Assembly: GCA_945860295.1 (NCBI GenBank)
Contig: CAMAQH010000003.1
Span: 1-64,000 of the forward strand
Direction of reading: 5' to 3'
DNA: 64,000 nucleotides
DNA from: Prosthecobacter debontii
Lineage (GTDB): Bacteria; Verrucomicrobiota; Verrucomicrobiia; Verrucomicrobiales; Verrucomicrobiaceae
Shown: one piece after another, positions 1-64,000 of the stretch
How positions within the stretch are numbered: the stretch's first letter is position 1
How the letters are laid out: each line of letters opens with the position of its first letter
Notes under the pieces: generated by a model
Told to the model about the DNA's origin: nothing
The model's database searches: none
Seen by the model: only the letters and a program-made list of their open reading frames with translations
Translations under genes and position numbers: made by a program

Positions 1-1954
1 CACCGCCACCGCCACCACCGAAGTTTCCGCCACCACCGCTGCCTTTGTAGCCGCCGCCACCGCCACCGTAGGCGGGTTTGCTGCCGAAACCGCGTGGACC
101 AAAGGTGCGTTTCGGGCGTTCGCTACCAGTGCCATCTTGACGATCCGCAAGATCTAAGCGGACGCTGCGACCACGAAAATCACTGCCTGCGACGGTGTTC
201 ATCACGTTTTCAACATGGTCGGAGGGCACTTCGATGTAGCTGCACTTCTCGAAGACTTCGATGGAGCCGAGGCTGCCACTTGGGATTTGAGCTGTGTTGT
301 AAATCATGCCAGCGATGTCGCCAGGGCGCGCATTGTCCATGCCTCCGACATTCACAAACAGACGCACCATGCCAGAGCGCGGACCCTTTGGCCCAGCGGA
401 GCGGGAGCGCATCGGCGCTGGCCCGATGTCGTCACGCGGCTCCTGATAAGCTGGCGCGTCGGGGCGGCGCGGGCCTTCGTCTTCATAAGAAGCTGCGGCT
501 GGGCGCGGTGCGACTGGCCTGATCGGTGTGACGTCACGCACAGGCGATTCACCTGGAGAGGCGGTCTGACCTTGAGTGGCATTGCCTTCACGCGGCACAA
601 ACTCACGCTGCTGCTGCTGTGGGCGCTGATTGGCGCGGTCTTCGATGATCGGCTCGCCTTCGCGAGAGAATTCCTTCATCCACAGATCCATGAGCGCGCT
701 CATGATGTCCGTCGGATTGAATCCAGCATCGAGCAGGCGCTGCACGGTGTGCTCATGCTTGGCGAATTCACCCGCTTCGAGCGTGCCTTTGAGCTTCTCA
801 AAGACCTGATCCACACGCGTGGCTTCCAGCTCTTCTTGGGACGGCACCTTGGTGCGTGTGACCTTGGCATTGGTGAAGCGCTGAATGCGCTGCATCAGAT
901 AGATTTCACGACCGGCGACGAGGCTCACTGCCGTGCCTTTGCGTCCGGCACGACCGGTGCGGCCGATGCGGTGGACGTAATCTTCCGTGTCATACGGCAG
1001 CTCAAAGTTCACGATGAGATCGATGTCATTCACATCGAGACCACGAGCAGCCACATCCGTCGCCACGAGGACTTCGATGGTGCCGCTGCGGAAATTACGC
1101 ATCACGCGCTCACGCATGATTTGATTGAGATCGCCATGCAGACGGTCGGCGGCATAACCACGGGCGGTCAGCGCATCCACCGTGTCATCCACGGCCTTCT
1201 TCGTGTTGCAGAAGACGATGGTCAGGCGCGGCGAATCCATGTCCAGCACGCGGCAGAGAACTTCCGTTTTGCTGCGGCCCTGCACTTCATAGTAGCGCTG
1301 TTCGATGGTCGGCACCGTCATCGCCTTTTGCTGAATGGTGATGGTGGCCGGGTTGTTCGTGTACCGGTCAATCAGGCGACGAATGCGCGGATCAAAGGTG
1401 GCGGAGAAGAAGATCGTCTGGCGCTCTTTTGGCACCGCCTGCATGAGACGCTCGATTTCATCGGCAAAGCCCATGTCGAGCATTTCATCCGCCTCATCAA
1501 AGACCAGCGTCTTGAGCGCATCGAGCTTCAGTGTGCCGCGATCCACGAAGTCGAGGATACGTCCCGGTGTGCCGACGACGATCTGCGAGCCTGCCTGGAG
1601 CGCGCGAATCTGGCGGTCATAGGAAGAGCCGCCGTAGATCGGCGTAGCCCGCACGCCGTCGCGGAAGCCGGCGACCTTGTGGATTTCCGCACAGACCTGC
1701 ATGGCCAGCTCACGAGTCGGGCACATGATGAGGCATTGTGTAGCACGGCTCGTTTGGTCGATGAGTTGCACGGCAGGCAGACCAAAGGCGAGCGTTTTGC
1801 CGGAGCCAGTCTGGCTCTGGCCCACCACGTCACGACCGGTAAGGGCCACAGGGATGGCCTCCGCCTGGATGGGTGAGGGTTGTTCGAAGCCCTGGGCCTC
1901 GATGAATTTGATCAGCTCGGGGGATAGGCCGAGATCGGCGAATGTCTTTTCCAT
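1..1954 (-). CDS. deaD: DEAD-box RNA helicase, DeaD/CsdA-like (3' end outside window)
   Basis: ATP-dependent RNA helicase that remodels structured RNA. Read from the ATG at 1954, the reverse strand gives at least 651 open codons and leaves the window without a stop. Visible motifs are the Q motif region (GFEQPSPIQ), Walker A (SQTGSGKT), the DEAD box (VFDEADEML), SAT (FFSATF) and HRIGRTGR. A linker rich in Pro, Gln and Arg follows, then a DbpA-type RNA-binding domain (around GMVRLFVNVGGMDN), then a Gly-rich tail that may extend past the edge. The DbpA domain after the helicase core is typical of DeaD/CsdA ribosome-assembly and cold-shock helicases. A long antisense reading frame mirrors this gene and is not real. 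The upstream region is rich in hairpins (separate entry), which suggests RNA-level control. The family is certain; the exact orthologue is inferred. Confidence 0.93.
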   Translation of the reverse strand, partial: MEKTFADLGLSPELIKFIEAQGFEQPSPIQAEAIPVALTGRDVVGQSQTGSGKTLAFGLPAVQLIDQTSRATQCLIMCPTRELAMQVCAEIHKVAGFRDGVRATPIYGGSSYDRQIRALQAGSQIVVGTPGRILDFVDRGTLKLDALKTLVFDEADEMLDMGFADEIERLMQAVPKERQTIFFSATFDPRIRRLIDRYTNNPATITIQQKAMTVPTIEQRYYEVQGRSKTEVLCRVLDMDSPRLTIVFCNTKKAVDDTVDALTARGYAADRLHGDLNQIMRERVMRNFRSGTIEVLVATDVAARGLDVNDIDLIVNFELPYDTEDYVHRIGRTGRAGRKGTAVSLVAGREIYLMQRIQRFTNAKVTRTKVPSQEELEATRVDQVFEKLKGTLEAGEFAKHEHTVQRLLDAGFNPTDIMSALMDLWMKEFSREGEPIIEDRANQRPQQQQREFVPREGNATQGQTASPGESPVRDVTPIRPVAPRPAAASYEDEGPRRPDAPAYQEPRDDIGPAPMRSRSAGPKGPRSGMVRLFVNVGGMDNARPGDIAGMIYNTAQIPSGSLGSIEVFEKCSYIEVPSDHVENVMNTVAGSDFRGRSVRLDLADRQDGTGSERPKRTFGPRGFGSKPAYGGGGGGYKGSGGGGNFGGGGGG

Positions 1955-1978
1955 ATATGTCGTTAAACCCGGCAGGGG

Positions 1979-2166
1979 CTGGCTTCCGTAAAACGGGCAA
2001 CCAGTCGCCGTAAAAGCGTCGCGCAACAGCGGGACGGGATCACCGTCTGAGTTAGACGGGCTACAAGACAAACATCGGCCCCAAGGGGGGAAGCCGGTAA
2101 AAAACCGGCGTGAACAGTTCCACACATCAGGGGATTAGCAAGCTGTGATTGCCCCTGGGGTGTGTG
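1979..2166 (-). promoter_or_regulatory. Hairpin-rich leader upstream of the helicase gene
   Basis: The stretch between the divergent helicase (1954) and ThuA-like (2369) genes is non-coding and holds four separate inverted repeats. They are CTGG..CCAG (1979-1982/2001-2004) enclosing CCGT/ACGG (1986-1989/1993-1996), CCGTCT/AGACGG (2043-2048/2054-2059), GCCGGT/ACCGGC (2093-2098/2104-2109), and CACACA plus CAGGGG (2121-2133) against CCCCTG plus TGTGTG (2152-2166). In the helicase direction they would form a 5' leader of roughly 200 nt. deaD/csdA mRNAs elsewhere can have long structured leaders. The strand is inferred, since the hairpins read on either one. I see no riboswitch family I can name. 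The remaining 2167-2368 shows nothing clear. Confidence 0.45.
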
Positions 2167-2368
2167 CGGGATAACCTCACCCCAGTTTTCCCACGAAATA
2201 TGATCCTATGTTGGGCAAGAAAAAATATGTGAATCCACGCTTTAATTTTCACAGCGCTGACACCGGTTGCTTTCATTGCATACGGAGGAGGGATTTTGCC
2301 TTAAGGCTGGCTCACGCACTCGGGTTCGATGGAAGGATCATCCGAGTGCGAGCGTTGCCTGCGTCTTC

Positions 2369-3283
2369 ATGAATACCTTCCATACTCTTTTGGGCAGTCT
2401 GCTAATCGCCACCAGTCTGCACGCCGAATTCACCACCGAGCAGCAACAAGTGCCGCTGGAGGTTTTGCCAAAGGACGCCGCACTCACCAAGATTGTCCTC
2501 ATCGCCGGCAGCACTAGCAACAAGCCGGGGCAGCACGAGTACTTCGCCGGTTGTGCTTTGATGATGGACTGGCTGGAAGCGGTGCCCGGCTTGGCACCTG
2601 TCATGGTCGCTGAGGGCTGGCCAAAGAATGAAACCGTGCTTGATGGTGCCAAAGCCGTGCTGCTCTTCCTCGATGGTGGTGACAAGCTCTCCTACCTCGA
2701 ACCCACGCGCTGGGCCAAGATGCAATCGCTCGCCGATGCAGGCACTGGCTTCATCGTGCTGCATCAAGGCATCGACTGCCCGGCGGACAAAGCCGCTACT
2801 TTTAAAGACTGGTTCGGTGCCGTGTTCCAAAGCGATATCGGCTGCCGTGGTCACTGGGATGTGAAATTCGATTCCATTCCAACTCACCCGATCAATCACG
2901 GCATGAAGCCCTTTGCGCTGCCCGGAGACGGCTGGCTCTACAACCTGCACTTCGCCGACAAAGGTGTGACTCATGTGCTCGCCTGCCCCATGCCCGACAG
3001 CAGCCGCAAATCAGATGCAGCCAAAGCCCACGCGGGCCGCGCCGAGACCGTGGCTTGGAGTTATGAGCGCGCGAATGGCGGCCGCAGCTTCGGCTTCACC
3101 GGCTGTGACCTGCACGCAAACTGGGCTGATGCCAATCAACGCCTCCTCGTGCTCAACGGTATCCTTTGGAGCGCCAAGATCGACGTGCCAACGAGTGGCC
3201 TCGCATCAGAAGTCACGCCTGAGGCTCTGAAGGCAAACTGGGACCGCAAAGTGTTCCTGAAAAAGCCTGCCGCCGTGAAGTAA
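2369..3283 (+). CDS. Secreted ThuA-like domain protein
   Basis: 304-residue protein. The start was chosen because the ATG at 2369 opens a clean signal peptide (MNTFHTLLGSLLIATSLHA); the frame stays open further upstream, but that part does not look like protein. The body has a ThuA-like, class I glutamine-amidotransferase-like fold: an opening strand KIVLIAGS, a strand with VLLFLDGGDKLSYL, FIVLHQGID, then GHWDVKF, HPINHGM and RSFGFTGCDLHANW. ThuA-like proteins are linked to sugar (trehalose) utilisation, and in PVC bacteria they often sit near secreted carbohydrate enzymes. The biochemical reaction is not established. It ends 9 bp before the MFS transporter start on the same strand, so the two may be co-transcribed. 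The C-terminus is Lys/Ala-rich (KKPAAVK). Confidence 0.82.
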   Translation: MNTFHTLLGSLLIATSLHAEFTTEQQQVPLEVLPKDAALTKIVLIAGSTSNKPGQHEYFAGCALMMDWLEAVPGLAPVMVAEGWPKNETVLDGAKAVLLFLDGGDKLSYLEPTRWAKMQSLADAGTGFIVLHQGIDCPADKAATFKDWFGAVFQSDIGCRGHWDVKFDSIPTHPINHGMKPFALPGDGWLYNLHFADKGVTHVLACPMPDSSRKSDAAKAHAGRAETVAWSYERANGGRSFGFTGCDLHANWADANQRLLVLNGILWSAKIDVPTSGLASEVTPEALKANWDRKVFLKKPAAVK

Positions 3284-3292
3284 AGCACGCGC

Positions 3293-4567
3293 ATGTCACA
3301 GCCCAACAACAACCTCCGCCGAGTCATTATCGCCAGCTTCATTGGCACAACCATTGAGTGGTATGATTTCTTCCTCTATGGCACGGCGGCGGCGCTGGTG
3401 TTTAACAAGCTGTTCTTCCCCACGATTGATCCTGCTGCGGGCACGATGGCGGCCTTTGCCACCTATGCAGTAGGCTTTTTTGCTCGACCACTCGGCGGTA
3501 TCGTTTTCGGGCATTTTGGCGACAAGATCGGTCGCAAATCCATGCTCGTCACCACGCTCATGCTCATGGGCGTGGCCACGGTTTTAATTGGCCTGCTACC
3601 AACGTATGATCAGATCGGTGTCGCTGCGCCGATCCTGCTGGTGACGCTGCGTTTCGTTCAAGGATTCGGTGTCGGTGGCGAGTGGGGCGGTGCGGTGCTG
3701 ATGGCGGTGGAGCATGGGCATGAAAGCAAACGCGGCTTTCATGCGAGCTGGGTTCAGGCCGGTGTGCCCGTCGGGTTACTGTTGGCGAATGGTGTGTTCC
3801 ATCTCGCCTCGTCGATGGATGAAAAAGCCTTCCTCGCCTGGGGTTGGCGCATTCCGTTTCTGCTCGGCATCTTGCTACTCGGCGTTGGCATGTTCATTCG
3901 ACTGAAGATCATGGAGAGTCCCATCTTCGCCGAAGCCAAGGCCGCTGATCCTGGCCCGAAGGTGCCCATCCTCGCCGTGCTGCGTGATCACCCGCGCAAT
4001 GTCGTGCTCGCCATGGGAGCGCGCTTTGCGGAGAACGCCTTCTTTTACATCTTCACCGTCCTCGTGCTCAGCTACGGCTCGCAGCAGCTCGGCATGGCAA
4101 AGGGTAGTTTGCTCAATGCCGTGCTCGTCGGCTCGGCTGTGCAACTCGTCGCCATTCCTTACTTCGGCGCGTTGTCGGACAAGCTCGGCCGCCGCCCAGT
4201 CTATCTCGGCGGAGCGCTTTTCCTAACCGCGTTTGCATTTCCATTTTTTTGGCTGCTGGAGACACGGCAAACGGGACTCGTGATGGTTGCTGTCGTCATC
4301 GGACTCATCGGTCACGCGGCGATGTATGGACCGCAGGCCGCCTTCTTCTCGGAACTCTTCGGCACACGCGTCCGCTACAGTGGCGCGTCACTCGGCTATC
4401 AGCTCGCCTCACCACTCGCTGGCGGACTTGCTCCGCTCATCGCTACAGCCTTGCTAGACAAATACGGCGGCAAGCCCTGGCCGGTCGCTGTTTATCTGAT
4501 CGTCATGTCAGCCATCACGCTGGTGTGCGTGTGGCTCGTGGAAGAGACGAGCAAGAAGAGGTTGTAA
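3293..4567 (+). CDS. MFS transporter, metabolite:H+ symporter (MHS) family
   Basis: 424-residue inner-membrane permease with about 12 hydrophobic segments. The N-terminus (IIASFIGTTIEWYDFFLYG) is the signature opening of the MHS family, which includes ShiA, KgtP and ProP-like symporters for organic acids and compatible solutes. The two MFS loop motifs are visible as GHFGDKIGRKSML after TM2 and GALSDKLGRRPVYLGG in the second half, and GFGVGGEWGGAVL is also family-typical. The substrate cannot be read from sequence. A carboxylate is plausible because a CoA-transferase/thiolase operon lies next door, though that operon is convergent. Only one base separates this stop from the stop of the thiolase gene on the other strand. 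Confidence 0.88.
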   Translation: MSQPNNNLRRVIIASFIGTTIEWYDFFLYGTAAALVFNKLFFPTIDPAAGTMAAFATYAVGFFARPLGGIVFGHFGDKIGRKSMLVTTLMLMGVATVLIGLLPTYDQIGVAAPILLVTLRFVQGFGVGGEWGGAVLMAVEHGHESKRGFHASWVQAGVPVGLLLANGVFHLASSMDEKAFLAWGWRIPFLLGILLLGVGMFIRLKIMESPIFAEAKAADPGPKVPILAVLRDHPRNVVLAMGARFAENAFFYIFTVLVLSYGSQQLGMAKGSLLNAVLVGSAVQLVAIPYFGALSDKLGRRPVYLGGALFLTAFAFPFFWLLETRQTGLVMVAVVIGLIGHAAMYGPQAAFFSELFGTRVRYSGASLGYQLASPLAGGLAPLIATALLDKYGGKPWPVAVYLIVMSAITLVCVWLVEETSKKRL

Positions 4568-4568
4568 C

Positions 4569-5708
4569 TCACCTCTCAACCGCCATCGCAATGCCCATGC
4601 CTCCGCCGATGCATAGGCTGGCGATGCCGCGCTTGTAGCCTTTGTCTTCCATCAAATGAAGCAGTGTGACGAGCACACGCGCTCCGCTGGCACCGATAGG
4701 ATGTCCAAGAGCGATGGCTCCGCCGCGCTGATTGAGTTTGTCGAGATCGAGTGAGAGCTCGCGGGCACAGCCAAGCGTCTGCACGGCGAAGGCTTCGTTG
4801 ATCTCAATGGCTTCGACTTGATCAAGCTTCCAGCCTGTGATGATGCAGAGTTTTTGAATGGCTCCGACAGGTCCGAGGCCCATCAATGCTGGATCACAAC
4901 CGACTGCCGCAGTGGCGATGATGCGGGCGCGTGATTTGAGGCCGTGCTTTTGCATCGCAGCATCACTGGCGAGCAGGACCACCGCTGCTCCGTCGTTGAT
5001 ACCAGAGGAGTTGCCGGGCGTGACGGTGCCGTCTTTGCGGAAGGCTGGCTTCAGTTTAGTGAGAGATTCGAGGGTGGTGTCAGAACGTGGATGCTCGTCA
5101 CTCGTAACTTCGGCCACAGGCACGATCTCGCGAATAAATGCTTCCCGGTTTCCAGCGACGCGGCTTTGACTGAGGACGGTGAATTCGTCCTGCTGCTGGC
5201 GTGTGATGCAGTGCTTGTCGGCGATTCGCTCCGCCGTCTCACCCATGCCGATCTTCAGCAGTGGATCACTGAGTCCATCGACAAACATGGCGTCCTGCAT
5301 CGACAGATCGCCGAGCTTTTTTCCCCAGCGGGCATCCATGACATAATGCGGCGCGCGGCTCATCACCTCGACTCCACCCGCTAGCACGAGATCACTTTCA
5401 CCACTGCGGATGGCATCTGCAGCGAGCGCCACGGCTTTGAGCGAGGAGCCGCAGGCCATATTCACCGTGAAGGCAGGCACATGCTCCGGGAGATCGAGCT
5501 TTAAGCCGACCTGCCGCGCCACATTCATGCCGCAGCCTGCTTGCAGCACTTGGCCGAGAATGACTTGTTCGATGTGCTCACGAAGCGCGCTCGGCACCAC
5601 GGCATCGGCGATGGCAAAGCCGAGATCAGTAGCGCTGATGGATTTCAAACCACCGCCAAAGCGGCCGATGGGTGAGCGTTTGGCGTCGATGATGTGGACG
5701 GGATTCAT
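4569..5708 (-). CDS. Acetyl-CoA C-acetyltransferase (thiolase)
   Basis: 379-residue thiolase that condenses or cleaves acetoacetyl-CoA. The start at 5708 was chosen because it gives the canonical opening MNPVHIIDAKRSPIGRF; the extra upstream codons are not thiolase-like. Seen are the acylated cysteine in NMACGSSLKAV (Cys86), NEAFAVQ, the histidine in GHPIGASGARV and the C-terminal CIGGGMGIA with the second cysteine. It is slightly shorter than the usual 390 residues. Its start overlaps the CoA-transferase stop (5705-5708), which implies translational coupling. Together with the CoA-transferase and SDR it suggests acetoacetate or butanoate-type acid activation and cleavage, or the reverse direction towards hydroxybutyrate. 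I cannot tell biosynthetic from degradative use. Confidence 0.93.
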   Translation of the reverse strand: MNPVHIIDAKRSPIGRFGGGLKSISATDLGFAIADAVVPSALREHIEQVILGQVLQAGCGMNVARQVGLKLDLPEHVPAFTVNMACGSSLKAVALAADAIRSGESDLVLAGGVEVMSRAPHYVMDARWGKKLGDLSMQDAMFVDGLSDPLLKIGMGETAERIADKHCITRQQQDEFTVLSQSRVAGNREAFIREIVPVAEVTSDEHPRSDTTLESLTKLKPAFRKDGTVTPGNSSGINDGAAVVLLASDAAMQKHGLKSRARIIATAAVGCDPALMGLGPVGAIQKLCIITGWKLDQVEAIEINEAFAVQTLGCARELSLDLDKLNQRGGAIALGHPIGASGARVLVTLLHLMEDKGYKRGIASLCIGGGMGIAMAVER

Positions 5709-7165
5709 GAGATGGAGGTGACGTGATCGGCGAGCAGCGGTTTGAACTCCATCTGATCGAGAATGTCTTTTTGCAGTTCGCAACCTGCGGCTATTTCGAT
5801 GAGTCGAAGACCTTCGGCGGTGAGTTCAAAGACGGCGCGCTCGGTGACGTAAAGCACCTGCTGCCCCTGAGCGATGGCCGTGGGGCCGTGGAAACAGACG
5901 TACTGGATCTGCCGCACAAATTTGGACTGCCCCTTCGCCAGGAAGGTGCAGCAAAAGACAAGTCGGCGAGCGCTCTGAGCGATGTTTACAAAGCCACCGA
6001 CTCCGGCAAAACGGCCCGCAAAGCTGGTGACGTTCACGCTGCCTTCCGCATCCACCTCCACCGCGCCGAGCACGGCGATGTCGAGTCCGCCGCCGTCGTA
6101 GAAATCGAACTGCGACGGCTGGTCGATGATGGCCTCGGGAAAGTGGCTGCAACCAAAGTTTAGGCCCGAAGCTGGAACGCCGCCGATGGGTCCGCTTTCC
6201 ACCGTGAGGGTGAATTCGCTCAGCCTTCCCGTCTCCGCCGCGACCATGGCCACGCTTTCAGGTAGGCCGATACCGAGGTTCACGATATCTCCCGCACGAA
6301 TCTCTTTAAGTGCTCGCGCGCCGATGATCTTGCGTTCGGATTCCGGCATGGTCGGCAGTGTGAAAGGGCCATCGCTGGTGACGACGAAGTCTTCATTGAA
6401 GACCTCGCCAAAAGTCTGGTCGTGCTGCATGCCGCCACTGACGACGAGGTAATCCACCAGGATGCCTGGCACGCGCACGGACTTCGGGTCGGGCTGTTGA
6501 TCGACGATGCTCTCGACCTGCGCGATGACGATGCCGCCGTGATTTTTCGCCGCCTGGGCGATGGGTAGCACCTCACCGATGAGGCCTTCTTTATCCATGC
6601 TCAGATTGCCGCGTCGGTCGGCGTAAGTCGCACGGATCAGCCCCACATGAATGGGCACCGCCTTGTAGCGCAGCCACGTTTGGCCATCGAGTTCGAGTCG
6701 CTCGACGAGTGGCTCCATGGTGCGTGCGTTCATCCGTCCGCCACTTTGTGCAGGGTCGATGAAGGTGTTGAGTCCCACTCGCGTGATAAGTCCGGGTCGC
6801 TTCGCCGCGATCTCGCGCAGCAGTACGCTGAGCACGCCTTGCGGGAAGTTGTAGGCCTCGATCTCATTCGCCAAAGCCAGCGTGCCAAGCTTCGGCGCGA
6901 GGTTCCAGTGCCCGCCGATCACGCGTTTGATCAGACCCGCGTGAGCGAAGTGATTCAGCCCACGCTCCGCCCGATCTCCCTGCCCTGCGCAATAGTAGAG
7001 CGTGAGATCATTCGGCGTGCCGCTTTCAAGAAAACGCCGCTCCAATGCCACCGTCAGCATCTCAGGATGCCCTGCCCCCACGAACCCACCCACAGCCACC
7101 GTCGCCCCCGAAGGAATGGCAGCGATAGCTTGGTCAGCAGTGGCGATGATGGCTGGTGCGCGCAT
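5705..7165 (-). CDS. Acyl-CoA:carboxylate CoA-transferase, fused alpha and beta domains (YdiF-like)
   Basis: 486-residue class I CoA-transferase that moves CoA between short acyl-CoAs and free acids such as acetate, propionate or acetoacetate. The alpha-type half runs from the N-terminus (GATVAVGGFVGAGHPEML), and the beta-type half begins near residue 295 (VNLGIGLPESV). The catalytic glutamate is in TVESGPIGG (Glu323), followed by GLDIAVLGAVEVDAEG and the SFAGRFAGVGGFVNI region. Both halves in one chain is the YdiF/propionate CoA-transferase arrangement. At 486 residues it is somewhat shorter than the usual 515-530. It lies between the SDR (2-bp gap) and the thiolase (4-bp overlap), so it is the middle gene of a coupled operon. 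Substrate preference is not visible. Confidence 0.9.
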   Translation of the reverse strand: MRAPAIIATADQAIAAIPSGATVAVGGFVGAGHPEMLTVALERRFLESGTPNDLTLYYCAGQGDRAERGLNHFAHAGLIKRVIGGHWNLAPKLGTLALANEIEAYNFPQGVLSVLLREIAAKRPGLITRVGLNTFIDPAQSGGRMNARTMEPLVERLELDGQTWLRYKAVPIHVGLIRATYADRRGNLSMDKEGLIGEVLPIAQAAKNHGGIVIAQVESIVDQQPDPKSVRVPGILVDYLVVSGGMQHDQTFGEVFNEDFVVTSDGPFTLPTMPESERKIIGARALKEIRAGDIVNLGIGLPESVAMVAAETGRLSEFTLTVESGPIGGVPASGLNFGCSHFPEAIIDQPSQFDFYDGGGLDIAVLGAVEVDAEGSVNVTSFAGRFAGVGGFVNIAQSARRLVFCCTFLAKGQSKFVRQIQYVCFHGPTAIAQGQQVLYVTERAVFELTAEGLRLIEIAAGCELQKDILDQMEFKPLLADHVTSIS

Positions 7166-7167
7166 GG

Positions 7168-7926
7168 TCAGCCTCTCCAGCCGCCGTTGATCTCGATCGT
7201 CTGACCTGTGACATAACTGGCCAGCGGTGAGCAGAGGAAGAGCACGACATTGGCCACCTCTTCCGTCGTGCCGAAGCGGCCGAGTGGGACGTTCTTGATC
7301 ATCTCCGCACGCACGGATTCAGGGATGCTCGCCGCCATGCTCGTGTCGATCACGCCGGGGGCGATGGCATTGGCGCGGATGTTTTTCCGCGCTGCTTCAC
7401 GGCTGAGGACACGCATCATCGCCTGCACGCCGGCTTTCGCGGAGGCGTAGTTGGCTTGGCCAAAGAAACCCTGAATCGCGGCGATGCTACCGAAGCTGAC
7501 GATGGCCCCATGATCACGCATGATTTCGAGCGCGTATTTGCAGCCGTAAAAGACGCCGGAGAGATTCACGTCGATCACCGCATCCCATTCTTCGAGGCTC
7601 ATCTTGGCGATGGTGCGGTCCTTGAGTATGGCGGCATTGTTTACCAGAAAATCGAGACCGCCACAGGCCGCCTGAATCTCGCCCATCATCGATTGCACCT
7701 GCTCGGGCTTCGAGACATCCGCCGCGATCACGAGTGCGCTGTCTGTGCGGTGGACGTTCAGTTCATCAGCGATTGCTTGGGCATCCGCCGCCGTATTTGG
7801 AAAGCCCGGATGATTGATCACCACCGTTGCTCCGGCGCGATGAAAGGTCCGCGTGATCTGCGCGCCGATGCCCTGCGAGGCTCCGGTGATGAGGGCGACT
7901 TTACCGCTGAGGTCGATGGGGATCAT
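7168..7926 (-). CDS. SDR oxidoreductase, FabG/PhaB-like
   Basis: 252-residue short-chain dehydrogenase/reductase. The cofactor motif TGASQGIG lies at 14-21 and NNAA near 96-99. The catalytic set is Ser147, Tyr160 and Lys164 (YASAK), and the C-terminus ends in GQTIEINGGW, as in FabG-type enzymes. It is the first gene of the three-gene minus-strand operon with CoA-transferase and thiolase. That context favours a role on an acetoacetyl/3-hydroxybutyryl substrate (acetoacetyl-CoA reductase or 3-hydroxybutyrate dehydrogenase) over fatty-acid synthesis. This is inference, because the family is too broad for a firm assignment. Confidence 0.88.
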   Translation of the reverse strand: MIPIDLSGKVALITGASQGIGAQITRTFHRAGATVVINHPGFPNTAADAQAIADELNVHRTDSALVIAADVSKPEQVQSMMGEIQAACGGLDFLVNNAAILKDRTIAKMSLEEWDAVIDVNLSGVFYGCKYALEIMRDHGAIVSFGSIAAIQGFFGQANYASAKAGVQAMMRVLSREAARKNIRANAIAPGVIDTSMAASIPESVRAEMIKNVPLGRFGTTEEVANVVLFLCSPLASYVTGQTIEINGGWRG

Positions 7927-8021
7927 GGTGGTGCTGGAAAGGACGGGCGAGAGAGCGGCATCCTATCGGGCGCTTGACGGGATGCTCGATCCAAAATTTA
8001 GGGAACCACTCGCTTCAAGTG

Positions 8022-8462
8022 TCAGATCCGCAGCAAGGCCAATGCTTCAAGGCTTGGATAGTGCTCCTTCAGCAGCAAGGCCCGACGCTCCATCAAGCGC
8101 TTGGATAGATTGAAGCCAAGGATCCGACACGTCGCCGCGCCGGTTTCGCCGATCGACTCGATCCGGTGCTCGTTGAGGTTGAAGTGCTCCGCCCACCGAT
8201 CCTGTCGTGGGTTGAAGAATGGGATCGGGTTCCCGTCACGAGAGGTCAGCGATACAGGGTCCGAACTTTTGGCCAAATGGCAGTCCATGCATGCCAGGGC
8301 AAGGTTGGCGAATGTCGTGCCCCCACCATGTTTGCGGCTGATGATATGATCTATCTGATGACCAAACCAAGCGTCCCTGTCATGGAGCAGGCAATACTCG
8401 CACAAGCCAGAGGCGCGTTCAAAGACCCGCCGTTTAAGTGCTGATGAGATGCCGTCACTCAT
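8022..8462 (-). CDS. HNH endonuclease
   Basis: 146-residue small nuclease-type protein. A compact HNH core lies at about residues 20-65. It has CEYC, then HQIDHIISRKHGG (the catalytic His region), then NLALACMDCHLAK, giving the two CxxC zinc pairs and the Asn/His of the betabeta-alpha-metal fold. The C-terminal part (RWAEHF, ILGFNLSKRLMERRALL) matches the helical tail seen in stand-alone HNH proteins of cyanobacteria and PVC bacteria. It overlaps the upstream small gene by 4 bp (8459-8462), so the two are translated together. There is no methyltransferase or phage gene nearby, so this is not an obvious restriction system. The biological target is unknown. Confidence 0.87.
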   Translation of the reverse strand: MSDGISSALKRRVFERASGLCEYCLLHDRDAWFGHQIDHIISRKHGGGTTFANLALACMDCHLAKSSDPVSLTSRDGNPIPFFNPRQDRWAEHFNLNEHRIESIGETGAATCRILGFNLSKRLMERRALLLKEHYPSLEALALLRI

Positions 8463-8692
8463 GCTGACAGTGCCACTTGATGGGATCGTGCTTTTGCCAT
8501 GCGCATGACGTGTTCGATCTTCACATAGTGATCCAACTCATCACGCTCAGAGGCGCTGAGGGTTCCGTCTTTGTGCTTTTGCGTTAAATCTTCCACACGT
8601 CTTGAGATTGATTTCGAGGGCTTGAAAGCAGCCAGCTTCTCCGAGCCGACGGCCTTGGCGATAAAATTGGCTAGTTCTTCATAAATTTTCAT
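8459..8692 (-). CDS. Small protein paired with HNH endonuclease
   Basis: 77-residue acidic/basic mixed helical protein of no firm function. It begins MKIYEELANFIAKAVGSEKL, has a middle with RVEDLTQKHKDGTLSASERDELDHY, and ends VMRMAKARSHQVALSA. The pattern (a short helix-turn region, then SxxERxELDxYxxxEHxxRxAKARA) is what I recall of small genes placed directly in front of HNH nucleases in other bacteria. The 4-bp overlap with the nuclease start supports an obligate pair. It could be an inhibitor, antitoxin or DNA-targeting partner, but none of these is shown by the sequence. Confidence 0.75.
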   Translation of the reverse strand: MKIYEELANFIAKAVGSEKLAAFKPSKSISRRVEDLTQKHKDGTLSASERDELDHYVKIEHVMRMAKARSHQVALSA

Positions 8693-8790
8693 CCGGCGAC
8701 ACTACCGAATTCATGCGCGCCCTGCAAGATTTGTCTCAAAGCGTGATAACGTCTGAATCTCCTGTGGCGTAGCTGCGGCTTTTCGTGACA

Positions 8791-10527
8791 ATGCGCGTCC
8801 GCATGACTCGCAAAACTCCTGAACAACTCCGCTCCTGGCGCTGGTATGGCCGTGATGAACTCCGCTCCTTTGGCCATCGCTCACGGGCGAAGCAATCGGG
8901 CTGGGGGGCAGAGGATTATGTGGGGAAGCCTGTCATCGGCATTTTGAATACTTGGTCGGAACAAAACTCCTGCCACATGCATTTGAAGCTCACGGCAGAT
9001 GCGGTGCGGCGTGGCATTCTCCAGGCAGGTGGACATCCGATGGAGATCCCAGTTCTCTCAGCGGGCGAGATGCTGACGAAGCCGACGGCGATGTTTCACC
9101 GCAACCTGCTCGCGATGGAAACCGAGGAAGTGCTGCGCGCAAATCCACTCGATGGCGCGGTGCTGCTCGGCGGTTGTGACAAGTCCACGCCAGGCCTGCT
9201 CATGGGCGCTTTCAGCATGGACATCCCGGTCATTTACATGCCGTGCGGCCCGATGATGAAGGGTAACTGGCGCGGCGAGACGCTCGGCAGCGGCAGCGAT
9301 GTCTGGAAGTTTTGGGATGAAAAACGTGCGGGTAATCTGAGCTGGGAGCAGTGGTGCGAGATCGAGGACGGCATTGCCCGCAGCCCCGGTCATTGCATGA
9401 CGATGGGCACGGCCTCGACCATGACGGCACTGGCAGAAACGCTGGGCCTTTGCATCCCAGGTGCGTCTTCGATCCCAGCGGTGGATGCGGCGCACTCGCG
9501 CATCGCTGCGGCAGCGGGAAGACAGATCGTTGAGAATGCCTGGCATGACTTGAAGCCCTCTCAGATCGTCACGGAGCGCTCGTTCGATAATGCCATCGCG
9601 GTCGATATGGCGCTCGGAGGCAGCACGAATGCCATCGTGCATCTCGTGGCGATGGCCGGACGACTCGGCATCAAGCTGCCGCTGGAGAAATTTGATGAGA
9701 TCAGCCGTCGTGTGCCGCTGCTAGCAAACATTCGCCCAGCGGGCAAATATTTGATGGAGGAGTTTTATTTGGCAGGCGGCATCAAGGCACTGCTCAACGG
9801 CATGAGTTCGCTGCTCGACATGAGCGCACTCACCATCACCGGGCAGACGCTCGGCGAAAACGTGGCGGGCTGTGAGATCTATAATCTCGATGTCATCCGC
9901 ACGCCGGACAACGCCATCCAGCCTGATGGCGGCACCGCGATCCTGCGCGGCAATCTTTGCCCTGACGGAGCCGTGATCAAGCACGCCGCCGCCACGCCTG
10001 AACTCTGCCAGCACACTGGTCCGGCGCTCGTCTTCGACAGCTACCCGGAGATGAAGGCGAAGATCGACGACATGGATCTCGACGTGACGAAGGACACCGT
10101 GCTCATCCTGCGCAATGCCGGTCCGGTGGGGGCTCCTGGCATGCCCGAGTGGGGCCAGCTCCCGATCCCGAAGAAGCTCATCCTGCAAGGCATCCGCGAC
10201 ATGGTGCGCCTGAGCGACTGCCGCATGTCCGGCACCAGCTACGGAGCCTGTGCCCTTCACATCGCACCCGAGTCAGCCATCGGCGGGCCGCTCGCCCTCG
10301 TGCAAAACGGCGATCTCATCGAGCTTGATGTGCCTAACCGTAAGCTGCACCTCCACGTCAGCGATGAAGAACTGGCCAAACGCCGCGCCGCCTGGAAACC
10401 CGCCCCGCCGCGCTATCATCGCGGCTACGCGAAGCTCTTCGTCGATCACGTCACGCAGGCGAATGAAGGCATGGACTTCGACTTCCTCCAATACGGTCCC
10501 GCCGTGTCGGAGCCGGAGATCTTTTAA
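8791..10527 (+). CDS. Sugar-acid dehydratase, IlvD/Edd family (L-arabinonate dehydratase-like)
   Basis: 578-residue Fe-S dehydratase. The opening LRSWRWYGRDELRSFGHRSR is characteristic of the sugar-acid branch (arabinonate/xylonate dehydratases), not true dihydroxyacid dehydratase. Cluster ligands are visible as Cys in NSCHMH, GGCDKSTPG and SPGHCMTMGTASTM, with ALGGSTNAIVHL and the C-terminal MSGTSYGACALHIAPE also family-typical. These enzymes turn an aldonate into a 2-keto-3-deoxy acid. The downstream minus-strand DapA-like gene could take the next step. GTG 8785 and ATG 8803 are in-frame alternative starts, and none has a clear ribosome-binding site. The stop overlaps the convergent glycosyltransferase stop within TTAA at 10524-10527. 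Confidence 0.88.
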   Translation: MRVRMTRKTPEQLRSWRWYGRDELRSFGHRSRAKQSGWGAEDYVGKPVIGILNTWSEQNSCHMHLKLTADAVRRGILQAGGHPMEIPVLSAGEMLTKPTAMFHRNLLAMETEEVLRANPLDGAVLLGGCDKSTPGLLMGAFSMDIPVIYMPCGPMMKGNWRGETLGSGSDVWKFWDEKRAGNLSWEQWCEIEDGIARSPGHCMTMGTASTMTALAETLGLCIPGASSIPAVDAAHSRIAAAAGRQIVENAWHDLKPSQIVTERSFDNAIAVDMALGGSTNAIVHLVAMAGRLGIKLPLEKFDEISRRVPLLANIRPAGKYLMEEFYLAGGIKALLNGMSSLLDMSALTITGQTLGENVAGCEIYNLDVIRTPDNAIQPDGGTAILRGNLCPDGAVIKHAAATPELCQHTGPALVFDSYPEMKAKIDDMDLDVTKDTVLILRNAGPVGAPGMPEWGQLPIPKKLILQGIRDMVRLSDCRMSGTSYGACALHIAPESAIGGPLALVQNGDLIELDVPNRKLHLHVSDEELAKRRAAWKPAPPRYHRGYAKLFVDHVTQANEGMDFDFLQYGPAVSEPEIF

Positions 10528-11654
10528 CTCAGCTTGCCCTTGCGCAGGATGTGGACGCCGAGCATCCCGAAGGCGATCATGGAGGGCACGGCGAGGAAGT
10601 GCAGCCATACGACAAGCGTGTGGGCGTAGTCGAGGCCGGCGAAGTTGGCTCGAATCCATTGCAAAACTAGCCAGCCGATGACGAGGCTGATGCCTCCGAG
10701 CAAGGCTACGAGCAGGAAGAAGAGAGAGCCTTCATTCATCTCGATCAGACGGCGCGTCACCGCGCGCGGCTCCTCGCTCTTTTGCAGGAACATGGCGGCG
10801 GATAGCATGTAGATCTGCGTGCCCATCACGGCACTCAGCAACAACAGGACCTGGCTGTGAATGCCGAAGATGTTCAGGCCAGCGAGATTGATCGGACCCG
10901 TGACACCCGCGATGCCTTGCAGCAAGGTCGCGACAACGATGAGTAGCAGACCGACTAATTCAAACATGCGCGGTCTCTCAGAGAGGATGAAAAGCAGATG
11001 CCTCATGCCATCGCGCCAAGTGCGCAGATGCGGGGTGCGCTCGACAGGCGCGGGGCGCAGGCCGGAGACGATCTCCACGGTGCTGGCTTTCTTTTTCAGT
11101 GCTTTGATGAGCAGCTCGGAGGCGAACTCCATGCCGCTGGCGCGGATGTCCCAGGTTTCATAGGCGGTCTTTTTCAGACAGCGGAAGCCTGAGTTGCAGT
11201 CGCTGAGCTTGCCTTTGAAAAGCAGATTGATTAGCCCTGTGAGCACCGGCGTGCCGAGGATGCGATGCAGGGTGGGCATGGCTCCAGGCTCGATGACGCC
11301 TCTCATGCGCGAGGCGATGCCCATGTCGGTGTCGGCCTTCGAGGTTGCACGGTAAAGTTCGAGTGAGTGCTCGTAAAAGTAGGTGCCGTCGGCATCGGCA
11401 AACATGACATACTTGCCCTCTGCTGCGGCGATGCCGCCGCGCAGGGCTGCACCGTAACCACGCTCGGGGACGGGCACGACTCGCGCTCCGCGAGCCTCGG
11501 CGATCTGACGTGAGTCATCGGTGCTGCCATTGTCGCCGATGACGATTTCATACTTCAACGACGGATCAGCATCGAGCGACTTGCGCACGGCATCAATGCA
11601 CAGCGCGATGGTGCGGCTTTCGTTGAGGCAGGGGAAAACGAAGGTGAGGTCCAT
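10524..11654 (-). CDS. Family 2 glycosyltransferase with C-terminal membrane domain
   Basis: 376-residue GT2 enzyme of the dolichol-phosphate-mannose-synthase-like type. Residues 1 to about 215 form the GT-A catalytic domain: FVFPCLNES, the nucleotide-sugar region EIVIGDNGSTDDS, the DxD motif in FADADGTYF, and SDCNSGFRCLKK. After that come four hydrophobic stretches (near 235-250, 260-285, 310-335 and 345-370) that anchor it in the inner membrane. Such proteins usually transfer a sugar to a polyprenyl phosphate carrier. The gene lies 6 bp after the DapA-like gene on the same strand and could be co-transcribed with it, although the functions do not obviously connect. Its stop codon overlaps that of the convergent dehydratase gene. 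Confidence 0.87.
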   Translation of the reverse strand: MDLTFVFPCLNESRTIALCIDAVRKSLDADPSLKYEIVIGDNGSTDDSRQIAEARGARVVPVPERGYGAALRGGIAAAEGKYVMFADADGTYFYEHSLELYRATSKADTDMGIASRMRGVIEPGAMPTLHRILGTPVLTGLINLLFKGKLSDCNSGFRCLKKTAYETWDIRASGMEFASELLIKALKKKASTVEIVSGLRPAPVERTPHLRTWRDGMRHLLFILSERPRMFELVGLLLIVVATLLQGIAGVTGPINLAGLNIFGIHSQVLLLLSAVMGTQIYMLSAAMFLQKSEEPRAVTRRLIEMNEGSLFFLLVALLGGISLVIGWLVLQWIRANFAGLDYAHTLVVWLHFLAVPSMIAFGMLGVHILRKGKLS

Positions 11655-11660
11655 GAGAGT

Positions 11661-12569
11661 TTAGCGGGCTAGCAGTTCCTTCGCTGCTTTCTCGATGGCA
11701 GGCAGCAGATTGTCCGGAAGTTCAGTGAGCAAAGGCAGCACGGGGCCGGTATTGGCGACGCCTGAGAGTGTCACGGCGTGATGCAGCACGAGGATCGGGC
11801 TGTGAGCATTGCGCAGATCTTCGAGAGGTGTGAAAATCTGGCGGATCGCTTCCGCCTTGGCGTAATCTTTGGCCTGGATGGCGTGGAGCAAATCGGTGCT
11901 CAGCTGTGGCTGCACGCAGACGCAGCCAGCGGTGAAGCCAGTGATGCCGAAGTCGCGCAGATGAATGATGGAAGGCTGCTCACCGATGCCGCTGACGATG
12001 AGGTCGGTGTTCACCAGCGTGATGAGTTTGCTCAGATAGGCGTCCTGTGCAGGATCAGGTTTTACCACCGCATACTTGATCCAGGAGATGAGTCCGTCAT
12101 TCACCAGCTCGGCGGCAAGTTCTTGAGTGATGTAGGATTCGTCCTTGATGTAGAGCACGGCCTTCAAACCCGAGCGCTCGACGAAATGACGGATGGCTGT
12201 GGCCACACCGGCTGGCTTTGAGGGAAACAGCGTCGGCAGCAGCATCGCGGTGGGGAATTCGTGATCCTTCAGGATCGCCGCCTGATCCATGGCGGTGCCG
12301 TACATCGGACCGACGCTCGGCACCATCCACATGTCCTCGGGCGATAGTTCACGCAGCATGGTCAGCATCTCGGCGTATTCAGAGACGGCCATGTTGTAGA
12401 GGTTTGCATTGCCCCCATAAAGCAGCGTGCGGATGCCACCGGCATACATGTGCTGGATGAGCTTACCGTTCTCCTCATAGCTCAGGCTCAGGTCTGCCTT
12501 CCGGCACAGCGGCGGGACGGCGATGACGGAACGGCGGAGATCGGCGGTGGTGACGGGCGTGGTCTTCAT
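11661..12569 (-). CDS. DapA-family (dihydrodipicolinate synthase-like) aldolase/dehydratase
   Basis: 302-residue TIM-barrel class I aldolase-type protein. The Schiff-base lysine is in SWIKYAVVK (Lys165) and the catalytic tyrosine in AVLYIKDES (Tyr140), spaced as in the DapA superfamily. The phosphate/carboxylate loop region reads YGGNANLYNM instead of the GTTGE motif of true DapA, so this is more likely a 2-keto-3-deoxy-acid aldolase or dehydratase than a lysine-pathway enzyme. The sugar-acid dehydratase gene nearby makes a two-step sugar-acid route plausible, but the genes are on opposite strands with a glycosyltransferase gene between them. That pathway link is inference. Confidence 0.83.
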   Translation of the reverse strand: MKTTPVTTADLRRSVIAVPPLCRKADLSLSYEENGKLIQHMYAGGIRTLLYGGNANLYNMAVSEYAEMLTMLRELSPEDMWMVPSVGPMYGTAMDQAAILKDHEFPTAMLLPTLFPSKPAGVATAIRHFVERSGLKAVLYIKDESYITQELAAELVNDGLISWIKYAVVKPDPAQDAYLSKLITLVNTDLIVSGIGEQPSIIHLRDFGITGFTAGCVCVQPQLSTDLLHAIQAKDYAKAEAIRQIFTPLEDLRNAHSPILVLHHAVTLSGVANTGPVLPLLTELPDNLLPAIEKAAKELLAR

Positions 12570-12620
12570 GCGGCGCGCAGTGAAGGGAGTTCACGCCCTT
12601 GGGCAAATGGAAATGAGCGA

Positions 12621-13990
12621 TCAATCCACGAACAGAAACTCGTTCGAGTTTAGCAGGGCGAGGCAGTAGTCGGCGAGCGCCCCCTGAAAGGTCGAGGCCA
12701 GTGATGTCTGTTTTTCCAAGAACTTCCGCCCAGCTTCGATTTCCGGTTTTGTTGGCTCGCGTGATAGACAGCGCCGCGTGGCCTCTAAGATGATAGTCAC
12801 TGCATCAGAGCCGTGCTTCTCGCTCAAACCCGCCGCCAGTTTGCCAGCGATGTCGTGGGTGAAGTCGGAGTTAAGCATCAGCAGGGCCTGGGGTGCTGTG
12901 GTGGACTCGTTGCGGCGGGCGCAGCTCATCTGGGCATCGGGTCGGTCAAAGAGATCGAACAGCGGCTGCCGAGCGTTGCGACGGGCGAAGGTGTAGATGC
13001 TGCGGCGTCTGAGTTCACTGGCATCGGTGGTTACTTCGGCCTGCTTTTTGAGCAGCGTGTTGCTAATCTCCTTGGGGAGTGGCAGACGCACGCTTGGTCC
13101 GCCGGTTTTGAGATTCAAATCTCCGGCCACGCTGAGCATGGCATCACGCAGCATCTCGCCGGTGAGGCGTTTGGGCGGCATGACGGCCTGTTGATAGGCC
13201 TGTGACATGACGATGAGCTTGTGCAGCTTTTTGAGGCTCCAGCCTTATCGTGGAAGTTCGGCAGCAAGCCAGTCGAGCAGTTCGGGGTTCGTGGGAGCTT
13301 CACCCTGTTGGCCGAGATCGCCAGGGATGGCCGCCAAAGGTTTGCCGAAATGCTGCTGCCAGATTCGATTCGCCATCGCACGGAGGAAGAGGGCGTTGTC
13401 TTTACTGGTGAGGTGCTTGGCCAAAGCGATGCGGTCGGGCTTGGCTTCCGACAGGCCGAGGATGCGCGGGAATGCAGGCTCGATCTGCGGGCCGGGACGT
13501 TTGAAGTCACCACGCACAAAGACGGTGCTGGCGGGGACGCCTTCAGTGAACACGCGCACCGAGGGGCCGATCTGTTTGCCGTTTTTGGTGATGATCGTGT
13601 TGTCGAAAAACGCACGCAGCCGGTAGAAGTCCGCCTGACTCACCGGATCATACGGATGATCATGGCACTGCGCGCAACCAACTGTCAGGCCAAGACAAAC
13701 GGAGCCGACGGTGGTGGTGATGTCATTGAGCAGGATATGACGGCGCTCGTTTTGATTGTTGAGATCCGGCATGTCAGGACAGGTAAAGAGAAAGCTCGTG
13801 GCCACTTCATCTCCCATCAAATCTCCGGCGATCTGATGCTGCACGAAGACATCAAAGGGCAGGTCATCATTGAGCGCCTTGATCACCCAGTCGCGGTAAT
13901 GCCAGGCATGGCTGCGGTCGGCGTCGTATTCAAAGCCGTCGGTCTCCGCGTAGCGCGCAAGGTAGAGCCACCATTGAGCCCAGTGGGCTT
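12621..13990 (-). pseudogene. Broken DUF1549/DUF1553 (PSD1-type) gene: internal stop and missing 5' end
   Basis: Both parts of a planctomycete-type DUF1549/DUF1553 protein lie in one reading frame with a TAA at 13245-13247 between them. The upstream part holds LARYAETDGFEYDA, HQIAGDLMGD, the heme-like CAQCHDHP and NRIWQQHFG. The downstream part holds LIVMSQAYQQA and RRSIYTFARRN and ends normally in LNSNEFLFVD. Across the stop the text runs LDWLAAELPR-stop-GWSLKKLHKL, where relatives have a residue before GW, so one substitution (for example GAA to TAA) explains it. The N-terminal third (signal peptide, cytochrome-like and Ig-like regions) is absent; homology fades near 13990, where an unrelated PEP-CTERM fragment begins. 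No DUF1501 partner is adjacent. The gene is almost certainly non-functional. Confidence 0.85.
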
Positions 13991-14102
13991 CAAGAACTTC
14001 TTTGATAACTTTAATTTCACCGTCACGCATGTGCCCGAGCCGGAAAGTGCTCTGATGGTCGTGCTTGCTGGATTGGTAGCTATGAGGCGACGGCGGGATT
14101 GA
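13990..14102 (+). pseudogene. Orphan 3' end of a PEP-CTERM protein gene
   Basis: On the forward strand the last 23 codons before the TGA at 14100-14102 read VPEPESALMVV, LAGLVAM, RRRRD. This is a complete PEP-CTERM sorting tail: PEP motif, hydrophobic segment, basic end. The codons just before it (DNFNFTVTH) look like the final beta strand of a secreted protein. The frame stays open upstream, but there it only mirrors the DUF1553 gene on the other strand, so the body of the protein is missing. The left edge is approximate (about 13985-14010). No PEP-CTERM processing gene is seen in the window. Confidence 0.72.
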
Positions 14103-14148
14103 TTGGCCGCGAAAGTAGAGAAGGTTATGTCTTTGGTTGGCTCTGCAA

Positions 14149-15927
14149 CTAGACACTCCCAGCCTTCATCTCTTCCATCAGCCATTCGCAGGATCTCCAG
14201 GCGAGGGCCATGATGGTGAGAGTGGGGTTCTTGTCGGGATTGCTGGGCAGAACTGAGCCATCCATCAGGAAGAGATTCTTCACGTCCCAGGTTTGGCAGA
14301 ACTGATTGGTCACGGAGTCGCCAGCCTTGATGCCCATTCGGGCGGTGCCAACTTCGTGAATGATCTCGCCGGGGCGCTGGATGGCGTCGCGTCCGCTCTG
14401 CGGGCTGGCCTTGCCGCCCATGCCTTCGATCAGTTCGGCAAAGGTCTGCTGCATGTGCTCCGCCTGCTTGATTTCATGATCGCTCCACTTCCAGTGAAAG
14501 CGCAGCACAGGTATGCCCCACTGATCGACAACCTGCGGGTCCAGTTCCGTATAACAATCTTTGTTCGGCACCATCTCACCACGTCCGCTGAAGCTAAAGG
14601 TTGCGCCGTAGTAGCGGCGAGCTTCTTCCTTGAGCTTGCTGCCATAGACGCCTGGACTGGACTTATCCAGCGAGCCAAAACTGCCGACCTGCGGCATTCG
14701 CCGCCCGCCACCCATCTCAATGTGATAGCCTCGCGCAAAGCCGAGCTTGGCGTGATCATTCACCAGCCACCAAGGCGAGTACACATGCAGCCCGCCCGCC
14801 CCATCTTCATTGAGGATCGGCGCATCTTCGAGCGCTGGAATGTGTGCTCCGAGCTTGGTGCCAACACTGTCCATGAGGTTCTTGCCAACCTGTCCGCTGG
14901 AGTTGGCGAGGCCAGCTTTATCCTGCGATTTGGAGTTCAAAAGAATGCGTGAGGTTTCACAGGTGCTAGCCGCCACGATGACCACTCGCGCCTTCACCAC
15001 GGCATCACTGCGTGTCTTTTTGTCGATGTAATGTACGCCTGTTGCTTTGCCGTTTTCCATCGTCACCTCACGCACCATCGCATCCGTGATAATGTCGAGA
15101 TTTCCCGTCGCCAGAGCGGCTGGCAGCAGTACGGTGGTGCTCTGAAAGTTCGCGCGAATGCTACACCCACGCAGGCAGTCCGTGGCCCAGAAGCAGGCGG
15201 CGCGCGACATCATGTCTTTGCCCAGAATCTCCTGAGCCTTCGGGTTGTTCGGGAAGAGTTGCTTCGGCAGATTCTTCCAGTCGAGCGGCTGACTGAGAAC
15301 GGCGCGATGAGCCGCCACGATGGGCACGCCGCCCTTCTTGCCCGACTTCTTCGCCATCAGTTCACCGAGGCGCGGCTTCGGCGGTGGTAAAAGCACACCG
15401 GGAGAAGAATTGGGCGCATTGGTAATGCCATCGTTCTCACCATACACGCCGATCAGTTGCTCCACGCGGTCATACCACGGAGCCATATCGTCGTAGCTCA
15501 TCGGCCAATCAAAACCGAGTCCATCGCGTGACTTTGGTTTGAAATCAAACTCACCAAAGCGCAGCGAGATGCGCCCCCAATGATTCGTGCGACCGCCGAG
15601 CATCCGCGAGCGCCACCACCAGAAGTCACCCTCCGTGCCTGGCTTGTTCGTGTAAGGCTCACCCGGCACCTGCCAGCCGCCATCGATCATCGCATCGTAA
15701 TGTCCAAAAGGTCGCACCGGTGTTTTATCACCCCGCAGCGGAGCCATCTCAGGCGTGTTGAACATCGGCGTCTCCGTCGCTGGCTCATAATTGCGCCCGG
15801 CCTCAACCATCAGCACCTTCACACCATTCAAAGCCAGAATCAGAGCCGCCATTCCACCGCCAGCACCAGAGCCCACGACGATGACATCATACTGCGGTTT
15901 CGTTTTGCGGTCAGTGAGGAGAGGCAT
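14149..15927 (-). CDS. GMC-family FAD-dependent oxidoreductase
   Basis: 592-residue flavoprotein. The FAD dinucleotide-binding motif is near the start (YDVIVVGSGAGGGMAALIL), followed by VEAGRNYEP and the GMC signature region GGRTNHWGR. The C-terminal domain carries the substrate-side histidine motif HEVGTARMG and the closing NLFLMDGSVLPSNPDKNPTLT. Relatives include sugar and alcohol dehydrogenases (for example gluconate or glucoside 3-dehydrogenase large subunits) found in PVC bacteria. There is no signal peptide and no obvious small subunit or cytochrome partner next to it. The substrate is unknown, but a sugar or polyol is likely. It lies upstream of the degraded DUF1553 gene on the same strand. 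Confidence 0.88.
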   Translation of the reverse strand: MPLLTDRKTKPQYDVIVVGSGAGGGMAALILALNGVKVLMVEAGRNYEPATETPMFNTPEMAPLRGDKTPVRPFGHYDAMIDGGWQVPGEPYTNKPGTEGDFWWWRSRMLGGRTNHWGRISLRFGEFDFKPKSRDGLGFDWPMSYDDMAPWYDRVEQLIGVYGENDGITNAPNSSPGVLLPPPKPRLGELMAKKSGKKGGVPIVAAHRAVLSQPLDWKNLPKQLFPNNPKAQEILGKDMMSRAACFWATDCLRGCSIRANFQSTTVLLPAALATGNLDIITDAMVREVTMENGKATGVHYIDKKTRSDAVVKARVVIVAASTCETSRILLNSKSQDKAGLANSSGQVGKNLMDSVGTKLGAHIPALEDAPILNEDGAGGLHVYSPWWLVNDHAKLGFARGYHIEMGGGRRMPQVGSFGSLDKSSPGVYGSKLKEEARRYYGATFSFSGRGEMVPNKDCYTELDPQVVDQWGIPVLRFHWKWSDHEIKQAEHMQQTFAELIEGMGGKASPQSGRDAIQRPGEIIHEVGTARMGIKAGDSVTNQFCQTWDVKNLFLMDGSVLPSNPDKNPTLTIMALAWRSCEWLMEEMKAGSV

Positions 15928-15978
15928 GGGGGAAATCTAGCGAATGCTGCTTATCAAGTCGCGCGATTTCTTCAATGA

Positions 15979-16866
15979 CTACGACGCCTCCACTGCATTC
16001 GCGGGGATGCCTTCAGTGCGCAGGGCTTGCAGGAACTCCACCTCCGCACTGACGCGAGCGAGTGCGATACCGTGCTTGGCGGCGGCGTTTTTCCAGAGAT
16101 CAAAATGACGGGTATAGGCGCGCAGGTAGCGCTGCTTGAGATCGGGCTCCACACGCTGCTCGTGCGGTTGCTGCGTTTCGGCGTCGACGAACTCGTAGTT
16201 CCCATCCCAGTCCGGGACGCTCTCCTGTTGTGTGTATGGGGCGAGCACGATGCCGCGACCGTTTCTTGCGGCGAGTGCGGCGAGCAGACTTTCGGGTTCG
16301 GCGGGGAAAAGTAGGTCGCTGATGAAGAGGCGCATCGCGCCAGAACGGAAGGGGATGCGTGACAGGGCGGGCGCTTCAGCACTTTTAGGTAGGCCCTGCA
16401 CTTCATCAGGCCAGCGACCTGCCATGACGACCTCGTTTTCTAGTGCCAGATGCTGCTGACCACGCACGGCGTAGCTGCGCACGGTGGCGCCAGTTTGCAG
16501 AGATGCCTCCAGCGCATAGGCCAGCAGTTCGAGCGTGCGTTGTTCTTTGATTGGCGTGGCAAACATGGACTCGGAGGCATCGAAAACGAGATCCACGAGT
16601 GGCCGCACTTCTTCGCGATACTGCTTCATCGTGTAGGTGCCGGTGCGGGCGTAGGCCTGCCAGTTGATCTGGCGCGGATCATCCCCAGGCAGATAGATGC
16701 GGTGGTCCTGGAAATCCAGACTGCCGCCCACGCCCGCCCCCATGAACTCGCCTGCATGACCGCGCCAGCGTTGCTGCCTGAACGGCAGCTTCAACACCCG
16801 CGCCCATTCACGAGCACGCGCATGGATGGCGCGAAGTTGGTCGGGCGACTGAGTCATCGAGGTCAT
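15979..16866 (-). CDS. DUF58 domain protein
   Basis: 295-residue cytosolic protein. The DUF58 signature is present as GVGGSLDFQDHRIYLPGDD followed by RQINWQAYARTG, and a vWA-like half begins at LVDLVFDASESMFA, where the metal-site DxSxS is recognisable (DASES). DUF58 proteins normally work with a MoxR-type AAA ATPase and membrane vWA proteins, but no MoxR gene adjoins this one. It overlaps the upstream membrane-protein gene by 4 bp (16863-16866), so they are coupled. ATG 16857 is an alternative start. Function is unproven; the family is linked to envelope stress and chaperone-like assembly. Confidence 0.85.
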   Translation of the reverse strand: MTSMTQSPDQLRAIHARAREWARVLKLPFRQQRWRGHAGEFMGAGVGGSLDFQDHRIYLPGDDPRQINWQAYARTGTYTMKQYREEVRPLVDLVFDASESMFATPIKEQRTLELLAYALEASLQTGATVRSYAVRGQQHLALENEVVMAGRWPDEVQGLPKSAEAPALSRIPFRSGAMRLFISDLLFPAEPESLLAALAARNGRGIVLAPYTQQESVPDWDGNYEFVDAETQQPHEQRVEPDLKQRYLRAYTRHFDLWKNAAAKHGIALARVSAEVEFLQALRTEGIPANAVEAS

Positions 16867-18278
16867 GCGGCCATGAGCTTTGCCTCGTCACGCACAGGCC
16901 GTATTTTGCGCCAAGCGAGTACGCTGAGTGTGGTCATAAGCAGCGGCCAGACGGCAGCGCAGAGCATGGCGATCATGAGGAATTCTTTGCGTGGACCGCC
17001 GCTGGGAATTGAGTCTGCGCCCATGATGGCTGAAGGTGGCAGTACGGCTAGAAACAGAGGCTGCTCTGAGGCGCTCTTGGCCACAATGACGCTGAGACCT
17101 GTGAACATGCCGGCCAGAAGCTGTACGAGCGCAAAGCCGCAAATGAAGAGGGGCAGCAGATCGTTCGAGCGCCGAGTGGGTAGGATTTGAATACCGGCAG
17201 TGACCATCCAGATCGTGCTACAAACGAGGATGTGATAAGGCAATACATCTGGCCCAGTGATGGCCACGAGTGCGCCGCCCAGACACAATGCTACCATCAG
17301 GGTGAGCCAGAAGCCGCTCGCCCATCCAGGTGTTAGCAGACGCATCGTCATGCGGCCCATGATTCCACGTTTGAAGAATGGCACATAGACTGAGGGCACT
17401 TCGTTTTGCGTCTCAGTCAACGCATCCAAAGTCATGAAGCCCGCCACGACATAGGCACCTGTCAGCCAAAATTCCTGCCGAGTGAAAAGGGCCATCAGTA
17501 GGGGGATGAAAAACGCCACGAGATGCACGCAGCGCTTCAGGCAGGCCAGCGGTGCGGCGGGTGAGGCGATGCGTGAGGCGGCGAGGCTGAGGCAGGCGAA
17601 GATGGCCCATGAAGAACTGATGATAGCTACCGCGATAGCCATCGCCCAGCCGCCGGTGCCGATCACCGAACTCGTGAATCCCGGTCCGCCAGACACGGCC
17701 GCAAACATCATGCCGACGACACCAAAGCCGCCAAAAACCATCGGCACGATGATGATCGTCATCCGCAGCCAGCTCTGCTGGAGGGTGGAGAGCGCCACGA
17801 GCAAAGCGGCGATGACGATGCCAACGAGCCATTTTAGAGCGAGCATGTTCAGCTCGAGCATGAGATCGATGCCGCCAAAAACATAACGCGCGACGACGTA
17901 GGGCATAAGGCTGAGCGCGATGAGCAGCGATTGCAGCGCCACGCTGGCCCATTTACCAAAGACGATGCGACTGCATGAGAGGCGTGTGAGCATGAGCATT
18001 TCGAGCGTGTTCATTTTCACCTCTTCAGCGAGGGCATTGGAAACACGAGATGGCATGATCAAACAGAGCACGAGCGTGGCAAGAGCGTCGAGCATCCAGC
18101 GTGTTTCATCGGTGTTCGGAGATGAGCCAGTGATCAGCGTGATCAGGATCAAAAGCACATGCATTCCCAGCATGGTGGAGCCAAAGGAGCGCGTGCGCAG
18201 GCCCTGGCGCAGTTCCTTTACCACCATCGGCGAGAGGCGATCTGAGAAATCGGCGAGTGGTGTCAGCGTCGTGGTCAT
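16863..18278 (-). CDS. ABC-2-like membrane permease
   Basis: 471-residue polytopic membrane protein. The start at 18278 opens MTTTLTPLADFSDRLSPMVV, followed by KELRQGLRTRSF, the typical amphipathic N-terminus of ABC-2 export permeases. The open frame continues upstream but reads as non-protein. About ten to twelve hydrophobic segments follow, including GMHVLLILITLITG, SLLIALSLMPYVVARY and LLALSTLQQSWLRM. VKMNTLEMLMLTRLS is the cytoplasmic loop often seen in such permeases. No ATP-binding subunit is adjacent. It is translationally coupled to the DUF58 gene, a pairing known from related genomes, and probably forms an envelope-related export or assembly unit. Confidence 0.75.
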   Translation of the reverse strand: MTTTLTPLADFSDRLSPMVVKELRQGLRTRSFGSTMLGMHVLLILITLITGSSPNTDETRWMLDALATLVLCLIMPSRVSNALAEEVKMNTLEMLMLTRLSCSRIVFGKWASVALQSLLIALSLMPYVVARYVFGGIDLMLELNMLALKWLVGIVIAALLVALSTLQQSWLRMTIIIVPMVFGGFGVVGMMFAAVSGGPGFTSSVIGTGGWAMAIAVAIISSSWAIFACLSLAASRIASPAAPLACLKRCVHLVAFFIPLLMALFTRQEFWLTGAYVVAGFMTLDALTETQNEVPSVYVPFFKRGIMGRMTMRLLTPGWASGFWLTLMVALCLGGALVAITGPDVLPYHILVCSTIWMVTAGIQILPTRRSNDLLPLFICGFALVQLLAGMFTGLSVIVAKSASEQPLFLAVLPPSAIMGADSIPSGGPRKEFLMIAMLCAAVWPLLMTTLSVLAWRKIRPVRDEAKLMAA

Positions 18279-18367
18279 GCAGCAGGCTATGAATGCTCCA
18301 ATCGCGGGTGGTGTGGCAATGCATTTCTCCTGTTGAATCCCGTTTCTAAAGCAGCACCTCTTCACGA

Positions 18368-18823
18368 ATGAAGCAACCCGGCTTCCAGGCCTCTGAACCC
18401 CAACCTCTCGAAACAAGCCGCACACGTCGTGCGCGTGGCTACCATCGTCTTGGGCGCTTGCTGCTGGTGGCGTTGCTACTGCTGCTCGCCTTGATTGGCT
18501 GTCTTGCCTCCCTTGCGGGCGTTGGCACAATGATGCCGACTGGCTTGCGTGAGTGGCACTGGCTGGCACTGGCTGGCCTGGGCGTCTTTGCCGCGTCGCG
18601 AGTCGCGGTCTTTGCGCTGGCTGCTGCGCTGAATTGCCCGCTTTGCCATGGCACAGTGATGAATGAAAAGCGCTGTCGCAAACATGACAACGCTTTCCGC
18701 CTGTGGCCGCTTACCTATCGCGCCTCGGCGGTTATTTCACTACTCTTCACGGGGACTTTCCGCCGCATGTATTGCGGCACCCAGTGGCGACTGAAGCGAA
18801 CTTCACGCGAGGCGATGCAATGA
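18368..18823 (+). CDS. Small membrane protein with CxxC/H motif, unknown function
   Basis: 151-residue protein that I do not recognise. An Arg-rich N-terminus is followed by two hydrophobic helices (LLLVALLLLLALIGCLASL and WLALAGLGVFAASRVAVFAL). A short segment with CPLCHG...CRKH follows, which could bind zinc or act as a rubredoxin-like knuckle. A third weak hydrophobic region (ASAVISLLFTG) is near the end. It is divergent from the permease gene, and its stop lies about 40 bp before the next gene on the same strand, so the two may form an operon. Start at ATG 18368. Confidence 0.62.
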   Translation: MKQPGFQASEPQPLETSRTRRARGYHRLGRLLLVALLLLLALIGCLASLAGVGTMMPTGLREWHWLALAGLGVFAASRVAVFALAAALNCPLCHGTVMNEKRCRKHDNAFRLWPLTYRASAVISLLFTGTFRRMYCGTQWRLKRTSREAMQ

Positions 18824-18863
18824 CTTGCCTCAAAGCTCGAAGTGCCCTTTCATCCAGCGTCTT

Positions 18864-19682
18864 ATGGATCTTCCGCAGTTTCTCTATCTAGCCGCAACCG
18901 TCGTCTTCGCCGTGGCGTGCCGGACCTTTGAGAATCGATATGTTCATAAGATCGGTTGGCTGACTCTTTTGACGGCCTCTTACCTCGGCGGTTACTTTTT
19001 GACGGGAAGCCACGCGGCAGGTGCCTGCGGTATTGCTCTCTGGTTCATGCTGCCGTGGGTGGAAATCGTGGGCCGTGTGCGCAAGCTGCGCTTCCCGCTG
19101 AAGAGTGAGGTCAAACATCGCTTCCCGCCTTCGCGTGAATTGTTTCCCGACCTCGAACAACTGAGTCGCGAGATCGAGGACCAGGGCTTCGAGCGTGCGG
19201 ACGACACCGGCTGGAAATGGAGCGAGACAGATCACTTCATGCGTCTCTTTTACCATGCGGAGCAGCGCACTCAGGCCGCAATCGCGCTGGCGCAGCAAGA
19301 AGGCTTTGCTTTTTCCTATGTCAGTCTGACCTCACGCACGAAAGGCAGCCTCATCTACACAACGACGAACTACCCCTTCCCGCCGACGATGCAGTTCTCG
19401 CCAAGCCACCGCATGAACCGCTATGCGCATGCACAGTCGATGGAAGATCTGGTTGCCAACCACGCTGATTTTTTGCAAAGTCAGGTCGTCGAAATGAGCG
19501 ATCTCCTCAGTATCGATACTGAGGAAATGCCCGCCTACATCGAGCGAGATATGAGTGCTCAGATCGACCACAACATTACCGTCGGGCTCATCGAGTTGAT
19601 CGGTGAAGGTGAATTTCGCTACTCTTGGCGTGGCTGCTTCTACCTGTGGTTTGAAGTGGTAAAGGACATGGTGCGAGTGTGA
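18864..19682 (+). CDS. Membrane-anchored protein of unknown function
   Basis: 272-residue protein. The ATG at 18864 is preferred because it opens MDLPQFLYLAATVVFAVA directly; a TTG at 18825 would add 13 unlikely residues. Two to three N-terminal membrane helices (to about residue 70) are followed by a soluble alpha/beta domain of about 200 residues. That domain contains LFPDLEQLSREIEDQGFERADDTGW, FAFSYVSLTSRTKG and SIDTEEMPAYIERDMSAQ. I do not recognise the soluble domain. Nothing in it looks catalytic. It lies upstream of RNase PH on the same strand. Confidence 0.62.
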   Translation: MDLPQFLYLAATVVFAVACRTFENRYVHKIGWLTLLTASYLGGYFLTGSHAAGACGIALWFMLPWVEIVGRVRKLRFPLKSEVKHRFPPSRELFPDLEQLSREIEDQGFERADDTGWKWSETDHFMRLFYHAEQRTQAAIALAQQEGFAFSYVSLTSRTKGSLIYTTTNYPFPPTMQFSPSHRMNRYAHAQSMEDLVANHADFLQSQVVEMSDLLSIDTEEMPAYIERDMSAQIDHNITVGLIELIGEGEFRYSWRGCFYLWFEVVKDMVRV

Positions 19683-19743
19683 TTGAATCACGAAGTCGGG
19701 GCTGATCCTTTGACATATCTCTCTGCATGGCTAACGCAGAAAT

Positions 19744-20529
19744 ATGCCCCGCATTGATGGCCGTAGCGCCGACCAACTCCGACCCGTCGAGTTCATCCTC
19801 GACGTCGCCCCCCACGCCTCCGCCTCCGTACTCATCGCCTTTGGCAATACGCGCGTCATTTGTGCTGCCACGATTCAGGAAGAAGTGCCGCGTTGGATGA
19901 AAGCCCAAGGCGTGCAGGGCGGCTGGCTCACCGCTGAGTACTCCATGCTCCCTTACTCCACCCTGGACCGCAAAGAGCGTGACAGTAACCGTGGCCGACC
20001 CGATGGACGCAGCATCGAAATCCAGCGCCTCATCGGCCGCAGCCTGCGCGCGGTCGTGGACCTGAAGAAGCTCGGCTCCCGCACCCTAAACATCGACTGC
20101 GATGTCCTCCAGGCCGATGGCGGCACACGCACCGCCAGCATCACCGGAGCCTGCGTTGCCGCCGCGATTGCCTTCAATCGCCTGCTGGAAAAGGGCAAGA
20201 TCACCCAGCAGCCGCTGAAGAAGAAAGTCGGTGCCATCAGTGTCGGCCTCTGGAAGGACGAAGCCCTGCTCGACCTCTGCTATGAAGAGGACGCCAAAGC
20301 TGATGTCGATTGCAACATCGTCCTCACCGAAGACGGCGACTTTGTGGAAATCCAAGGCAGCGGCGAAGAAGCCACCTTCACCCAGCCGCAGCTCGATGCC
20401 ATGCTGCTCCACGGCCGCAAAGGCGTGAAAGAACTATGCGCCCTCCAACAACAAATCATCGACGCCGCCATGAAGCCCGCGCAACCCAAAGACCTGCAAA
20501 AGCTCGCTGATTTCTTTGGGAAGAAGTGA
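19744..20529 (+). CDS. rph: Ribonuclease PH
   Basis: 261-residue phosphorolytic 3'-5' exoribonuclease that trims tRNA 3' ends. Family landmarks are RPVEFILDVAPHASASVLI near the start, GWLTAEYSMLPYST, RDSNRGRPDGRSIEIQRLIGRSLRA (Arg-rich phosphate/RNA site), LNIDCDVLQADGGTRTASITGA and DFVEIQGSGEEATFT. It is about 20 residues longer than the usual 238-245 because of a Lys/Asp-rich C-terminal extension (PKDLQKLADFFGKK). Starts at ATG 19744. There is no RdgB/XTP pyrophosphatase gene behind it, although that pairing is common elsewhere. Confidence 0.96.
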   Translation: MPRIDGRSADQLRPVEFILDVAPHASASVLIAFGNTRVICAATIQEEVPRWMKAQGVQGGWLTAEYSMLPYSTLDRKERDSNRGRPDGRSIEIQRLIGRSLRAVVDLKKLGSRTLNIDCDVLQADGGTRTASITGACVAAAIAFNRLLEKGKITQQPLKKKVGAISVGLWKDEALLDLCYEEDAKADVDCNIVLTEDGDFVEIQGSGEEATFTQPQLDAMLLHGRKGVKELCALQQQIIDAAMKPAQPKDLQKLADFFGKK

Positions 20530-20622
20530 TGGGGTGTCTTCCGCATCGCTCCATCCCTCGTCTTGATTCCTTACCGGACTCGGCAGCCCATTACCTTGGT
20601 GATCACTCGTTTTCTGCCAGAT

Positions 20623-20841
20623 CTAAGCTCTCTCGATGCTGACCTGCGCGAATTCTTTCTCTAAAAGCCCCGCTTGCGCTGGAGGCGCACTTCCACTGCC
20701 CTTGATAGCGAGACTTTCGGCGGGCTTCGGATCACCATCCCAGCCGGTGAGGTCTTTGCCGTTGAAGAGAGAGGTGGCGTCGCCTTCGGCGAATGACGGA
20801 ATGGCGAGTGTGAGGAGGAGGGAGAGGAGAAGCGGCTTCAT
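20623..20841 (-). pseudogene. Truncated DUF1080 (3-keto-disaccharide hydrolase-like) gene
   Basis: From ATG 20841 a signal peptide (MKPLLLSLLLTLAIPSFA) leads into LFNGKDLTGWDGDPK, the opening of secreted DUF1080 domains. After about residue 39 the similarity stops: the remaining 33 residues (PAESLAIKGSGSAPPAQAG and on) are low-complexity and end at 20623, where a normal family member would run to some 200 residues. The domain core is therefore deleted or replaced. It is the last gene of the esterase/sulfatase run on the minus strand, 27 bp behind the esterase stop, so it was probably once an operon member. A short secreted peptide may still be made. Confidence 0.68.
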
Positions 20842-20867
20842 GGAGTGGTGGAGTCTTGAAGTGATGT

Positions 20868-21770
20868 TCACGGAGTGGGGACCAACTTCTCACCTGTCGC
20901 GGGCATCGTCTTCGTTGGTTCGCCGGTGAGCAGACCGTGCTTCACGAGGAATTTATCGGCGGCGATAAGGGTGACGGTTTGCCAGGGGCCTTTGTTGAAG
21001 AAGCTGTGCGACTGGTTGGTGGCGATCTGGAGGTCGATGGATTTGGTGCCGAGGGACTTCCCTTTGGCATGGGCAATGTCCCAGCCTTTCTTCCAGGGAT
21101 CCTGATCGCCGAAGAAGGCGATGGCGGGAGGGAGATCGGCCTTCAAATGATGCAGGATGTCGATCTCGGGATCCTTGTCGTCATCGGTGGCGAAGGCGGG
21201 ATTGAACCACAGATAGGCGACGACGCGGGTGTCGATGTCCTTCGGGTCGGCTGGGTCGTTGAGGCCGGGATTCATGGTGGCGAGGGCGCTGATGTGACCG
21301 CCTGCCGATCCACCTCCAGTAATGATGCGCTGCGGGTCGATGCCGAGTTCGCTGGCGTGTTGCTTGAACCAACGGATAGCGCTTTTGGCATCGGTAACGC
21401 ACACACGTTTGCGTGTTTCACCTGCGGGCAACTTGGCGCTATCAGCCTTGCTAAGCATCTGATACTCCGACGTGGCGCAGACGAGTCCACGACTAGCAAA
21501 GTAAGCGCATGCCTCACGGAATTGCCCCAGCGATCCACCACCCCATCCGCCGCCGTGGAAGAGGATTAAGCCGGGCACCTTGCTTTTTGCTGCGCCAGGA
21601 TTCGGCGGGAAGTAGATCTCCATCTGGCGCTCTTTGCCGGCGGAGGTCTTGTAGATGTAGGGTTTGCCAGTGGGAGCATCGGCACCGAGGCCGCCTTTGG
21701 CTTTAGCGGGTTTTTCAGCGGCTAGGGTTGCGCCACAGATAGCGATGAGGATCACAGAGAGGAGTTTCAT
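20868..21770 (-). CDS. Secreted alpha/beta-hydrolase (esterase, BD-FAE/acetyl-esterase-like)
   Basis: 300-residue secreted hydrolase. ATG 21770 opens a signal peptide (MKLLSVILIAICGATLAA); the longer upstream frame is not convincing. After a Lys-rich linker the alpha/beta fold shows the oxyanion segment LILFHGGGWGGGS and the nucleophile elbow GGGSAGGHISAL (Ser in GxSxG). An acid/His end follows around FFGDQDPW and NQSHSFF. Such enzymes remove acetyl or other ester groups from polysaccharides. The next genes upstream are two sulfatases and another esterase, all signal-peptide proteins on one strand, which supports a shared extracellular or periplasmic polysaccharide role. Confidence 0.86.
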   Translation of the reverse strand: MKLLSVILIAICGATLAAEKPAKAKGGLGADAPTGKPYIYKTSAGKERQMEIYFPPNPGAAKSKVPGLILFHGGGWGGGSLGQFREACAYFASRGLVCATSEYQMLSKADSAKLPAGETRKRVCVTDAKSAIRWFKQHASELGIDPQRIITGGGSAGGHISALATMNPGLNDPADPKDIDTRVVAYLWFNPAFATDDDKDPEIDILHHLKADLPPAIAFFGDQDPWKKGWDIAHAKGKSLGTKSIDLQIATNQSHSFFNKGPWQTVTLIAADKFLVKHGLLTGEPTKTMPATGEKLVPTP

Positions 21771-21829
21771 GGTTGTTCTTTGGTTTGGTTGAATTTGAAG
21801 ATGTCGTCTTCGAGCGCGGAGGAAGTATT

Positions 21830-23275
21830 TCACTCGGCTTTTTTCTTCGCCTTTCCCTTCGCGGGCTTTTTGGCGCCACGTTGATTCATCGGTAGCAGGG
21901 CACCGCCGCGTGCATTCATCTCGGTGTCGCAGAGAGCGCGCATTTTCTTCAAGGTCTCGGCCTGCGCGGGATCGGCGGCGAGGTTCTTCAATTCATCGCG
22001 ATCAGTATGCAGGTCGTGCAGGAATTCGTAGGCGGGCTGTTGATCGAAGTAGCGCGCATAGACATAGCGCTGGTCGCGGATGCCCTCCCACGTCAGCTTC
22101 GGAGCGAGATCGACGTGCTCGCAGAAGAAGTGCGTGCGCCAGGGCTTGTCGCTGCCTTTGCCTTCGATCAGTGTGGAGAGACTGCGGCCTTCATAAGCAG
22201 CAGGACATTTGACGCCAGCCCAGTCGAGGAAGGTCGGGGCGAGATCTGCATTTAGAACGAGATCACCGCACACTTTGCCGCGCTTTTCGTTCGGCAAACG
22301 CGGGTCGCAGATCACCATCGGCACGCGCAGGGATTCCTCATAGTGCGACCATTTGCCCTGAAAGCCGCGATCGCCGAGGTAGTAGCCGTTGTCGGCGGAA
22401 TAAACGATGATCGTGTTGTCGGCGAACCCGGCTTCCTTGAGCGCCGCAAGCACACGCGAGATGGCATTGTCGATGCCGCTGATCATGCGGTAATAGGCGC
22501 GCACATTTGTCTCATACTTCTCCGGTGTGTCGTAGCCCCAGAAGAAGCGCTCGCGGTTGATGCTGTCTTTGAGGAACTGCGGATGCGCGTCAAAGATGGC
22601 CGCATCGCCAAGGCGTGGCGGCGGAATGCTGCGATCTTCATACATGCCATCCACAGACGGCGGCCACGGATACAAACCAATGCCGGGGCGATGATCATTA
22701 TCTTCAGCATGAGCGGCGTTGAACCAAAGGTTCAGGCAGAAGGGCTTGTCCTTTGGCTGTGACTTGATGAAGTCGATACCGCGATCACACACGATATCAG
22801 TCTCATGGCGCTTCGAGCCATCGGGCATCGTCTTGAAGTAAGGATTGCGCGTGATGGTCTCGCATTCGTCGTAGTGCTCCTCGGGCTTGAATCCCGGCGG
22901 CGCGATCATGTGCCACTTGCCGTAGTGCCCGGTGCGGTAGCCTGCCTGACGCAGCACCACGGGGAACATCGTGGTCAAAGATTCCGGCAGTACTTGCGGC
23001 ACCGCGTCGCGCTTCCCATGCGCGCGCGCCCACTGGCTGGTCAGCACAACAGCGCGGCTCACCCAGCACACGGCGGTGGTCACATGCGCATTGCTGAAAC
23101 GCACACCATTGGCTGCCAACTGATCAATCGTCGGCGTTTGGATGATGGGATGACCCGCGCAACTCAGCGTGTCGTAACGCTGATCATCAGCGAATAGAAA
23201 AAGAATGTTAGGCCGTGGTTCTGCAGCAGTTAGCGTGGAACCGAAAGAGCAGAGAAAAAGTAGAAGGCGGATCAT
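21830..23275 (-). CDS. Secreted sulfatase with variant active-site motif
   Basis: 481-residue formylglycine-dependent-type sulfatase. Signal peptide MIRLLLFLCSFGSTLTAAE starts at ATG 23275. Metal-binding FLFADDQRYDTL follows. The active-site Cys70 lies in the order C-W-V-S-R-A (usual form C-x-P-S-R), so the third position is Val instead of Pro. HYGKWHM and the late YSADNGYYLGDRG and GKWSHYEESLRVP segments are standard. The C-terminal tail is Lys/Ala-rich (KKPAKGKAKKKAE). It probably cleaves a sulfate ester of an algal-type or host glycan, but the substrate is not readable. No formylglycine-generating enzyme is present in the window. It follows the second sulfatase (23322-24812) with a 46-bp gap. 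Confidence 0.9.
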   Translation of the reverse strand: MIRLLLFLCSFGSTLTAAEPRPNILFLFADDQRYDTLSCAGHPIIQTPTIDQLAANGVRFSNAHVTTAVCWVSRAVVLTSQWARAHGKRDAVPQVLPESLTTMFPVVLRQAGYRTGHYGKWHMIAPPGFKPEEHYDECETITRNPYFKTMPDGSKRHETDIVCDRGIDFIKSQPKDKPFCLNLWFNAAHAEDNDHRPGIGLYPWPPSVDGMYEDRSIPPPRLGDAAIFDAHPQFLKDSINRERFFWGYDTPEKYETNVRAYYRMISGIDNAISRVLAALKEAGFADNTIIVYSADNGYYLGDRGFQGKWSHYEESLRVPMVICDPRLPNEKRGKVCGDLVLNADLAPTFLDWAGVKCPAAYEGRSLSTLIEGKGSDKPWRTHFFCEHVDLAPKLTWEGIRDQRYVYARYFDQQPAYEFLHDLHTDRDELKNLAADPAQAETLKKMRALCDTEMNARGGALLPMNQRGAKKPAKGKAKKKAE

Positions 23276-23321
23276 GGAATGCCTGCGAACGCGCGTCGCA
23301 GTCGCCATCTTCCACTCAAAC

Positions 23322-24812
23322 CTATGACTCTTTCTTCCCTTTCCCTTTCTTCCCCTTGGCAGCTTTGGTGGGTGGCGGCGGGAGGTTGTCGCTTGGTTGA
23401 TCGGAGAAGCGGTATGGGTCTTCAAGGCGGCGCATCTCGGCGAGAAGTAGCGTCTGCATCTCCTTGAGTTTGTCGGCGTGCTTGGGATCTTTAGCGAGGT
23501 TCGGCTTACCGTGCTCGGGGAGGAGTTCATTCGGGTTTTCAGCGAGGTTGAAAAGCTGTGTTTTATTCACGCTACGATCTGCCGCCTCGTAGTGGATGAG
23601 TTTCCAGTCGCCTTGCTTCACGCAGCGCATCCCAGGCCTGCCGCCGCCGCTGTAGACCCCGTAGAGGACATCGCGCATGGTTTGCTTTTGACCTTCGAGC
23701 ACAGGCTTGAAGCTGAGGCCTTCATTGGTTTCAGGCGCGGCTACTCCAGCGAGATCACAGAACGTGGCGAGCACATCGAGCAGGTAGATGTTTCCGTCCA
23801 CGCGGCTGCCGGGCTTGATACCTGGGCCTTTGACGATGAAGGGCACGCGCCAACAATGCTGATAGAGATTTTGTTTTCCCATGAGGCCGTGGTGGCCGAT
23901 GGCGATGCCGTGGTCGGCGGTGTAGATGATGTAAGTGTTGTCGAGCTCGCCCATGTCTTCGAGCTTCTTCAAGACGCGACCGATCTGGATGTCGATGTTC
24001 TCGCTGCACGCATATTGGCGGCCAATTTCGTTGCGGATGGTGGCTTCATCACGGCGCTTCCATACACCACTGACCGCCACTTCATCGCGCACGCCAGAGT
24101 CCGTGTTATCAAAGGGATGCGCGGGGAGATAGTTCGCCGGCAGTGGTGGCTGCAGGCTATGAAGCGAAGGCGGATTCGCCTCGTCGGTGTGATTGATGGC
24201 ACCGTATTTAGCCAGCAGTTCAGGTTTGCCATCGCGCTCGTCATGCGGGTGCGAGAAGCCGTAGTAGATAAGGAAGGGTTTGGTCTCCTTGGTCGTTTCA
24301 CGCTCGCCGAGATAGTTCATGACTTGGTCGCCATGCCAGGTGCTGCCCGTTTCATCGGTGCCGCCGCGTTTGGAGGCATCTTTGCGCACCGTGAAAAGCT
24401 TGTTCGCCGCCTCGTAGCTATTGCCCATTTTGCAGGTGCGCATGGTGGCATAACCGGCGCGATTGAAGACCGCCGGGATCGTCTGCTGCTCCAGTGCAGG
24501 CGGACTCGTCTTAGCGCCCCATGGAGCCGGCGGCAGATGCCAAACCGTGCGCCCGCACATGATCATGTGCCGTGACGGCATGCACACCGCGCCGCTGAAC
24601 GAGCCCATGTGATAAGCCCCATTAAACACCATCCCTTGCGCCGCCAGCTTGTCGAGATTCGGTGACTGCAGCGTCGATTGCGGATTGTACATCTTCAAAT
24701 CATACGGCGACTGATCATCGACGAGGATGAAGAGCAGATTCGGTCGCTTCTCCGCAGCGAATGACGAAGCCAGAATGACGAATGAAGAAAGGATGAGGCT
24801 GAGCAAGCGCAT
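23322..24812 (-). CDS. Secreted sulfatase
   Basis: 496-residue sulfatase with signal peptide MRLLSLILSSFVILASSFAA. The metal site ILVDDQSPYDLKMY and the canonical active-site motif C-M-P-S-R (Cys77-Arg81) are present; the Cys would be converted to formylglycine. PFLIYYGFSHPHDERDG, YTADHGIAIGHHGLMGKQNLY and HCWRVPFIVKGPG complete the family pattern. The C-terminal 20 residues are Pro, then Lys/Gly-rich (KAAKGKKGKGKKES). Together with the neighbouring sulfatase of different motif and the two esterases, it suggests stepwise unmasking of a sulfated, acylated polysaccharide. Substrate unknown. Confidence 0.92.
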   Translation of the reverse strand: MRLLSLILSSFVILASSFAAEKRPNLLFILVDDQSPYDLKMYNPQSTLQSPNLDKLAAQGMVFNGAYHMGSFSGAVCMPSRHMIMCGRTVWHLPPAPWGAKTSPPALEQQTIPAVFNRAGYATMRTCKMGNSYEAANKLFTVRKDASKRGGTDETGSTWHGDQVMNYLGERETTKETKPFLIYYGFSHPHDERDGKPELLAKYGAINHTDEANPPSLHSLQPPLPANYLPAHPFDNTDSGVRDEVAVSGVWKRRDEATIRNEIGRQYACSENIDIQIGRVLKKLEDMGELDNTYIIYTADHGIAIGHHGLMGKQNLYQHCWRVPFIVKGPGIKPGSRVDGNIYLLDVLATFCDLAGVAAPETNEGLSFKPVLEGQKQTMRDVLYGVYSGGGRPGMRCVKQGDWKLIHYEAADRSVNKTQLFNLAENPNELLPEHGKPNLAKDPKHADKLKEMQTLLLAEMRRLEDPYRFSDQPSDNLPPPPTKAAKGKKGKGKKES

Positions 24813-24857
24813 AGTCCGCAGTGAACGTCGAAGCAGAGTTTTTATGTCACCGATTCG

Positions 24858-25703
24858 TTATTGCACAAACCCGCGCGCCTTCAGCCAGAACAGAAGATCG
24901 GCGAACCACGGGTGCTGAGTGCCGATGAGGCCGGTGCCGTGATCGCCGTTCTGGTAGAGGTGGAGTTCGTGCGGAACACCGTGCTTATACAAAGCAGCGG
25001 CGTAGAGCTGAGCGTGCTCGACGGGCACCATCTTGTCTTCCATCGTGTGCCAAAGGAAGACGGGCGGGAGGCCGAGCTTCACTTGAAGTTCGCTGGAGGT
25101 CTGGCGGACAAGTGCGTCGCAGGGTTTGTCGCCGATGAGCATGTTTCGCGAGATGGCGTGCGGTTTTGTGATCATACTAATTACGGGATAACAAAGGATG
25201 ACGAGATCGGGACGCGGGCTGACCGAGCGATCACTGCCGAGGATCATGCCATCCTCTGGGCGGTTGATCAGCGTGGAAACGAGATGCCCGCCAGCGGAGA
25301 AGCCCATCACGCCAATGCGCTTCGGGTCGATCTTCCACTTCTCGGCATTGCCACGGATTTGAAACATCGCCTCGACGGCATCCTGAAGCTGCGCGGGATA
25401 ACGATAGCCCGCGCTGCCAAGTCGATAACGCAGCACGAAGACCGTGAGGCCCTGCTCATTCAGCCACAGCGCGAAGGGTTCCGCCTGACCTTCATAGATG
25501 CCGCTGTAGCTGCCACCGGGAATCATGAGCATTGCCGCGCCGCTGGCCTTCGCGGGAAGATAAGGCGTGAGAGTTGGGATGTCCTTCGCGTTCGTGCCGA
25601 GTGCTGCAGGCGTGCCATTCGGCCAGATTACGATGGGTTTCTCAAAGGCATAAAGTGAGGCCCAGGGCAGGCACAGGGCGGCAAGAATTAGTCGTGCTTT
25701 CAT
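24858..25703 (-). CDS. Secreted alpha/beta-hydrolase (acyl esterase-like)
   Basis: 281-residue hydrolase; ATG 25703 opens a signal peptide (MKARLILAALCLPWASLYAF). The region MLMIPGGSYSGIYEGQAEP is the oxyanion loop, GVMGFSAGGHLVSTL is the nucleophile elbow (GFSAG), and the acid and histidine lie in HTMEDKMVPVEHA and NGDHGTGLIGT. It resembles carbohydrate acetyl-esterases such as BD-FAE/xylan esterase types. It is upstream of the two sulfatases on the same strand (46-bp gap) and probably the first gene of that run. The upstream 370 bp holds no clear promoter. Confidence 0.86.
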   Translation of the reverse strand: MKARLILAALCLPWASLYAFEKPIVIWPNGTPAALGTNAKDIPTLTPYLPAKASGAAMLMIPGGSYSGIYEGQAEPFALWLNEQGLTVFVLRYRLGSAGYRYPAQLQDAVEAMFQIRGNAEKWKIDPKRIGVMGFSAGGHLVSTLINRPEDGMILGSDRSVSPRPDLVILCYPVISMITKPHAISRNMLIGDKPCDALVRQTSSELQVKLGLPPVFLWHTMEDKMVPVEHAQLYAAALYKHGVPHELHLYQNGDHGTGLIGTQHPWFADLLFWLKARGFVQ

Positions 25704-26074
25704 GGCTAAGCGCCTATTGGGTAACTTACTGGAATGAGCGCAACGGGTGACTGATGACATGACCATCGATTTCTGAGGAGCGTTGTTTGAACTTTTGAGC
25801 AGTGCGAACATGTGCCCAATTGGATTACAAGAGCCAAGTTCCAAGTCCTGTCAGGACGCCGATGATTAGAATGACTTTGAAGTGTTGCCGCCGCATGAGT
25901 GGTAAAGAGAAGTTTATGGAGATGAACTTCCAGAATATGCCTCAATGTTCTCTCGAACGGCCTCAGCAGTCAGCAGATTGTCTGGAGCGATTTGGCAGGT
26001 GAACTGCTGTTGGCACGTGCCAGAATAGTCATCTGTAACCCAGTTTATTCCCGGTCGTCTCAGGAAAGGCACGC
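25704..26074. other. Intergenic stretch without a confident gene
   Basis: About 370 bp between the esterase start (25703) and the transposase stop (26075). Two weak reverse-strand frames are noticeable. One is a 23-residue hydrophobic peptide (MRRQHFKVILIIGVLTGLG and on, 25825-25896). The other is a short frame ending near 25918 that contains APDNLLTAEAVRENIEAY but has no good start. The second could be the remnant of a lost gene. I see no tRNA, terminator or repeat that I could defend. Confidence 0.3.
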
Positions 26075-27211
26075 TCAATCCAACGCTCTCAAGCGCAGTC
26101 GTCTCAGCGAATACAATGGCGACTTCGACTCACTGACCTTTCGTGCTCCATCGCGACGCTTGGGGCCGAATTTATCGCGATTTTCGGTGAAGACACTCTC
26201 CACAAATTCTTTGCTCCCCAGCACCAGTCCATCGCTAAAATACCGCACGCGCAGCCGAACCATTTCAGCGCTGCTCAGCTTGCCTGTCTCTTTGAGTGCC
26301 TGCCGCGCCTCGTCTGCCGTCACGCCCTTGCGCACCACGTTTTCATTTTGAGCGTCCTTGATCTCAATGCCACTAGAAAACAGCAGGCAGCGATACGCTT
26401 CCGCACCGCCTTCCTGCTCCCAGCCGTCCACCGGCCTCGCCGTCACCTTGCTCAGCCCGCGTTGCGCTCTGCGGCTGCCGCTCACGGCTTCTGCATAGCC
26501 ACACCAGCGGTAGTCCTTCGGGTCTTCCACAAGCCCGGCACGCAAAGGATTCAGATCAATGTATGCCGACATCGTGTGCAGCGGCTCGCCCTTGCCTTCC
26601 ACCATCACACTCTTGTAGCGATCCATCCACAGCGTGCCTTTCCGTCCGCGCCGCTTGTTAAGCCACCGGCTGTAGCGCTCCTTCACCTCCTTTACGAAGA
26701 TCGACAGGTCGCAGAAGCGCTTCTTGATCACCTCCAATTTCGACAGCGCCAGATTGTCCATGCCTAGCCGCCGCAGTGCCTCGATTTCCTGCTTCAAAAG
26801 CTCCACAAATTCACGGCTGTACAGCGTGCGCAGGTGCTCGAAGAGCTTCACTTCTCCACCCACTCCGGAAAAGCGCTCCAGCCAGATTTCGCGCTTCGGC
26901 ACCTCCACGAGCGCATGGAAGTGATTGCCCATGATGCAGTAAGTCACCAGCCGCACCCCGGAGAACTCCGCCATCTTCCAGAGCAGTCGCCGCAGCGCCT
27001 CCTTCTCCACGTCATCAAAGAACAGCTCCCCTCCGCAAGTGCGCGACATGACATGGTAGGTGTAACTCTCCAGCGTCCCCTTTCCCAGAATCCGGCGACG
27101 CCCGCCAGACCACGACCGCGCGGCAGGATAGGGCGCCGTCTTGGCATTAATACCGACGAGCTGCACCTCCAATGCAATCGGTTGGTTTTCAGAGGCTTTC
27201 AAGGTGTCCAT
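26075..27211 (-). CDS. REP-associated tyrosine transposase (RAYT, IS200-like Y1 family)
   Basis: 378-residue protein with an IS200-like Y1/HUH domain of the TnpA-REP type. ESYTYHVMSRTCGGELFF is the first strand/helix region, GNHFHALVEVP holds the HFH metal motif, and ERYSRWLNKRRGRKGTLW plus SAYIDLNPLRAGLVEDP are the usual RAYT signatures. RAYTs act on single-stranded palindromic REP DNA and are normally domesticated, single-copy genes. A C-terminal region of roughly 110 residues, to RLRLRALD, is longer than in minimal members. REP-like palindromes lie just upstream of its start (27240-27313) and again at 28412-28437. Start at ATG 27211. Confidence 0.88.
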   Translation of the reverse strand: MDTLKASENQPIALEVQLVGINAKTAPYPAARSWSGGRRRILGKGTLESYTYHVMSRTCGGELFFDDVEKEALRRLLWKMAEFSGVRLVTYCIMGNHFHALVEVPKREIWLERFSGVGGEVKLFEHLRTLYSREFVELLKQEIEALRRLGMDNLALSKLEVIKKRFCDLSIFVKEVKERYSRWLNKRRGRKGTLWMDRYKSVMVEGKGEPLHTMSAYIDLNPLRAGLVEDPKDYRWCGYAEAVSGSRRAQRGLSKVTARPVDGWEQEGGAEAYRCLLFSSGIEIKDAQNENVVRKGVTADEARQALKETGKLSSAEMVRLRVRYFSDGLVLGSKEFVESVFTENRDKFGPKRRDGARKVSESKSPLYSLRRLRLRALD

Positions 27212-27239
27212 AGAGGCGAAGTATGATCAAAATGGAGCA

Positions 27240-27313
27240 CGAATCAAGCACTGAATGCCTGGCATCTTTTATGTCTCGAATCAAGCACTGAATGCCTGGC
27301 ATCTTTTATGTCT
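27240..27313. repeat. Exact 37-bp tandem repeat (2 copies) with REP-like palindrome
   Basis: Two perfect copies of a 37-bp unit (27240-27276 and 27277-27313) carry AGCACTGAATGCCTGGCAT followed by CTTTTATGT. The core ATGCC-T-GGCAT is an 11-bp palindrome (27255-27265 and 27292-27302). The pair sits 28 bp upstream of the transposase start codon, inside its probable leader, which fits RAYT/REP biology, where the protein recognises its own palindromes. A related copy occurs at 28412-28437. Confidence 0.85.
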
Positions 27314-27343
27314 TTCTTGGAATCTTTTATCTTTTATGCGCAT

Positions 27344-27380
27344 AAAAAAACACGCACAGTCCGGGAGACTGTGCGTGTTT
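27344..27380 (-). terminator. Rho-independent terminator of the outer-membrane protein gene
   Basis: A perfect 14-bp stem (27348-27361 with 27367-27380, arm AAACACGCACAGTC) encloses a 5-nt loop. On the minus strand it is followed by a run of T (plus-strand A tract 27344-27350). It lies about 40 bp after the stop of the outer-membrane protein gene at 27422. On the plus strand the following bases are only moderately AT-rich. Confidence 0.85.
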
Positions 27381-27421
27381 AAATCTAAATTGAGTTGCCC
27401 CCGTGAACCGGAAGCAATGAA

Positions 27422-28147
27422 TTAGAATTTGTAGCGGAGACCAAAATTCACACCTTGGAAGTCGTGAATTCTAGCGCTGTCTGCAAGACCAAATGAACCT
27501 GTTACGAAAAGGTCCAGTTCTGGGGTCGCTGCATACAGCAAGCGAAGGAAACCATTCCATTCACTGGTAGCAGTATCACTTGTAGTGTAGGAAGCACCAA
27601 CGTGTGTTTCAAATTTGCCAAACTGAGCACGGATGTGCGGGATAGCATAGAAACCCCAATCGCTCGCATCAGATGCGGGCGAGGCTCCCAAAGATTGCAG
27701 TGAAGAAAAAAGGACTGCATAATTTGCACCCAATTCGGTGACAAAATGAATGTTCTTCGTCAGTGGGATGAATCCACCAATGCCAGTATTGACTGCCCAA
27801 TAATCTCCCACCTCGAAATCAAGAGGGACGGGCAAAATCCCATCAGGGATTTTGGCTGTAACTTCACTGCGTGAGACGCCGAGAGCAAAATAGAGATTAT
27901 CGGCAGGAGAATATTCAAGAGCTAGCGCAAAGCCTTCAAGATCTAATTCAAGATTGTTGATTGGGAGTTGTGTGGGAACTAATTTACCAGAAGCGTATTG
28001 CTTGGAGAGCGAAATGTTCGAGTAGGAGATGGTTGATTCTGGCTCGATGGTTGGGGCGATAACGCCTTTGGCGGGAGCAGAAGTGCCAGCTTGCGCAGTC
28101 GTTGTGACGACAGCCAGAGCCAGGAGGGCAAGTGTCTTTGTGATCAT
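27422..28147 (-). CDS. Outer-membrane beta-barrel protein, unknown function
   Basis: 241-residue protein with signal peptide MITKTLALLALAVVTTTAQA from ATG 28147. The rest alternates hydrophobic and polar residues as in porin-like barrels (for example NLYFALGVSRSEVTAKI, NIHFVTELGANYAVLF, KFETHVGASYTTSD), and it ends in the outer-membrane C-terminal signature GLRYKF. It resembles small OmpW/OmpA-barrel-like proteins, but I cannot place it in a named family. Base composition is visibly AT-richer than the neighbours, and the gene carries its own promoter and strong terminator. It lies between two sets of REP-like repeats next to a transposase, so horizontal acquisition is plausible. Confidence 0.78.
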   Translation of the reverse strand: MITKTLALLALAVVTTTAQAGTSAPAKGVIAPTIEPESTISYSNISLSKQYASGKLVPTQLPINNLELDLEGFALALEYSPADNLYFALGVSRSEVTAKIPDGILPVPLDFEVGDYWAVNTGIGGFIPLTKNIHFVTELGANYAVLFSSLQSLGASPASDASDWGFYAIPHIRAQFGKFETHVGASYTTSDTATSEWNGFLRLLYAATPELDLFVTGSFGLADSARIHDFQGVNFGLRYKF

Positions 28148-28226
28148 GGTTGTGCTTTGTCTTTGTTTTTTATATGTTGTTTTAATATCCATTAGCACGC
28201 CTAAGTATGTATAGGATATATTTCAA

Positions 28227-28255
28227 ATACTAAAAGCATCACCAACTTCTGTCAA
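28227..28255 (-). promoter_or_regulatory. Predicted sigma-70-type promoter for the outer-membrane protein gene
   Basis: On the minus strand TTGACA (28250-28255) is followed after exactly 17 bp by TAGTAT (28227-28232), about 80 nt upstream of ATG 28147. The -35 is a perfect consensus and the -10 matches four of six positions. Such a clear housekeeping promoter is unusual in this window and fits the foreign look of the gene. Confidence 0.55.
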
Positions 28256-28411
28256 TTGCTCAGTTGATGTGACTGCTAGAAAATTGCTTCCTGGAGGGCG
28301 CGGATTCGAGTTGAGCACAAACGTGGGGCGGAGACTGGGTGTGGGTGGGGGCGGAGAGGCGGCCTTTGGGCAGATCATGGCGGGTGCGGCAAGGGTCGCG
28401 CAATACGTTAG

Positions 28412-28437
28412 AGCACTAAATGCCTGGCATTTTTTAT
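28412..28437. repeat. REP-like palindromic element, third copy
   Basis: This copy reads AGCACTAAATGCCTGGCAT and then TTTTTAT. The palindrome ATGCC-T-GGCAT (28420-28430) is identical to that in the tandem repeat at 27240-27313, and the preceding AGCACT-A/G-A and the trailing T-rich stretch are also shared. A partial second echo (TGGCATTTTTTATGTTT) follows immediately. It lies on the far side of the outer-membrane protein gene in the same orientation, so the gene is flanked by direct repeats. Confidence 0.7.
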
Positions 28438-28509
28438 TGGCATTTTTTATGTTTCGAGAGAGCTGACAGCAACCCTGATCAACTGCCGAGGGATTAAAGA
28501 CAACGGCCT

Positions 28510-28722
28510 TCATGCCTGCTTCCGCCGCAATTCCGAGACCGGCACACGTCGTCCGGGATGCTGAAGGGCTTCATCGAGCAGGAATTCAAGTGCCTGGCTG
28601 GCGCGATGCCCAAACACCGTCTGAATCGCGGCTTCCACGGCGAAATCCATCGAGCTAAACTGACCGCTAGCGACTTGTCCGCGCAGCAGTGCTTCGGCGG
28701 GTGTGGTGAGGGTGGCCGTTAT
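28510..28722 (-). pseudogene. Possible ParD-like antitoxin remnant without a start codon
   Basis: A 70-codon reverse-strand frame, preceded directly by TAG and beginning ATA-ACG-GCC, ends at TGA (28510-28512). It reads LTTPAEALLRGQVASGQFSS, then VEAAIQTVFGHRASQALEFL, then PGRRVPVSELRRKQA. The VASGxFxS...VEAAI pattern is that of short ParD/CC2985-type antitoxins. A changed start (ATG to ATA) is the simplest reading; the first in-frame ATG would give only 46 residues. No toxin gene follows: the region past 28510 leads into the REP-like element. The family assignment is tentative. Confidence 0.42.
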
Positions 28723-28765
28723 CTAGAGAATTCTAGGCTTTGCGGTTCAAGAGGCAATCAAAGTC

Positions 28766-31273
28766 TCAGCCAAACAAACTCATCTGCCCCGCGTCTGCAT
28801 CGCTGACGGCTTTCTTCCTTGTCTTCGCGGGCACGCTGGTGGCGACGGGGACTTCTTTGACGCTCTCGGCGGGCTGGTGGCCGGCCTCGAGTTGTTGGAG
28901 GACTTCTTTGGCGCGGGCGATGACGTTTTCGGGGAGGCCGGCGAGGCGCGCAACCTGGATACCGTAGCTTTTTTCGGCGCAGCCGGGGAGGATCTTGCGG
29001 AGGAAGATTATCTGCTGGTTCCACTCCTTCACGGCGACGTTGTAATTCTTCACGGCGCTGCGGCTTTGCGCGAGGGCGGTGATCTCGTGGTAGTGGGTGG
29101 CGAAAAGGCAACGGGCACCGATGTGGTCGTGCAGGTGCTCGGCGACGCTCCAGGCGATGCTGAGGCCGTCGAAGGTGCTCGTGCCGCGGCCGATCTCGTC
29201 GAGGATGACCAATGAGCGCTCGGTGGCGTTGTTGAGGATGAGCGCGGTCTCGTTCATCTCGACCATGAAGGTGGACTGGCCACGCGCGATGTCGTCGCTG
29301 GCGCCGATGCGGGTGAAGATGCGATCCACCAGCCCGATCTCCGCACTGGCGGCGGGCAGGAAGCTGCCAATCTGCGCCATGAGCGTGAGCAGCGCGGTTT
29401 GGCGCAAATACGTGCTCTTACCGGCCATGTTCGGACCGGTGATGAGGATGAGGCGACTTTCTTCCGGCTCCAAGGTGACGTCGTTTGGCACGAAGCGCTC
29501 GCCGCTGGTGAGGTTCTGATCGAGCACGGGATGGCGGCCGTCGCGAATGAAGAGATTCCGCGTCTCGTTAAGCACGGGGCGGGTATAATTAAAGAGCCGC
29601 GCGGTCTCGGCGAGCGAGCCGAGGGAATCGAGGGTGGCAATGGCTTCGGCGGTTTCCTGGATGTGGCCCAGGTGCTCTAAAACGCGGCCGCGCAGCTCGA
29701 TGAACTGCTCGTATTCGAGCGCCTTGCTGCGCTCCTCGCTGCCGAGGATCTTGTCCTCCATGCGCTTCAACTCGTCAGTGATGTAGCGCTCGCCGTTGAC
29801 GGTGGTCTGCTTGCGATGGTAGTCGGCGGGCACGCTGCCGACGTTGGCCTTGGTGATCTCGATGAAGTAACCGAAGACGGCGTTGTATTTGATCTTGAGG
29901 CTCTTGATGCCGGTGCGCTCGATCTCGCGGTTCTGCAGGTCGGCGATCCACTGGCGGCCGAGCGTGGAGGCGGCGCGGAGTTCATCGAGCGCGGGGAGAT
30001 GGCCCTCGCGGAAGACGCCGCCTTCTTTGATCTGCATGGGCGGCTCATCGCAGATGGCGCGTTGGATTTCCTGACAGAGCGGGGTGAGGTCGTGGAGGCG
30101 TGTTGTCAGGTGGTCTGACATGGCTGACCGCATTGACCATTCTGACAGGAGTGTTTTTAGCGTGGGCACGACCTCAAGCGAAACGGCTAGAGCCTGCAAA
30201 TCGCGGCCGTTTCCGCTACCTTGGCTAAGGCGGGAGCTGGTGCGCTCCAGGTCACGCACTTCTTTGAGCAGTGTGCGGATCTGGCTGAGGAGCATCGGCT
30301 CATCCATCAGCGCAGCGATTATATTTTGGCGTTGCGTGAGCAATTCAAGATCACGCAGCGGGTGCAGCACCCAGTGGCGCATCTTACGCGCGCCCATCGG
30401 CGTGCAGGTGCGGTCGAGGGCACTCAAAAGCGTGTGCGCATTGCCGCCACGGGCGCTGACGAGCTCCAGATGGCTCTGACTGGCGGCGTCGATCAAAACA
30501 CAATCGTTGGTTTGGCCGACACGCAGGCGCTGGATGTGATCGACACTACGGCGGAGCTGGAATTGCAGGTATTGCAGGACACAACCGGCGGCGCTGATGG
30601 CGGCGTTCATGCCGGTGCAGCCGAAACCATCCAGCGATTGCACTTTGAAATGCTGGGTGAGGCTGTGCTGGGCCTGATCGAGCAGGAAGAGGTAGCTCTC
30701 GGTGGATTGAGCGCAGGCAGGGTTGCCGAGGGCCTCGATTACGTCGCGCTGGTCGTCGCTGAAGAGTAGTTCACTGGCTTGGAGGCGCTCCAGTTCGTCG
30801 GCGAGTTCTGTGGTGTCCTTGAACTCAGCGACCTCGAATTCACCAGTGGTGTGATCGACATAGGCAAGCCCAAGTTTCTTGCCCGAACGATAAACGGCAG
30901 CGAGGTAGTTCGGGCGATTGGAGTCGAGCAGATTGAGGTCGCTGATGGTGCCCGCGCTAAGGATCTGAGAGATGGCGCGCTCGACGATTTTCCCTGGTGT
31001 CGGCTCGGTCGTCTGCTCGGCGATGGCGACGCGTTTGCCGCCTTTGATCAGTTTCGCGATGTAACCCTGCGACGAATGGTGCGGCACTCCACACATGGGC
31101 ACGCCGTTGCGTTTGGTGAGGGCAACGTTGAGGATGGGGGCGGCGGTTTTGGCGTCCTCAAAAAAGAGTTCGTAGAAGTCACCGAGGCGGAAGAAGAGCA
31201 GCACGTCCTCAGGAAGCTCACGCCGGATGGCGAGGTATTGCTTCATCATGGGAGTGGTGGCGGCGTCGGACAT
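28766..31273 (-). CDS. mutS: DNA mismatch repair protein MutS
   Basis: 835-residue mismatch-recognition ATPase. ATG 31273 is preferred (MSDAATTPMMKQYLAIR); the frame continues upstream without MutS character. The mismatch-binding F-x-E motif is GDFYELFF (Phe33-Glu35). Connector and lever domains follow. The ATPase has Walker A GPNMAGKSTYLRQ near 612-624, LVILDEIGRGTSTFDGLS and the CLFATHYHEI segment. The C-terminus is short and ends DAGQMSLFG, a beta-clamp-binding-like QMSLF peptide often found in MutS. MutL is not in the window. Length fits the family (about 850). Confidence 0.97.
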   Translation of the reverse strand: MSDAATTPMMKQYLAIRRELPEDVLLFFRLGDFYELFFEDAKTAAPILNVALTKRNGVPMCGVPHHSSQGYIAKLIKGGKRVAIAEQTTEPTPGKIVERAISQILSAGTISDLNLLDSNRPNYLAAVYRSGKKLGLAYVDHTTGEFEVAEFKDTTELADELERLQASELLFSDDQRDVIEALGNPACAQSTESYLFLLDQAQHSLTQHFKVQSLDGFGCTGMNAAISAAGCVLQYLQFQLRRSVDHIQRLRVGQTNDCVLIDAASQSHLELVSARGGNAHTLLSALDRTCTPMGARKMRHWVLHPLRDLELLTQRQNIIAALMDEPMLLSQIRTLLKEVRDLERTSSRLSQGSGNGRDLQALAVSLEVVPTLKTLLSEWSMRSAMSDHLTTRLHDLTPLCQEIQRAICDEPPMQIKEGGVFREGHLPALDELRAASTLGRQWIADLQNREIERTGIKSLKIKYNAVFGYFIEITKANVGSVPADYHRKQTTVNGERYITDELKRMEDKILGSEERSKALEYEQFIELRGRVLEHLGHIQETAEAIATLDSLGSLAETARLFNYTRPVLNETRNLFIRDGRHPVLDQNLTSGERFVPNDVTLEPEESRLILITGPNMAGKSTYLRQTALLTLMAQIGSFLPAASAEIGLVDRIFTRIGASDDIARGQSTFMVEMNETALILNNATERSLVILDEIGRGTSTFDGLSIAWSVAEHLHDHIGARCLFATHYHEITALAQSRSAVKNYNVAVKEWNQQIIFLRKILPGCAEKSYGIQVARLAGLPENVIARAKEVLQQLEAGHQPAESVKEVPVATSVPAKTRKKAVSDADAGQMSLFG

Positions 31274-31470
31274 GGAGGGCGCGGAGAATCGGGAGCGCAG
31301 CGCTCTAGGGCAAGCAGTTTCGGTGAGTTGCAGGACAGCAGAAGCCAAGAGCAAGTCATCAAGCGAGCTTTCATTTCCTTGGTGCTCTTCCGATGTGATC
31401 AGGAATTTCCAGAGGTGAACATTCCATGCAAGAGTTCTAACCTTTTCGCACGACTTCTCCGCCCCTCATA

Positions 31471-34038
31471 ATGACCTTCCGCATCTTTTCCGTCCTCGCG
31501 CTCGCGACGGCTTCGTTCGCTCAGATAAACCCGACTCCGACTTACACCTTCCCCATCCAGGCCAAGACGCCGGAGGAAGAGCTGAAAACGATCCAGTTGC
31601 CGGATGGCTACTCGTTGGAACTCGTTTTGAGCGATCCGCTGATCAAAGAGCCGATGGCGATCGCCTTTGATGGCGATGGAAAAATGTATGTCGTCGAGAT
31701 GCGCACCTACATGCAGGACATCGACGGCACGGACGAGCTGACGCCGAAGAGCCGCATCTCGCTGCATGAATCGACGAAGGGCGATGGCGTCTTCGACAAG
31801 CACAGCGTCTATCTCGATAACATTTTGCTGCCGCGCATGGTGCTGCCGCTGGATGACCGGGTGCTGGTCGGCATCACGAACACGAATGACATCACTTTAC
31901 ACCGAGACGCAAATGGCGACGGCGTGGCCGATGAGCAATCGCCCTGGTATGTCGGCGGACCGCGTGGCGGCAATATGGAGCATCAGCCCAGCGGCCTCGT
32001 GTGGGGTCTGGATAACTGGATCTACACCACCTACAACGGCTACCGCCTGCGCTGGAATGGCAAAGAAGCGCCGCTCAAAGAAAACACCGCACCGAACGGC
32101 GGCCAGTGGGGACTGGCTCAAGACGACTACGGCAAGATGTGGTGGAGCAATGCGGGCGGTGAAAAAGGCCTGTGGAATTACCAAGCACCTATTCTTTATG
32201 CCGCGATCAACGTGAAGCAGCAGAAGAGCGAAAAGTTCGACACCGTGTGGCCCGTCGTTTCGCTCGGCGATTTCCAGGGCGGCCCCGGACGCTTCCATTC
32301 GCCGGAGGACAAGCGCTTGAACCACTTCACCGGCTGTGCTGGCCAAACAATCTATCGCGGTGACCGCCTGCCGAAGGAGCTTTATGGCAACGTCTTCCTG
32401 CCTGAACCCGTCGGTCGTCTCATCCGTCGTGCCACCGTCGAGATCAAAGACGGCATCACCACTGTCACAAACCCGTATGAGGAGCAGATGAGCGAGTTCA
32501 TCCGCAGCAGCGATCCAAATTTCCGCCCGCTGAACATGACCACCGGCCCCGATGGCTGCCTCTACATCGTCGATGCGTATCGCGGCATCATTCAGGAGGG
32601 AAATTGGGTGAAGCCCGGCAGCTTCCTGCGCGGAGCCATCGAACCTACTGGAATGCAGCACGTTGCCGGTCATGGCCGCGTGTGGCGTCTCGTTCATAAA
32701 GATTTCAAACCCGGTCCGCAGCCGAAAATGATCGGCGAAACGCCTGCGCAGCTCATCGCGCATCTCACGCATCCAAACGGCTTCTGGCGTGATACCGCGC
32801 AGCGCATGCTCATTGTCAAAAACGACAAATCCGTGGTCCCCGCGCTCATTGCGCTGCTCAAGAGCGACAACCATCTCGCTCGCCTGCACGCGCTGTGGAC
32901 GCTCGAAGGCCTTGATGCCATCACGCCTGAAATTCTCCGCGCAGCGATGAAGGACGAGCACGGGCAAGTCCGCGCCAGCGCCATCCGCGTTGCCGAATCG
33001 CTGCTCAAAAAAGGTGACACTGCCTTGATCGCCGACATCCAAGCCCTCAAGGCCGATAAAGACCCGACCGTGGTGCTTCAGACGCTTTACACCGCGAGGC
33101 ACCTCAACTGGCCCAAGTGGAAAGACGAAGCGCAGATGACGTTCATGACCTCTGCAAGCGTCGGTGTGAAGGAAATCGGGGCGCAGTTGCTCGTCGAGGC
33201 ACCGAAGATCAGCGGCAGCTTCACGAAGGACGAAAAGAAGCAGCTCGAACGCGGCCAGGAAATCTTCCGCTCGCTTTGCTTCGCCTGCCACGGCTTCGAC
33301 GGCGCGGGCATGCCCATCGCCGGACGTGAAGGTGCCACGCTTGCCCCACCGCTTGCCGGATCACGCACCGCCGTGCAGGGCGATGCCATCGTGCGCGTCA
33401 TGCTCAATGGTCTCGCAGGTCCCATTGACGGAAAAACCTACGAGGCGCAGATGGTCACCATGGCCAGCTTTGAAGATCAATGGATCGCTGATGTCGCCAG
33501 CTACATACGCAAAGCCTTTGGCAACAGCGGCAAGATCGTGGCGAAAAAGGAGGTCGCTGCCTTGCGCAAAGACCTCAGCAAACGCACCACGCCCTGGACC
33601 ATCGAAGAACTCCGCGCACTCTCGCCGCAGCCTTTGCTAAACCGCGCCGCGTGGAAACTCACCGCCAGTCACAACGTCAAAGAAGTCGTCAAAGCCATCG
33701 ACGGCGACCTCATCACCCGCTGGGACACTCGCAAGCCGCAAAGCCCCGACATGTGGTTCCAAATCGACCTCCCCGAGCCCACCGACATCACCGGCCTCAT
33801 CCTCGACACCGGCAAATCCCGCAACGACTACCCCCGCCAATACAAGATCGAACTCTCCATCAATGGCACCGAATGGGAGAAGCCCACGCTACAAGGCGAG
33901 GGCGAAGCCGGAGTCATCGACCACCTCTTTACCAAGCCCACGAAAGCCAAATCCATCCGCATCTCCCAGCTCGGCGAAGCCAAAGGCACGTTCTGGTCCA
34001 TCCACGAGCTTCAGGTGTTCGGAGCAGTGAAGAAGTAA
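31471..34038 (+). CDS. PVC-type secreted heme protein: dehydrogenase-like propeller, HEAT repeats, cytochrome c and discoidin domain
   Basis: 855-residue exported protein. Signal peptide MTFRIFSVLALATASFA comes first. Residues about 40-410 form the membrane-bound-dehydrogenase-like propeller (LPDGYSLELVLSDPLIKEP, FDGDGKMYVVEMRTYMQD, GNMEHQPSGLVWGLDNWIYT). A HEAT-like helical part follows (VVPALIALLKSDNHLARLHA). A single c-type heme motif lies at about 600-606 (LCFACHG, CxxCH) with GPIDGKTYEAQMVTM nearby. The last 130 residues look like an F5/8-type discoidin carbohydrate-binding domain (AIDGDLITRWDTR, FQIDLPEPTDITGLIL). This domain set is typical of planctomycetes and verrucomicrobia; the reaction is unknown but is presumably periplasmic sugar oxidation. 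Confidence 0.88.
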   Translation: MTFRIFSVLALATASFAQINPTPTYTFPIQAKTPEEELKTIQLPDGYSLELVLSDPLIKEPMAIAFDGDGKMYVVEMRTYMQDIDGTDELTPKSRISLHESTKGDGVFDKHSVYLDNILLPRMVLPLDDRVLVGITNTNDITLHRDANGDGVADEQSPWYVGGPRGGNMEHQPSGLVWGLDNWIYTTYNGYRLRWNGKEAPLKENTAPNGGQWGLAQDDYGKMWWSNAGGEKGLWNYQAPILYAAINVKQQKSEKFDTVWPVVSLGDFQGGPGRFHSPEDKRLNHFTGCAGQTIYRGDRLPKELYGNVFLPEPVGRLIRRATVEIKDGITTVTNPYEEQMSEFIRSSDPNFRPLNMTTGPDGCLYIVDAYRGIIQEGNWVKPGSFLRGAIEPTGMQHVAGHGRVWRLVHKDFKPGPQPKMIGETPAQLIAHLTHPNGFWRDTAQRMLIVKNDKSVVPALIALLKSDNHLARLHALWTLEGLDAITPEILRAAMKDEHGQVRASAIRVAESLLKKGDTALIADIQALKADKDPTVVLQTLYTARHLNWPKWKDEAQMTFMTSASVGVKEIGAQLLVEAPKISGSFTKDEKKQLERGQEIFRSLCFACHGFDGAGMPIAGREGATLAPPLAGSRTAVQGDAIVRVMLNGLAGPIDGKTYEAQMVTMASFEDQWIADVASYIRKAFGNSGKIVAKKEVAALRKDLSKRTTPWTIEELRALSPQPLLNRAAWKLTASHNVKEVVKAIDGDLITRWDTRKPQSPDMWFQIDLPEPTDITGLILDTGKSRNDYPRQYKIELSINGTEWEKPTLQGEGEAGVIDHLFTKPTKAKSIRISQLGEAKGTFWSIHELQVFGAVKK

Positions 34039-34039
34039 C

Positions 34040-35002
34040 TCACACCTTCAGTCCGTAAAACCGGATCGCATTCCCACTCCACAGCTTCCTCTGCTCACTT
34101 GCCGGACGTGACGAAACGATCTGCTTCAGCGCATCCACCCAGCCGCGCACAGGGCTGCCGAGTAGGCACACGGGCCAGTCGCCGCCGAAGAAGACACGGT
34201 CGGGGCCAAAGGAGTCGAGGCAGTGATTGACGACAGGCGCGAGATCTTCGGCGCGCCATTTACCTGGAGGCACGAAGGCGACGATGCCACTAATCTTGCA
34301 CATGACGCCCGGCTGTGCGGCGACGGCGTCAATACCACGTTTCCATTCGTCAGCAGTGCAGCTTCGCTTCAAGCCTGGGCCTAGCTTGGAATTGAAGGCC
34401 TTCGGATCACCGTTGCCGCAGTGATCGAGCACGAAAGGTGTGTCTGGACATTGCTTGATGAGCTTCACGCCATCCTTCAATTCAGTAGGCCGCATCGTGA
34501 GTTCAAAATTGAGCCCGTGCCTCCCAAGCGTCTGCACGCCACTAACGAAATCTTTGCTCAAACAAAAACCCGGAGGCGTGGAGTCGCCATGCAGCACTTG
34601 GCGCAGGCCTTTGACGATGCCGTTGCCCGCATAGCGCGTCACATACTTCTGGAATTCAGCCGATGCAGGACGCCCGCCGATGGTCGCTGCGATGGTGGGA
34701 GTGTTTCCAGCGCGGCATTGCTGCACGATGCCATCCGCTTCCTTGATGTGATCACTCGGAGCCACATCGACCTCCATGTAGATTGCCTTCACATTGAGGC
34801 CTGCGGTGGCTTTCACATAGTCCGCTGTGACAAAATCATGCCGCAGCACCTCAGGCGCTCCTTTGATCCATGGCGGGCTGATGATGTGGCGATCCCAGAG
34901 ATGCTGATGGGTGTCGATGATCAACGCATCTGGGGCGCTGAAGGTAGAGCACGAGGTGAGGGCGGCACTGGCGCTGGTTTGGAGAAAGTGGCGGCGGTTC
35001 AT
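34040..35002 (-). CDS. Secreted amidohydrolase (L-fuconolactonase-like)
   Basis: 320-residue TIM-barrel metal hydrolase. ATG 35002 opens MNRRHFLQTSASAALTSCST, with a Tat-like or lipoprotein-like signal (Arg-Arg, Cys18). DTHQHLWD is the first metal motif (HxH), EVDVAPSDH and VLDHCGNGDP are the middle motifs, and FFGGDWPVC holds the final aspartate. The family covers fuconolactonase and 2-pyrone-4,6-dicarboxylate lactonase. A lactone or sugar-derived substrate fits the neighbourhood of carbohydrate and redox genes. It is convergent with the heme-protein gene at 31471-34038 and 11 bp downstream of the DUF1501 gene, so the pair may be an operon. Confidence 0.83.
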   Translation of the reverse strand: MNRRHFLQTSASAALTSCSTFSAPDALIIDTHQHLWDRHIISPPWIKGAPEVLRHDFVTADYVKATAGLNVKAIYMEVDVAPSDHIKEADGIVQQCRAGNTPTIAATIGGRPASAEFQKYVTRYAGNGIVKGLRQVLHGDSTPPGFCLSKDFVSGVQTLGRHGLNFELTMRPTELKDGVKLIKQCPDTPFVLDHCGNGDPKAFNSKLGPGLKRSCTADEWKRGIDAVAAQPGVMCKISGIVAFVPPGKWRAEDLAPVVNHCLDSFGPDRVFFGGDWPVCLLGSPVRGWVDALKQIVSSRPASEQRKLWSGNAIRFYGLKV

Positions 35003-35013
35003 GGGTGGACAGA

Positions 35014-36459
35014 TCAAGCGCAAAGATCCTTCACCACATGCCCGTGGATGTCGGTAAGGCGGTAGTTGCGGCCTTGGAAACGGTAGGTGAGGCGTTCGTG
35101 ATCGAAACCGAGCAGATGCATGATGGTGGCTTGGAAGTCGTGCACATGGACTTTGTTTTCGGCGATATGAAAACCCAGCTCGTCAGTGCTGCCGTAGTCG
35201 TAGCCAGACTTCACGCCACCGCCCGCCATGAAGAGCGTGTAGCAGTCAGGGTAGTGATCACGACCGAGAATTTTGCCGGCAGCCGTGCGGCCTTCGCGGA
35301 AGGGAGTGCGACCAAATTCGCCGCCCCAAATGACAAGCGTATCATCCAGCAGTCCGCGCTGTTTGAGGTCTTTGATGAGAGCGGCGACAGGCTTGTCGGT
35401 CTCGGACATTTTTTTGGTTAGTCCTGTGGTGACGCCGGTGGCTTCGGCGGTGCCGTGAAAGTCCCATCCCCAGTCAAAGAGATTCACAAAACGGACGCCT
35501 TGCTCAATGAGGCGACGAGCCAGAAGGCAGTTGTTGGCAAAGCTGGATTCACCGGGTTTGGCACCGTAGTCTTCGAGAACTTTGGCGGGCTCTTTTGAGA
35601 TGTCCATCACCTCAGGCACGCTGGTCTGCATGCGGAAGGCCAACTCATATTGCGAGATACGAGTGATGGTCTCCGCGTGGCCGAGTTCGGCGGCTTGGAG
35701 TTCGTTGATTTCCTTGAGCGCATCCAGAGTCTTGCGGCGCAGCTCACGGCTCATGCCTGCGGGATTATTGGCATACAAAACGGGATCACCTTTGCTGCGA
35801 CACTGCACGCCTTGATACACACTGGGGATGAAGCCGCTACCCCAGCAAGCCTGACCACCACTGGGCTGCGTGCCGCTGGAGATGAGGGCGACAAAGCCGG
35901 GCAGGTCTTGGTTCTCAGTGCCAAGACCATAGGTCGCCCATGAGCCCATTGAGGGACGGCCCTGGCGTATGTGACCGGTGAATAGAAGCAGCTCAGCCGG
36001 TGCGTGATTGAACTGATCCGTGTACATCGATCGCACCATCGTGATGTCGTCGGCGATGCCGTGGAAATTCGGGCAGGCATCACTCATCCACATACCAGCT
36101 TTGCCATATTGCTTGAAGGTGCGCGGAGTGCCCATGAGCTTCGGCACGCCGGTGGTGAAAGCAAATTTACGCCCTTTTAGCACGCTGTCGGGACAGTCTT
36201 GCCCATCGCGCTTCACCAGCTCAGGCTTGTAATCAAAGAGGTCCAGATGCGGTGGTGCACCGGACATGTGCAGATAGATGACACGCTTGGCCTTGGCTGC
36301 ATTCAGCGGGTGTTTGGGCGCGAGCGGATTGTCGATCTTCGATGCCGCTTCAGCCTGCATCGCCTTCATGGCGATGGCACCGAGACTGAACTGCCCTGCC
36401 CCATTTAGGAACTGACGGCGCGTGGTGAGTTGGAGTCTATCGTGAAGAACAGGATTCAT
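35014..36459 (-). CDS. DUF1501 protein with Tat-like signal
   Basis: 481-residue protein of the DUF1501 family, which has an alkaline-phosphatase/sulfatase-like fold. The Arg-Arg signal (TTRRQFLNGAGQFSLGAIA) indicates export. Visible are RVIYLHMSGAPPHLDLFDYKP, the MVRSMYTDQFNHAPAE segment, LLARRLIEQGVRFVNLFDWGWD, VIWGGEFGRTPF and GRDHYPDCYTLFMAGGGVKSG near the C-terminus. DUF1501 genes normally accompany a DUF1549/DUF1553 gene, but none is adjacent here; the neighbours are the amidohydrolase and an ABC-F gene. ATG 36459 was chosen over the GTG one codon upstream. Function unknown. Confidence 0.88.
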   Translation of the reverse strand: MNPVLHDRLQLTTRRQFLNGAGQFSLGAIAMKAMQAEAASKIDNPLAPKHPLNAAKAKRVIYLHMSGAPPHLDLFDYKPELVKRDGQDCPDSVLKGRKFAFTTGVPKLMGTPRTFKQYGKAGMWMSDACPNFHGIADDITMVRSMYTDQFNHAPAELLLFTGHIRQGRPSMGSWATYGLGTENQDLPGFVALISSGTQPSGGQACWGSGFIPSVYQGVQCRSKGDPVLYANNPAGMSRELRRKTLDALKEINELQAAELGHAETITRISQYELAFRMQTSVPEVMDISKEPAKVLEDYGAKPGESSFANNCLLARRLIEQGVRFVNLFDWGWDFHGTAEATGVTTGLTKKMSETDKPVAALIKDLKQRGLLDDTLVIWGGEFGRTPFREGRTAAGKILGRDHYPDCYTLFMAGGGVKSGYDYGSTDELGFHIAENKVHVHDFQATIMHLLGFDHERLTYRFQGRNYRLTDIHGHVVKDLCA

Positions 36460-36510
36460 CACTTGGCATTACGTCGCTAATGAACCCCACTTTGCATGCA
36501 TCGCGATGGC

Positions 36511-38121
36511 TTATTCTGCGATCACGGCCGCGCGGGCATTCTCCTCAGCGCCGGTCTTCTCCAGATAGTAATCGTAGCCGCCGCTGTAAGGCGTGACGAT
36601 GCCGCTGCTGATGTGCAGGACTTTCGTGGCGATGCTGCGAATGAAATGCACGTCATGGGAAATGAAGACGAGTGTTCCTTCAAACTTTTGCAGCGCGAGG
36701 ATCAGCCCCTCGATCGCCCAAATATCAAGATGCGTCGTAGGCTCATCCATGAGCAAGAGGTTTGGCGGATCGACAAGGAACTTCACCAGATTCAGTCGGC
36801 TCTTTTCGCCACCGCTGAGGATTTTGCAGCGCTTATGCACATCCTCACGTTTGAAGAGGAAGCTGCCGAGAATGCTTCGCGCATCATCTTCACGTAGCTC
36901 AGGAGCACAGCGCTTTAATTCTTCGAGGATCGTGCATTCGGGATCAAGCGTGTCGCTACGATGCTGGGAGAAGTAGCCCATCTTCACATTCGTACCGAAT
37001 TTGCGGTCGCCCTTTTGGAAGGGGATCACGCCAGCCATGATCTTGATGAGTGTGGACTTGCCGGAGCCGTTTGGCCCAACGAGCACGGTGCGCTCGCCCT
37101 TTTCCACTTCAAGATCGAGACCCTGATAAACCTTCTTTTCTCCATAGGCCTGATGGATGTCGGTGAGCGCGATGACTCGCTGACCACTGCGCTGTGGTTG
37201 CGGAAAATTGAATCGGAAGGCTTTGCGTAGAGGCCGTGGTTTATCCAGCTTGTCCATCTTTTCGAGCTGTCGCTCGCGGCTCTGGGCCTGTGCGGACTTG
37301 GAAGCCACCGAGCGGAAGCGGTCGATGAATTCCTGAATGTGCTCGATCTCCTTCTGCTGGTTTTTCCAGGACTGATAGGCGCGGTCGTAGTTCTCTTCTT
37401 TCTGCTTCAGGTAGCTGGTGTAGTTGCCCTGATATTGGATCAGCTTGCTTTCCTCGATCTCATAGACGGTCTCGATCAATTCATCCATGAAATCTCGGTC
37501 ATGGGAGATGAGTAGGATCGCGCCCGGATAGTTTTTCAGGTAGTTTTTGAACCACATGAGGGAGAGTAAATCGAGGTGATTCGTCGGCTCATCCAGCAGC
37601 AGTAAATCAGGCTCGATCACGAGTAATTGCGCCAAGTGAGCGCGCATGACCCAGCCGCCTGAATACTCACGCGCGGGCTTATTAAAATCTGCTTCCTTGA
37701 ATCCGAATCCCTTCAGAATCTTCTTCGCCTTGGCCTCTGCCTGCGGGTCATTGAGAGCGTCGTGCTTCGAGTGCGCCTCATTGTACTCGGGGGCAGAAAC
37801 ATCCCCACGCGCTTCATGCTCACGCAAAAGAGTTTCCAGCTTTTCGATCTCGCCAGCCTTGCCAGTCGCTACGTCTAGAATCGTCTCCTGACCGACAGGC
37901 TCGCTTTCCTGAGGAAGATAGCCCATCGTCGTCCATTCATCACGAATGACCTCCCCCGCGTCTGGCTCGTCCTGCTTGAGGATGAGCGAAAACAGCGTGG
38001 ATTTCCCTGCTCCATTGGGTCCGACAAGAGCAACACGCTCCGCGTAATTCACGGTCATCGAAACTCCCGAAAAGAGAGTGCGGGCATTAAAGGCTTTGGA
38101 AACGGCGCGGAGAGTCAGCAT
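36511..38121 (-). CDS. ABC-F family ATPase
   Basis: 536-residue soluble protein with two ATP-binding cassettes and no membrane segments. The first Walker A is VGPNGAGKSTLF, with the signature YSGGWVMRAHLAQLL and LLLDEPTNHLDL. The second has VGPNGSGKSTLIK, LSGGEKSRLNLVKFL and LLMDEPTTHLDIW. The roughly 60-residue charged linker between them (YLKQKEENYDRAYQSWKNQQ) is the P-site tRNA-interaction motif that defines ABC-F translation factors. ATG 38121 gives the standard MLTLRAVSKAF opening. Ribosome-associated; whether it is EttA-, Uup- or resistance-like is not decided by what I can see. Confidence 0.94.
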   Translation of the reverse strand: MLTLRAVSKAFNARTLFSGVSMTVNYAERVALVGPNGAGKSTLFSLILKQDEPDAGEVIRDEWTTMGYLPQESEPVGQETILDVATGKAGEIEKLETLLREHEARGDVSAPEYNEAHSKHDALNDPQAEAKAKKILKGFGFKEADFNKPAREYSGGWVMRAHLAQLLVIEPDLLLLDEPTNHLDLLSLMWFKNYLKNYPGAILLISHDRDFMDELIETVYEIEESKLIQYQGNYTSYLKQKEENYDRAYQSWKNQQKEIEHIQEFIDRFRSVASKSAQAQSRERQLEKMDKLDKPRPLRKAFRFNFPQPQRSGQRVIALTDIHQAYGEKKVYQGLDLEVEKGERTVLVGPNGSGKSTLIKIMAGVIPFQKGDRKFGTNVKMGYFSQHRSDTLDPECTILEELKRCAPELREDDARSILGSFLFKREDVHKRCKILSGGEKSRLNLVKFLVDPPNLLLMDEPTTHLDIWAIEGLILALQKFEGTLVFISHDVHFIRSIATKVLHISSGIVTPYSGGYDYYLEKTGAEENARAAVIAE

Positions 38122-38206
38122 GGGGGAGGTGCGTTTAGCATGAATCGGGCAGGTTTGCAGCCTGAAAGTGTGACGCAGACATCCAGCGTCTGAATATGAG
38201 GCAAAC

Positions 38207-38590
38207 TCAAGTCTGCTCCGCAAACACAGGACGCTTCCAGATAGGCACTCGCGTTTTGATCTCCTTCAGATACCAGCGGCATAGATCGAATGCCTCCGCG
38301 CTGTGTTTGGTACGCACCCGGATGAGGATGGAGGGCTCCTCCGATGCCACAAAACCCAGTCGATGCTGGATAAAGACGTCATGGACTCCATGCTCGCTGC
38401 TTCCACTCTCGATCAACTCCTGCATCATCTTTTCTGCCATCGGCAAGTAGGCACTGTAGTCGATCCCTGTGATCGCACGCTCATCCTCACTGCCGCGCAC
38501 GACGCCGAGGAATTTCACCTCAGCACCCTCACAAGCCGCAAAGGTTGGCGTAGCATCAGGAATAGGATCGGATGAAAGGACAAATGGCAT
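38207..38590 (-). CDS. moaE: Molybdopterin synthase catalytic subunit MoaE
   Basis: 127-residue small protein of molybdenum-cofactor synthesis; with MoaD it adds sulfur to precursor Z. The family shows EVKFLGVVRGSEDERAITGIDY, MAEKMMQELI, FIQHRLGFVASEEPSILIRV, TKHSAEAFDLCRWYL and the catalytic-lysine end IKTRVPIWKRPVF. ATG 38590 was chosen because it opens MPFVLSSDPIPD, as MoaE proteins start; a longer start at 38620 is possible. No moaD, moaA or moaC gene adjoins it, so here it is an orphan. It is transcribed upstream of the ABC-F gene. Confidence 0.9.
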   Translation of the reverse strand: MPFVLSSDPIPDATPTFAACEGAEVKFLGVVRGSEDERAITGIDYSAYLPMAEKMMQELIESGSSEHGVHDVFIQHRLGFVASEEPSILIRVRTKHSAEAFDLCRWYLKEIKTRVPIWKRPVFAEQT

Positions 38591-38635
38591 CTGGGTATTC
38601 AATGCCCTCAACATGACCATTCGTCATTCATCAAT

Positions 38636-40009
38636 TCAACCCAAGCCTTCGACACTCCAACCATCACGATACTTGCGTGCGAGTTGGGCATTCAGCTCCG
38701 GCTTGTTGGTCACTTTACCCGCCGCAGCGTCCCATTCGATCCACCCGTCGGGATTGCGTTCGGCGAGGACTCCGAGAAGCACGGCCTCCGTCACAGGGCA
38801 GCCATAGGTCGGCAGATCTGTGGCGGCTTTCTCGCCCTTCATGCAGGCATCGACCCAGTCGGTGTAGTGATTGGCGATGCGCGTCTTCGGGTAAGTGAAG
38901 CCGGTGAATTTCTCCTCGGGCACGAGCCAGGGACGCTGGCTGTGCGGTTTGAAGATGCCGCCATTCTCGCCGATGAAGAAAATGCCGCTCGGAGTGTCTT
39001 TCGTGAGCATGCTGGGCTTGATGACGCGTGAGTCATACGGATAACCGCCGTCGCTCCAGGTCATCTTGATCTTGTCGCCCGCAGTGAGCGGCGTGCCGGG
39101 GAATTCGAGTTCTAGATGGCGCTTCTGTGCATACAGATCGCCCTTGCTGCCTTCATCGAGACAGCGCACACGCGTCGGCGCGGCGAGACCGAGGCAGGCG
39201 AAGACGACGTCGAAGTAGTGGCAGCCCATGTCGCCCATCATGCCGACGCCGAAATCGACCCACGAGCGCCACATCGAAGGATGATACGCGCCTTCGAGAA
39301 ACGGCACCTCGTTCGCGACACCGAGCCACAGGTTCCAGTCGATGTTCGTAGGCACCGGATCGGCCTGCGCTTTGCGTTCGGTGACTTTCGGCCACCAACT
39401 CGCCTTCTTGTTTTCCCAGCAGATGACTTCCTTCACCTTGCCGATGGCTCCGCTCCTGATGAGATCAACCGCGAGTGAGGTCTCGATGCTCGAATGCCCC
39501 TGCGTGCCCATCTGCGTCGTCACGCCCGCCTTCGCCGCCTCCGCGCTGAGAATCCGCGCCTCGTGGATGTGATGTGTGAGCGGTTTCTGCAAATAAACAT
39601 GCTTCTTCGCCTGCAACGCGCTCACCGCCATCGCCGCATGCATGTGATCCGGCGTGCCGATCGTCACCGCGTCGATGCTGTCGCCCAGCTTCGTCAGCAT
39701 CTCGCGATAATCGCGAAACACCGCCGCATCCGCCAATCGCGCCGCCGCATTGGGGTCCTGCAACTCTTTGCGCCGTGTCGCGTTGCCACCACGCGCCAGT
39801 TCGAGCGTCTTCGCATCCACATCACACATGCCGACGAGTCGCAGCTTCGGATGCTGCAGCACGCTCATCATCGTGACACCACCCATTCCGCCGACACCGA
39901 TGGAAGCCACCTGAAACATCGAGTTCGGCGACCTCGCGCTCAGGATGGCGGGCGCAGAAACGTAAGCGGAGGCGGCGAGAGATTGCTGGAGAAAGCGGCG
40001 GCGGTTCAT
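38636..40009 (-). CDS. Exported Gfo/Idh/MocA-family oxidoreductase
   Basis: 457-residue NAD(P)-dependent sugar oxidoreductase type. A twin-arginine signal (MNRRRFLQQSLAASAYVSA) is followed by the Rossmann motif VASIGVGGMGGVTM, MCDVD, and the catalytic lysine segment YLQKPLTHHIHEA. The C-terminal alpha/beta domain contains GVGMMGDMGCHYFDV. Tat export with the cofactor bound is usual for this subgroup in PVC bacteria and for glucose-fructose oxidoreductase. Substrate unknown, probably a sugar or glycoside. It is the last gene of the minus-strand run with the cytochrome/WD40 protein, 40 bp downstream of it. Confidence 0.92.
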   Translation of the reverse strand: MNRRRFLQQSLAASAYVSAPAILSARSPNSMFQVASIGVGGMGGVTMMSVLQHPKLRLVGMCDVDAKTLELARGGNATRRKELQDPNAAARLADAAVFRDYREMLTKLGDSIDAVTIGTPDHMHAAMAVSALQAKKHVYLQKPLTHHIHEARILSAEAAKAGVTTQMGTQGHSSIETSLAVDLIRSGAIGKVKEVICWENKKASWWPKVTERKAQADPVPTNIDWNLWLGVANEVPFLEGAYHPSMWRSWVDFGVGMMGDMGCHYFDVVFACLGLAAPTRVRCLDEGSKGDLYAQKRHLELEFPGTPLTAGDKIKMTWSDGGYPYDSRVIKPSMLTKDTPSGIFFIGENGGIFKPHSQRPWLVPEEKFTGFTYPKTRIANHYTDWVDACMKGEKAATDLPTYGCPVTEAVLLGVLAERNPDGWIEWDAAAGKVTNKPELNAQLARKYRDGWSVEGLG

Positions 40010-40048
40010 GGTTGCTGCTTGAACGCAACACCAACGGACCGTCTCTCG

Positions 40049-43000
40049 TCATTTCACCGCCACACCCGTTGAGTTCCGGATCTTCAGCAACATCGGAAAA
40101 CTCGTCTGCAAGCTGGCGCTGTCGTGCTCATTCCTCGCAGAGCTCAGCGCAGCATGGATGAGTTTGTCTTGATTTTGGACCCAATTGGCGGCGCGGAAGA
40201 AAATGGGGCGTTCGTTTTCCTTCTCGCGGATCTGCACGCCGTTGAGACCGATGTCATCGACGATGACGCCATGCGGAAGACCATGCACGTCGAGGTTGAT
40301 GATGCCGTCGTCTTTGAGGCGAACGGCGCGGATCCAGGCTTTGACAGTCTGGCCGGGAACAAGGGTGATTTCGAGAGGCTTGGTCTCGTCTTTGATCTCG
40401 CGCATGACGGCTTTGCCGCCGTTGTCGGGTTCCATGACGATGATGAACTTCGGCGCGGCACCGAGCGTGACTTTGCCAAAGGTTCCGGCTTCGTGCGTGA
40501 TACTTTTGCCTTTCGCGGTGATCTTGAGCTTGCTCCAATCGGCATCCGCTTTGGCATCGGGCGCAGCGCGGAGTGATCCGCTGATCAAATCGTGCCCGGC
40601 TGCGATAAGGAGCGGCGACGAAGCAAAATAGCCCTGCGGCAGGCCGGTAATGTCGATCTGGATGGGATCATCGAAACCATCGACGCGATCCGCACGGAAG
40701 GAGAAGCCGACGGAGGCTCCGGGCATGACGGTGGGGTTAATGCCAGCCAATTTGACGCTGAAATCGGGCTTCAGTTCACGAAGGGTGAGTGCATAAACAA
40801 AACGCTCGCCACGCCAGCCCCGTGTGTCGGTGACTTTGACGACGTAACGGCCATCGGCTGGCGCGGTGAAAGTGAGGCGCGAGTCGCTGCCGAGCTTGCG
40901 GTCGCCGCTGTCGTCGTTGCTGTAGTTCAAGGTGAAGATGGGCAGGCCGTTCGGCACGATCTGACTGCCGATGGATCGTGGCTCGACGATGTAGCAGGGC
41001 TCGTCGAGCGAGTGGGAGGTGGCGCTGGTGTCGAAGTAGGCGCGGCGTTTGCCACCATTGATGTAGAAGAAGCAGCCACCATCCGGCCCGCGCGGCATTC
41101 GGAAGATCTTCATCACGTCGCCATTGAGATAGGCAAATTCATTGAGCTCCATCTCCTCCCAATTTTGCAGGCGAATGTCTGGGTTGTTGGCATCGACGCT
41201 GCGAAAATTGACGTAGCTGTCGCGCACAGCCTGGAGCATCACACGCTTCACGGGCTGGCCGTCGGCGTGAAGGATGTCGATCTTCGTGTCGGCGGGCGAG
41301 CCTGCTTGCGCCGCGAGTGTCTCGATGATCCACGTCTGGCCTTTTTTCGCGTCGAAGGCGAAGTGGTCGGTGTCACCAGGGAGTGACGGCATCTTGCCGT
41401 CAGCTGAAGCCAAGATGGCCTCACTCCTTACCAACCTGCCATTCACCGTTGCAGGCAAAGTCACGATCTGCGCTGTCTTCACGTCGTCATTGCCTTCTTT
41501 CTCTTCGATCTGCATCAATCCGCTCACGCGCAGCAGCAGCATCGAGCGGAAGCGCAGCGCTTTCATATCAAGCGGCACGTTCATCATGCCTTCTCTGTCG
41601 GGCTTCATCATCACCGTGGCTTTGTCACCGAGGTGATGGCCGATGAGCGTGACTTTGGTGTCCTGGCCGACCTGCGCGGCGAGTGGCGACCACGCGGTCA
41701 CATAAGGTAGTGCGCCAATGGTGAGGCGATACACATGATTCGCGCTGCCATCCATCGTGGTGTTGCTCACGAGCACGATGTAATCGCCATCCGCAGGCGC
41801 TTTCCAGGCGAGGAACGGATCGCTGCCGCTGTCGAGACCGCGATTCACCGCGAGCACGGTGCGGTTCGTGTCCATAATCTCCAGCGTGGGAGATTTCGCC
41901 GTGCTGCCGACCTGCGCGACGGCGAGATCGAGCACGAGTTCTTCGCCCGCCTTCGCGGTGAAACGATAAACGTCGTGCTGGCCGATCTCGGTGAGCGTAC
42001 CCCACAGACTGGCGGGCAGTTTGGCGACAGCGACCGGTGCAGCTTTGAAATCAGCGGCAGTAGAAGTCGTGGCGGCGATCTCATCGGCAAAGAGTTTCAC
42101 TTTCGCGGTCTCGCCCTGAGCGGTGCGCGCGGAGACTTCATAACCGCCACGCGGCAGGTCAGCGGGCACTTTGACTGTGAACACGAGCTTCGTCGGCGAA
42201 CTAGCGGCGGCATCGACGGCAGGTTTGAGCCGTGCATCGGCGAACTGCACGTTGGCGTTCACGAGTTCTTTGCCCGTGATGACCAACTGCTGTTCCATGC
42301 CGTTGTGCAAACCGCGTGGCGTGATGCTCGTGATCGTTGGCTTGGCAGACATCGCGGTTTTTTTCGCGGCGACTGGCTTGGCTGGCGCGGGAGCCATCAC
42401 GGCCTTGCCAGTGGTCGGTTCATAGATGCTGAGGCTGCCGTCGATGCGTCCAGCAACGAGCTGCGCTTTGTCGGTGAAAGCAAGAGCAGAGGACCAGTCA
42501 GGTTGTTTTTCGAGCGGGAGTTTTTCAGTGAGATCAGCGGTGTTCCAGAGCTTGAGCGATTTATCAGTCGAGGTGGAGGCGAGCAGCTTGCCGTCGAGGG
42601 ACAGCGCGAGTCGCAGGATGCCACCTTCATGCGCAAAGCGGCTGGTGACGATCTTGTTCGTGCCTTCCTTCGCGTCAGCGCTGATGTGCCAAAGGCGGAT
42701 GCGATTGTCAGAACCGGCGGCGAAGAGCTGTTTGCCATCGGCGCTGAAAACGACGCTCGTCTGTTCCTTCGTCGGCTGCGAAAGCGTGTCGAGTCGCTGA
42801 CCAGTCGGGATGCTCCAGAGCTTCACCGTGCGGTCCGCGCTGGCGCTGGAGAGCACCTTGCCATCGGGACGGAACGAGAGTCCGTTCACCGCGCCGTTGT
42901 GGCCTTTGAGCAACGCGACTTCCTTGCCCGTCGCCGTGTCCCAGAGGCGGATTTTTTGATCGTAGGCTCCGGTGGCGAGCAGTTTGCCATCGGGTGAAAC

Positions 43001-43714
43001 CGCAAGCGCATACGCGGCATCGAGATGGCCTTCAAACGACTGCTGCAAGCTGCCATCGCTCGTCTTCCAGCGCTTCACCTCGCCCACGATGCCGGCCTCG
43101 CCACCGGCGGCATACACAGCATCGCCACCCGGCGAAAACGCAACGGCGTTGGCCTTACCCTTGATGCCCGTGAGCTTGCGAATCACTGCCCGCGTGACCG
43201 GATTGAGCAGTTCCACCTCGCCATAACGTCCCACCGCTATGAGCTGCACTTTAGGCGAAAACGCCACCGCCTGGATCGCGCGTTTTGGCGGCACCGTCGG
43301 CATGAATTTTGGCGTGATGACTTCCTTCGGCATCGGTTTGCCCTCCGCGATGATCGGACCTTTCGCACCTGCATCGATCCACGCTTTGATCAGCGCGATC
43401 TCCTCCGGCTTGAGCTTCTCGCGTTTGCCCGGCGGCATGAATTCGTTCTTTCCACCGCGGCCAGAACGCCCTTCGAGGAACTTCACCAACATGCTCTCAT
43501 TGCCCTTGCCCGCGACGATGGCGTCGCCTTCCTTCCCGCCCTTCATGAGCGCCGCGAAGGTATCCAAGACGAACTCGCCATCAGCGTCATCAGCGCTGTG
43601 ACAATCGATGCAGTAGGTGTCCCAAAGTGGGGCGATCTGCTTTATGTAGTCCACACTTTGAGCGTGGGTGATCGTCGTGTGCAGTGAGAGAAAAATTAGA
43701 AGGATGAGACGCAT
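40049..43714 (-). CDS. Secreted cytochrome, WD40 and PPC multi-domain protein
   Basis: 1221-residue exported protein. After the signal peptide (MRLILLIFLSLHTTITHAQ) comes a planctomycete-type cytochrome c domain with C-x-x-C-H (Cys35, Cys38, His39). About seven WD40 blades follow (roughly residues 145-440), such as GHLDAAYALAVSPDGKLLAT with RLWDTATGK and LLKGHNGAVNGLSFRPDGK. An IPT/TIG-like segment (TITSITPRGLHNGMEQQLVI) comes next, then at least two prepeptidase-C-terminal-like (PPC) beta domains (YRFTAKAGEELVLDLA, FAFDAKKGQTWIIETLA). It is directly behind the DUF1549/DUF1553 gene (34-bp gap). These large heme proteins are a hallmark of PVC bacteria. Electron-transfer or substrate-binding roles are inferred. 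Confidence 0.9.
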   Translation of the reverse strand: MRLILLIFLSLHTTITHAQSVDYIKQIAPLWDTYCIDCHSADDADGEFVLDTFAALMKGGKEGDAIVAGKGNESMLVKFLEGRSGRGGKNEFMPPGKREKLKPEEIALIKAWIDAGAKGPIIAEGKPMPKEVITPKFMPTVPPKRAIQAVAFSPKVQLIAVGRYGEVELLNPVTRAVIRKLTGIKGKANAVAFSPGGDAVYAAGGEAGIVGEVKRWKTSDGSLQQSFEGHLDAAYALAVSPDGKLLATGAYDQKIRLWDTATGKEVALLKGHNGAVNGLSFRPDGKVLSSASADRTVKLWSIPTGQRLDTLSQPTKEQTSVVFSADGKQLFAAGSDNRIRLWHISADAKEGTNKIVTSRFAHEGGILRLALSLDGKLLASTSTDKSLKLWNTADLTEKLPLEKQPDWSSALAFTDKAQLVAGRIDGSLSIYEPTTGKAVMAPAPAKPVAAKKTAMSAKPTITSITPRGLHNGMEQQLVITGKELVNANVQFADARLKPAVDAAASSPTKLVFTVKVPADLPRGGYEVSARTAQGETAKVKLFADEIAATTSTAADFKAAPVAVAKLPASLWGTLTEIGQHDVYRFTAKAGEELVLDLAVAQVGSTAKSPTLEIMDTNRTVLAVNRGLDSGSDPFLAWKAPADGDYIVLVSNTTMDGSANHVYRLTIGALPYVTAWSPLAAQVGQDTKVTLIGHHLGDKATVMMKPDREGMMNVPLDMKALRFRSMLLLRVSGLMQIEEKEGNDDVKTAQIVTLPATVNGRLVRSEAILASADGKMPSLPGDTDHFAFDAKKGQTWIIETLAAQAGSPADTKIDILHADGQPVKRVMLQAVRDSYVNFRSVDANNPDIRLQNWEEMELNEFAYLNGDVMKIFRMPRGPDGGCFFYINGGKRRAYFDTSATSHSLDEPCYIVEPRSIGSQIVPNGLPIFTLNYSNDDSGDRKLGSDSRLTFTAPADGRYVVKVTDTRGWRGERFVYALTLRELKPDFSVKLAGINPTVMPGASVGFSFRADRVDGFDDPIQIDITGLPQGYFASSPLLIAAGHDLISGSLRAAPDAKADADWSKLKITAKGKSITHEAGTFGKVTLGAAPKFIIVMEPDNGGKAVMREIKDETKPLEITLVPGQTVKAWIRAVRLKDDGIINLDVHGLPHGVIVDDIGLNGVQIREKENERPIFFRAANWVQNQDKLIHAALSSARNEHDSASLQTSFPMLLKIRNSTGVAVK

Positions 43715-43748
43715 GAAAAAGATGAGGTGAGAGCTGCGTGCTCGTGAT

Positions 43749-45947
43749 TTAGTGATTAAACAAAAACTCCTTTGATCCCATCAAACTCCAGAAGATGTCT
43801 TCCAGGGTGGTGCGGCGGTCTTCGGGTTTGGCGGTGGCAAGGAGTTGGGTGGCTTTCGCGATTTCGCGCTCGGTGGGTTCGCGAGTGAGCGTCACAAGAT
43901 AGGCTTCTTCGATGATCTTGGCGTCGGGTTGCTTGCTGGCGAGCAGGGCGTCTAGACGGTTGTCTTTTTGCGAGAGTTTGAGGTTTAGGGTCTCGCCATT
44001 CGCGATGTGGAGGGCCTGGGCCATGCTGGGTTCATTGGTGCGCTCGCATTCGCAGGTGGCGACGCGGTCGGCGCGGCCGAAGCTCTTGAGGAAGTAGCTG
44101 GCGATGTTGCTGTCGGGCAATTGCAACGCGCGAAAGCCCATGGGGTAACTTTCACTGGTGCCGCGGTTGGCGTTGCGTTTGTCGATCTTGAACGTCGTGG
44201 GCGCGGCGGTGACCTGCGAGATGGTGTCGAGCAGGATTTCGGCTTTGAGACGACGCGGGACGTAGTGCGAGCCGTAGCGGAGGTCTGTGATGTTTTCGGA
44301 CAGGGTGATGCTGCTGCGCTGATACGTCTCGCTTTGCAGGATGGCGCGCATGAGTGCCTTCAAATCGAATTTGTGCTGCACGAAATGCGCGCAGGCGGTG
44401 GTGAAGAGTTCTTCGTTGCTGGCGGCGTTGGTGACGCGGAGGTCATCGACGGCTTCGACGAGGCCTGCGCCAAAGAAGTTGGCCCACACGCGGTTCACGA
44501 TGGCGCGTTGGAACAGTTTGTTGTCGGCACCGGTGAGCCAGTTGGCGAGCACGATGCGGCGATCCTCGGTGGAGGTCATCGAGATCGGCGTAGTGACATC
44601 GAGCGGGCGCGGCGGCGGCGGTTTACCGGTGAGCGGGGCGACGAGATCGCCCTGCGTGTCGGAGAACAGCACGCGCTCATCAGCCTGCGTGCCGTTCTTG
44701 GTGCGGACGCGGGCGAATAGATTGGCGAAGCCGTAGTACTGCTCGTTGGTCCATTTCTCCATCGGGTGGTTGTGGCACTTCGCGCAGCCGATGGAGGTGC
44801 CGAGGAAGGCGATGCTGACGGTTTCGGCGCACTTGGTGGGTTCGTCATTTAGGACGAAGAAATTCACGCCGCCGTGCTCCAGTGTGCTGCCAGTCGCGGT
44901 GAGGAGATCGCGCACCATGGCATCCCAGGGTGTGTTGGCGGCGACGTGACGGCGTATCCAATTGTAATACGACCACATCGCGGTGGGCGCGAGTTTGTCG
45001 CCATTGACGAGCAGCAGGTCGCTCCAGCGATGCGACCAGTAATCGACGAACTCCGGTCGCAGCAGCAACGAGTCGATGAGACGATCGCGTTTGTCAGCGG
45101 CTTTATCGGCGAGGAAGGCGTGGGTTTCACCAAGCGTGGGCAATACGCCGATGGTGTCGAGAAAAGCACGGCGAAGGAACTCGTGATCTTCCGCGCGGAC
45201 AGATGGCGGGATGTTCAGCTCACGCAGTTTTTTCAGCGTGAGTTCGTCGATGAAGTTGCGCGGCTTCAGCGCGGTGAAGGCGGCGGAATCGACGTTGCTG
45301 GCGTTCGGAATCGTGATGGTGGCGAGCGCGAGGCGGCTCAGATACCACGCGCTGACGCTGCCTTCACCGCTGCCGGTGGTTTTGATGAGGCCGGTGTCAT
45401 CCACGGTGGCCACACTGGCATTGGTGGCGTTGTATTTGGTCCAGCGCGTGACGTCCTCGCTGTGCCCGTCGCTGAACTTTGCGGTGACTTTTAGCTGCAC
45501 CGTTTTGCCCGCCTGCGTGACGAGATGCGGATGCGAAACATCGAGCGACACGATGCGCGAATCATCCGCCTTCGGCCCCGGCGCACCAGCGGCGATCCAG
45601 TCAGCGATGGCTTTGTATTCGGGCGAGTTCACCTCGAAGCGCTTGTCGCCCTTGTGAGGCACCATCTTGGTCGATTTGAGCAGTAACAAACTGCGCGCCG
45701 GGTCTTCCATCGTCAGCCTGCGGCCATTCGCACTGCGCGTGATCGAGATCCAGTCGCCCTCGTCATCAAAGCCGCGCAGTGAAAGCCGAAAGCCTCCCTG
45801 TCCGGCAGCAGCACCATGACACGCACCCATCGCACAGCCGTAGCGCGTGAGGATCGGCTGGATGGTGTTGCGGAAGGACGGGGCTTCGGCGGACTGAAGC
45901 GTCGAAGTGAGAAGCGTGAACAGAATGATGAGACGGAGCAGATTCAT
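43749..45947 (-). CDS. DUF1549/DUF1553 (PSD1-type) protein with cytochrome-like and Ig-like regions
   Basis: 732-residue exported protein; ATG 45947 opens MNLLRLIILFTLLTSTLQSA. A C-x4-C-H cytochrome-like motif is at Cys38-Cys43-His44 (GCAMGACHG), followed by FRLSLRGFDDEGD. Residues about 150-230 look like a bacterial Ig-like (Big_2) domain (QLKVTAKFSDGHSEDVTRWT). DUF1549 follows, with the second heme-type motif GCAKCHNHPMEKW; then DUF1553 (NRVWANFFGAGLV, ILQSETYQRSS, PRRLKAEILLDTISQVT). It is intact, unlike the copy at 12621-13990. Its natural DUF1501 partner is upstream, but a toxin-antitoxin pair separates them. Confidence 0.9.
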   Translation of the reverse strand: MNLLRLIILFTLLTSTLQSAEAPSFRNTIQPILTRYGCAMGACHGAAAGQGGFRLSLRGFDDEGDWISITRSANGRRLTMEDPARSLLLLKSTKMVPHKGDKRFEVNSPEYKAIADWIAAGAPGPKADDSRIVSLDVSHPHLVTQAGKTVQLKVTAKFSDGHSEDVTRWTKYNATNASVATVDDTGLIKTTGSGEGSVSAWYLSRLALATITIPNASNVDSAAFTALKPRNFIDELTLKKLRELNIPPSVRAEDHEFLRRAFLDTIGVLPTLGETHAFLADKAADKRDRLIDSLLLRPEFVDYWSHRWSDLLLVNGDKLAPTAMWSYYNWIRRHVAANTPWDAMVRDLLTATGSTLEHGGVNFFVLNDEPTKCAETVSIAFLGTSIGCAKCHNHPMEKWTNEQYYGFANLFARVRTKNGTQADERVLFSDTQGDLVAPLTGKPPPPRPLDVTTPISMTSTEDRRIVLANWLTGADNKLFQRAIVNRVWANFFGAGLVEAVDDLRVTNAASNEELFTTACAHFVQHKFDLKALMRAILQSETYQRSSITLSENITDLRYGSHYVPRRLKAEILLDTISQVTAAPTTFKIDKRNANRGTSESYPMGFRALQLPDSNIASYFLKSFGRADRVATCECERTNEPSMAQALHIANGETLNLKLSQKDNRLDALLASKQPDAKIIEEAYLVTLTREPTEREIAKATQLLATAKPEDRRTTLEDIFWSLMGSKEFLFNH

Positions 45948-45960
45948 GGGCTTTAAAAGG

Positions 45961-46255
45961 TTACCCGATGCGATCACGCCAGATGTCTGGTTTGCGGCGG
46001 TCGTGCATGACTGCGTAGATGGTGATGAGTTCGGGTTCGTGGTGATAGTAGAACTTGTAGGGGAAAGCGTTTGAGGCGGAAAACCTGGCAGCCATTGCCG
46101 ACGGGTTGGTAGCGTTGCGGATCTTTGAGAATGTCTTGAATGGCAGCTTCGACTTCTTGGATGAACCGAGGTCCGGCGGAGAGGCTGCGGCTTTGATACC
46201 ACTCGGCGGCTTCACGATATTCGATCAACGCCGCTTGATTGAAAACGAACTTCAT
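45961..46255 (-). pseudogene. ParE/RelE-type toxin gene disrupted by a frameshift
   Basis: The first 65 codons from ATG 46255 give a normal toxin N-terminus (LIEYREAAEWYQSRS, GPRFIQEVEAAI, QVFRLKRFP). The matching C-terminus (YKFYYHHEPELITIYAVMHD, RRKPDIWRDRIG) lies in another frame ending at 45961. The switch point is a run of four C on the coding strand (plus-strand G at 46060-46063); removing one base restores a continuous 97-residue ParE-length protein. As it stands the first frame ends in an unrelated tail. This is either an inactivating indel or, less likely, a +1 programmed shift. The antitoxin gene overlaps by 4 bp and looks intact. Confidence 0.8.
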
Positions 46256-46491
46256 GCACGACCAAGAACGGCTTCACGCACCTGACGCAGGGCTTCTTCG
46301 CCCGGAATCAGCTTCATTTTGCCTGAGCGCACATCCTCTATGCGGCGGGTGACCTCCTCGATCTGAGCGGACTCGATCTCGGCATCGTCTGGCACACTAG
46401 CGACGAGTCGCTCGGCAAGCTCAAGGCGGCTTTCTGGGGCGAAGTTCATGGCTTCGACCAAAAAGGAATCCAGGGTGAGTGCAGCATTCAT
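46252..46491 (-). CDS. Addiction-module antitoxin
   Basis: 79-residue protein of the addiction-module-component family that commonly precedes ParE-type toxins. It begins MNAALTLDSFLVEAMNFAPE, then has SRLELAERLVASVPDDAEIE, and ends in a charged helix (EEVTRRIEDVRSGKMKLIP, GEEALRQVREAVLG). The ALxLxxxERxELAExLxxSv pattern is typical of these antitoxins. The gene overlaps the toxin start by 4 bp, the usual coupling. It sits between the DUF1501 and DUF1549/DUF1553 genes and so interrupts their normal pairing. Confidence 0.85.
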   Translation of the reverse strand: MNAALTLDSFLVEAMNFAPESRLELAERLVASVPDDAEIESAQIEEVTRRIEDVRSGKMKLIPGEEALRQVREAVLGRA

Positions 46492-46517
46492 GGCGGGGTG
46501 AGTTTAGCTCAGATTCA

Positions 46518-47897
46518 TTACGCAAACAGCTCCTTGATCGCCTGCGTGCCGAAATCGACGACGGGATAGGGGCGGCCTTGAGGGCCGGGGAGTTCAGTGT
46601 GGAGATCGACGCCGAGGGCTTGGTAGATGGTGGCGACGATTTCCTTCGGGGCGACGGGGCGCTCGGTGGGATAACCACCAATGTCGTCGCTTTTGCCGAT
46701 GACTTCGCCGCCTTTGATGCCGCCACCGGCGAAATTGACCGTCCAGCAGTTCGGCCAGTGATCGCGACCACCGGCGGGATTGATCTTGGGCGTGCGGCCG
46801 AATTCGGCGAGGCAGGTGACCATAGTGTCGTCGAGCATGCCGCGCTGGAAAAGGTCCTCGATGAGGGCGCTGTAGCCCTGGTCATACATTGGGGCGACGA
46901 TGTCGCGCATGCCTTCGATACTGGTGAAGGGTTTGGAGCCGTGGATGTCCCAGGTGATCTCGCCGAAGACGGTGATGAAGGTGTTCACGGTGACAAAACG
47001 CACGCCGCGCTCGACGAGGCGACGCGCAAGTAAGCAGCTCTGGCCGAAGCGGTTCAAACCGTAGCGCTCGCGCACTTTCAGCGGCTCTTTCGTTAGATCG
47101 AAGGCCTCGCGGGCCTGCGTGCTGGTCATGATGCGGTAGGCGGACTCGAAGTTGGAGTCCATGAGCTTAGCCTGCTCGCTGTATTCAAAATTGCGCACGC
47201 TGCTGTCCACGAGCTCGCGCATTTCACGGCGGCGTTCGAGGCGCACCTCGCTGATTTCCTTCGGCGGCAGCAGATCGGGCACTTTGAAATCCTTCTCCGA
47301 CGGATTCGCGTTCAAGACGAAGGGATCATACGCTTTGCCGAGGAAGCCCGCGTCCTGGCCGTGCGGCATGTTGCCGCCAGTGGGGCCCATGGACTCCGGG
47401 AGGATGATGTGGGCTGGCAGATCGCTGCGGCGGCCCTGCAGGAATTCGAGAGCGCTGCCGACGTGCGGCGTGTTCACGCCGCCGGTGAAAAGACGGCCCG
47501 TCTGCATCATCTGATGCCCGGTGTCGTGAACGGCGGCAGCGGTGTGGTAGCAAGAACGCACGAGGCTGAATTTGTCTGCGATCTTCGCATGCAGCGGCAG
47601 GATCTCGGAGATTTCGAAGGCATTACTCTTCGTGCGGATCGGCTTAAACGGCCCACGAATCTCGCTCGGCGCATCCGGCTTCATGTCCCACAGATCCTGC
47701 TGGCTCGGCGCACCGAGGTTGAAGATCATGATGCAGGCCTTGTTGCTCTTTTTCGGGTCAACTTTGCCCTCGGCCTTCAGTTTGGCGAAGCCAGGCATCG
47801 TGAGGCCGATGGCGCTCAAAGCGCCGGCGGAAAGGAAGTCGCGGCGTGTGATGCCATCACATGTGGTGACGGCAGCTTTATCAGTGAAGGTGAACAT
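46518..47897 (-). CDS. DUF1501 protein
   Basis: 459-residue second DUF1501 protein of the window. A signal region with Arg-Arg (ITRRDFLSAGALSAIGLTMP) precedes the domain. Typical parts are KACIMIFNLGAPSQQDLWD, LVRSCYHTAAAVHDTGHQMM, TGRLFTGGVNTPHVGSAL, CLLARRLVERGVRFVTVNTF, TCLAEFGRTPKIN and GRDHWPNCWTVNFAGGGIKGG. It is the first gene of the minus-strand run DUF1501, antitoxin, broken toxin, DUF1549/DUF1553, cytochrome/WD40, Gfo/Idh. That gene set is a known PVC neighbourhood. Enzymatic activity is unproven. Confidence 0.9.
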   Translation of the reverse strand: MFTFTDKAAVTTCDGITRRDFLSAGALSAIGLTMPGFAKLKAEGKVDPKKSNKACIMIFNLGAPSQQDLWDMKPDAPSEIRGPFKPIRTKSNAFEISEILPLHAKIADKFSLVRSCYHTAAAVHDTGHQMMQTGRLFTGGVNTPHVGSALEFLQGRRSDLPAHIILPESMGPTGGNMPHGQDAGFLGKAYDPFVLNANPSEKDFKVPDLLPPKEISEVRLERRREMRELVDSSVRNFEYSEQAKLMDSNFESAYRIMTSTQAREAFDLTKEPLKVRERYGLNRFGQSCLLARRLVERGVRFVTVNTFITVFGEITWDIHGSKPFTSIEGMRDIVAPMYDQGYSALIEDLFQRGMLDDTMVTCLAEFGRTPKINPAGGRDHWPNCWTVNFAGGGIKGGEVIGKSDDIGGYPTERPVAPKEIVATIYQALGVDLHTELPGPQGRPYPVVDFGTQAIKELFA

Positions 47898-48103
47898 GGG
47901 CGTGTGGAGCTAACGGATCGAAAAAACTAAACGGGATGCGAAGAGGACTTTGATTCAGAATTTGAGCGGAAGAGTTCAGCTTTTGCCACCTCCCTTTGAT
48001 TATACGCCATGGGTGAGGGAAGCAGAATGGACAATCCCACTTTCATGAATGGGTCTTTCAGGGCCTCTTCATTGAGGGTGATCTAATCGTCTGGAGTATT
48101 CGG

Positions 48104-48691
48104 CTACGGATCAAAGGCTGCTACGACATGCGGAGCTTGGCCCGTCTTGATGGAAAAGACTTCAGGACTGGCGGCGTGAGCATCTGACTCAAAGCGCTCA
48201 GCTAGGTCGGCGACGAACTCTTCCATGGCCTCTGGCTTGGCAGGAAAAACAAAGAGCGAATGGCGATCTGGGCAGGCGACCCAGATCTCTTTGCCAAACA
48301 TCTCCTCGAAGACCTGCGGCAAAGATGGGGCGATGAGCAGACAGGCCATGACAGGGCGATCACCACGATAGACGGCGTATTGCACTTTGCCCTGCGCGTC
48401 CTTGATGAGGTCTGGCTTGAGTGTGAATAGAAGTTTGTCGGCGGCTTTTTCGGCACGCTTGGCATAGGTTTCTGGACTGAGGCCGAGGCGCATGAAGTCT
48501 TCTTTGGAGTACACTTCAATGCCGGGTGTTTCTACGATCTCACGTGCTGGAGACAGCACGGTTTTCTCTGCACCCTCAGGTATGATAGAGCGCTCGGTGC
48601 GGAGCACACGCGGCTCAGGCAGCATGAGCAGGGACTCCTGACTGTAGGCGATCACGGTGAGGCTAAAGAGAAAGATGAGGCAGCGATTCAT
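48104..48691 (-). CDS. Secreted protein of unknown function
   Basis: 195-residue protein. ATG 48691 opens a short hydrophobic signal (MNRCLIFLFSLTVIAYSQ). The mature part is mostly charged helical with GIEVYSKEDFMRLGLSPETY, then KLLFTLKPDLIKDAQGKVQY, AVYRGDRPVMACLLIAPSLP and ending IKTGQAPHVVAAFDP. No domain that I recognise; TonB- or cystatin-like motifs are not present. It is divergently placed from ruvA, with the starts 88 bp apart. Confidence 0.6.
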   Translation of the reverse strand: MNRCLIFLFSLTVIAYSQESLLMLPEPRVLRTERSIIPEGAEKTVLSPAREIVETPGIEVYSKEDFMRLGLSPETYAKRAEKAADKLLFTLKPDLIKDAQGKVQYAVYRGDRPVMACLLIAPSLPQVFEEMFGKEIWVACPDRHSLFVFPAKPEAMEEFVADLAERFESDAHAASPEVFSIKTGQAPHVVAAFDP

Positions 48692-48779
48692 GGAGAAACC
48701 ATGCATGACATCCGCTGGAGTCGCCAGTCTGGAGATCAAAGCTCTTGCGCGATCTCCGCCACGCGCCTTCATCAGCGGC

Positions 48780-49394
48780 ATGATCGCCTTTCTTCGTGGG
48801 AAACTCGTCGAATCCATGCCGCACCGAGCCATCGTCGATGTCGGCGGAGTCGGCTATTTGACGAACATTCCACTCACGACTTTTGACCGTCTGCCGCAGC
48901 AAGGCGGCGAGGTGACGCTGCTCACGCATCACCATGTCACGGAGCGTGAGCACACGCTGTTTGGCTTCTTCACGAATGATGAGCGCGATCTGTTTCGCCT
49001 GTTGATGGATCGCGTGTCTGGCATCGGGCCAAAGATGGCGCTGTCGGTGCTGAGCGGAATGCCAGTGACCGCTTTTAAAGATGCGGTGATCCGCAACGAC
49101 ACCGCCGCTTTGGCCCGCATCAAGGGCGTGGGTAAAAAGACAGCGGAACGAATCGTGTTGGAACTGAAGGACAAAGTCGGTGTCGTGGATGCCTGGCAGG
49201 CAGCACAAGTGGCGAAGGGGACTCACGATCCGCGACAAGAGGCGATGAGCGACGCGGTGCTCGGCCTGATCGCGCTCGGTTACAAGCAGAGTGAGGCGCA
49301 AAAGGCAGTGAACGAACTGGTGAAGCAGCCGGGCTTTGACCCGGCGACGAGTGCGGACAAGCTGATCCGCGAGGCGCTGCGGGTGCTGCAATAA
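48780..49394 (+). CDS. ruvA: Holliday junction branch-migration protein RuvA
   Basis: 204-residue DNA-binding subunit of the RuvAB branch-migration complex. ATG 48780 gives the standard opening MIAFLRGKLVE and GVGYLTNIP of the OB-fold domain I. Two helix-hairpin-helix motifs in domain II are visible (VSGIGPKMALSVLSG and IKGVGKKTAERIVLEL). Domain III is at the C-terminus (SDAVLGLIALGYKQSEAQKA). Length matches the family (about 200). ruvB and ruvC are not in the window. The open frame extends upstream of 48780, but that part reads antisense to the neighbour's leader. Confidence 0.97.
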   Translation: MIAFLRGKLVESMPHRAIVDVGGVGYLTNIPLTTFDRLPQQGGEVTLLTHHHVTEREHTLFGFFTNDERDLFRLLMDRVSGIGPKMALSVLSGMPVTAFKDAVIRNDTAALARIKGVGKKTAERIVLELKDKVGVVDAWQAAQVAKGTHDPRQEAMSDAVLGLIALGYKQSEAQKAVNELVKQPGFDPATSADKLIREALRVLQ

Positions 49395-49395
49395 A

Positions 49396-50124
49396 TTACG
49401 GCCCAAAGATCACCGGCCCCGGCACCATCTTCACACCGCCAGTGCCGAGTGGGTTGCCTTTGGTTTCTTCGATGGTGTCCACGATGTTGTGCTTGAAGTT
49501 CACACTGAGACTGCCGGTCTCGACCTTGATGTAAGTTACGGTTTGAAAGGGCCGGCCAAAGACATCGAGGCTGGTATTGTATTGCGGCACGCGTTCGAAG
49601 ATCACGTATTCGAGCTTCTCGTCTTTTCCTGCGGCGCTGAGCTTGCTGGATTTGCGCGAGGGCTTGCCCATAGAAGCTAGCACTTCTTCACTCGTCATGC
49701 CGAGAGCGATCTGATGCACGGCGATAAGCGCTTCGACCTGGGTTTGGCGCTCATGCAGTTTCTTTAAGTTAGGCACCAGATTCGGATCAGGGGAGAGGGC
49801 ATCGGTCATGCGTATCCAGCCCGAGGTGTCGCCATGACGAGCTTTCCCACGCACTCGAAAGGCGGTGTCAGAAATACCCACAAGTTTCACCAGCGTGCCG
49901 GGCATCATGGAGCCGATGGCGCGGTCGAGCTTTGCACTCACATAGATCGGCGCGTCAGTGAGGATTTTCAGAATGACAGGCTTCGACAAGATATCCTCGA
50001 CGTGAATGGTGCCAGGTTCGACGGCGAGACGAGAGGTGGGCCGACGAAACGCCGTTTGCGCGGGAGTTTGTTCGGCAATGAAAACAGCGACCAGTGCCGC
50101 CAGAACAAGAGAGATATTTTTCAT
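49396..50124 (-). CDS. Exported protein with SH3-like and SmpA/OmlA-like parts
   Basis: 242-residue protein; signal peptide MKNISLVLAALVAVFIAEQTPAQ. The middle (PVILKILTDAPIYVSAKLDR, LVKLVGISDTAFRVRGKA) resembles a small SH3-like beta barrel. The later segment HQIALGMTSEEVLASMGKPSR, followed by YVIFERVPQY, matches the start of SmpA/OmlA (BamE)-like modules. Probably periplasmic or lipid-associated; the role is unknown. It is convergent with ruvA, with one base between the stops. Confidence 0.6.
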   Translation of the reverse strand: MKNISLVLAALVAVFIAEQTPAQTAFRRPTSRLAVEPGTIHVEDILSKPVILKILTDAPIYVSAKLDRAIGSMMPGTLVKLVGISDTAFRVRGKARHGDTSGWIRMTDALSPDPNLVPNLKKLHERQTQVEALIAVHQIALGMTSEEVLASMGKPSRKSSKLSAAGKDEKLEYVIFERVPQYNTSLDVFGRPFQTVTYIKVETGSLSVNFKHNIVDTIEETKGNPLGTGGVKMVPGPVIFGP

Positions 50125-50181
50125 GGCGTGGTGGAGAGCAGCAAACTCAGACGCCGCTTCAAAACCCTTTGTTCAGACACA

Positions 50182-50640
50182 TCAGACTGCTGCAGGCAGA
50201 AGACGTGCAGCGGCTTCACGTCCGATGATCATGAGGCGCTGCTTTTCGTCTTCACTGAAGTCGTGAGGCAGAAGCATGCCGATACCAAGTGTGCCGCAGA
50301 GGCGGGTGCCATCCATCATGGGCACAGCGAGACTGCCCTGCACCTGGGTGATTTTGGCTCCGGGCTTGGCTACGCCACTGGTGTCAGTTTGCAGATTGCA
50401 CAGCTCCACAGGCTGCTGGCGCTCAGCGGCGGCACCGGCGATGCCTTTACCCACGGGAATGGACTGAATGAGCGGTATGATCTGTGGCGGGATGGCCTGG
50501 GCTGCGACGAGCTTTAGGTGCTGATCTGCCGGGTCAAGCCGATGCAGCGTGGCGGTGGTGCAGCCGAACTCGGTGGCGACGGCGCTGAGAAATTGACTCC
50601 AATCGGCGTCACTGGGGGATTGAGGCAGGGAGAGGTTCAT
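50182..50640 (-). CDS. Stand-alone GAF-domain protein
   Basis: 152-residue cytosolic protein that is essentially one GAF fold. It has FLSAVATEFGCTTATLHRLD (first helix and strand), IPVGKGIAGAAAERQQPVEL (the loop with the common GxGIAG motif), then QGSLAVPMMDGTRLCGTLGI and the final helix FSEDEKQRLMIIGREAAARLL. GAF modules bind small ligands or cyclic nucleotides; without an output domain it may be a free sensor or fRMsr-like, although the methionine-sulfoxide-reductase cysteines are not clear. Ligand unknown. It lies upstream of the SmpA-like gene on the same strand (57-bp gap). Confidence 0.82.
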   Translation of the reverse strand: MNLSLPQSPSDADWSQFLSAVATEFGCTTATLHRLDPADQHLKLVAAQAIPPQIIPLIQSIPVGKGIAGAAAERQQPVELCNLQTDTSGVAKPGAKITQVQGSLAVPMMDGTRLCGTLGIGMLLPHDFSEDEKQRLMIIGREAAARLLPAAV

Positions 50641-50706
50641 GATGGGAAATCGATATTGTCTGAGTCAGGGGCGGAGGCTACTCTGAATATACATTACTCC
50701 TCAACC

Positions 50707-51318
50707 ATGAAAAACCGCGCTGTCTATCTTGGCCTTTCTTGGCTCGTCCTTGGTTCCACTGCTTTTGCCCAACTCGGCAGGATCATCGGCCGCACCGTCT
50801 ATCACGATGATAAATCACGTACTGAGTCGGTCAGTGACCCGAGCACCCGTGAGATGGTGGAAACCACCTACACGGCAGACAACACCATGACCGTGAAGAA
50901 GGTTTTCCTTCTCAATGAGAAAGGCGAGCCGCTGCAAGGCAACGTGTATGATGGACGCGGCAATCTGGTGGCGCGCTGCAAGTGCCTCTTTGATGAGTAT
51001 GCGCGCCGCAAAGAAGACCAGCTCATGAATCTGAATGGTGAGGTGTTTCAGCGGGTGGTGCATGAATATGATTCCGCAGGTAAAGCTAAGCCCCCGCAGG
51101 TGATCAATCTCAATGCCAGCGCGCCGAGCATCCGCCCGCAGTCGGTGGACTTCACTCAGGGTGGAGCAGCTCCAGGCGCGACTGATCCGGCCTCACGATT
51201 TGCCCCGGTGCAAATGCCAGGTGCTCCTGCCAGCGGTGTCGCGCCAGTGACGCCGCCTTCGGATCAGAAACCGAAGCCTAGTTTCTTCAAGCGCCTCTTC
51301 CAGAAAAAGGAGAAGTAA
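50707..51318 (+). CDS. Secreted protein of unknown function
   Basis: 203-residue protein with signal peptide MKNRAVYLGLSWLVLGSTAFA from ATG 50707. The next 120 residues are a small polar domain (VYHDDKSRTESVSDPSTREM, then TVKKVFLLNEKGEPLQGNVY and DGRGNLVARCKCLFDEYARR) with an RHS/MORN-like YDGRGNLVA turn. The last third is Pro/Ala-rich low-complexity and ends in basic FFKRLFQKKEK. Not recognised beyond that. Confidence 0.6.
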   Translation: MKNRAVYLGLSWLVLGSTAFAQLGRIIGRTVYHDDKSRTESVSDPSTREMVETTYTADNTMTVKKVFLLNEKGEPLQGNVYDGRGNLVARCKCLFDEYARRKEDQLMNLNGEVFQRVVHEYDSAGKAKPPQVINLNASAPSIRPQSVDFTQGGAAPGATDPASRFAPVQMPGAPASGVAPVTPPSDQKPKPSFFKRLFQKKEK

Positions 51319-51319
51319 G

Positions 51320-52435
51320 TTAGGCCCGATCCGCGACCGCCAGCACCTCATCGGCCGTTCGCATCGCAGCATCTGGGACGCTGATGGGCAGCATATTGAT
51401 CCGCATCTGCTGACCGACCTCACTGTTGTTGGCCAGCACTTTAGCCACGGCTTCACCCGTAGCTTGGGCGATCTCTGTGCGGTAGGCGCATTGACGGGAA
51501 AGCAGCATCTCCGCATTCCCTTCCTCCTGCCCCGGCACGACGTAATCAATGACTGCCGGAATACGCGCCGCGAGAACTTCATGCATGATGGCGCCGCCTG
51601 CTTTGCAGATCACCACGTCATGCGTGCGCAGCATTTCAGGAATGCGGGTGGTCCATCCGATGATCTCGACCGGCGAGCCTGAAAGTGAGTCGATAAACTT
51701 TCTCAGCACATGATAAAGCCGCGGGCGGTGCTTGCCCACAGGGAGAGTCAGCTTCACACCCGCATTGAGCAGAGGCCGGAGAGACTCAAGTGTCGCCGCG
51801 ACGTGACTCGCTGCGGTCGATGGCAGATAAAGAATGCGCTGCCCCTGCACCTCACTGACTGCGGCAGGCAGTGTCTCGGTGAATTGCAGACTCACTGGAA
51901 AGCCTGTGACGCGGACCTTGTTCACGGGCACGCCGAGCTTTTGCACCACGTCATCCGTCTCCACATCTGCCACACAGTACAGGTCGCTAGGCTGGACCAG
52001 CCAGATGGGATGAACGCTGATCGAATCAGTGATCACCGTCACCAGTTTAGGCACGACCACGCCTTGGTTTTTTAATGCCGCCAGCAGACCCGCATAGAGC
52101 GGGTAGGTGCTCACGATGACGCGCGGCTTGAGCATTTCGATTTTGGATTTCAATCCCTTCACCAGCGGCATCAGCCAAAGGCTCTCCTGCTGATTCATGT
52201 CAGATTTCCCCAGCAAATGGTAAACCAACCTCCAGGCGCTCGGGAAGTGCGTGATGGCCATCTGATAAAGGCTGTTGAGCACACTCGCGATGCGTGGCTG
52301 CACCTCTTTGAACAGATCAGACACCTGTACTTCTTCACCTGGACAAAGCCGCCTGAGCGCCTCCGCCGTTGAGGCCGCCGCAGTGTTATGCCCATCACCA
52401 AAACCAGCAGTAAGTACAAGTATCACGAGCGCCAT
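51320..52435 (-). CDS. MGDG synthase-type glycosyltransferase (GT28-like)
   Basis: 371-residue enzyme of the processive diacylglycerol glucosyltransferase/MGDG synthase family. The acceptor-side start is LTAGFGDGHNTAAAST (the family GDGH motif), followed by PRVIVSTYPLYAGLL and VTVITDSISVHPIWL. The nucleotide-sugar half contains RILYLPSTAASHVA, GWTTRIPEMLRTHDVVICKA and GGAIMHEVLAARIPAV, the typical donor-binding stretch, then GQEEGNAEMLL. It probably makes a glycolipid at the inner membrane. Sugar and lipid specificity are not visible. It ends one base after the convergent gene at 50707-51318. Confidence 0.85.
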   Translation of the reverse strand: MALVILVLTAGFGDGHNTAAASTAEALRRLCPGEEVQVSDLFKEVQPRIASVLNSLYQMAITHFPSAWRLVYHLLGKSDMNQQESLWLMPLVKGLKSKIEMLKPRVIVSTYPLYAGLLAALKNQGVVVPKLVTVITDSISVHPIWLVQPSDLYCVADVETDDVVQKLGVPVNKVRVTGFPVSLQFTETLPAAVSEVQGQRILYLPSTAASHVAATLESLRPLLNAGVKLTLPVGKHRPRLYHVLRKFIDSLSGSPVEIIGWTTRIPEMLRTHDVVICKAGGAIMHEVLAARIPAVIDYVVPGQEEGNAEMLLSRQCAYRTEIAQATGEAVAKVLANNSEVGQQMRINMLPISVPDAAMRTADEVLAVADRA

Positions 52436-52488
52436 CGCTGGCGGTGAATGAGCTGAAACTCAAATGAAAATCTCGGCTCCTTGCTGCA

Positions 52489-53661
52489 TCAAGCCAGTCG
52501 CACACTGCGCTTTTTATCCAGCTTCAGCACGGCCCCGGTTTCCCAGGCGGGCTCGGCTTTCGGATCGGTCAGCTTTTCACCATTGAGCTGGATACTTCCT
52601 CCCTGAATGAGTCGGCGCACATCACCGCCGGACATGGTTTGATTAAACACAGCCTGATAAGCGTGCTGCACGACACCGAGCACATCACGGCGCTCACTGA
52701 GAGTCAAAATGGGCAGCTCGACGCTGGAGAGATCACGTTTGCTGAAACGCAGGTCCCAGTCTTCGCGGCAATCTTTGGCGGCTTCTTCGCTGTGATAAAT
52801 AGCCACACAATTGGCGGCGAGTTGCTTCTTGGCTCCCATCGGATGCATCGTGGTGTCCAGCACCTCACCGAGCACGAGCAGGTAGTACTTCGCCATCAGT
52901 TCATCGGGGATGCTCATGAGCTTGCCAAACATTTCCTTCGGCACATCCGTGAGACCGACATAGTTGCCGAGCGACTTCGACATCTTCTTCACGCCATCCA
53001 GCCCTTCCAGCAGCGGCAGCGTCATGCAGACTTGCGGCTCCATGCCTTCTTCTTTTTGCAGATCACGTCCGACGAGGATATTAAAAAGTTGGTCGCTGCC
53101 GCCGATCTCCACATCCGATCTCACGACCACGCTGTCCCAGCCTTGCATAATCGGATACTGGAGTTCGTGCAGGCGCACCTCGGTGCTGTTGGCCACGCGA
53201 TTTTTAAAGTCCTCACGCTGCAGCATCTGCTGCAAAGTCACACGAGCGTTCAGTTTGATCACCTCCATGAAGGCCATCTCTTTGAACCAAGAGCCGTTGA
53301 ACACGACTTCCGTCTTGTCTTTGTCGAGCACTAGGAAAGCCTGCTCGGTGTAGGTTTTTGCATTCGACAGCACCTCCTCATAAGTCAAAGCAGGCCTCGT
53401 GGTGGAGCGCCCACTCGGGTCACCGATCATCGCGGTGAAGTCGCCAATGATGAGCACGATGTGATGCCCCAGATCCTGGAACTGCTTCAGCTTCCGCAAG
53501 CCGACCGCGTGCCCCAGATGAATGTCGGGTGATGTCGGATCGACTCCCAACTTGATGCGCAATGGCTTGCCGCGTGCCAGTTTTTCAGCGAGTTCTTTCT
53601 CACTGTGAATGGTGACGGTGCCGCGTTTGAGGATGTCGAGTTGTTCGGGGACGGAGAGCAT
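52489..53661 (-). CDS. tyrS: Tyrosyl-tRNA synthetase
   Basis: 390-residue class I aminoacyl-tRNA synthetase. The HIGH motif appears as HLGH (residues 48-51, DIHLGH), the tyrosine site as LGVDPTSP, and KMSKS lies at 226-230 (GVKKMSKSLGN). YPIMQGWDSVVVRSDVEIGG and GGSDQLFNIL also fit. The C-terminal S4-like RNA-binding part ends DVRRLIQGGSIQLNGEKL. The HLGH form, with the short 390-residue length, fits the TyrZ-type branch. ATG 53661 is the only convincing start. No T-box leader was seen. Confidence 0.95.
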   Translation of the reverse strand: MLSVPEQLDILKRGTVTIHSEKELAEKLARGKPLRIKLGVDPTSPDIHLGHAVGLRKLKQFQDLGHHIVLIIGDFTAMIGDPSGRSTTRPALTYEEVLSNAKTYTEQAFLVLDKDKTEVVFNGSWFKEMAFMEVIKLNARVTLQQMLQREDFKNRVANSTEVRLHELQYPIMQGWDSVVVRSDVEIGGSDQLFNILVGRDLQKEEGMEPQVCMTLPLLEGLDGVKKMSKSLGNYVGLTDVPKEMFGKLMSIPDELMAKYYLLVLGEVLDTTMHPMGAKKQLAANCVAIYHSEEAAKDCREDWDLRFSKRDLSSVELPILTLSERRDVLGVVQHAYQAVFNQTMSGGDVRRLIQGGSIQLNGEKLTDPKAEPAWETGAVLKLDKKRSVRLA

Positions 53662-53807
53662 GGGAATGAGAGGCGCGATAGTGTGTCGCGAGGCATGTCA
53701 GGTCAAATGGGCAAAAAGATTCTGGCAGCTTACGCGTATTGCGGCTCTCCTCCGCTGACCTACCCCGACATCATGGCTGAAAGCATCCCTGCACCTCTCC
53801 TGACAAA

Positions 53808-54470
53808 ATGAAACCCGTGGCCCTCATCACTGGCGGATCAGGCGATCTCGCCCAGGCCATCCGAGCTGAATTAGAGGCTCAGGGGTGGGTCGTCCACGCA
53901 CCTTCTCATGATGAGATGGACGTCACTGACAAAGCTCAGGTGCAGCTTGTTTTCGGCGCGTTGGAGAGACTCGATTTACTCATCCACAACGCCGGCATCA
54001 CCCGCGATGCTTTGCTCATCAAGATGACCGAGGCCGACTTTAGCGACGTGCTCAATGTGCATCTCAAAGGGGCCTTCCTCTGCTCGCAGGCTGCCTTAAA
54101 AATCATGGTCAAGCAGCGCCAGGGCCACCTCATTCACCTCGGCTCCTACAGCGCCCTCAGCGGTCCCTCGGGCCAGGCTAATTACGCCGCAGCCAAAGCT
54201 GGCCTGATCGCATTGACCCAAAGTCTCGCTGCCGAATACGGAGCACGCGGCATCCGCGCCAACTGCGTCCTCCCAGGCTTCCTTGACACAAAAATGACCC
54301 GTCACCTTCTGGACGATGAAACCCAGCGCCAGCGAGTGTTTGCCGCTCACACACTCGGCCAGCTAAGCACCGCGCAAGACGGCGCGCGCTTCATCGCTTT
54401 TCTGCACACGATGCCTCACGTCAGTGGCCAAGTCTTCCAGCTCGACAGCCGAATCTCACGCTGGGTGTAA
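53808..54470 (+). CDS. SDR oxidoreductase (short form)
   Basis: 220-residue short-chain dehydrogenase, about 30 residues shorter than most FabG proteins. Cofactor motif ALITGGSGDLAQAI (8-15 region), HNAG near 60-63, and catalytic Ser113, Tyr126 and Lys130 (NYAAAKAG) are present. The C-terminus (HVSGQVFQLDSRISRWV) keeps the GQV..LD element. The glycine-rich loop is the variant GGSGDLA, and the adjacent helix is slightly reduced. NAD(P)-dependent reduction is likely; substrate unknown. It is followed by the Kelch gene after 11 bp on the same strand. Confidence 0.84.
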   Translation: MKPVALITGGSGDLAQAIRAELEAQGWVVHAPSHDEMDVTDKAQVQLVFGALERLDLLIHNAGITRDALLIKMTEADFSDVLNVHLKGAFLCSQAALKIMVKQRQGHLIHLGSYSALSGPSGQANYAAAKAGLIALTQSLAAEYGARGIRANCVLPGFLDTKMTRHLLDDETQRQRVFAAHTLGQLSTAQDGARFIAFLHTMPHVSGQVFQLDSRISRWV

Positions 54471-54481
54471 TCAGACTCATC

Positions 54482-55483
54482 ATGAAATTACACCAACTAT
54501 TATTCTTGCTGACAGCCTTCAGCCATTTGGTTCACGCACAAAGCATTTCCCCTGACTGGCAGCCCGAAGGAGCGGCTGCATGGCAGGCTCGCGATTCGCA
54601 GGCAGAGTGGGTGTTTCGAGATCAGCTCTGGATCGGTGGCGGATGGTTTCAGTCGTTTGCGGAACCGCCGCGTGATGTTTGGTCCTCTCGTGATGGCAAG
54701 GAGTGGAAGCTAATCGAAAAGAACGCGCCTTGGCTGCATAGCGATCTGCCGATGAACATCACCTTCGCAGACAAAATGTGGATCATGGGCGGCTGGCATA
54801 AGGGCAGACTACCAGGGCATTCGGCGAGCAATCAAGTGTGGTCATCCAGCGACGGCATCCAATGGGATCAGGTGACTGCATCTGCCGGATGGTCGCCACG
54901 GCTCGCGTCCGGCCTTGTCGAGTTTCAGGGTCGTCTGTGGCTACTCGGCGGCACAGAGAACTACTATTTCGGAACGGATAAAAGTTTGAAAAATGACGTG
55001 TGGTCCTCAGCCGACGGCAGAGAATGGAAACTCGAAACGGCAGGCGCTGGCTGGTCACCACGCGCCTATCATCAGGCCATCGTTTTGAACGACAAGATCT
55101 ACGTCTTCGGCGGTGGTAACTACACACCCGCATTCCATGCGAAGAATGATGTTTGGTCATCAAGCGATGGTGTGAACTGGACTTGCGAGACAGAATCCGC
55201 GCCATGGGAGCCACGACTCTGGTTCAGCGCAGTTGTGTATCGTGGGCACATGTGGGTGCTCGGCGGTTGGTCCAAGGAGAAGGACAACTTTGATGATGTG
55301 TGGCATAGCGCCGATGGAAAAACATGGCAGCAACTCGAAACTAAAACTTGCTGGAAGGCACGGCATGAACACTCAGCTTTCGTTTACCAGGACAAGCTCT
55401 GGCTGGCTGGCGGTCACGCGCGACCTCTATCGAATGAGGTATGGTCTTTGAAATTACCAAGCGCGTGGACGCCTCAAAGATAG
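54482..55483 (+). CDS. Secreted Kelch-type beta-propeller protein
   Basis: 333-residue exported protein with signal peptide MKLHQLLFLLTAFSHLVHAQ. The body has about six repeats ending in variations of DVWSSSDGxxW (DVWSSRDGKEWKL, QVWSSSDGIQWDQ, DVWSSADGREWKL, DVWSSSDGVNWTC, DVWHSADGKTWQQ, final EVWSLK), each preceded by strands of the LWLLGGTE and IYVFGGG kind. This is a six-bladed Kelch/galactose-oxidase-like propeller, without extra catalytic domains. It probably binds a carbohydrate or protein at the surface. No enzymatic motif seen. Confidence 0.85.
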   Translation: MKLHQLLFLLTAFSHLVHAQSISPDWQPEGAAAWQARDSQAEWVFRDQLWIGGGWFQSFAEPPRDVWSSRDGKEWKLIEKNAPWLHSDLPMNITFADKMWIMGGWHKGRLPGHSASNQVWSSSDGIQWDQVTASAGWSPRLASGLVEFQGRLWLLGGTENYYFGTDKSLKNDVWSSADGREWKLETAGAGWSPRAYHQAIVLNDKIYVFGGGNYTPAFHAKNDVWSSSDGVNWTCETESAPWEPRLWFSAVVYRGHMWVLGGWSKEKDNFDDVWHSADGKTWQQLETKTCWKARHEHSAFVYQDKLWLAGGHARPLSNEVWSLKLPSAWTPQR

Positions 55484-55558
55484 AGACACTCCGCCATCAG
55501 AAAGGATGTGGACAGCGAGCCGTTTGCTTGCTGCTTCTTTGACCCATCTCAACCACCC

Positions 55559-56410
55559 ATGAAACTCCGCCTTCTCCCCTTCCTCGCCGCCGCTGCATTC
55601 ATCGTGCCAAACTTCACCAGCGCAAAAATTGCCGTGAAGAGCGGTGACAAAATTGCCTTTCTTGGCGACTCGATCACGGCGGGTGGTTGGGGCAATCCCG
55701 CCGGCTATGTGCGCCTCGTCATTGCCGGATTGGAGGCGAATGGCGTTCATGCGGAGCCTATCCCTGCCGGGATCAGCGGCCACAAATCCGATCAAATGCT
55801 GGCGCGTCTCGACAAAGATGTGCTGAGCAAGAAACCGCAGTGGATGACTCTTAGCTGTGGTGTGAACGATGTCTGGCACGGCCCACGCGGAGTGCCGCTG
55901 GATGACGCGATGGCAAAGAGCGGCACCTATGATGAAAAAGTCGCCACCCGTGGCACTTATCAGAAGAACATCACTGCCATCATCGACCAAGCGACGAGTG
56001 CAGGCGTGAAGCCAGTGATGCTCACCGCGACGGTGATCCAAGAGAATCTCAACAGCAAAGAGAACGGCCTGCTCGCGCCGTATAACGATTTCCTCCGCAA
56101 GTTCGCGAAGGAAAAGAAGGTCCCGATGGCCGACCTGTTCGCCATGTTTGAAGAGCGCATCAAGGCAGAGAACAAACCGAACGTCAAAGTTCTCACCAGC
56201 GACGGCGTGCACATGAACGGCGAAGGCAATAAGCTCATGGCCATCGGCGTGCTGAAGGCTTTCGGCCTCAACGAAGCCGAACTCGACAAAGCCAAAGCTT
56301 CATGGCCCGCGCTCGAAGTAGCCGCCGCAGAGTTCGCGAAGAAGCAGGCTGAAGCACGCGCCAAAGCGGCTGCGGGGAAGGCCAAGGCCGCACCAGCACC
56401 GAAGAAGTAA
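55559..56410 (+). CDS. Secreted SGNH/GDSL-type hydrolase
   Basis: 283-residue exported hydrolase; ATG 55559 opens MKLRLLPFLAAAAFIVPNFT. The nucleophile block is FLGDSITAGGWGN (Ser38), the Gly block is AGISGHKSDQML, the Asn block is SCGVNDVWHGP, and the closing Asp/His pair is in SDGVHMNGEGN (near residues 216-219). Such proteins are acetyl-esterases of polysaccharides or lipids. The last 20 residues are Lys/Ala-rich (AKAAAGKAKAAPAPKK), like the sulfatase tails in this window. It is the third plus-strand gene after the SDR and Kelch genes. Confidence 0.88.
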   Translation: MKLRLLPFLAAAAFIVPNFTSAKIAVKSGDKIAFLGDSITAGGWGNPAGYVRLVIAGLEANGVHAEPIPAGISGHKSDQMLARLDKDVLSKKPQWMTLSCGVNDVWHGPRGVPLDDAMAKSGTYDEKVATRGTYQKNITAIIDQATSAGVKPVMLTATVIQENLNSKENGLLAPYNDFLRKFAKEKKVPMADLFAMFEERIKAENKPNVKVLTSDGVHMNGEGNKLMAIGVLKAFGLNEAELDKAKASWPALEVAAAEFAKKQAEARAKAAAGKAKAAPAPKK

Positions 56411-56487
56411 GTGCTGCGGTATTCCGAACGAGGCCATCTTCATCGACGTACTCGCATACCTGGCAGGTCAGAATGCCTGCACCTGCC

Positions 56488-59400
56488 TCACAAGCTCCGC
56501 AGCATCGTCATCGTTTCGGCGAGCTGCCGATAGCCAGCTTTCTCGGTGAGGCGCGGGAACTTGCCCTGGATCATGACGAACTTGCCATTGCGACTGAGCA
56601 TGAGTTTGCGGTCCTTGATCTCGATGTCGGTGATGCCTGAATGAGAGGCGGCAAGACGAAGTGACGCGCAGGTGAGGAGGTTCTGCACGGGATAGGGAAG
56701 CTTGTCGCCGAACTGATCACGCCACTGCGTTTCGAGTTCGTCGAGTTCCTTGCGCGTCATTACCTCACCAAGCTGGCGATAGGCGGTGATGCGGAGTCGC
56801 GTGTCTTCCATAAAATTGCTCGGCAGGAAGGCGGGCGTGGCACCGGGCGAAGCCTGCACCATGAGCGCCTCGGTTTGCACGAGGAAGTCGGCGCGGAGGC
56901 TCACATCAATCGGACGTGCGACGCGGCGACCCTGCATTCGGTTCACGCTTTGTTTAAGCATCTGGCAATACAGGTCGAAACCGACGGCGGCGATGTGACC
57001 GCTCTGTTCGGTGCCGAGGAGATTGCCCGCACCGCGAATCTCCAGATCGCGCAGAGCGATTTTGAAGCCGCTGCCGAGGCCGGAGTACTGCTTGATGGCA
57101 TTCACGCGCTTGCGGGCATCACCCGCCGTCACGGCATCGCGTGGTAACAGCAGATAGGCATGGGCCTGCGCGCCACCACGACCCACGCGACCGCGAAGTT
57201 GATAGAGATCGGCAAGCCCAAAGCGATCCGCGCGGTCGATGATGATCGTGTTGGCATTCGGAATATCGACACCGCTTTCGATGATGGTCGTGCAGACAAG
57301 TACATCGGCCTCACCATCAACAAATTTGTGCATCACATCTTCCAGCAACTCCTCGTCCATCTGACCATGACCGATGATGACGCGAGCTTTCGGACAAAGC
57401 GCTCGGATCCGGCTGGCGATATTCTCGATGGAGATCACTCGATTGTGCAGGAAGAAGACCTGGCCACCGCGCTCGATCTCGGCATCGACGGCCTGCTTGA
57501 TGACGCGCTCGTCATACGGACATATCTGGGTTTGCACGGCCTGCTTGTTCGGCGGCGGCGTCTCGATGGTGCTCATGTCACGCATCCCCATGAGCGCAAG
57601 GTAAAGCGTGCGCGGGATCGGTGTGGCGCTAAGCGTGAGCACATCCACGAGCCTGAAGATCTCCTTGAACTTCTCTTTGTGCTTCACGCCGAAGCGCTGC
57701 TCCTCATCGATCACGACGAGGCCGAGATCTTTGAAGCGCACATCTTTGGAAATGACGCGATGCGTGCCGATCACGATGTCCACCGTGCCTTCACGCAGAC
57801 CTTGGATGATTTTCTTCTCGCGGTTCTTCGGAGTGAGTCGGCAGAGCATTTCCACTGTGACAGGGAACTCGCTCATGCGCTCACGGATATTGATCCAATG
57901 CTGTCGTGCGAGCACCGTCGTGGGCACCAGGATAGCGACTTGTTTGCCACCCATCACTGCTTTGAAAGCAGCACGGATAGCGACTTCGGTTTTACCAAAA
58001 CCCACGTCCGCGCAGAGCAGTCGCTCCATGGGTTTTTCGGACTCCATATCGCGCTTGATCTCTTCCACACAACGGAGCTGATCCGGCGTCTCGCGATAGA
58101 GGAAGGACTGCTCAAACTCGACCTGCCATTTTGTGTCATGTTGATGCGCATAGCCCGTCACGGTCTGGCGTTCGGCGCTGATGCTCAGCATCTTTGCGGC
58201 GAACTCTTCCACACTCTTCTCCGCGCTCTTGCGGGTCTTCTGCCAAGACGCGCCGCCGAGCTTGCTGAGCGCTGGAGCCTTACCGCCGACGCCAACATAG
58301 CGCGTGACCATGTGCGCCTGCACCACAGGCACGAAGAGCTTGGCCTGATCGGCATAATGCAATGCAAGGACCTCTTCTTTTTTACCACTCGGTGAGGTGC
58401 GTATCTCGATGCCGGCAAAGCGCGCGACACCGTGATCGTTGTGCACGACGAGATCGCCATCGCGCAGCTCGCGCAGGACATCGCGCGCCTTTCTCAACGT
58501 TTCGGGATCGTCCAGCTTCGAGCCGCGCACGCGGCGCGTGTGCTGATGACGGCCAAAGATTTCTGCGCCAGTGAGCACCGCGAGTTTGGCCGCAGGAACC
58601 GTGAAACCTCGATAAAGCAGGCCGAGTTGGGTTTCCGTGTCTTTGCTAGCATCAGCCGCACGCAACTCGGCGAAGCGTTCCCTCTCCGCTTCATTGTGGA
58701 AGAAGATCACCGTCTTCCAACCGAGTTTCTTCCATTCATGAAGCTGCATCTCGAACTGCTTCCGCCGTGCCTCATGCAGCACGAAGTCAGACGCATCAAA
58801 GACACCGAGCGGGTTTTCATGAATGGCGCTGCTGTAGTCTTCAGGTCCGTCACTCGGCAGTGCTCCAGCGATGATGCGCGCATGGCAGGGGAGGTCAGCT
58901 TCACCGATCACGAGCATGAGATCGTCCTGGCTCAAATAGTCGCGCACGCGGCCACTCTCATTGGCTGCTTCAGAGATTTGCAAGATGACGCTAGCACGGT
59001 CGAGGCGTTTGATCGACGATTGATTGTGCAGATCAAAGGCGCGGATGGACTCGATCACGTCATCGAACCACTCCACACGCAGCGGTTCCTCCGCCTGCCA
59101 GGAAAAGAAATCCACAATGCCACCACGCCGTGCGAACTGCCCGCGCTCCATCACCACTGGTACACGCTCGTAACCTGCACCGCCGAGATCACTGACAAAG
59201 GCCTCCAAATCAAGCTTCGCGCCGGCTTCGATCATGCGGCGCTGGCTTTCCAACTCACGCGCTGCGGGGACGGATTCATCCAGACTGTCCGAGCAGAGCA
59301 GAAGTGTCTTGGGACAATCCGCCCCGTGTTCACGCCATCGACTAAGCACCGAAACACGCTCGGCCATCGAGTCAGGATTTTGCAGTGCCTCGCCGACCAA

Positions 59401-59739
59401 CTGAATTTGACGTGGGAAATACAACGCCGCGAATTGCCACACCATGAGTTCGGCATGGACATGATCCTGCATACGCACGTCTGGGCACAGCACCCAGAGC
59501 CGCCGCTGCATACGCTGCGCCTGTGCGATCACGAGCGCGACTGCAAAGGCCGTGGCTTCTGGCGTGACGTGATCCAGACAGACGACAACGCCTTTGCCCA
59601 AAGCGGCAAGCTTCATCTGAAAATCCGCCGTCTCCGTCACTCTCTGCACTAGGGCATGTTGCTCCACCCGCAGCGCTCCAGATGGCTGGGTGGATGCAGT
59701 GCGTTTGGATTTCGAGACAGGCGATTTTGGCAAACTCAA
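56488..59739 (-). CDS. mfd: Transcription-repair coupling factor Mfd
   Basis: 1083-residue DNA translocase that removes stalled RNA polymerase and recruits UvrA. The UvrB-homology part is N-terminal (GQFARRGGIVDFFSWQAEEP), the RNA-polymerase-interacting CarD-like domain contains GDLVVHNDHGVARFAGIE, and the RecG-like motor has Walker A LCADVGFGKTEVA (about residue 576), the box VVIDEEQRFGVKHKEKF and SATPIPRTL. Motif VI-like QLRGRVGRGGAQAHAYLL follows, then the TRCF C-terminal domain. Length is close to the usual 1100-1150. A short inverted repeat (56462-56468 with 56481-56487) follows its stop and that of the SGNH gene, and may terminate one of them. Start at ATG 59739. Confidence 0.97.
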   Translation of the reverse strand: MSLPKSPVSKSKRTASTQPSGALRVEQHALVQRVTETADFQMKLAALGKGVVVCLDHVTPEATAFAVALVIAQAQRMQRRLWVLCPDVRMQDHVHAELMVWQFAALYFPRQIQLVGEALQNPDSMAERVSVLSRWREHGADCPKTLLLCSDSLDESVPAARELESQRRMIEAGAKLDLEAFVSDLGGAGYERVPVVMERGQFARRGGIVDFFSWQAEEPLRVEWFDDVIESIRAFDLHNQSSIKRLDRASVILQISEAANESGRVRDYLSQDDLMLVIGEADLPCHARIIAGALPSDGPEDYSSAIHENPLGVFDASDFVLHEARRKQFEMQLHEWKKLGWKTVIFFHNEAERERFAELRAADASKDTETQLGLLYRGFTVPAAKLAVLTGAEIFGRHQHTRRVRGSKLDDPETLRKARDVLRELRDGDLVVHNDHGVARFAGIEIRTSPSGKKEEVLALHYADQAKLFVPVVQAHMVTRYVGVGGKAPALSKLGGASWQKTRKSAEKSVEEFAAKMLSISAERQTVTGYAHQHDTKWQVEFEQSFLYRETPDQLRCVEEIKRDMESEKPMERLLCADVGFGKTEVAIRAAFKAVMGGKQVAILVPTTVLARQHWINIRERMSEFPVTVEMLCRLTPKNREKKIIQGLREGTVDIVIGTHRVISKDVRFKDLGLVVIDEEQRFGVKHKEKFKEIFRLVDVLTLSATPIPRTLYLALMGMRDMSTIETPPPNKQAVQTQICPYDERVIKQAVDAEIERGGQVFFLHNRVISIENIASRIRALCPKARVIIGHGQMDEELLEDVMHKFVDGEADVLVCTTIIESGVDIPNANTIIIDRADRFGLADLYQLRGRVGRGGAQAHAYLLLPRDAVTAGDARKRVNAIKQYSGLGSGFKIALRDLEIRGAGNLLGTEQSGHIAAVGFDLYCQMLKQSVNRMQGRRVARPIDVSLRADFLVQTEALMVQASPGATPAFLPSNFMEDTRLRITAYRQLGEVMTRKELDELETQWRDQFGDKLPYPVQNLLTCASLRLAASHSGITDIEIKDRKLMLSRNGKFVMIQGKFPRLTEKAGYRQLAETMTMLRSL

Positions 59740-59881
59740 GACGTGGTGGTTAACGCACGGCGAGAGTATGAGGACGCGGAATGCTGCCCGCGCAAGATAC
59801 CAATCTTCAGCCTTGTCATTCGAGGTGCGAACTGATGCAATCTCATTTGTCGGATAACCAACCCTGACATTCCCCCACCCT

Positions 59882-60441
59882 ATGAAACCGCTCCTTCAAT
59901 GTATCGGCGTTCGTTTGGAGTTAATCTTCGTGATGGGTGCAGGTTTAGGAGTCGCAACGGCAGCGGATGATCTTGAGAACCTCTTCCAAATGGGAAGAAC
60001 GGCTTATTACCGTGGCGATCTCGAACAAGCGCAGCAGTTGCTGTTCATGGTCGCGCAACAAAACCCGAGACATCAAGAAACGCGAATTTTGCTGGGTGAC
60101 ATTCGCGCCAAGTTGAAGGCCAGCAGCGGCAGCTCGTTAAAGAAGAGGTATGAAGGCGTCAAAATCGCCAAGATCGAGTTTGCCGAAGCCAAGTCGGCGC
60201 TGGTGAAAAAAGAGTTCATGAGTGCCGCCGGCACACGGCTACAGACGCCTGCAGTTTCAAGCCGGGCAGCAGCATTAGCCGACGACAATTAGCCGACGAC
60301 AAACGCTTGGCCGAGATCGAAGCCAAACACACGCAGACCGAGGTCTACGCCTGCAAGAAAGCCTGATAAGACAGCGACAAAATCGCCGAACTAGAATTCC
60401 GCCTCAGCGAGACCATTGAGGCGCTGGCAAAGAAGGAATGA
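59882..60441 (+). pseudogene. Small secreted TPR-like protein gene broken by a tandem duplication
   Basis: From ATG 59882 a signal-like start (LELIFVMGAGLGVATA) and a TPR-like part (NLFQMGRTAYYRGDLEQAQQ, MVAQQNPRHQETRILLGDIR) are read, ending prematurely at 60292. The cause is visible: a perfect 14-bp duplication (60274-60287 and 60288-60301). Removing one copy lets the frame run on to a helical tail (DDKRLAEIEAKHTQTEVYAC). After TGA TAA at 60364-60369 more coiled-coil sequence follows in that frame (SDKIAELEFRLSETIEALAK), ending at 60439-60441. So at least two lesions are present. The 136-residue product may still be made. Family unnamed. Confidence 0.68.
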
Positions 60442-60888
60442 TTACTCCTTTGCCCGCGAATCCATCCAGATCGTCACGGGGCCGTCATTGATTAAAGACA
60501 CCTGCATGTCAGCGCCAAAAACACCGCACTTCACCGGCACATCCGTCACCAAAAGAGTGATGAAATGTTCATACAGCGGGATCGCCTGCTCGGGCCGGGC
60601 CGCGCGCGTGAAGCCAGGCCGGTTGCCCTTCTTCGTGCTGGCATGGAGCGTGAACTGACTCACTACCAGCACGCTGCCGCCCACTTCCTTCACGCCCAGG
60701 TTCATCTTGCCCTCGGCATCGTTGAATATCCGCATCTGGGCGATCTTTCCCGCCAGCCATTCCGCATCCTCCGCCGTGTCCTCATGCTCCACACCGAGTA
60801 GCACGACGAGTCCGTGCGAGATACTGGCCGTGATTTCTCCGGCGATGGTGACAGAGGCTTGCTTCGAGCGTTGGATCAGGGCGCGCAT
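60442..60888 (-). CDS. dtd: D-aminoacyl-tRNA deacylase
   Basis: 148-residue editing enzyme that hydrolyses D-aminoacyl- and glycyl-tRNAs. Opening [19 protein letters not shown] and [13 protein letters not shown] are standard. The catalytic SQFTLHA motif and the Gly-cisPro region [12 protein letters not shown] are both present. Length and sequence agree closely with the family. It runs against the broken gene at 59882-60441 with stops one base apart, and is divergent from glyS, whose start is 98 bp away, so the two translation-quality genes share an upstream region. Confidence 0.96.
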
Positions 60889-60986
60889 GGGGAAAGGATG
60901 AAGGGGACTGTCCAGAAAGCCAGCTTTCCCTTGCGGAAAGGCGGCTCTGGCGCTCCTTACGCGCCGTTTTCAACCCTACTCAACTT

Positions 60987-62768
60987 ATGTCAACCGACGC
61001 CAAAACTCAGATCGCGCTCATGGAGAAAATCGTCTCCCTCTGCAAGCGCCGCGGCTTCATCTTTCAAAGCAGCGAGATCTACGGCGGCTGCGGCGGCGTG
61101 TGGGACTACGGCCCGCTCGGCGCCGAGCTGAAACGCAATCTGCGCACCGCCTGGTGGAATGCCATGACTCGTGAACGTGAAGACGTGCTCGGCCTGGATG
61201 CCAGCATCCTCATGAATCCCGCCATCTGGAAAGCCAGTGGCCATGTGGATACCTTTGCCGATCTCATGCGCGAGTGCTCGCTGACGAACAAGCGTGTGCG
61301 TGCCGACCATGTCGATCCGCAGTCCGGCACAGTGCTGAAATACACGGGCGCGCAGGCTCCGAACGGCTGGCGCTGGGATCGTGTCATCACGGCACTGATG
61401 AAGAATGGCGAGCACATCGAGAGCTTCCGCAAACGTGTCCGCGCCCTCATTGCGCAGAATGCCGGTGAGTCGGCAGGCAAGCCTGAGGAAATCGAGCTGC
61501 TGAATGAAGAGAAGATCGACATCGTGAATGGCAGTGTCGATTTCCATCCTGAAACCGGCGGCATGTTGGGCGAGACGCGGCCTTTCAATCTCATGCTCAA
61601 AACCTACCTCGGCCCGACAGCGACCGAGGCAGACGTGACCTATCTGCGGCCTGAAACCGCGCAGGCCATCTTTGCTCAATTCAAGAACGTCTTCGACGCC
61701 AGCCGCGTGAAAGTTCCCTTCGGTATCTGCCAAATCGGCAAGGCCTTCCGCAATGAAGTGACGCCCAAGAATTTTACTTTTCGTAGCCGTGAGTTCGAGC
61801 AAATGGAACTCGAGTTTTTCATCAAGCCCGATGAAGCCGTGGAGATCATCAGCGGCGAAGTTGCCACCTGGAGTGAAGGCGCGGACCTGAGTGAGCCGCA
61901 GCCGAACTGGGGCTGGGATCTGTGGCATCGTTACTGGGTCGATCAGCGCACGAAGTTCTATGAAGGTATCGGCCTCGGTGGCGTGCTTGAGTATTACTGG
62001 CAGACGAATGACGACCTGGCCCACTACGCCCGCGCTTGTGTGGACATCCTGTGCAACTTCCCCTTCGGCACCGAGGAACTGGAAGGCATCGCCGCGCGTG
62101 GAGCCTTCGATTTGACCGCCCATCAAAACGCCAGCGGCAAGACGCAGGAAGTCTTCGACGAGGAACTCAAAGTGGCCGCCGCCAAGCTCAACGATGAGCA
62201 GAAGGAAGCCATGATTCAGAAGCGTCTTGCCGCCGAGCAGGCCAAGGTCAAGGGCGCACCCATGCCTGAAACCAATGTACGCGCGTGGTTCGAGCGTCTC
62301 TTCAAAGGCAACTATGTCCCGCACGTCATCGAGCCCTCCGCTGGTCTCGACCGCATGGCGCTGGCGATCATTGCGAATGCTTTCACGGAGACCGAGAAGA
62401 CTGATGAAAAGGGCAAGAAGGAAACCATCACGGTTTTGAAACTGCATCCGCGTGTGGCTCCGATCAAAGTCGGCGTCTTCCCACTGCTGAAGAACAAGCC
62501 TGAGCTCGTGGCAAAAGCGCGCGAGGTCTATGCGCTGCTGAAAAAGCACATGAACGTCTTTTACGACGAGACCGCCAGCATCGGCCGCCGCTATGCCCGT
62601 CAGGACGAAGTCGGCACGCCCTTTGGTATCACCATCGACTTTGACAGCCTCGGCGAACAAGGCCCCGAGCTGCTCGACACAGTCACCCTCCGCTACCGCG
62701 ACAGCGGTGACCAAGAGCGCGTAAAGATCAGCGACCTGCTCGCGAAGCTGTTGCCGCTGGTGTCGTGA
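60987..62768 (+). CDS. glyS: Glycyl-tRNA synthetase, class II alpha2 type
   Basis: 593-residue single-chain class II synthetase (the homodimeric bacterial/eukaryotic type, not the alpha2-beta2 GlyQ/GlyS). Motif 1 region YGGCGGVWDYGPLGAELK, motif 2 around AFRNEVTPKNFTFRSREFEQ with ELEFF, and motif 3 in EPSAGLDRMALAIIANAF are all visible, with the anticodon-binding domain following (LHPRVAPIKVGVFPLL). It is longer than the 460-residue minimal form because of an insertion around 100-200 (TGAQAPNGWRW region). A very long antisense frame mirrors it and is rejected. Start at ATG 60987. Confidence 0.96.
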   Translation: MSTDAKTQIALMEKIVSLCKRRGFIFQSSEIYGGCGGVWDYGPLGAELKRNLRTAWWNAMTREREDVLGLDASILMNPAIWKASGHVDTFADLMRECSLTNKRVRADHVDPQSGTVLKYTGAQAPNGWRWDRVITALMKNGEHIESFRKRVRALIAQNAGESAGKPEEIELLNEEKIDIVNGSVDFHPETGGMLGETRPFNLMLKTYLGPTATEADVTYLRPETAQAIFAQFKNVFDASRVKVPFGICQIGKAFRNEVTPKNFTFRSREFEQMELEFFIKPDEAVEIISGEVATWSEGADLSEPQPNWGWDLWHRYWVDQRTKFYEGIGLGGVLEYYWQTNDDLAHYARACVDILCNFPFGTEELEGIAARGAFDLTAHQNASGKTQEVFDEELKVAAAKLNDEQKEAMIQKRLAAEQAKVKGAPMPETNVRAWFERLFKGNYVPHVIEPSAGLDRMALAIIANAFTETEKTDEKGKKETITVLKLHPRVAPIKVGVFPLLKNKPELVAKAREVYALLKKHMNVFYDETASIGRRYARQDEVGTPFGITIDFDSLGEQGPELLDTVTLRYRDSGDQERVKISDLLAKLLPLVS

Positions 62769-62896
62769 TACAATCTGCTATCTCGTTCACCGATGAGTCC
62801 GTCCGAAGTCTTCAAAAGAGAGCGGATGGACTACCAGTTCGGCGGAGAAGCAGGTGAGTGTTATCGACAGGCAGCGCGCCAGACAGTTCCAACCTG

Positions 62897-63211
62897 CTAG
62901 GCGCTGGTTTTAGCTGCTGCACAACTCCAGCAGACTTCGAAACTGCTGGGATTGCTCTCGCCGCACTCGGCGCAAGTCCAGTCGGCTCCGGCAGGGGCTT
63001 CGTTGTCGTTCAGCGGCTTCAAAAGTTTGACGGCTTCGTCGTAGCGCTCGTCATCGACGATGCAGAGTGTTGGCTGAACTCCGGGCGACATCATGTTCAC
63101 CAACCACGGAGAGTTTTCATTCTGGATGTAAGAGGCAATTCCCGCACCCTCCAGCACCGACTGACAAAGCCCGATGCGGCTGGAATCAATGTTGGAGTAG
63201 AGGTCTTTCAT
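62897..63211 (-). CDS. DUF2007 protein with zinc-ribbon tail
   Basis: 104-residue protein; ATG 63211 opens MKDLYSNIDSSRIGLCQSVL. The DUF2007 (putative signal-transducing) part continues EGAGIASYIQNENSPWLVN and PTLCIVDDERYDEAVKLLK. The end, WTCAECGESNPSSFEVCWSC, is a RanBP2-type two-CxxC zinc ribbon. The domain has no proven function. It is directly downstream of the cupin gene (7-bp gap) and hemL on the same strand, probably one operon. Confidence 0.82.
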   Translation of the reverse strand: MKDLYSNIDSSRIGLCQSVLEGAGIASYIQNENSPWLVNMMSPGVQPTLCIVDDERYDEAVKLLKPLNDNEAPAGADWTCAECGESNPSSFEVCWSCAAAKTSA

Positions 63212-63218
63212 GCTGGGC

Positions 63219-63566
63219 TCACACCTCAAATTCATCCGCAGGATCAAAGGGCGGCATGGGTATGTTGATGATCTTGAGTTTGCCGACGGCACGATGCACG
63301 CAACCGGGGCGGATCATGACGGAGGTCATAGGCTTGAGCGGGATGCGCTCACCATCCGCTTCCAGGTAACCTTCGCCCTCCAATACGATGTAGATCTCGG
63401 TCATCTTCTGATGGTAGTGCGCCTTGCTGTCCGCGTGAATGTCCGTGAGATGCACGGTAGCCAGGGTGTTCCAGGGCTCTTTGAAAGCACGACGTGCTTG
63501 TCCGCAGGGACAAGGTGTCGGTGTGATTTCATCAAGCTGCGCGACGGCGAAGCGGGGAGTGGACAT
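63219..63566 (-). CDS. Cupin-domain protein
   Basis: 115-residue single-domain cupin. Metal motif 1 is recognisable as HYHQKMTEIYIVLEGEGYLE (His-x-His and Glu), and motif 2 lies around IRPGCVHRAVGKLKI. The RHxH-type pattern and length fit small bacterial metal-bound cupins. An early cluster CPCG is unusual. Possible isomerase, dioxygenase or sugar-binding role; nothing decides it. Between hemL and the DUF2007 gene on the minus strand. Confidence 0.84.
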   Translation of the reverse strand: MSTPRFAVAQLDEITPTPCPCGQARRAFKEPWNTLATVHLTDIHADSKAHYHQKMTEIYIVLEGEGYLEADGERIPLKPMTSVMIRPGCVHRAVGKLKIINIPMPPFDPADEFEV

Positions 63567-63572
63567 GATGAA

Positions 63573-64000
63573 TTAGAGTGTTGAGAGCGCCTCCGCCGCC
63601 ACTTCGGCCGTGCGCGCCATGTCGGCTTCGTCGTGGGCGAGGCTGATGAAGCCGGTCTCGAACTGGCTGGGGGCAAAGTACACGCCGTGCTCGAGGCAGT
63701 GATGGAAAAATTTGCGGAAGGCGGCGAGGTCGGAGGTCTTGGCGTCTTGCAGGTTGTGGACTTCCTTCTCGGTGAAGAAGAGGCAGAACATGCTGCCTTT
63801 GCGATACCAGCGATAGCCGAGGCCTTTCTTCTTCAGCACATCGAGCACGGCATCTTCCATGACCTGACCGATGGCTTCGAGGTGCTTGTAGCCTTGTTGT
63901 TTATCCAGCTCATGAAGCTGCGCGAGTCCGGCGGCGAGAGCGACGGGATTGCCGCTGAGCGTGCCCGCCTGATACACGGGGCCAAGCGGAGCGAGATAGT
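63573..64000 (-). CDS. hemL: Glutamate-1-semialdehyde 2,1-aminomutase, C-terminal part (5' end outside window)
   Basis: At least 142 residues of a PLP enzyme that makes 5-aminolevulinate for tetrapyrroles. The visible part begins LAPLGPVYQAGTLSGNPVAL, the strongly conserved segment after the PLP lysine, and continues to FCLFFTEKEVHNLQDAK, HHCLEHGVYFAPSQFET and GFISLAHDEADMARTAEVAA. The catalytic lysine and N-terminus lie beyond the right edge. The family is certain by these motifs. It heads the run hemL, cupin, DUF2007. Confidence 0.94.
   Translation of the reverse strand, partial: YLAPLGPVYQAGTLSGNPVALAAGLAQLHELDKQQGYKHLEAIGQVMEDAVLDVLKKKGLGYRWYRKGSMFCLFFTEKEVHNLQDAKTSDLAAFRKFFHHCLEHGVYFAPSQFETGFISLAHDEADMARTAEVAAEALSTL

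Follow-up and report, generated by a model that had tools for sequence, protein, structure and literature searches.

A RAYT transposase gene of Prosthecobacter debontii is probably the sole gene of a small mobile element with a palindromic left end

Results

Genes and repeats of the locus

The window, that is, the whole stretch of 64,000 nucleotides of Prosthecobacter debontii DNA that was analysed, contains a RAYT/TnpAREP-type HUH transposase gene on its minus strand (26075-27211). RAYTs are described as domesticated bacterial transposases. The gene had been placed correctly in an earlier note on this DNA; its frame is open over 378 aa, and the Pfam domain Y1_Tnp was found in the product at 46.7 bits. 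The motifs H97-F-H99 and Y217-I-D-L-N-P were kept at an HUH-to-Tyr distance of 120 aa, which gives the HUH motif and the single catalytic Tyr followed by NP of the RAYT/TnpAREP group. Among 20 aligned RAYT proteins, H97, F98, H99, Y217 and N221 were invariant and P222 nearly so. The AlphaFold model showed the TnpAREP fold, with 4er8 as the best PDB match (E 1.3e-4) and ISDra2 and IS608 ranking after it. The protein scored 58.9 bits against NCBIfam NF047646, under the cut-off of 80. One RAYT copy of this type was present in the window genome among the matches listed. Two more Y1_Tnp genes of this genome (G000:C12:63515-63856 and C44:4-261) are a 156-aa IS200-type frame and a RAYT-like frame at a contig edge.

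The leader of the RAYT gene carries two identical tandem 37-bp units (27240-27276 and 27277-27313). A third copy (68%) was found at 28405-28441, with its core at 28412-28441, on the far side of the neighbouring gene. All three have one orientation, and this part of the earlier description was confirmed. The 19-nt core AATGCCTGGCATNTTTTAT occurred three times in the window with 0 mismatches. Because shuffled sequences gave an expectation of 0.02 cores even at ≤3 mismatches, and 0/100 shuffles reached three, this number is not due to chance. As argued below, each unit holds a putative left end, all on the minus strand. The proximal one, ATGCC followed directly by AGGCATTCAGTGCTTG, lies at 27245-27265, and its first base beyond ATGCC, 27260, has a spacing of 49 nt to the start codon. 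The second, at 27282-27302, is the tandem copy produced by the repeated 37-bp unit. The third, at 28410-28441, has its A-rich ATGCC flank doubled and no RAYT after it. It was also considered as the front of a still-readable decayed RAYT and rejected; no significant RAYT similarity was detected in 28148-28770 (best E 0.63), indicating that the body is gone or was never present.

Between the second and third left ends lies a minus-strand gene of 241 aa (27422-28147). Its AlphaFold model has an N-terminal helix and 10 strands (mean pLDDT 82.7), and the best PDB matches were outer-membrane barrels in general. The product is thus predicted to be an outer-membrane beta-barrel with a signal-like helix, and no match was found in Pfam, PHROGs or NCBIfam. 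The gene is AT-richer than its surroundings, as had been noted: its GC was 0.478 and its GC3 0.43, versus 0.581 for the GC of the window and 0.72 for the GC3 of the RAYT gene. However, the orthologues in two relatives (G003 and G007) were also low (GC 0.499), so the composition is not a sign of recent import, and a recent foreign origin was not supported. The proposal that the gene has its own promoter and terminator was borne out in part. A promoter-like TTGACA-17-TAGTAT (28255-28227) matched the consensus at 10/12 positions. A terminator with a 15-pair stem (27348-27380, minus strand) is common to the G003 orthologue, and the similarity with G003, which covers the gene and terminator only (27345-28150), ends beside it. 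Both signals are consensus matches, and the scan of the window gave 3 of each versus 1.7 promoters and 2.8 terminators in shuffles, neither far above the shuffles.

The barrel gene in relatives

The earlier note took the barrel gene for cargo and suggested joint movement with the repeats and the transposase. The gene was sought in relatives, as that note had proposed. Matches were present in 17 of 48 genomes overall, a count that includes the window genome and a weak match in G043, and 17 other strong loci were found in 15 genus genomes. No left end (≤3 mismatches) and no RAYT was detected within up to 1.5 kb of any of these 17 loci, nor in the larger stretches around 13 of them. In six relatives (G003, G005, G023, G044, G049, G050) the gene lies 78-98 bp from, and convergent with, a gene which we take from its protein to be creatininase-like. 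At one of these places (L237, G049:C30) two tandem barrel-gene copies were seen. In several other relatives, e.g., G007 and G018, the barrel gene lies elsewhere, again without the element. Conversely, the G010 assembly has a left end and a RAYT but yielded no barrel gene. As a general cargo gene of the element, the barrel gene was therefore rejected.

A composite cassette, in which everything from left end 3 through the barrel gene and left ends 2 and 1 to the RAYT moved jointly, with the transposase using left end 3 and the RAYT right end, was also weighed. The third left end, beyond the barrel gene and in the same orientation, fits such an event. So does the creatininase-like gene of the window genome, which lies on contig C38 without a barrel gene, indicating that the latter either changed place in this genome or was lost at that locus while another copy was kept. 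The same observation keeps a one-off joint relocation in this genome alone in consideration, although we regard it as unlikely. Against the cassette stand the 17 loci without such an arrangement, the G010 element without a barrel gene and the places of the barrel gene that have no element. Since relatives carry the gene at other places without a left end, a mobile element is not needed to explain where it lies. The cassette is thus an improbable account of the locus. What survives of the suggested joint movement is the pair of repeat and RAYT, which look like one mobile unit of which the barrel gene is probably not a part.

A fixed putative left end upstream of related RAYT genes

The upstream regions of RAYT copies in the genus were compared. 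Among the matches listed, 41 of the 44 same-genus matches (≥67% identity, >1 kb) were fetched; a 45th match, from G003, had 38% identity and was treated separately. Of the fetched copies, L092 came without upstream sequence and was left out of the left-end count. The remaining 40 and the window copy, all with enough upstream sequence, gave 41 copies. The motif, an A-rich stretch and ATGCC followed by AGGCATTTAGTNNTTG, was present upstream of 38 of the 41, scored as ATGCCAGGCA at ≤1 mismatch 20-90 nt before the start. In control windows further upstream it was found in 3/149. The core of the 37-bp unit thus recurs in front of related RAYT genes, as the earlier note had asked to be checked. Counted from the base that follows GCC, the start codon lay 47-49 nt away in 36 of 39 measured copies and 56-57 nt away in three. 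Column information was 1.65-2 bits over TGCC-AGGCA (hyphens mark the edge of the left end) and ≤0.32 bits from -12 outward, so that similarity among the copies stops about 12 nt outside the motif. TGCC stood to the left of nearly all 38 aligned copies. Three G023 copies (L057, L061, L063) did not have the motif at one mismatch; similar sequences were visible by eye. One copy (L241, G010:C57) shows a nested insertion, in which a further left-end sequence interrupts the RAYT after about 25 codons.

A longer pattern was then matched to whole genomes. At ≤2 mismatches it gave 59 matches in 22 genomes, 0 to 15 each. At least 35 of the 59 preceded a listed RAYT match by no more than 260 nt, and 24, many of them weak, had no RAYT behind them among the matches listed. 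At ≤1 mismatch, at least 22 of 25 were in front of a RAYT within the same distance. For a hold-out test, the GTDB species collection, with one genome for each of 84,980 species, was searched for exact copies of the 21-nt motif. The motif occurred in 35 stretches, all of Verrucomicrobiota (labelled Verrucomicrobia, Verrucomicrobiaceae or Prosthecobacter, the last being a genus of Verrucomicrobiaceae). In the genomes other than six recognised as already used, a RAYT followed 17/17 exact motifs that had >200 nt of room. The spacing was 47-49 nt in 16 of the 17; the remaining motif, which lies 128 nt from the start, is the one further upstream in a tandem pair. Two further hold-out matches, outside the 17, had 72 nt of room (no RAYT seen) and 164 nt (RAYT seen). 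The six used genomes contained two exact motifs without a RAYT behind, one near a contig end and one before a broken RAYT. Because the copies share the palindrome at fixed spacing, and because every one of the 17 hold-out motifs led into a RAYT, it is best read as the left end of the RAYT element. The left end itself folds to a 3-bp stem only.

Copy number, right end and signs of movement

RAYT protein matches were found in at least 31 of 37 genomes, the window's own included. Among the matches listed and with fragments included, the highest counts given for the genus were 15 (G012), 14 (G023) and 13 (G001); in other families of the order, the matches listed numbered 16 (G027), 20 (G036), 29 (G030) and 40 (G034). 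Only four pairs of copies were ≥90% identical. In G018, three copies with 93-96% identity occupy unrelated places; their alignment runs from ATGCC-AGGCA to GGGTGATGC, beyond which they diverge. Two copies in G015 share 97.3% identity, yet their last codons differ. In most other pairs the similarity stops within about 10 bases of the stop codon; the exceptions were orthologous insertions and subfamilies with 20-60 nt tails. In the window, the right end is therefore probably at or just past the stop codon (26071-26080, minus strand), where inter-copy similarity ends. No conserved hairpin or consensus fold was detected near the stop codon of the copies, and subterminal hairpins at both ends, as in IS200/IS605, were not found.

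Filled and empty sites were compared, a check which the earlier note had suggested and which succeeded in part. At a locus that we take, from our reading of its gene, to be deformylase-like, G011 has a RAYT and G001 has none, with both flanks in place, and G042 has kept a right-end remnant. A second, partial RAYT-free syntenic alignment was obtained between G001 and G020, so that the search yielded one clear and one partial case. Neither the deformylase-like locus, nor the right flank of L065, nor the comparison of all flanks gave a readable junction for an exact empty site; outside G018 itself, the L065 flank had only short matches. Because the flanks have diverged and base-exact junctions are missing, loss of the RAYT at the RAYT-free alleles is possible. 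Moreover, between two shared segments the RAYT lies in opposite orientations in G011 and G020, which could be a local inversion. G002 had only the right segment in common, with the orientation of G020. Many of the compared genomes are fragmented assemblies. Since the window genome has one such copy, movement of the window copy is inferred from relatives.

The mutS loci of 12 relatives, several of them cut by contig ends, were also compared with the window (24858-28765). Downstream of mutS they shared with it only a small gene fragment (28618-28722, minus strand), presumably ParD-like as judged by eye, which also adjoins related RAYTs in G010 and G014. G010 is the exception, since the RAYT and left end are also in common: there, about 2 kb from mutS, a left end immediately precedes a RAYT of 86% identity. 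In G008 (L115, position 3017) a solo left-end-like sequence without a RAYT was seen about 5 kb downstream of mutS. It adjoins a gene, presumably oxidoreductase-like, that follows a RAYT in G014.

The repeats had been called REP-like, and this did not hold. The whole genome (4.68 Mb, 75 contigs) has four cores at ≤2 mismatches, three in the window and one on contig C4; the longer pattern also gave four, three in the window and a weak one on contig C41. The 37-bp unit has no GT[AG]G foot, and palindromes with that foot flanking the gene at high copy, as in a canonical REPtron, were not found. A dispersed REP family is thus ruled out. A classical REPtron, i.e., a domesticated, vertically kept RAYT with cognate REPs, would agree with the RAYT fold and motifs, with the one copy in the window genome among the matches listed and with the position of the G010 copy, likewise near mutS. 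However, relatives are multi-copy at unrelated places, the few cores have no foot, and most motifs that are exact or have one mismatch precede a RAYT gene, which makes this explanation slightly less probable again than the cassette. Weakest is the view that the palindrome serves only in the leader, as a regulator or start-site element, and that the copies were spread by gene duplication or other mobile DNA: the fixed spacing to the start codon fits it too, but the similarity breaks off sharply at the motif and again near the stop codon, no common longer unit was seen, and three genera show iteration of the left end.

Putative left ends in other genera and a MITE family

Distant RAYT copies have other short palindromes at about the same upstream distance. 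These were GGGGACAGACCCC in three G029 copies, AAAACCAGGTTTT and GAACCTGGTTC upstream of single G034 copies, and GATGCCAGACA in G030; in many distant upstream regions, no palindrome was visible by eye. The forty RAYT matches of G034 (among those listed) lie in a 2.8-Mb assembly, and many inspected copies there differ in their left-end palindrome. The pairing of the two 4-nt halves was measured around the C-W-G centre nearest 48 nt, which was chosen blind to pairing. Of 88 upstream regions 75 qualified; the other 13 had no such centre 36-62 nt before the start and were dropped. Starts of the distant copies are in-frame ATGs picked by script, some of which may be wrong. The halves matched better within a copy than when exchanged among copies: 2.0 versus 1.32 pairs in 34 distant copies (0/5000 shuffles as high), 2.0 versus 1.44 in G034 alone (18 copies; 20/5000) and 3.59 versus 3.46 in the genus (41 copies; 17/5000). 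Because the copies are related, these statistics do not count independent events. Tandem left ends were seen in 10/88 upstream regions versus 5/235 control positions, in five genomes of three genera (G000, G010, G018, G030, G034); the window, with its 37-bp tandem, supplies one example.

A MITE family, E2, was also noticed (loci L308-L327). Its members are about 170-390 bp long with inverted GGCATGAATGGCACTCAGTTAA ends, and the outer flank is often ATGCC. E2 ends numbered 58 in G011, 37 in G002, 29 each in G001 and G012 and 10 in G009, and none or one in each of the ten remaining genus genomes that were searched; weak matches occurred in G028 (3) and G030 (1). The family is present in five of the six genus genomes of this set with at least five RAYT matches; G010 is without it. 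E2 ends lie directly beside or a few hundred bases from RAYT copies at L062, L068, L069, L077 and L079, and two of the three similar G018 copies have MITE copies at other points of their flanks. E2 was considered as the left end of another RAYT and rejected, as L304 shows a MITE near a RAYT and not its end. E2 MITEs are possibly a REPIN-like partner of this RAYT.

Discussion

We consider it probable, at roughly three in four, that the RAYT is the sole gene of an HUH (IS200/IS605-like) mobile element of about 1.2 kb, with a palindromic left end and a right end near the stop codon, and that the barrel gene is separate. The left end and its spacing are fixed, the sequence beyond both ends is unrelated, and many copies lie at unrelated places. 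Moreover, copies are up to 97.3% identical, one syntenic place is free of the RAYT, and the gene stands in opposite orientations between shared segments. The most fitting description of the element is that of a RAYT which has kept the behaviour of an insertion sequence. Its left end would be ATGCC-AGGCAT, about 48 nt upstream of the start codon; the transposase would cut one DNA strand just 3' of ATGCC, and the element would be inserted adjacent to a target that reads ATGCC and is A-rich. Tandem left ends may be by-products of repeated cutting or of insertion beside an existing left end. The barrel gene would have ended up between left ends, of which the third may be the remnant of an element whose body was lost.

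The covarying left-end halves in other genera are a hint, at the level of sequence, of a guide-like target rule. In a more tentative extension, which we think possible but doubtful, the RAYTs would form an autonomously mobile clade with target choice laid down in the left end. The target half would pair with the first bases of the element, and lineages would have switched both halves together (ATGCC/GGCAT, GGGG/CCCC, AAAC/GTTT and GAAC/GTTC being the pairs put forward). Tandem left ends and a cognate MITE family with inverted ends would then be by-products.

Reading the RAYT as mobile runs against the published view. In the excerpted text of Corneloup et al. (2021), tnpAREP genes are mostly single copy with no evidence of mobility (PMC8266576), and an excerpt of PMC8049555 likewise calls RAYTs single-copy and vertically inherited. 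Among the best matches of a literature search, mostly non-subscription papers, no paper on mobile Verrucomicrobia RAYTs or on the left-end motif was found. A multi-copy RAYT lineage whose left end is defined would be the mobile form lacking so far, and it would show what long RAYTs may recognise. It would also give a system for testing the step from jumping gene to domesticated REP-maker.

The element was compared with three known systems. RAYT-like genes with other terminal repeats, and GTAG repeats enriched in one Verrucomicrobia member, appear in the excerpted text of PMC3733652. As far as that excerpt goes, the TIRYTs of TIRtrons resemble the present case in having a RAYT-like gene with repeats unrelated to GTAG REPs; terminal inverted repeats flank their gene, whereas here the short palindrome was found on the left only. 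With IS200/IS605 (IS608, ISDra2) the element shares the HUH fold, probable mobility, a fixed short sequence to its left and possible pairing of the cut site with an element-borne sequence. Its left end is sharp, its right end is defined only to about 10 bases in most pairs, and it occupies unrelated sites in relatives. Unlike these elements, it has a transposase of about 378 aa, no right-end hairpin that we found and room for the RAYT gene only. TnpAREP class 2, subclass 2.3 (PMC6006769), is alike in having HUH and Y---NP, a long protein, several copies per genome and no canonical REPs. Its median HUH-to-Tyr distance is 110 aa versus 120 aa here, and the present RAYT is multi-copy in the genus, with one copy in the window genome among the matches listed. 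Compared by features and not by a tree, the motifs are NHYH and YVDLNP in subclass 2.3 versus NHFH and YIDLNP here. Subclass 2.3 belongs to Chromatiales and Alteromonadales, whereas the present RAYTs belong to Verrucomicrobiota and, unlike that subclass, have proposed element ends.
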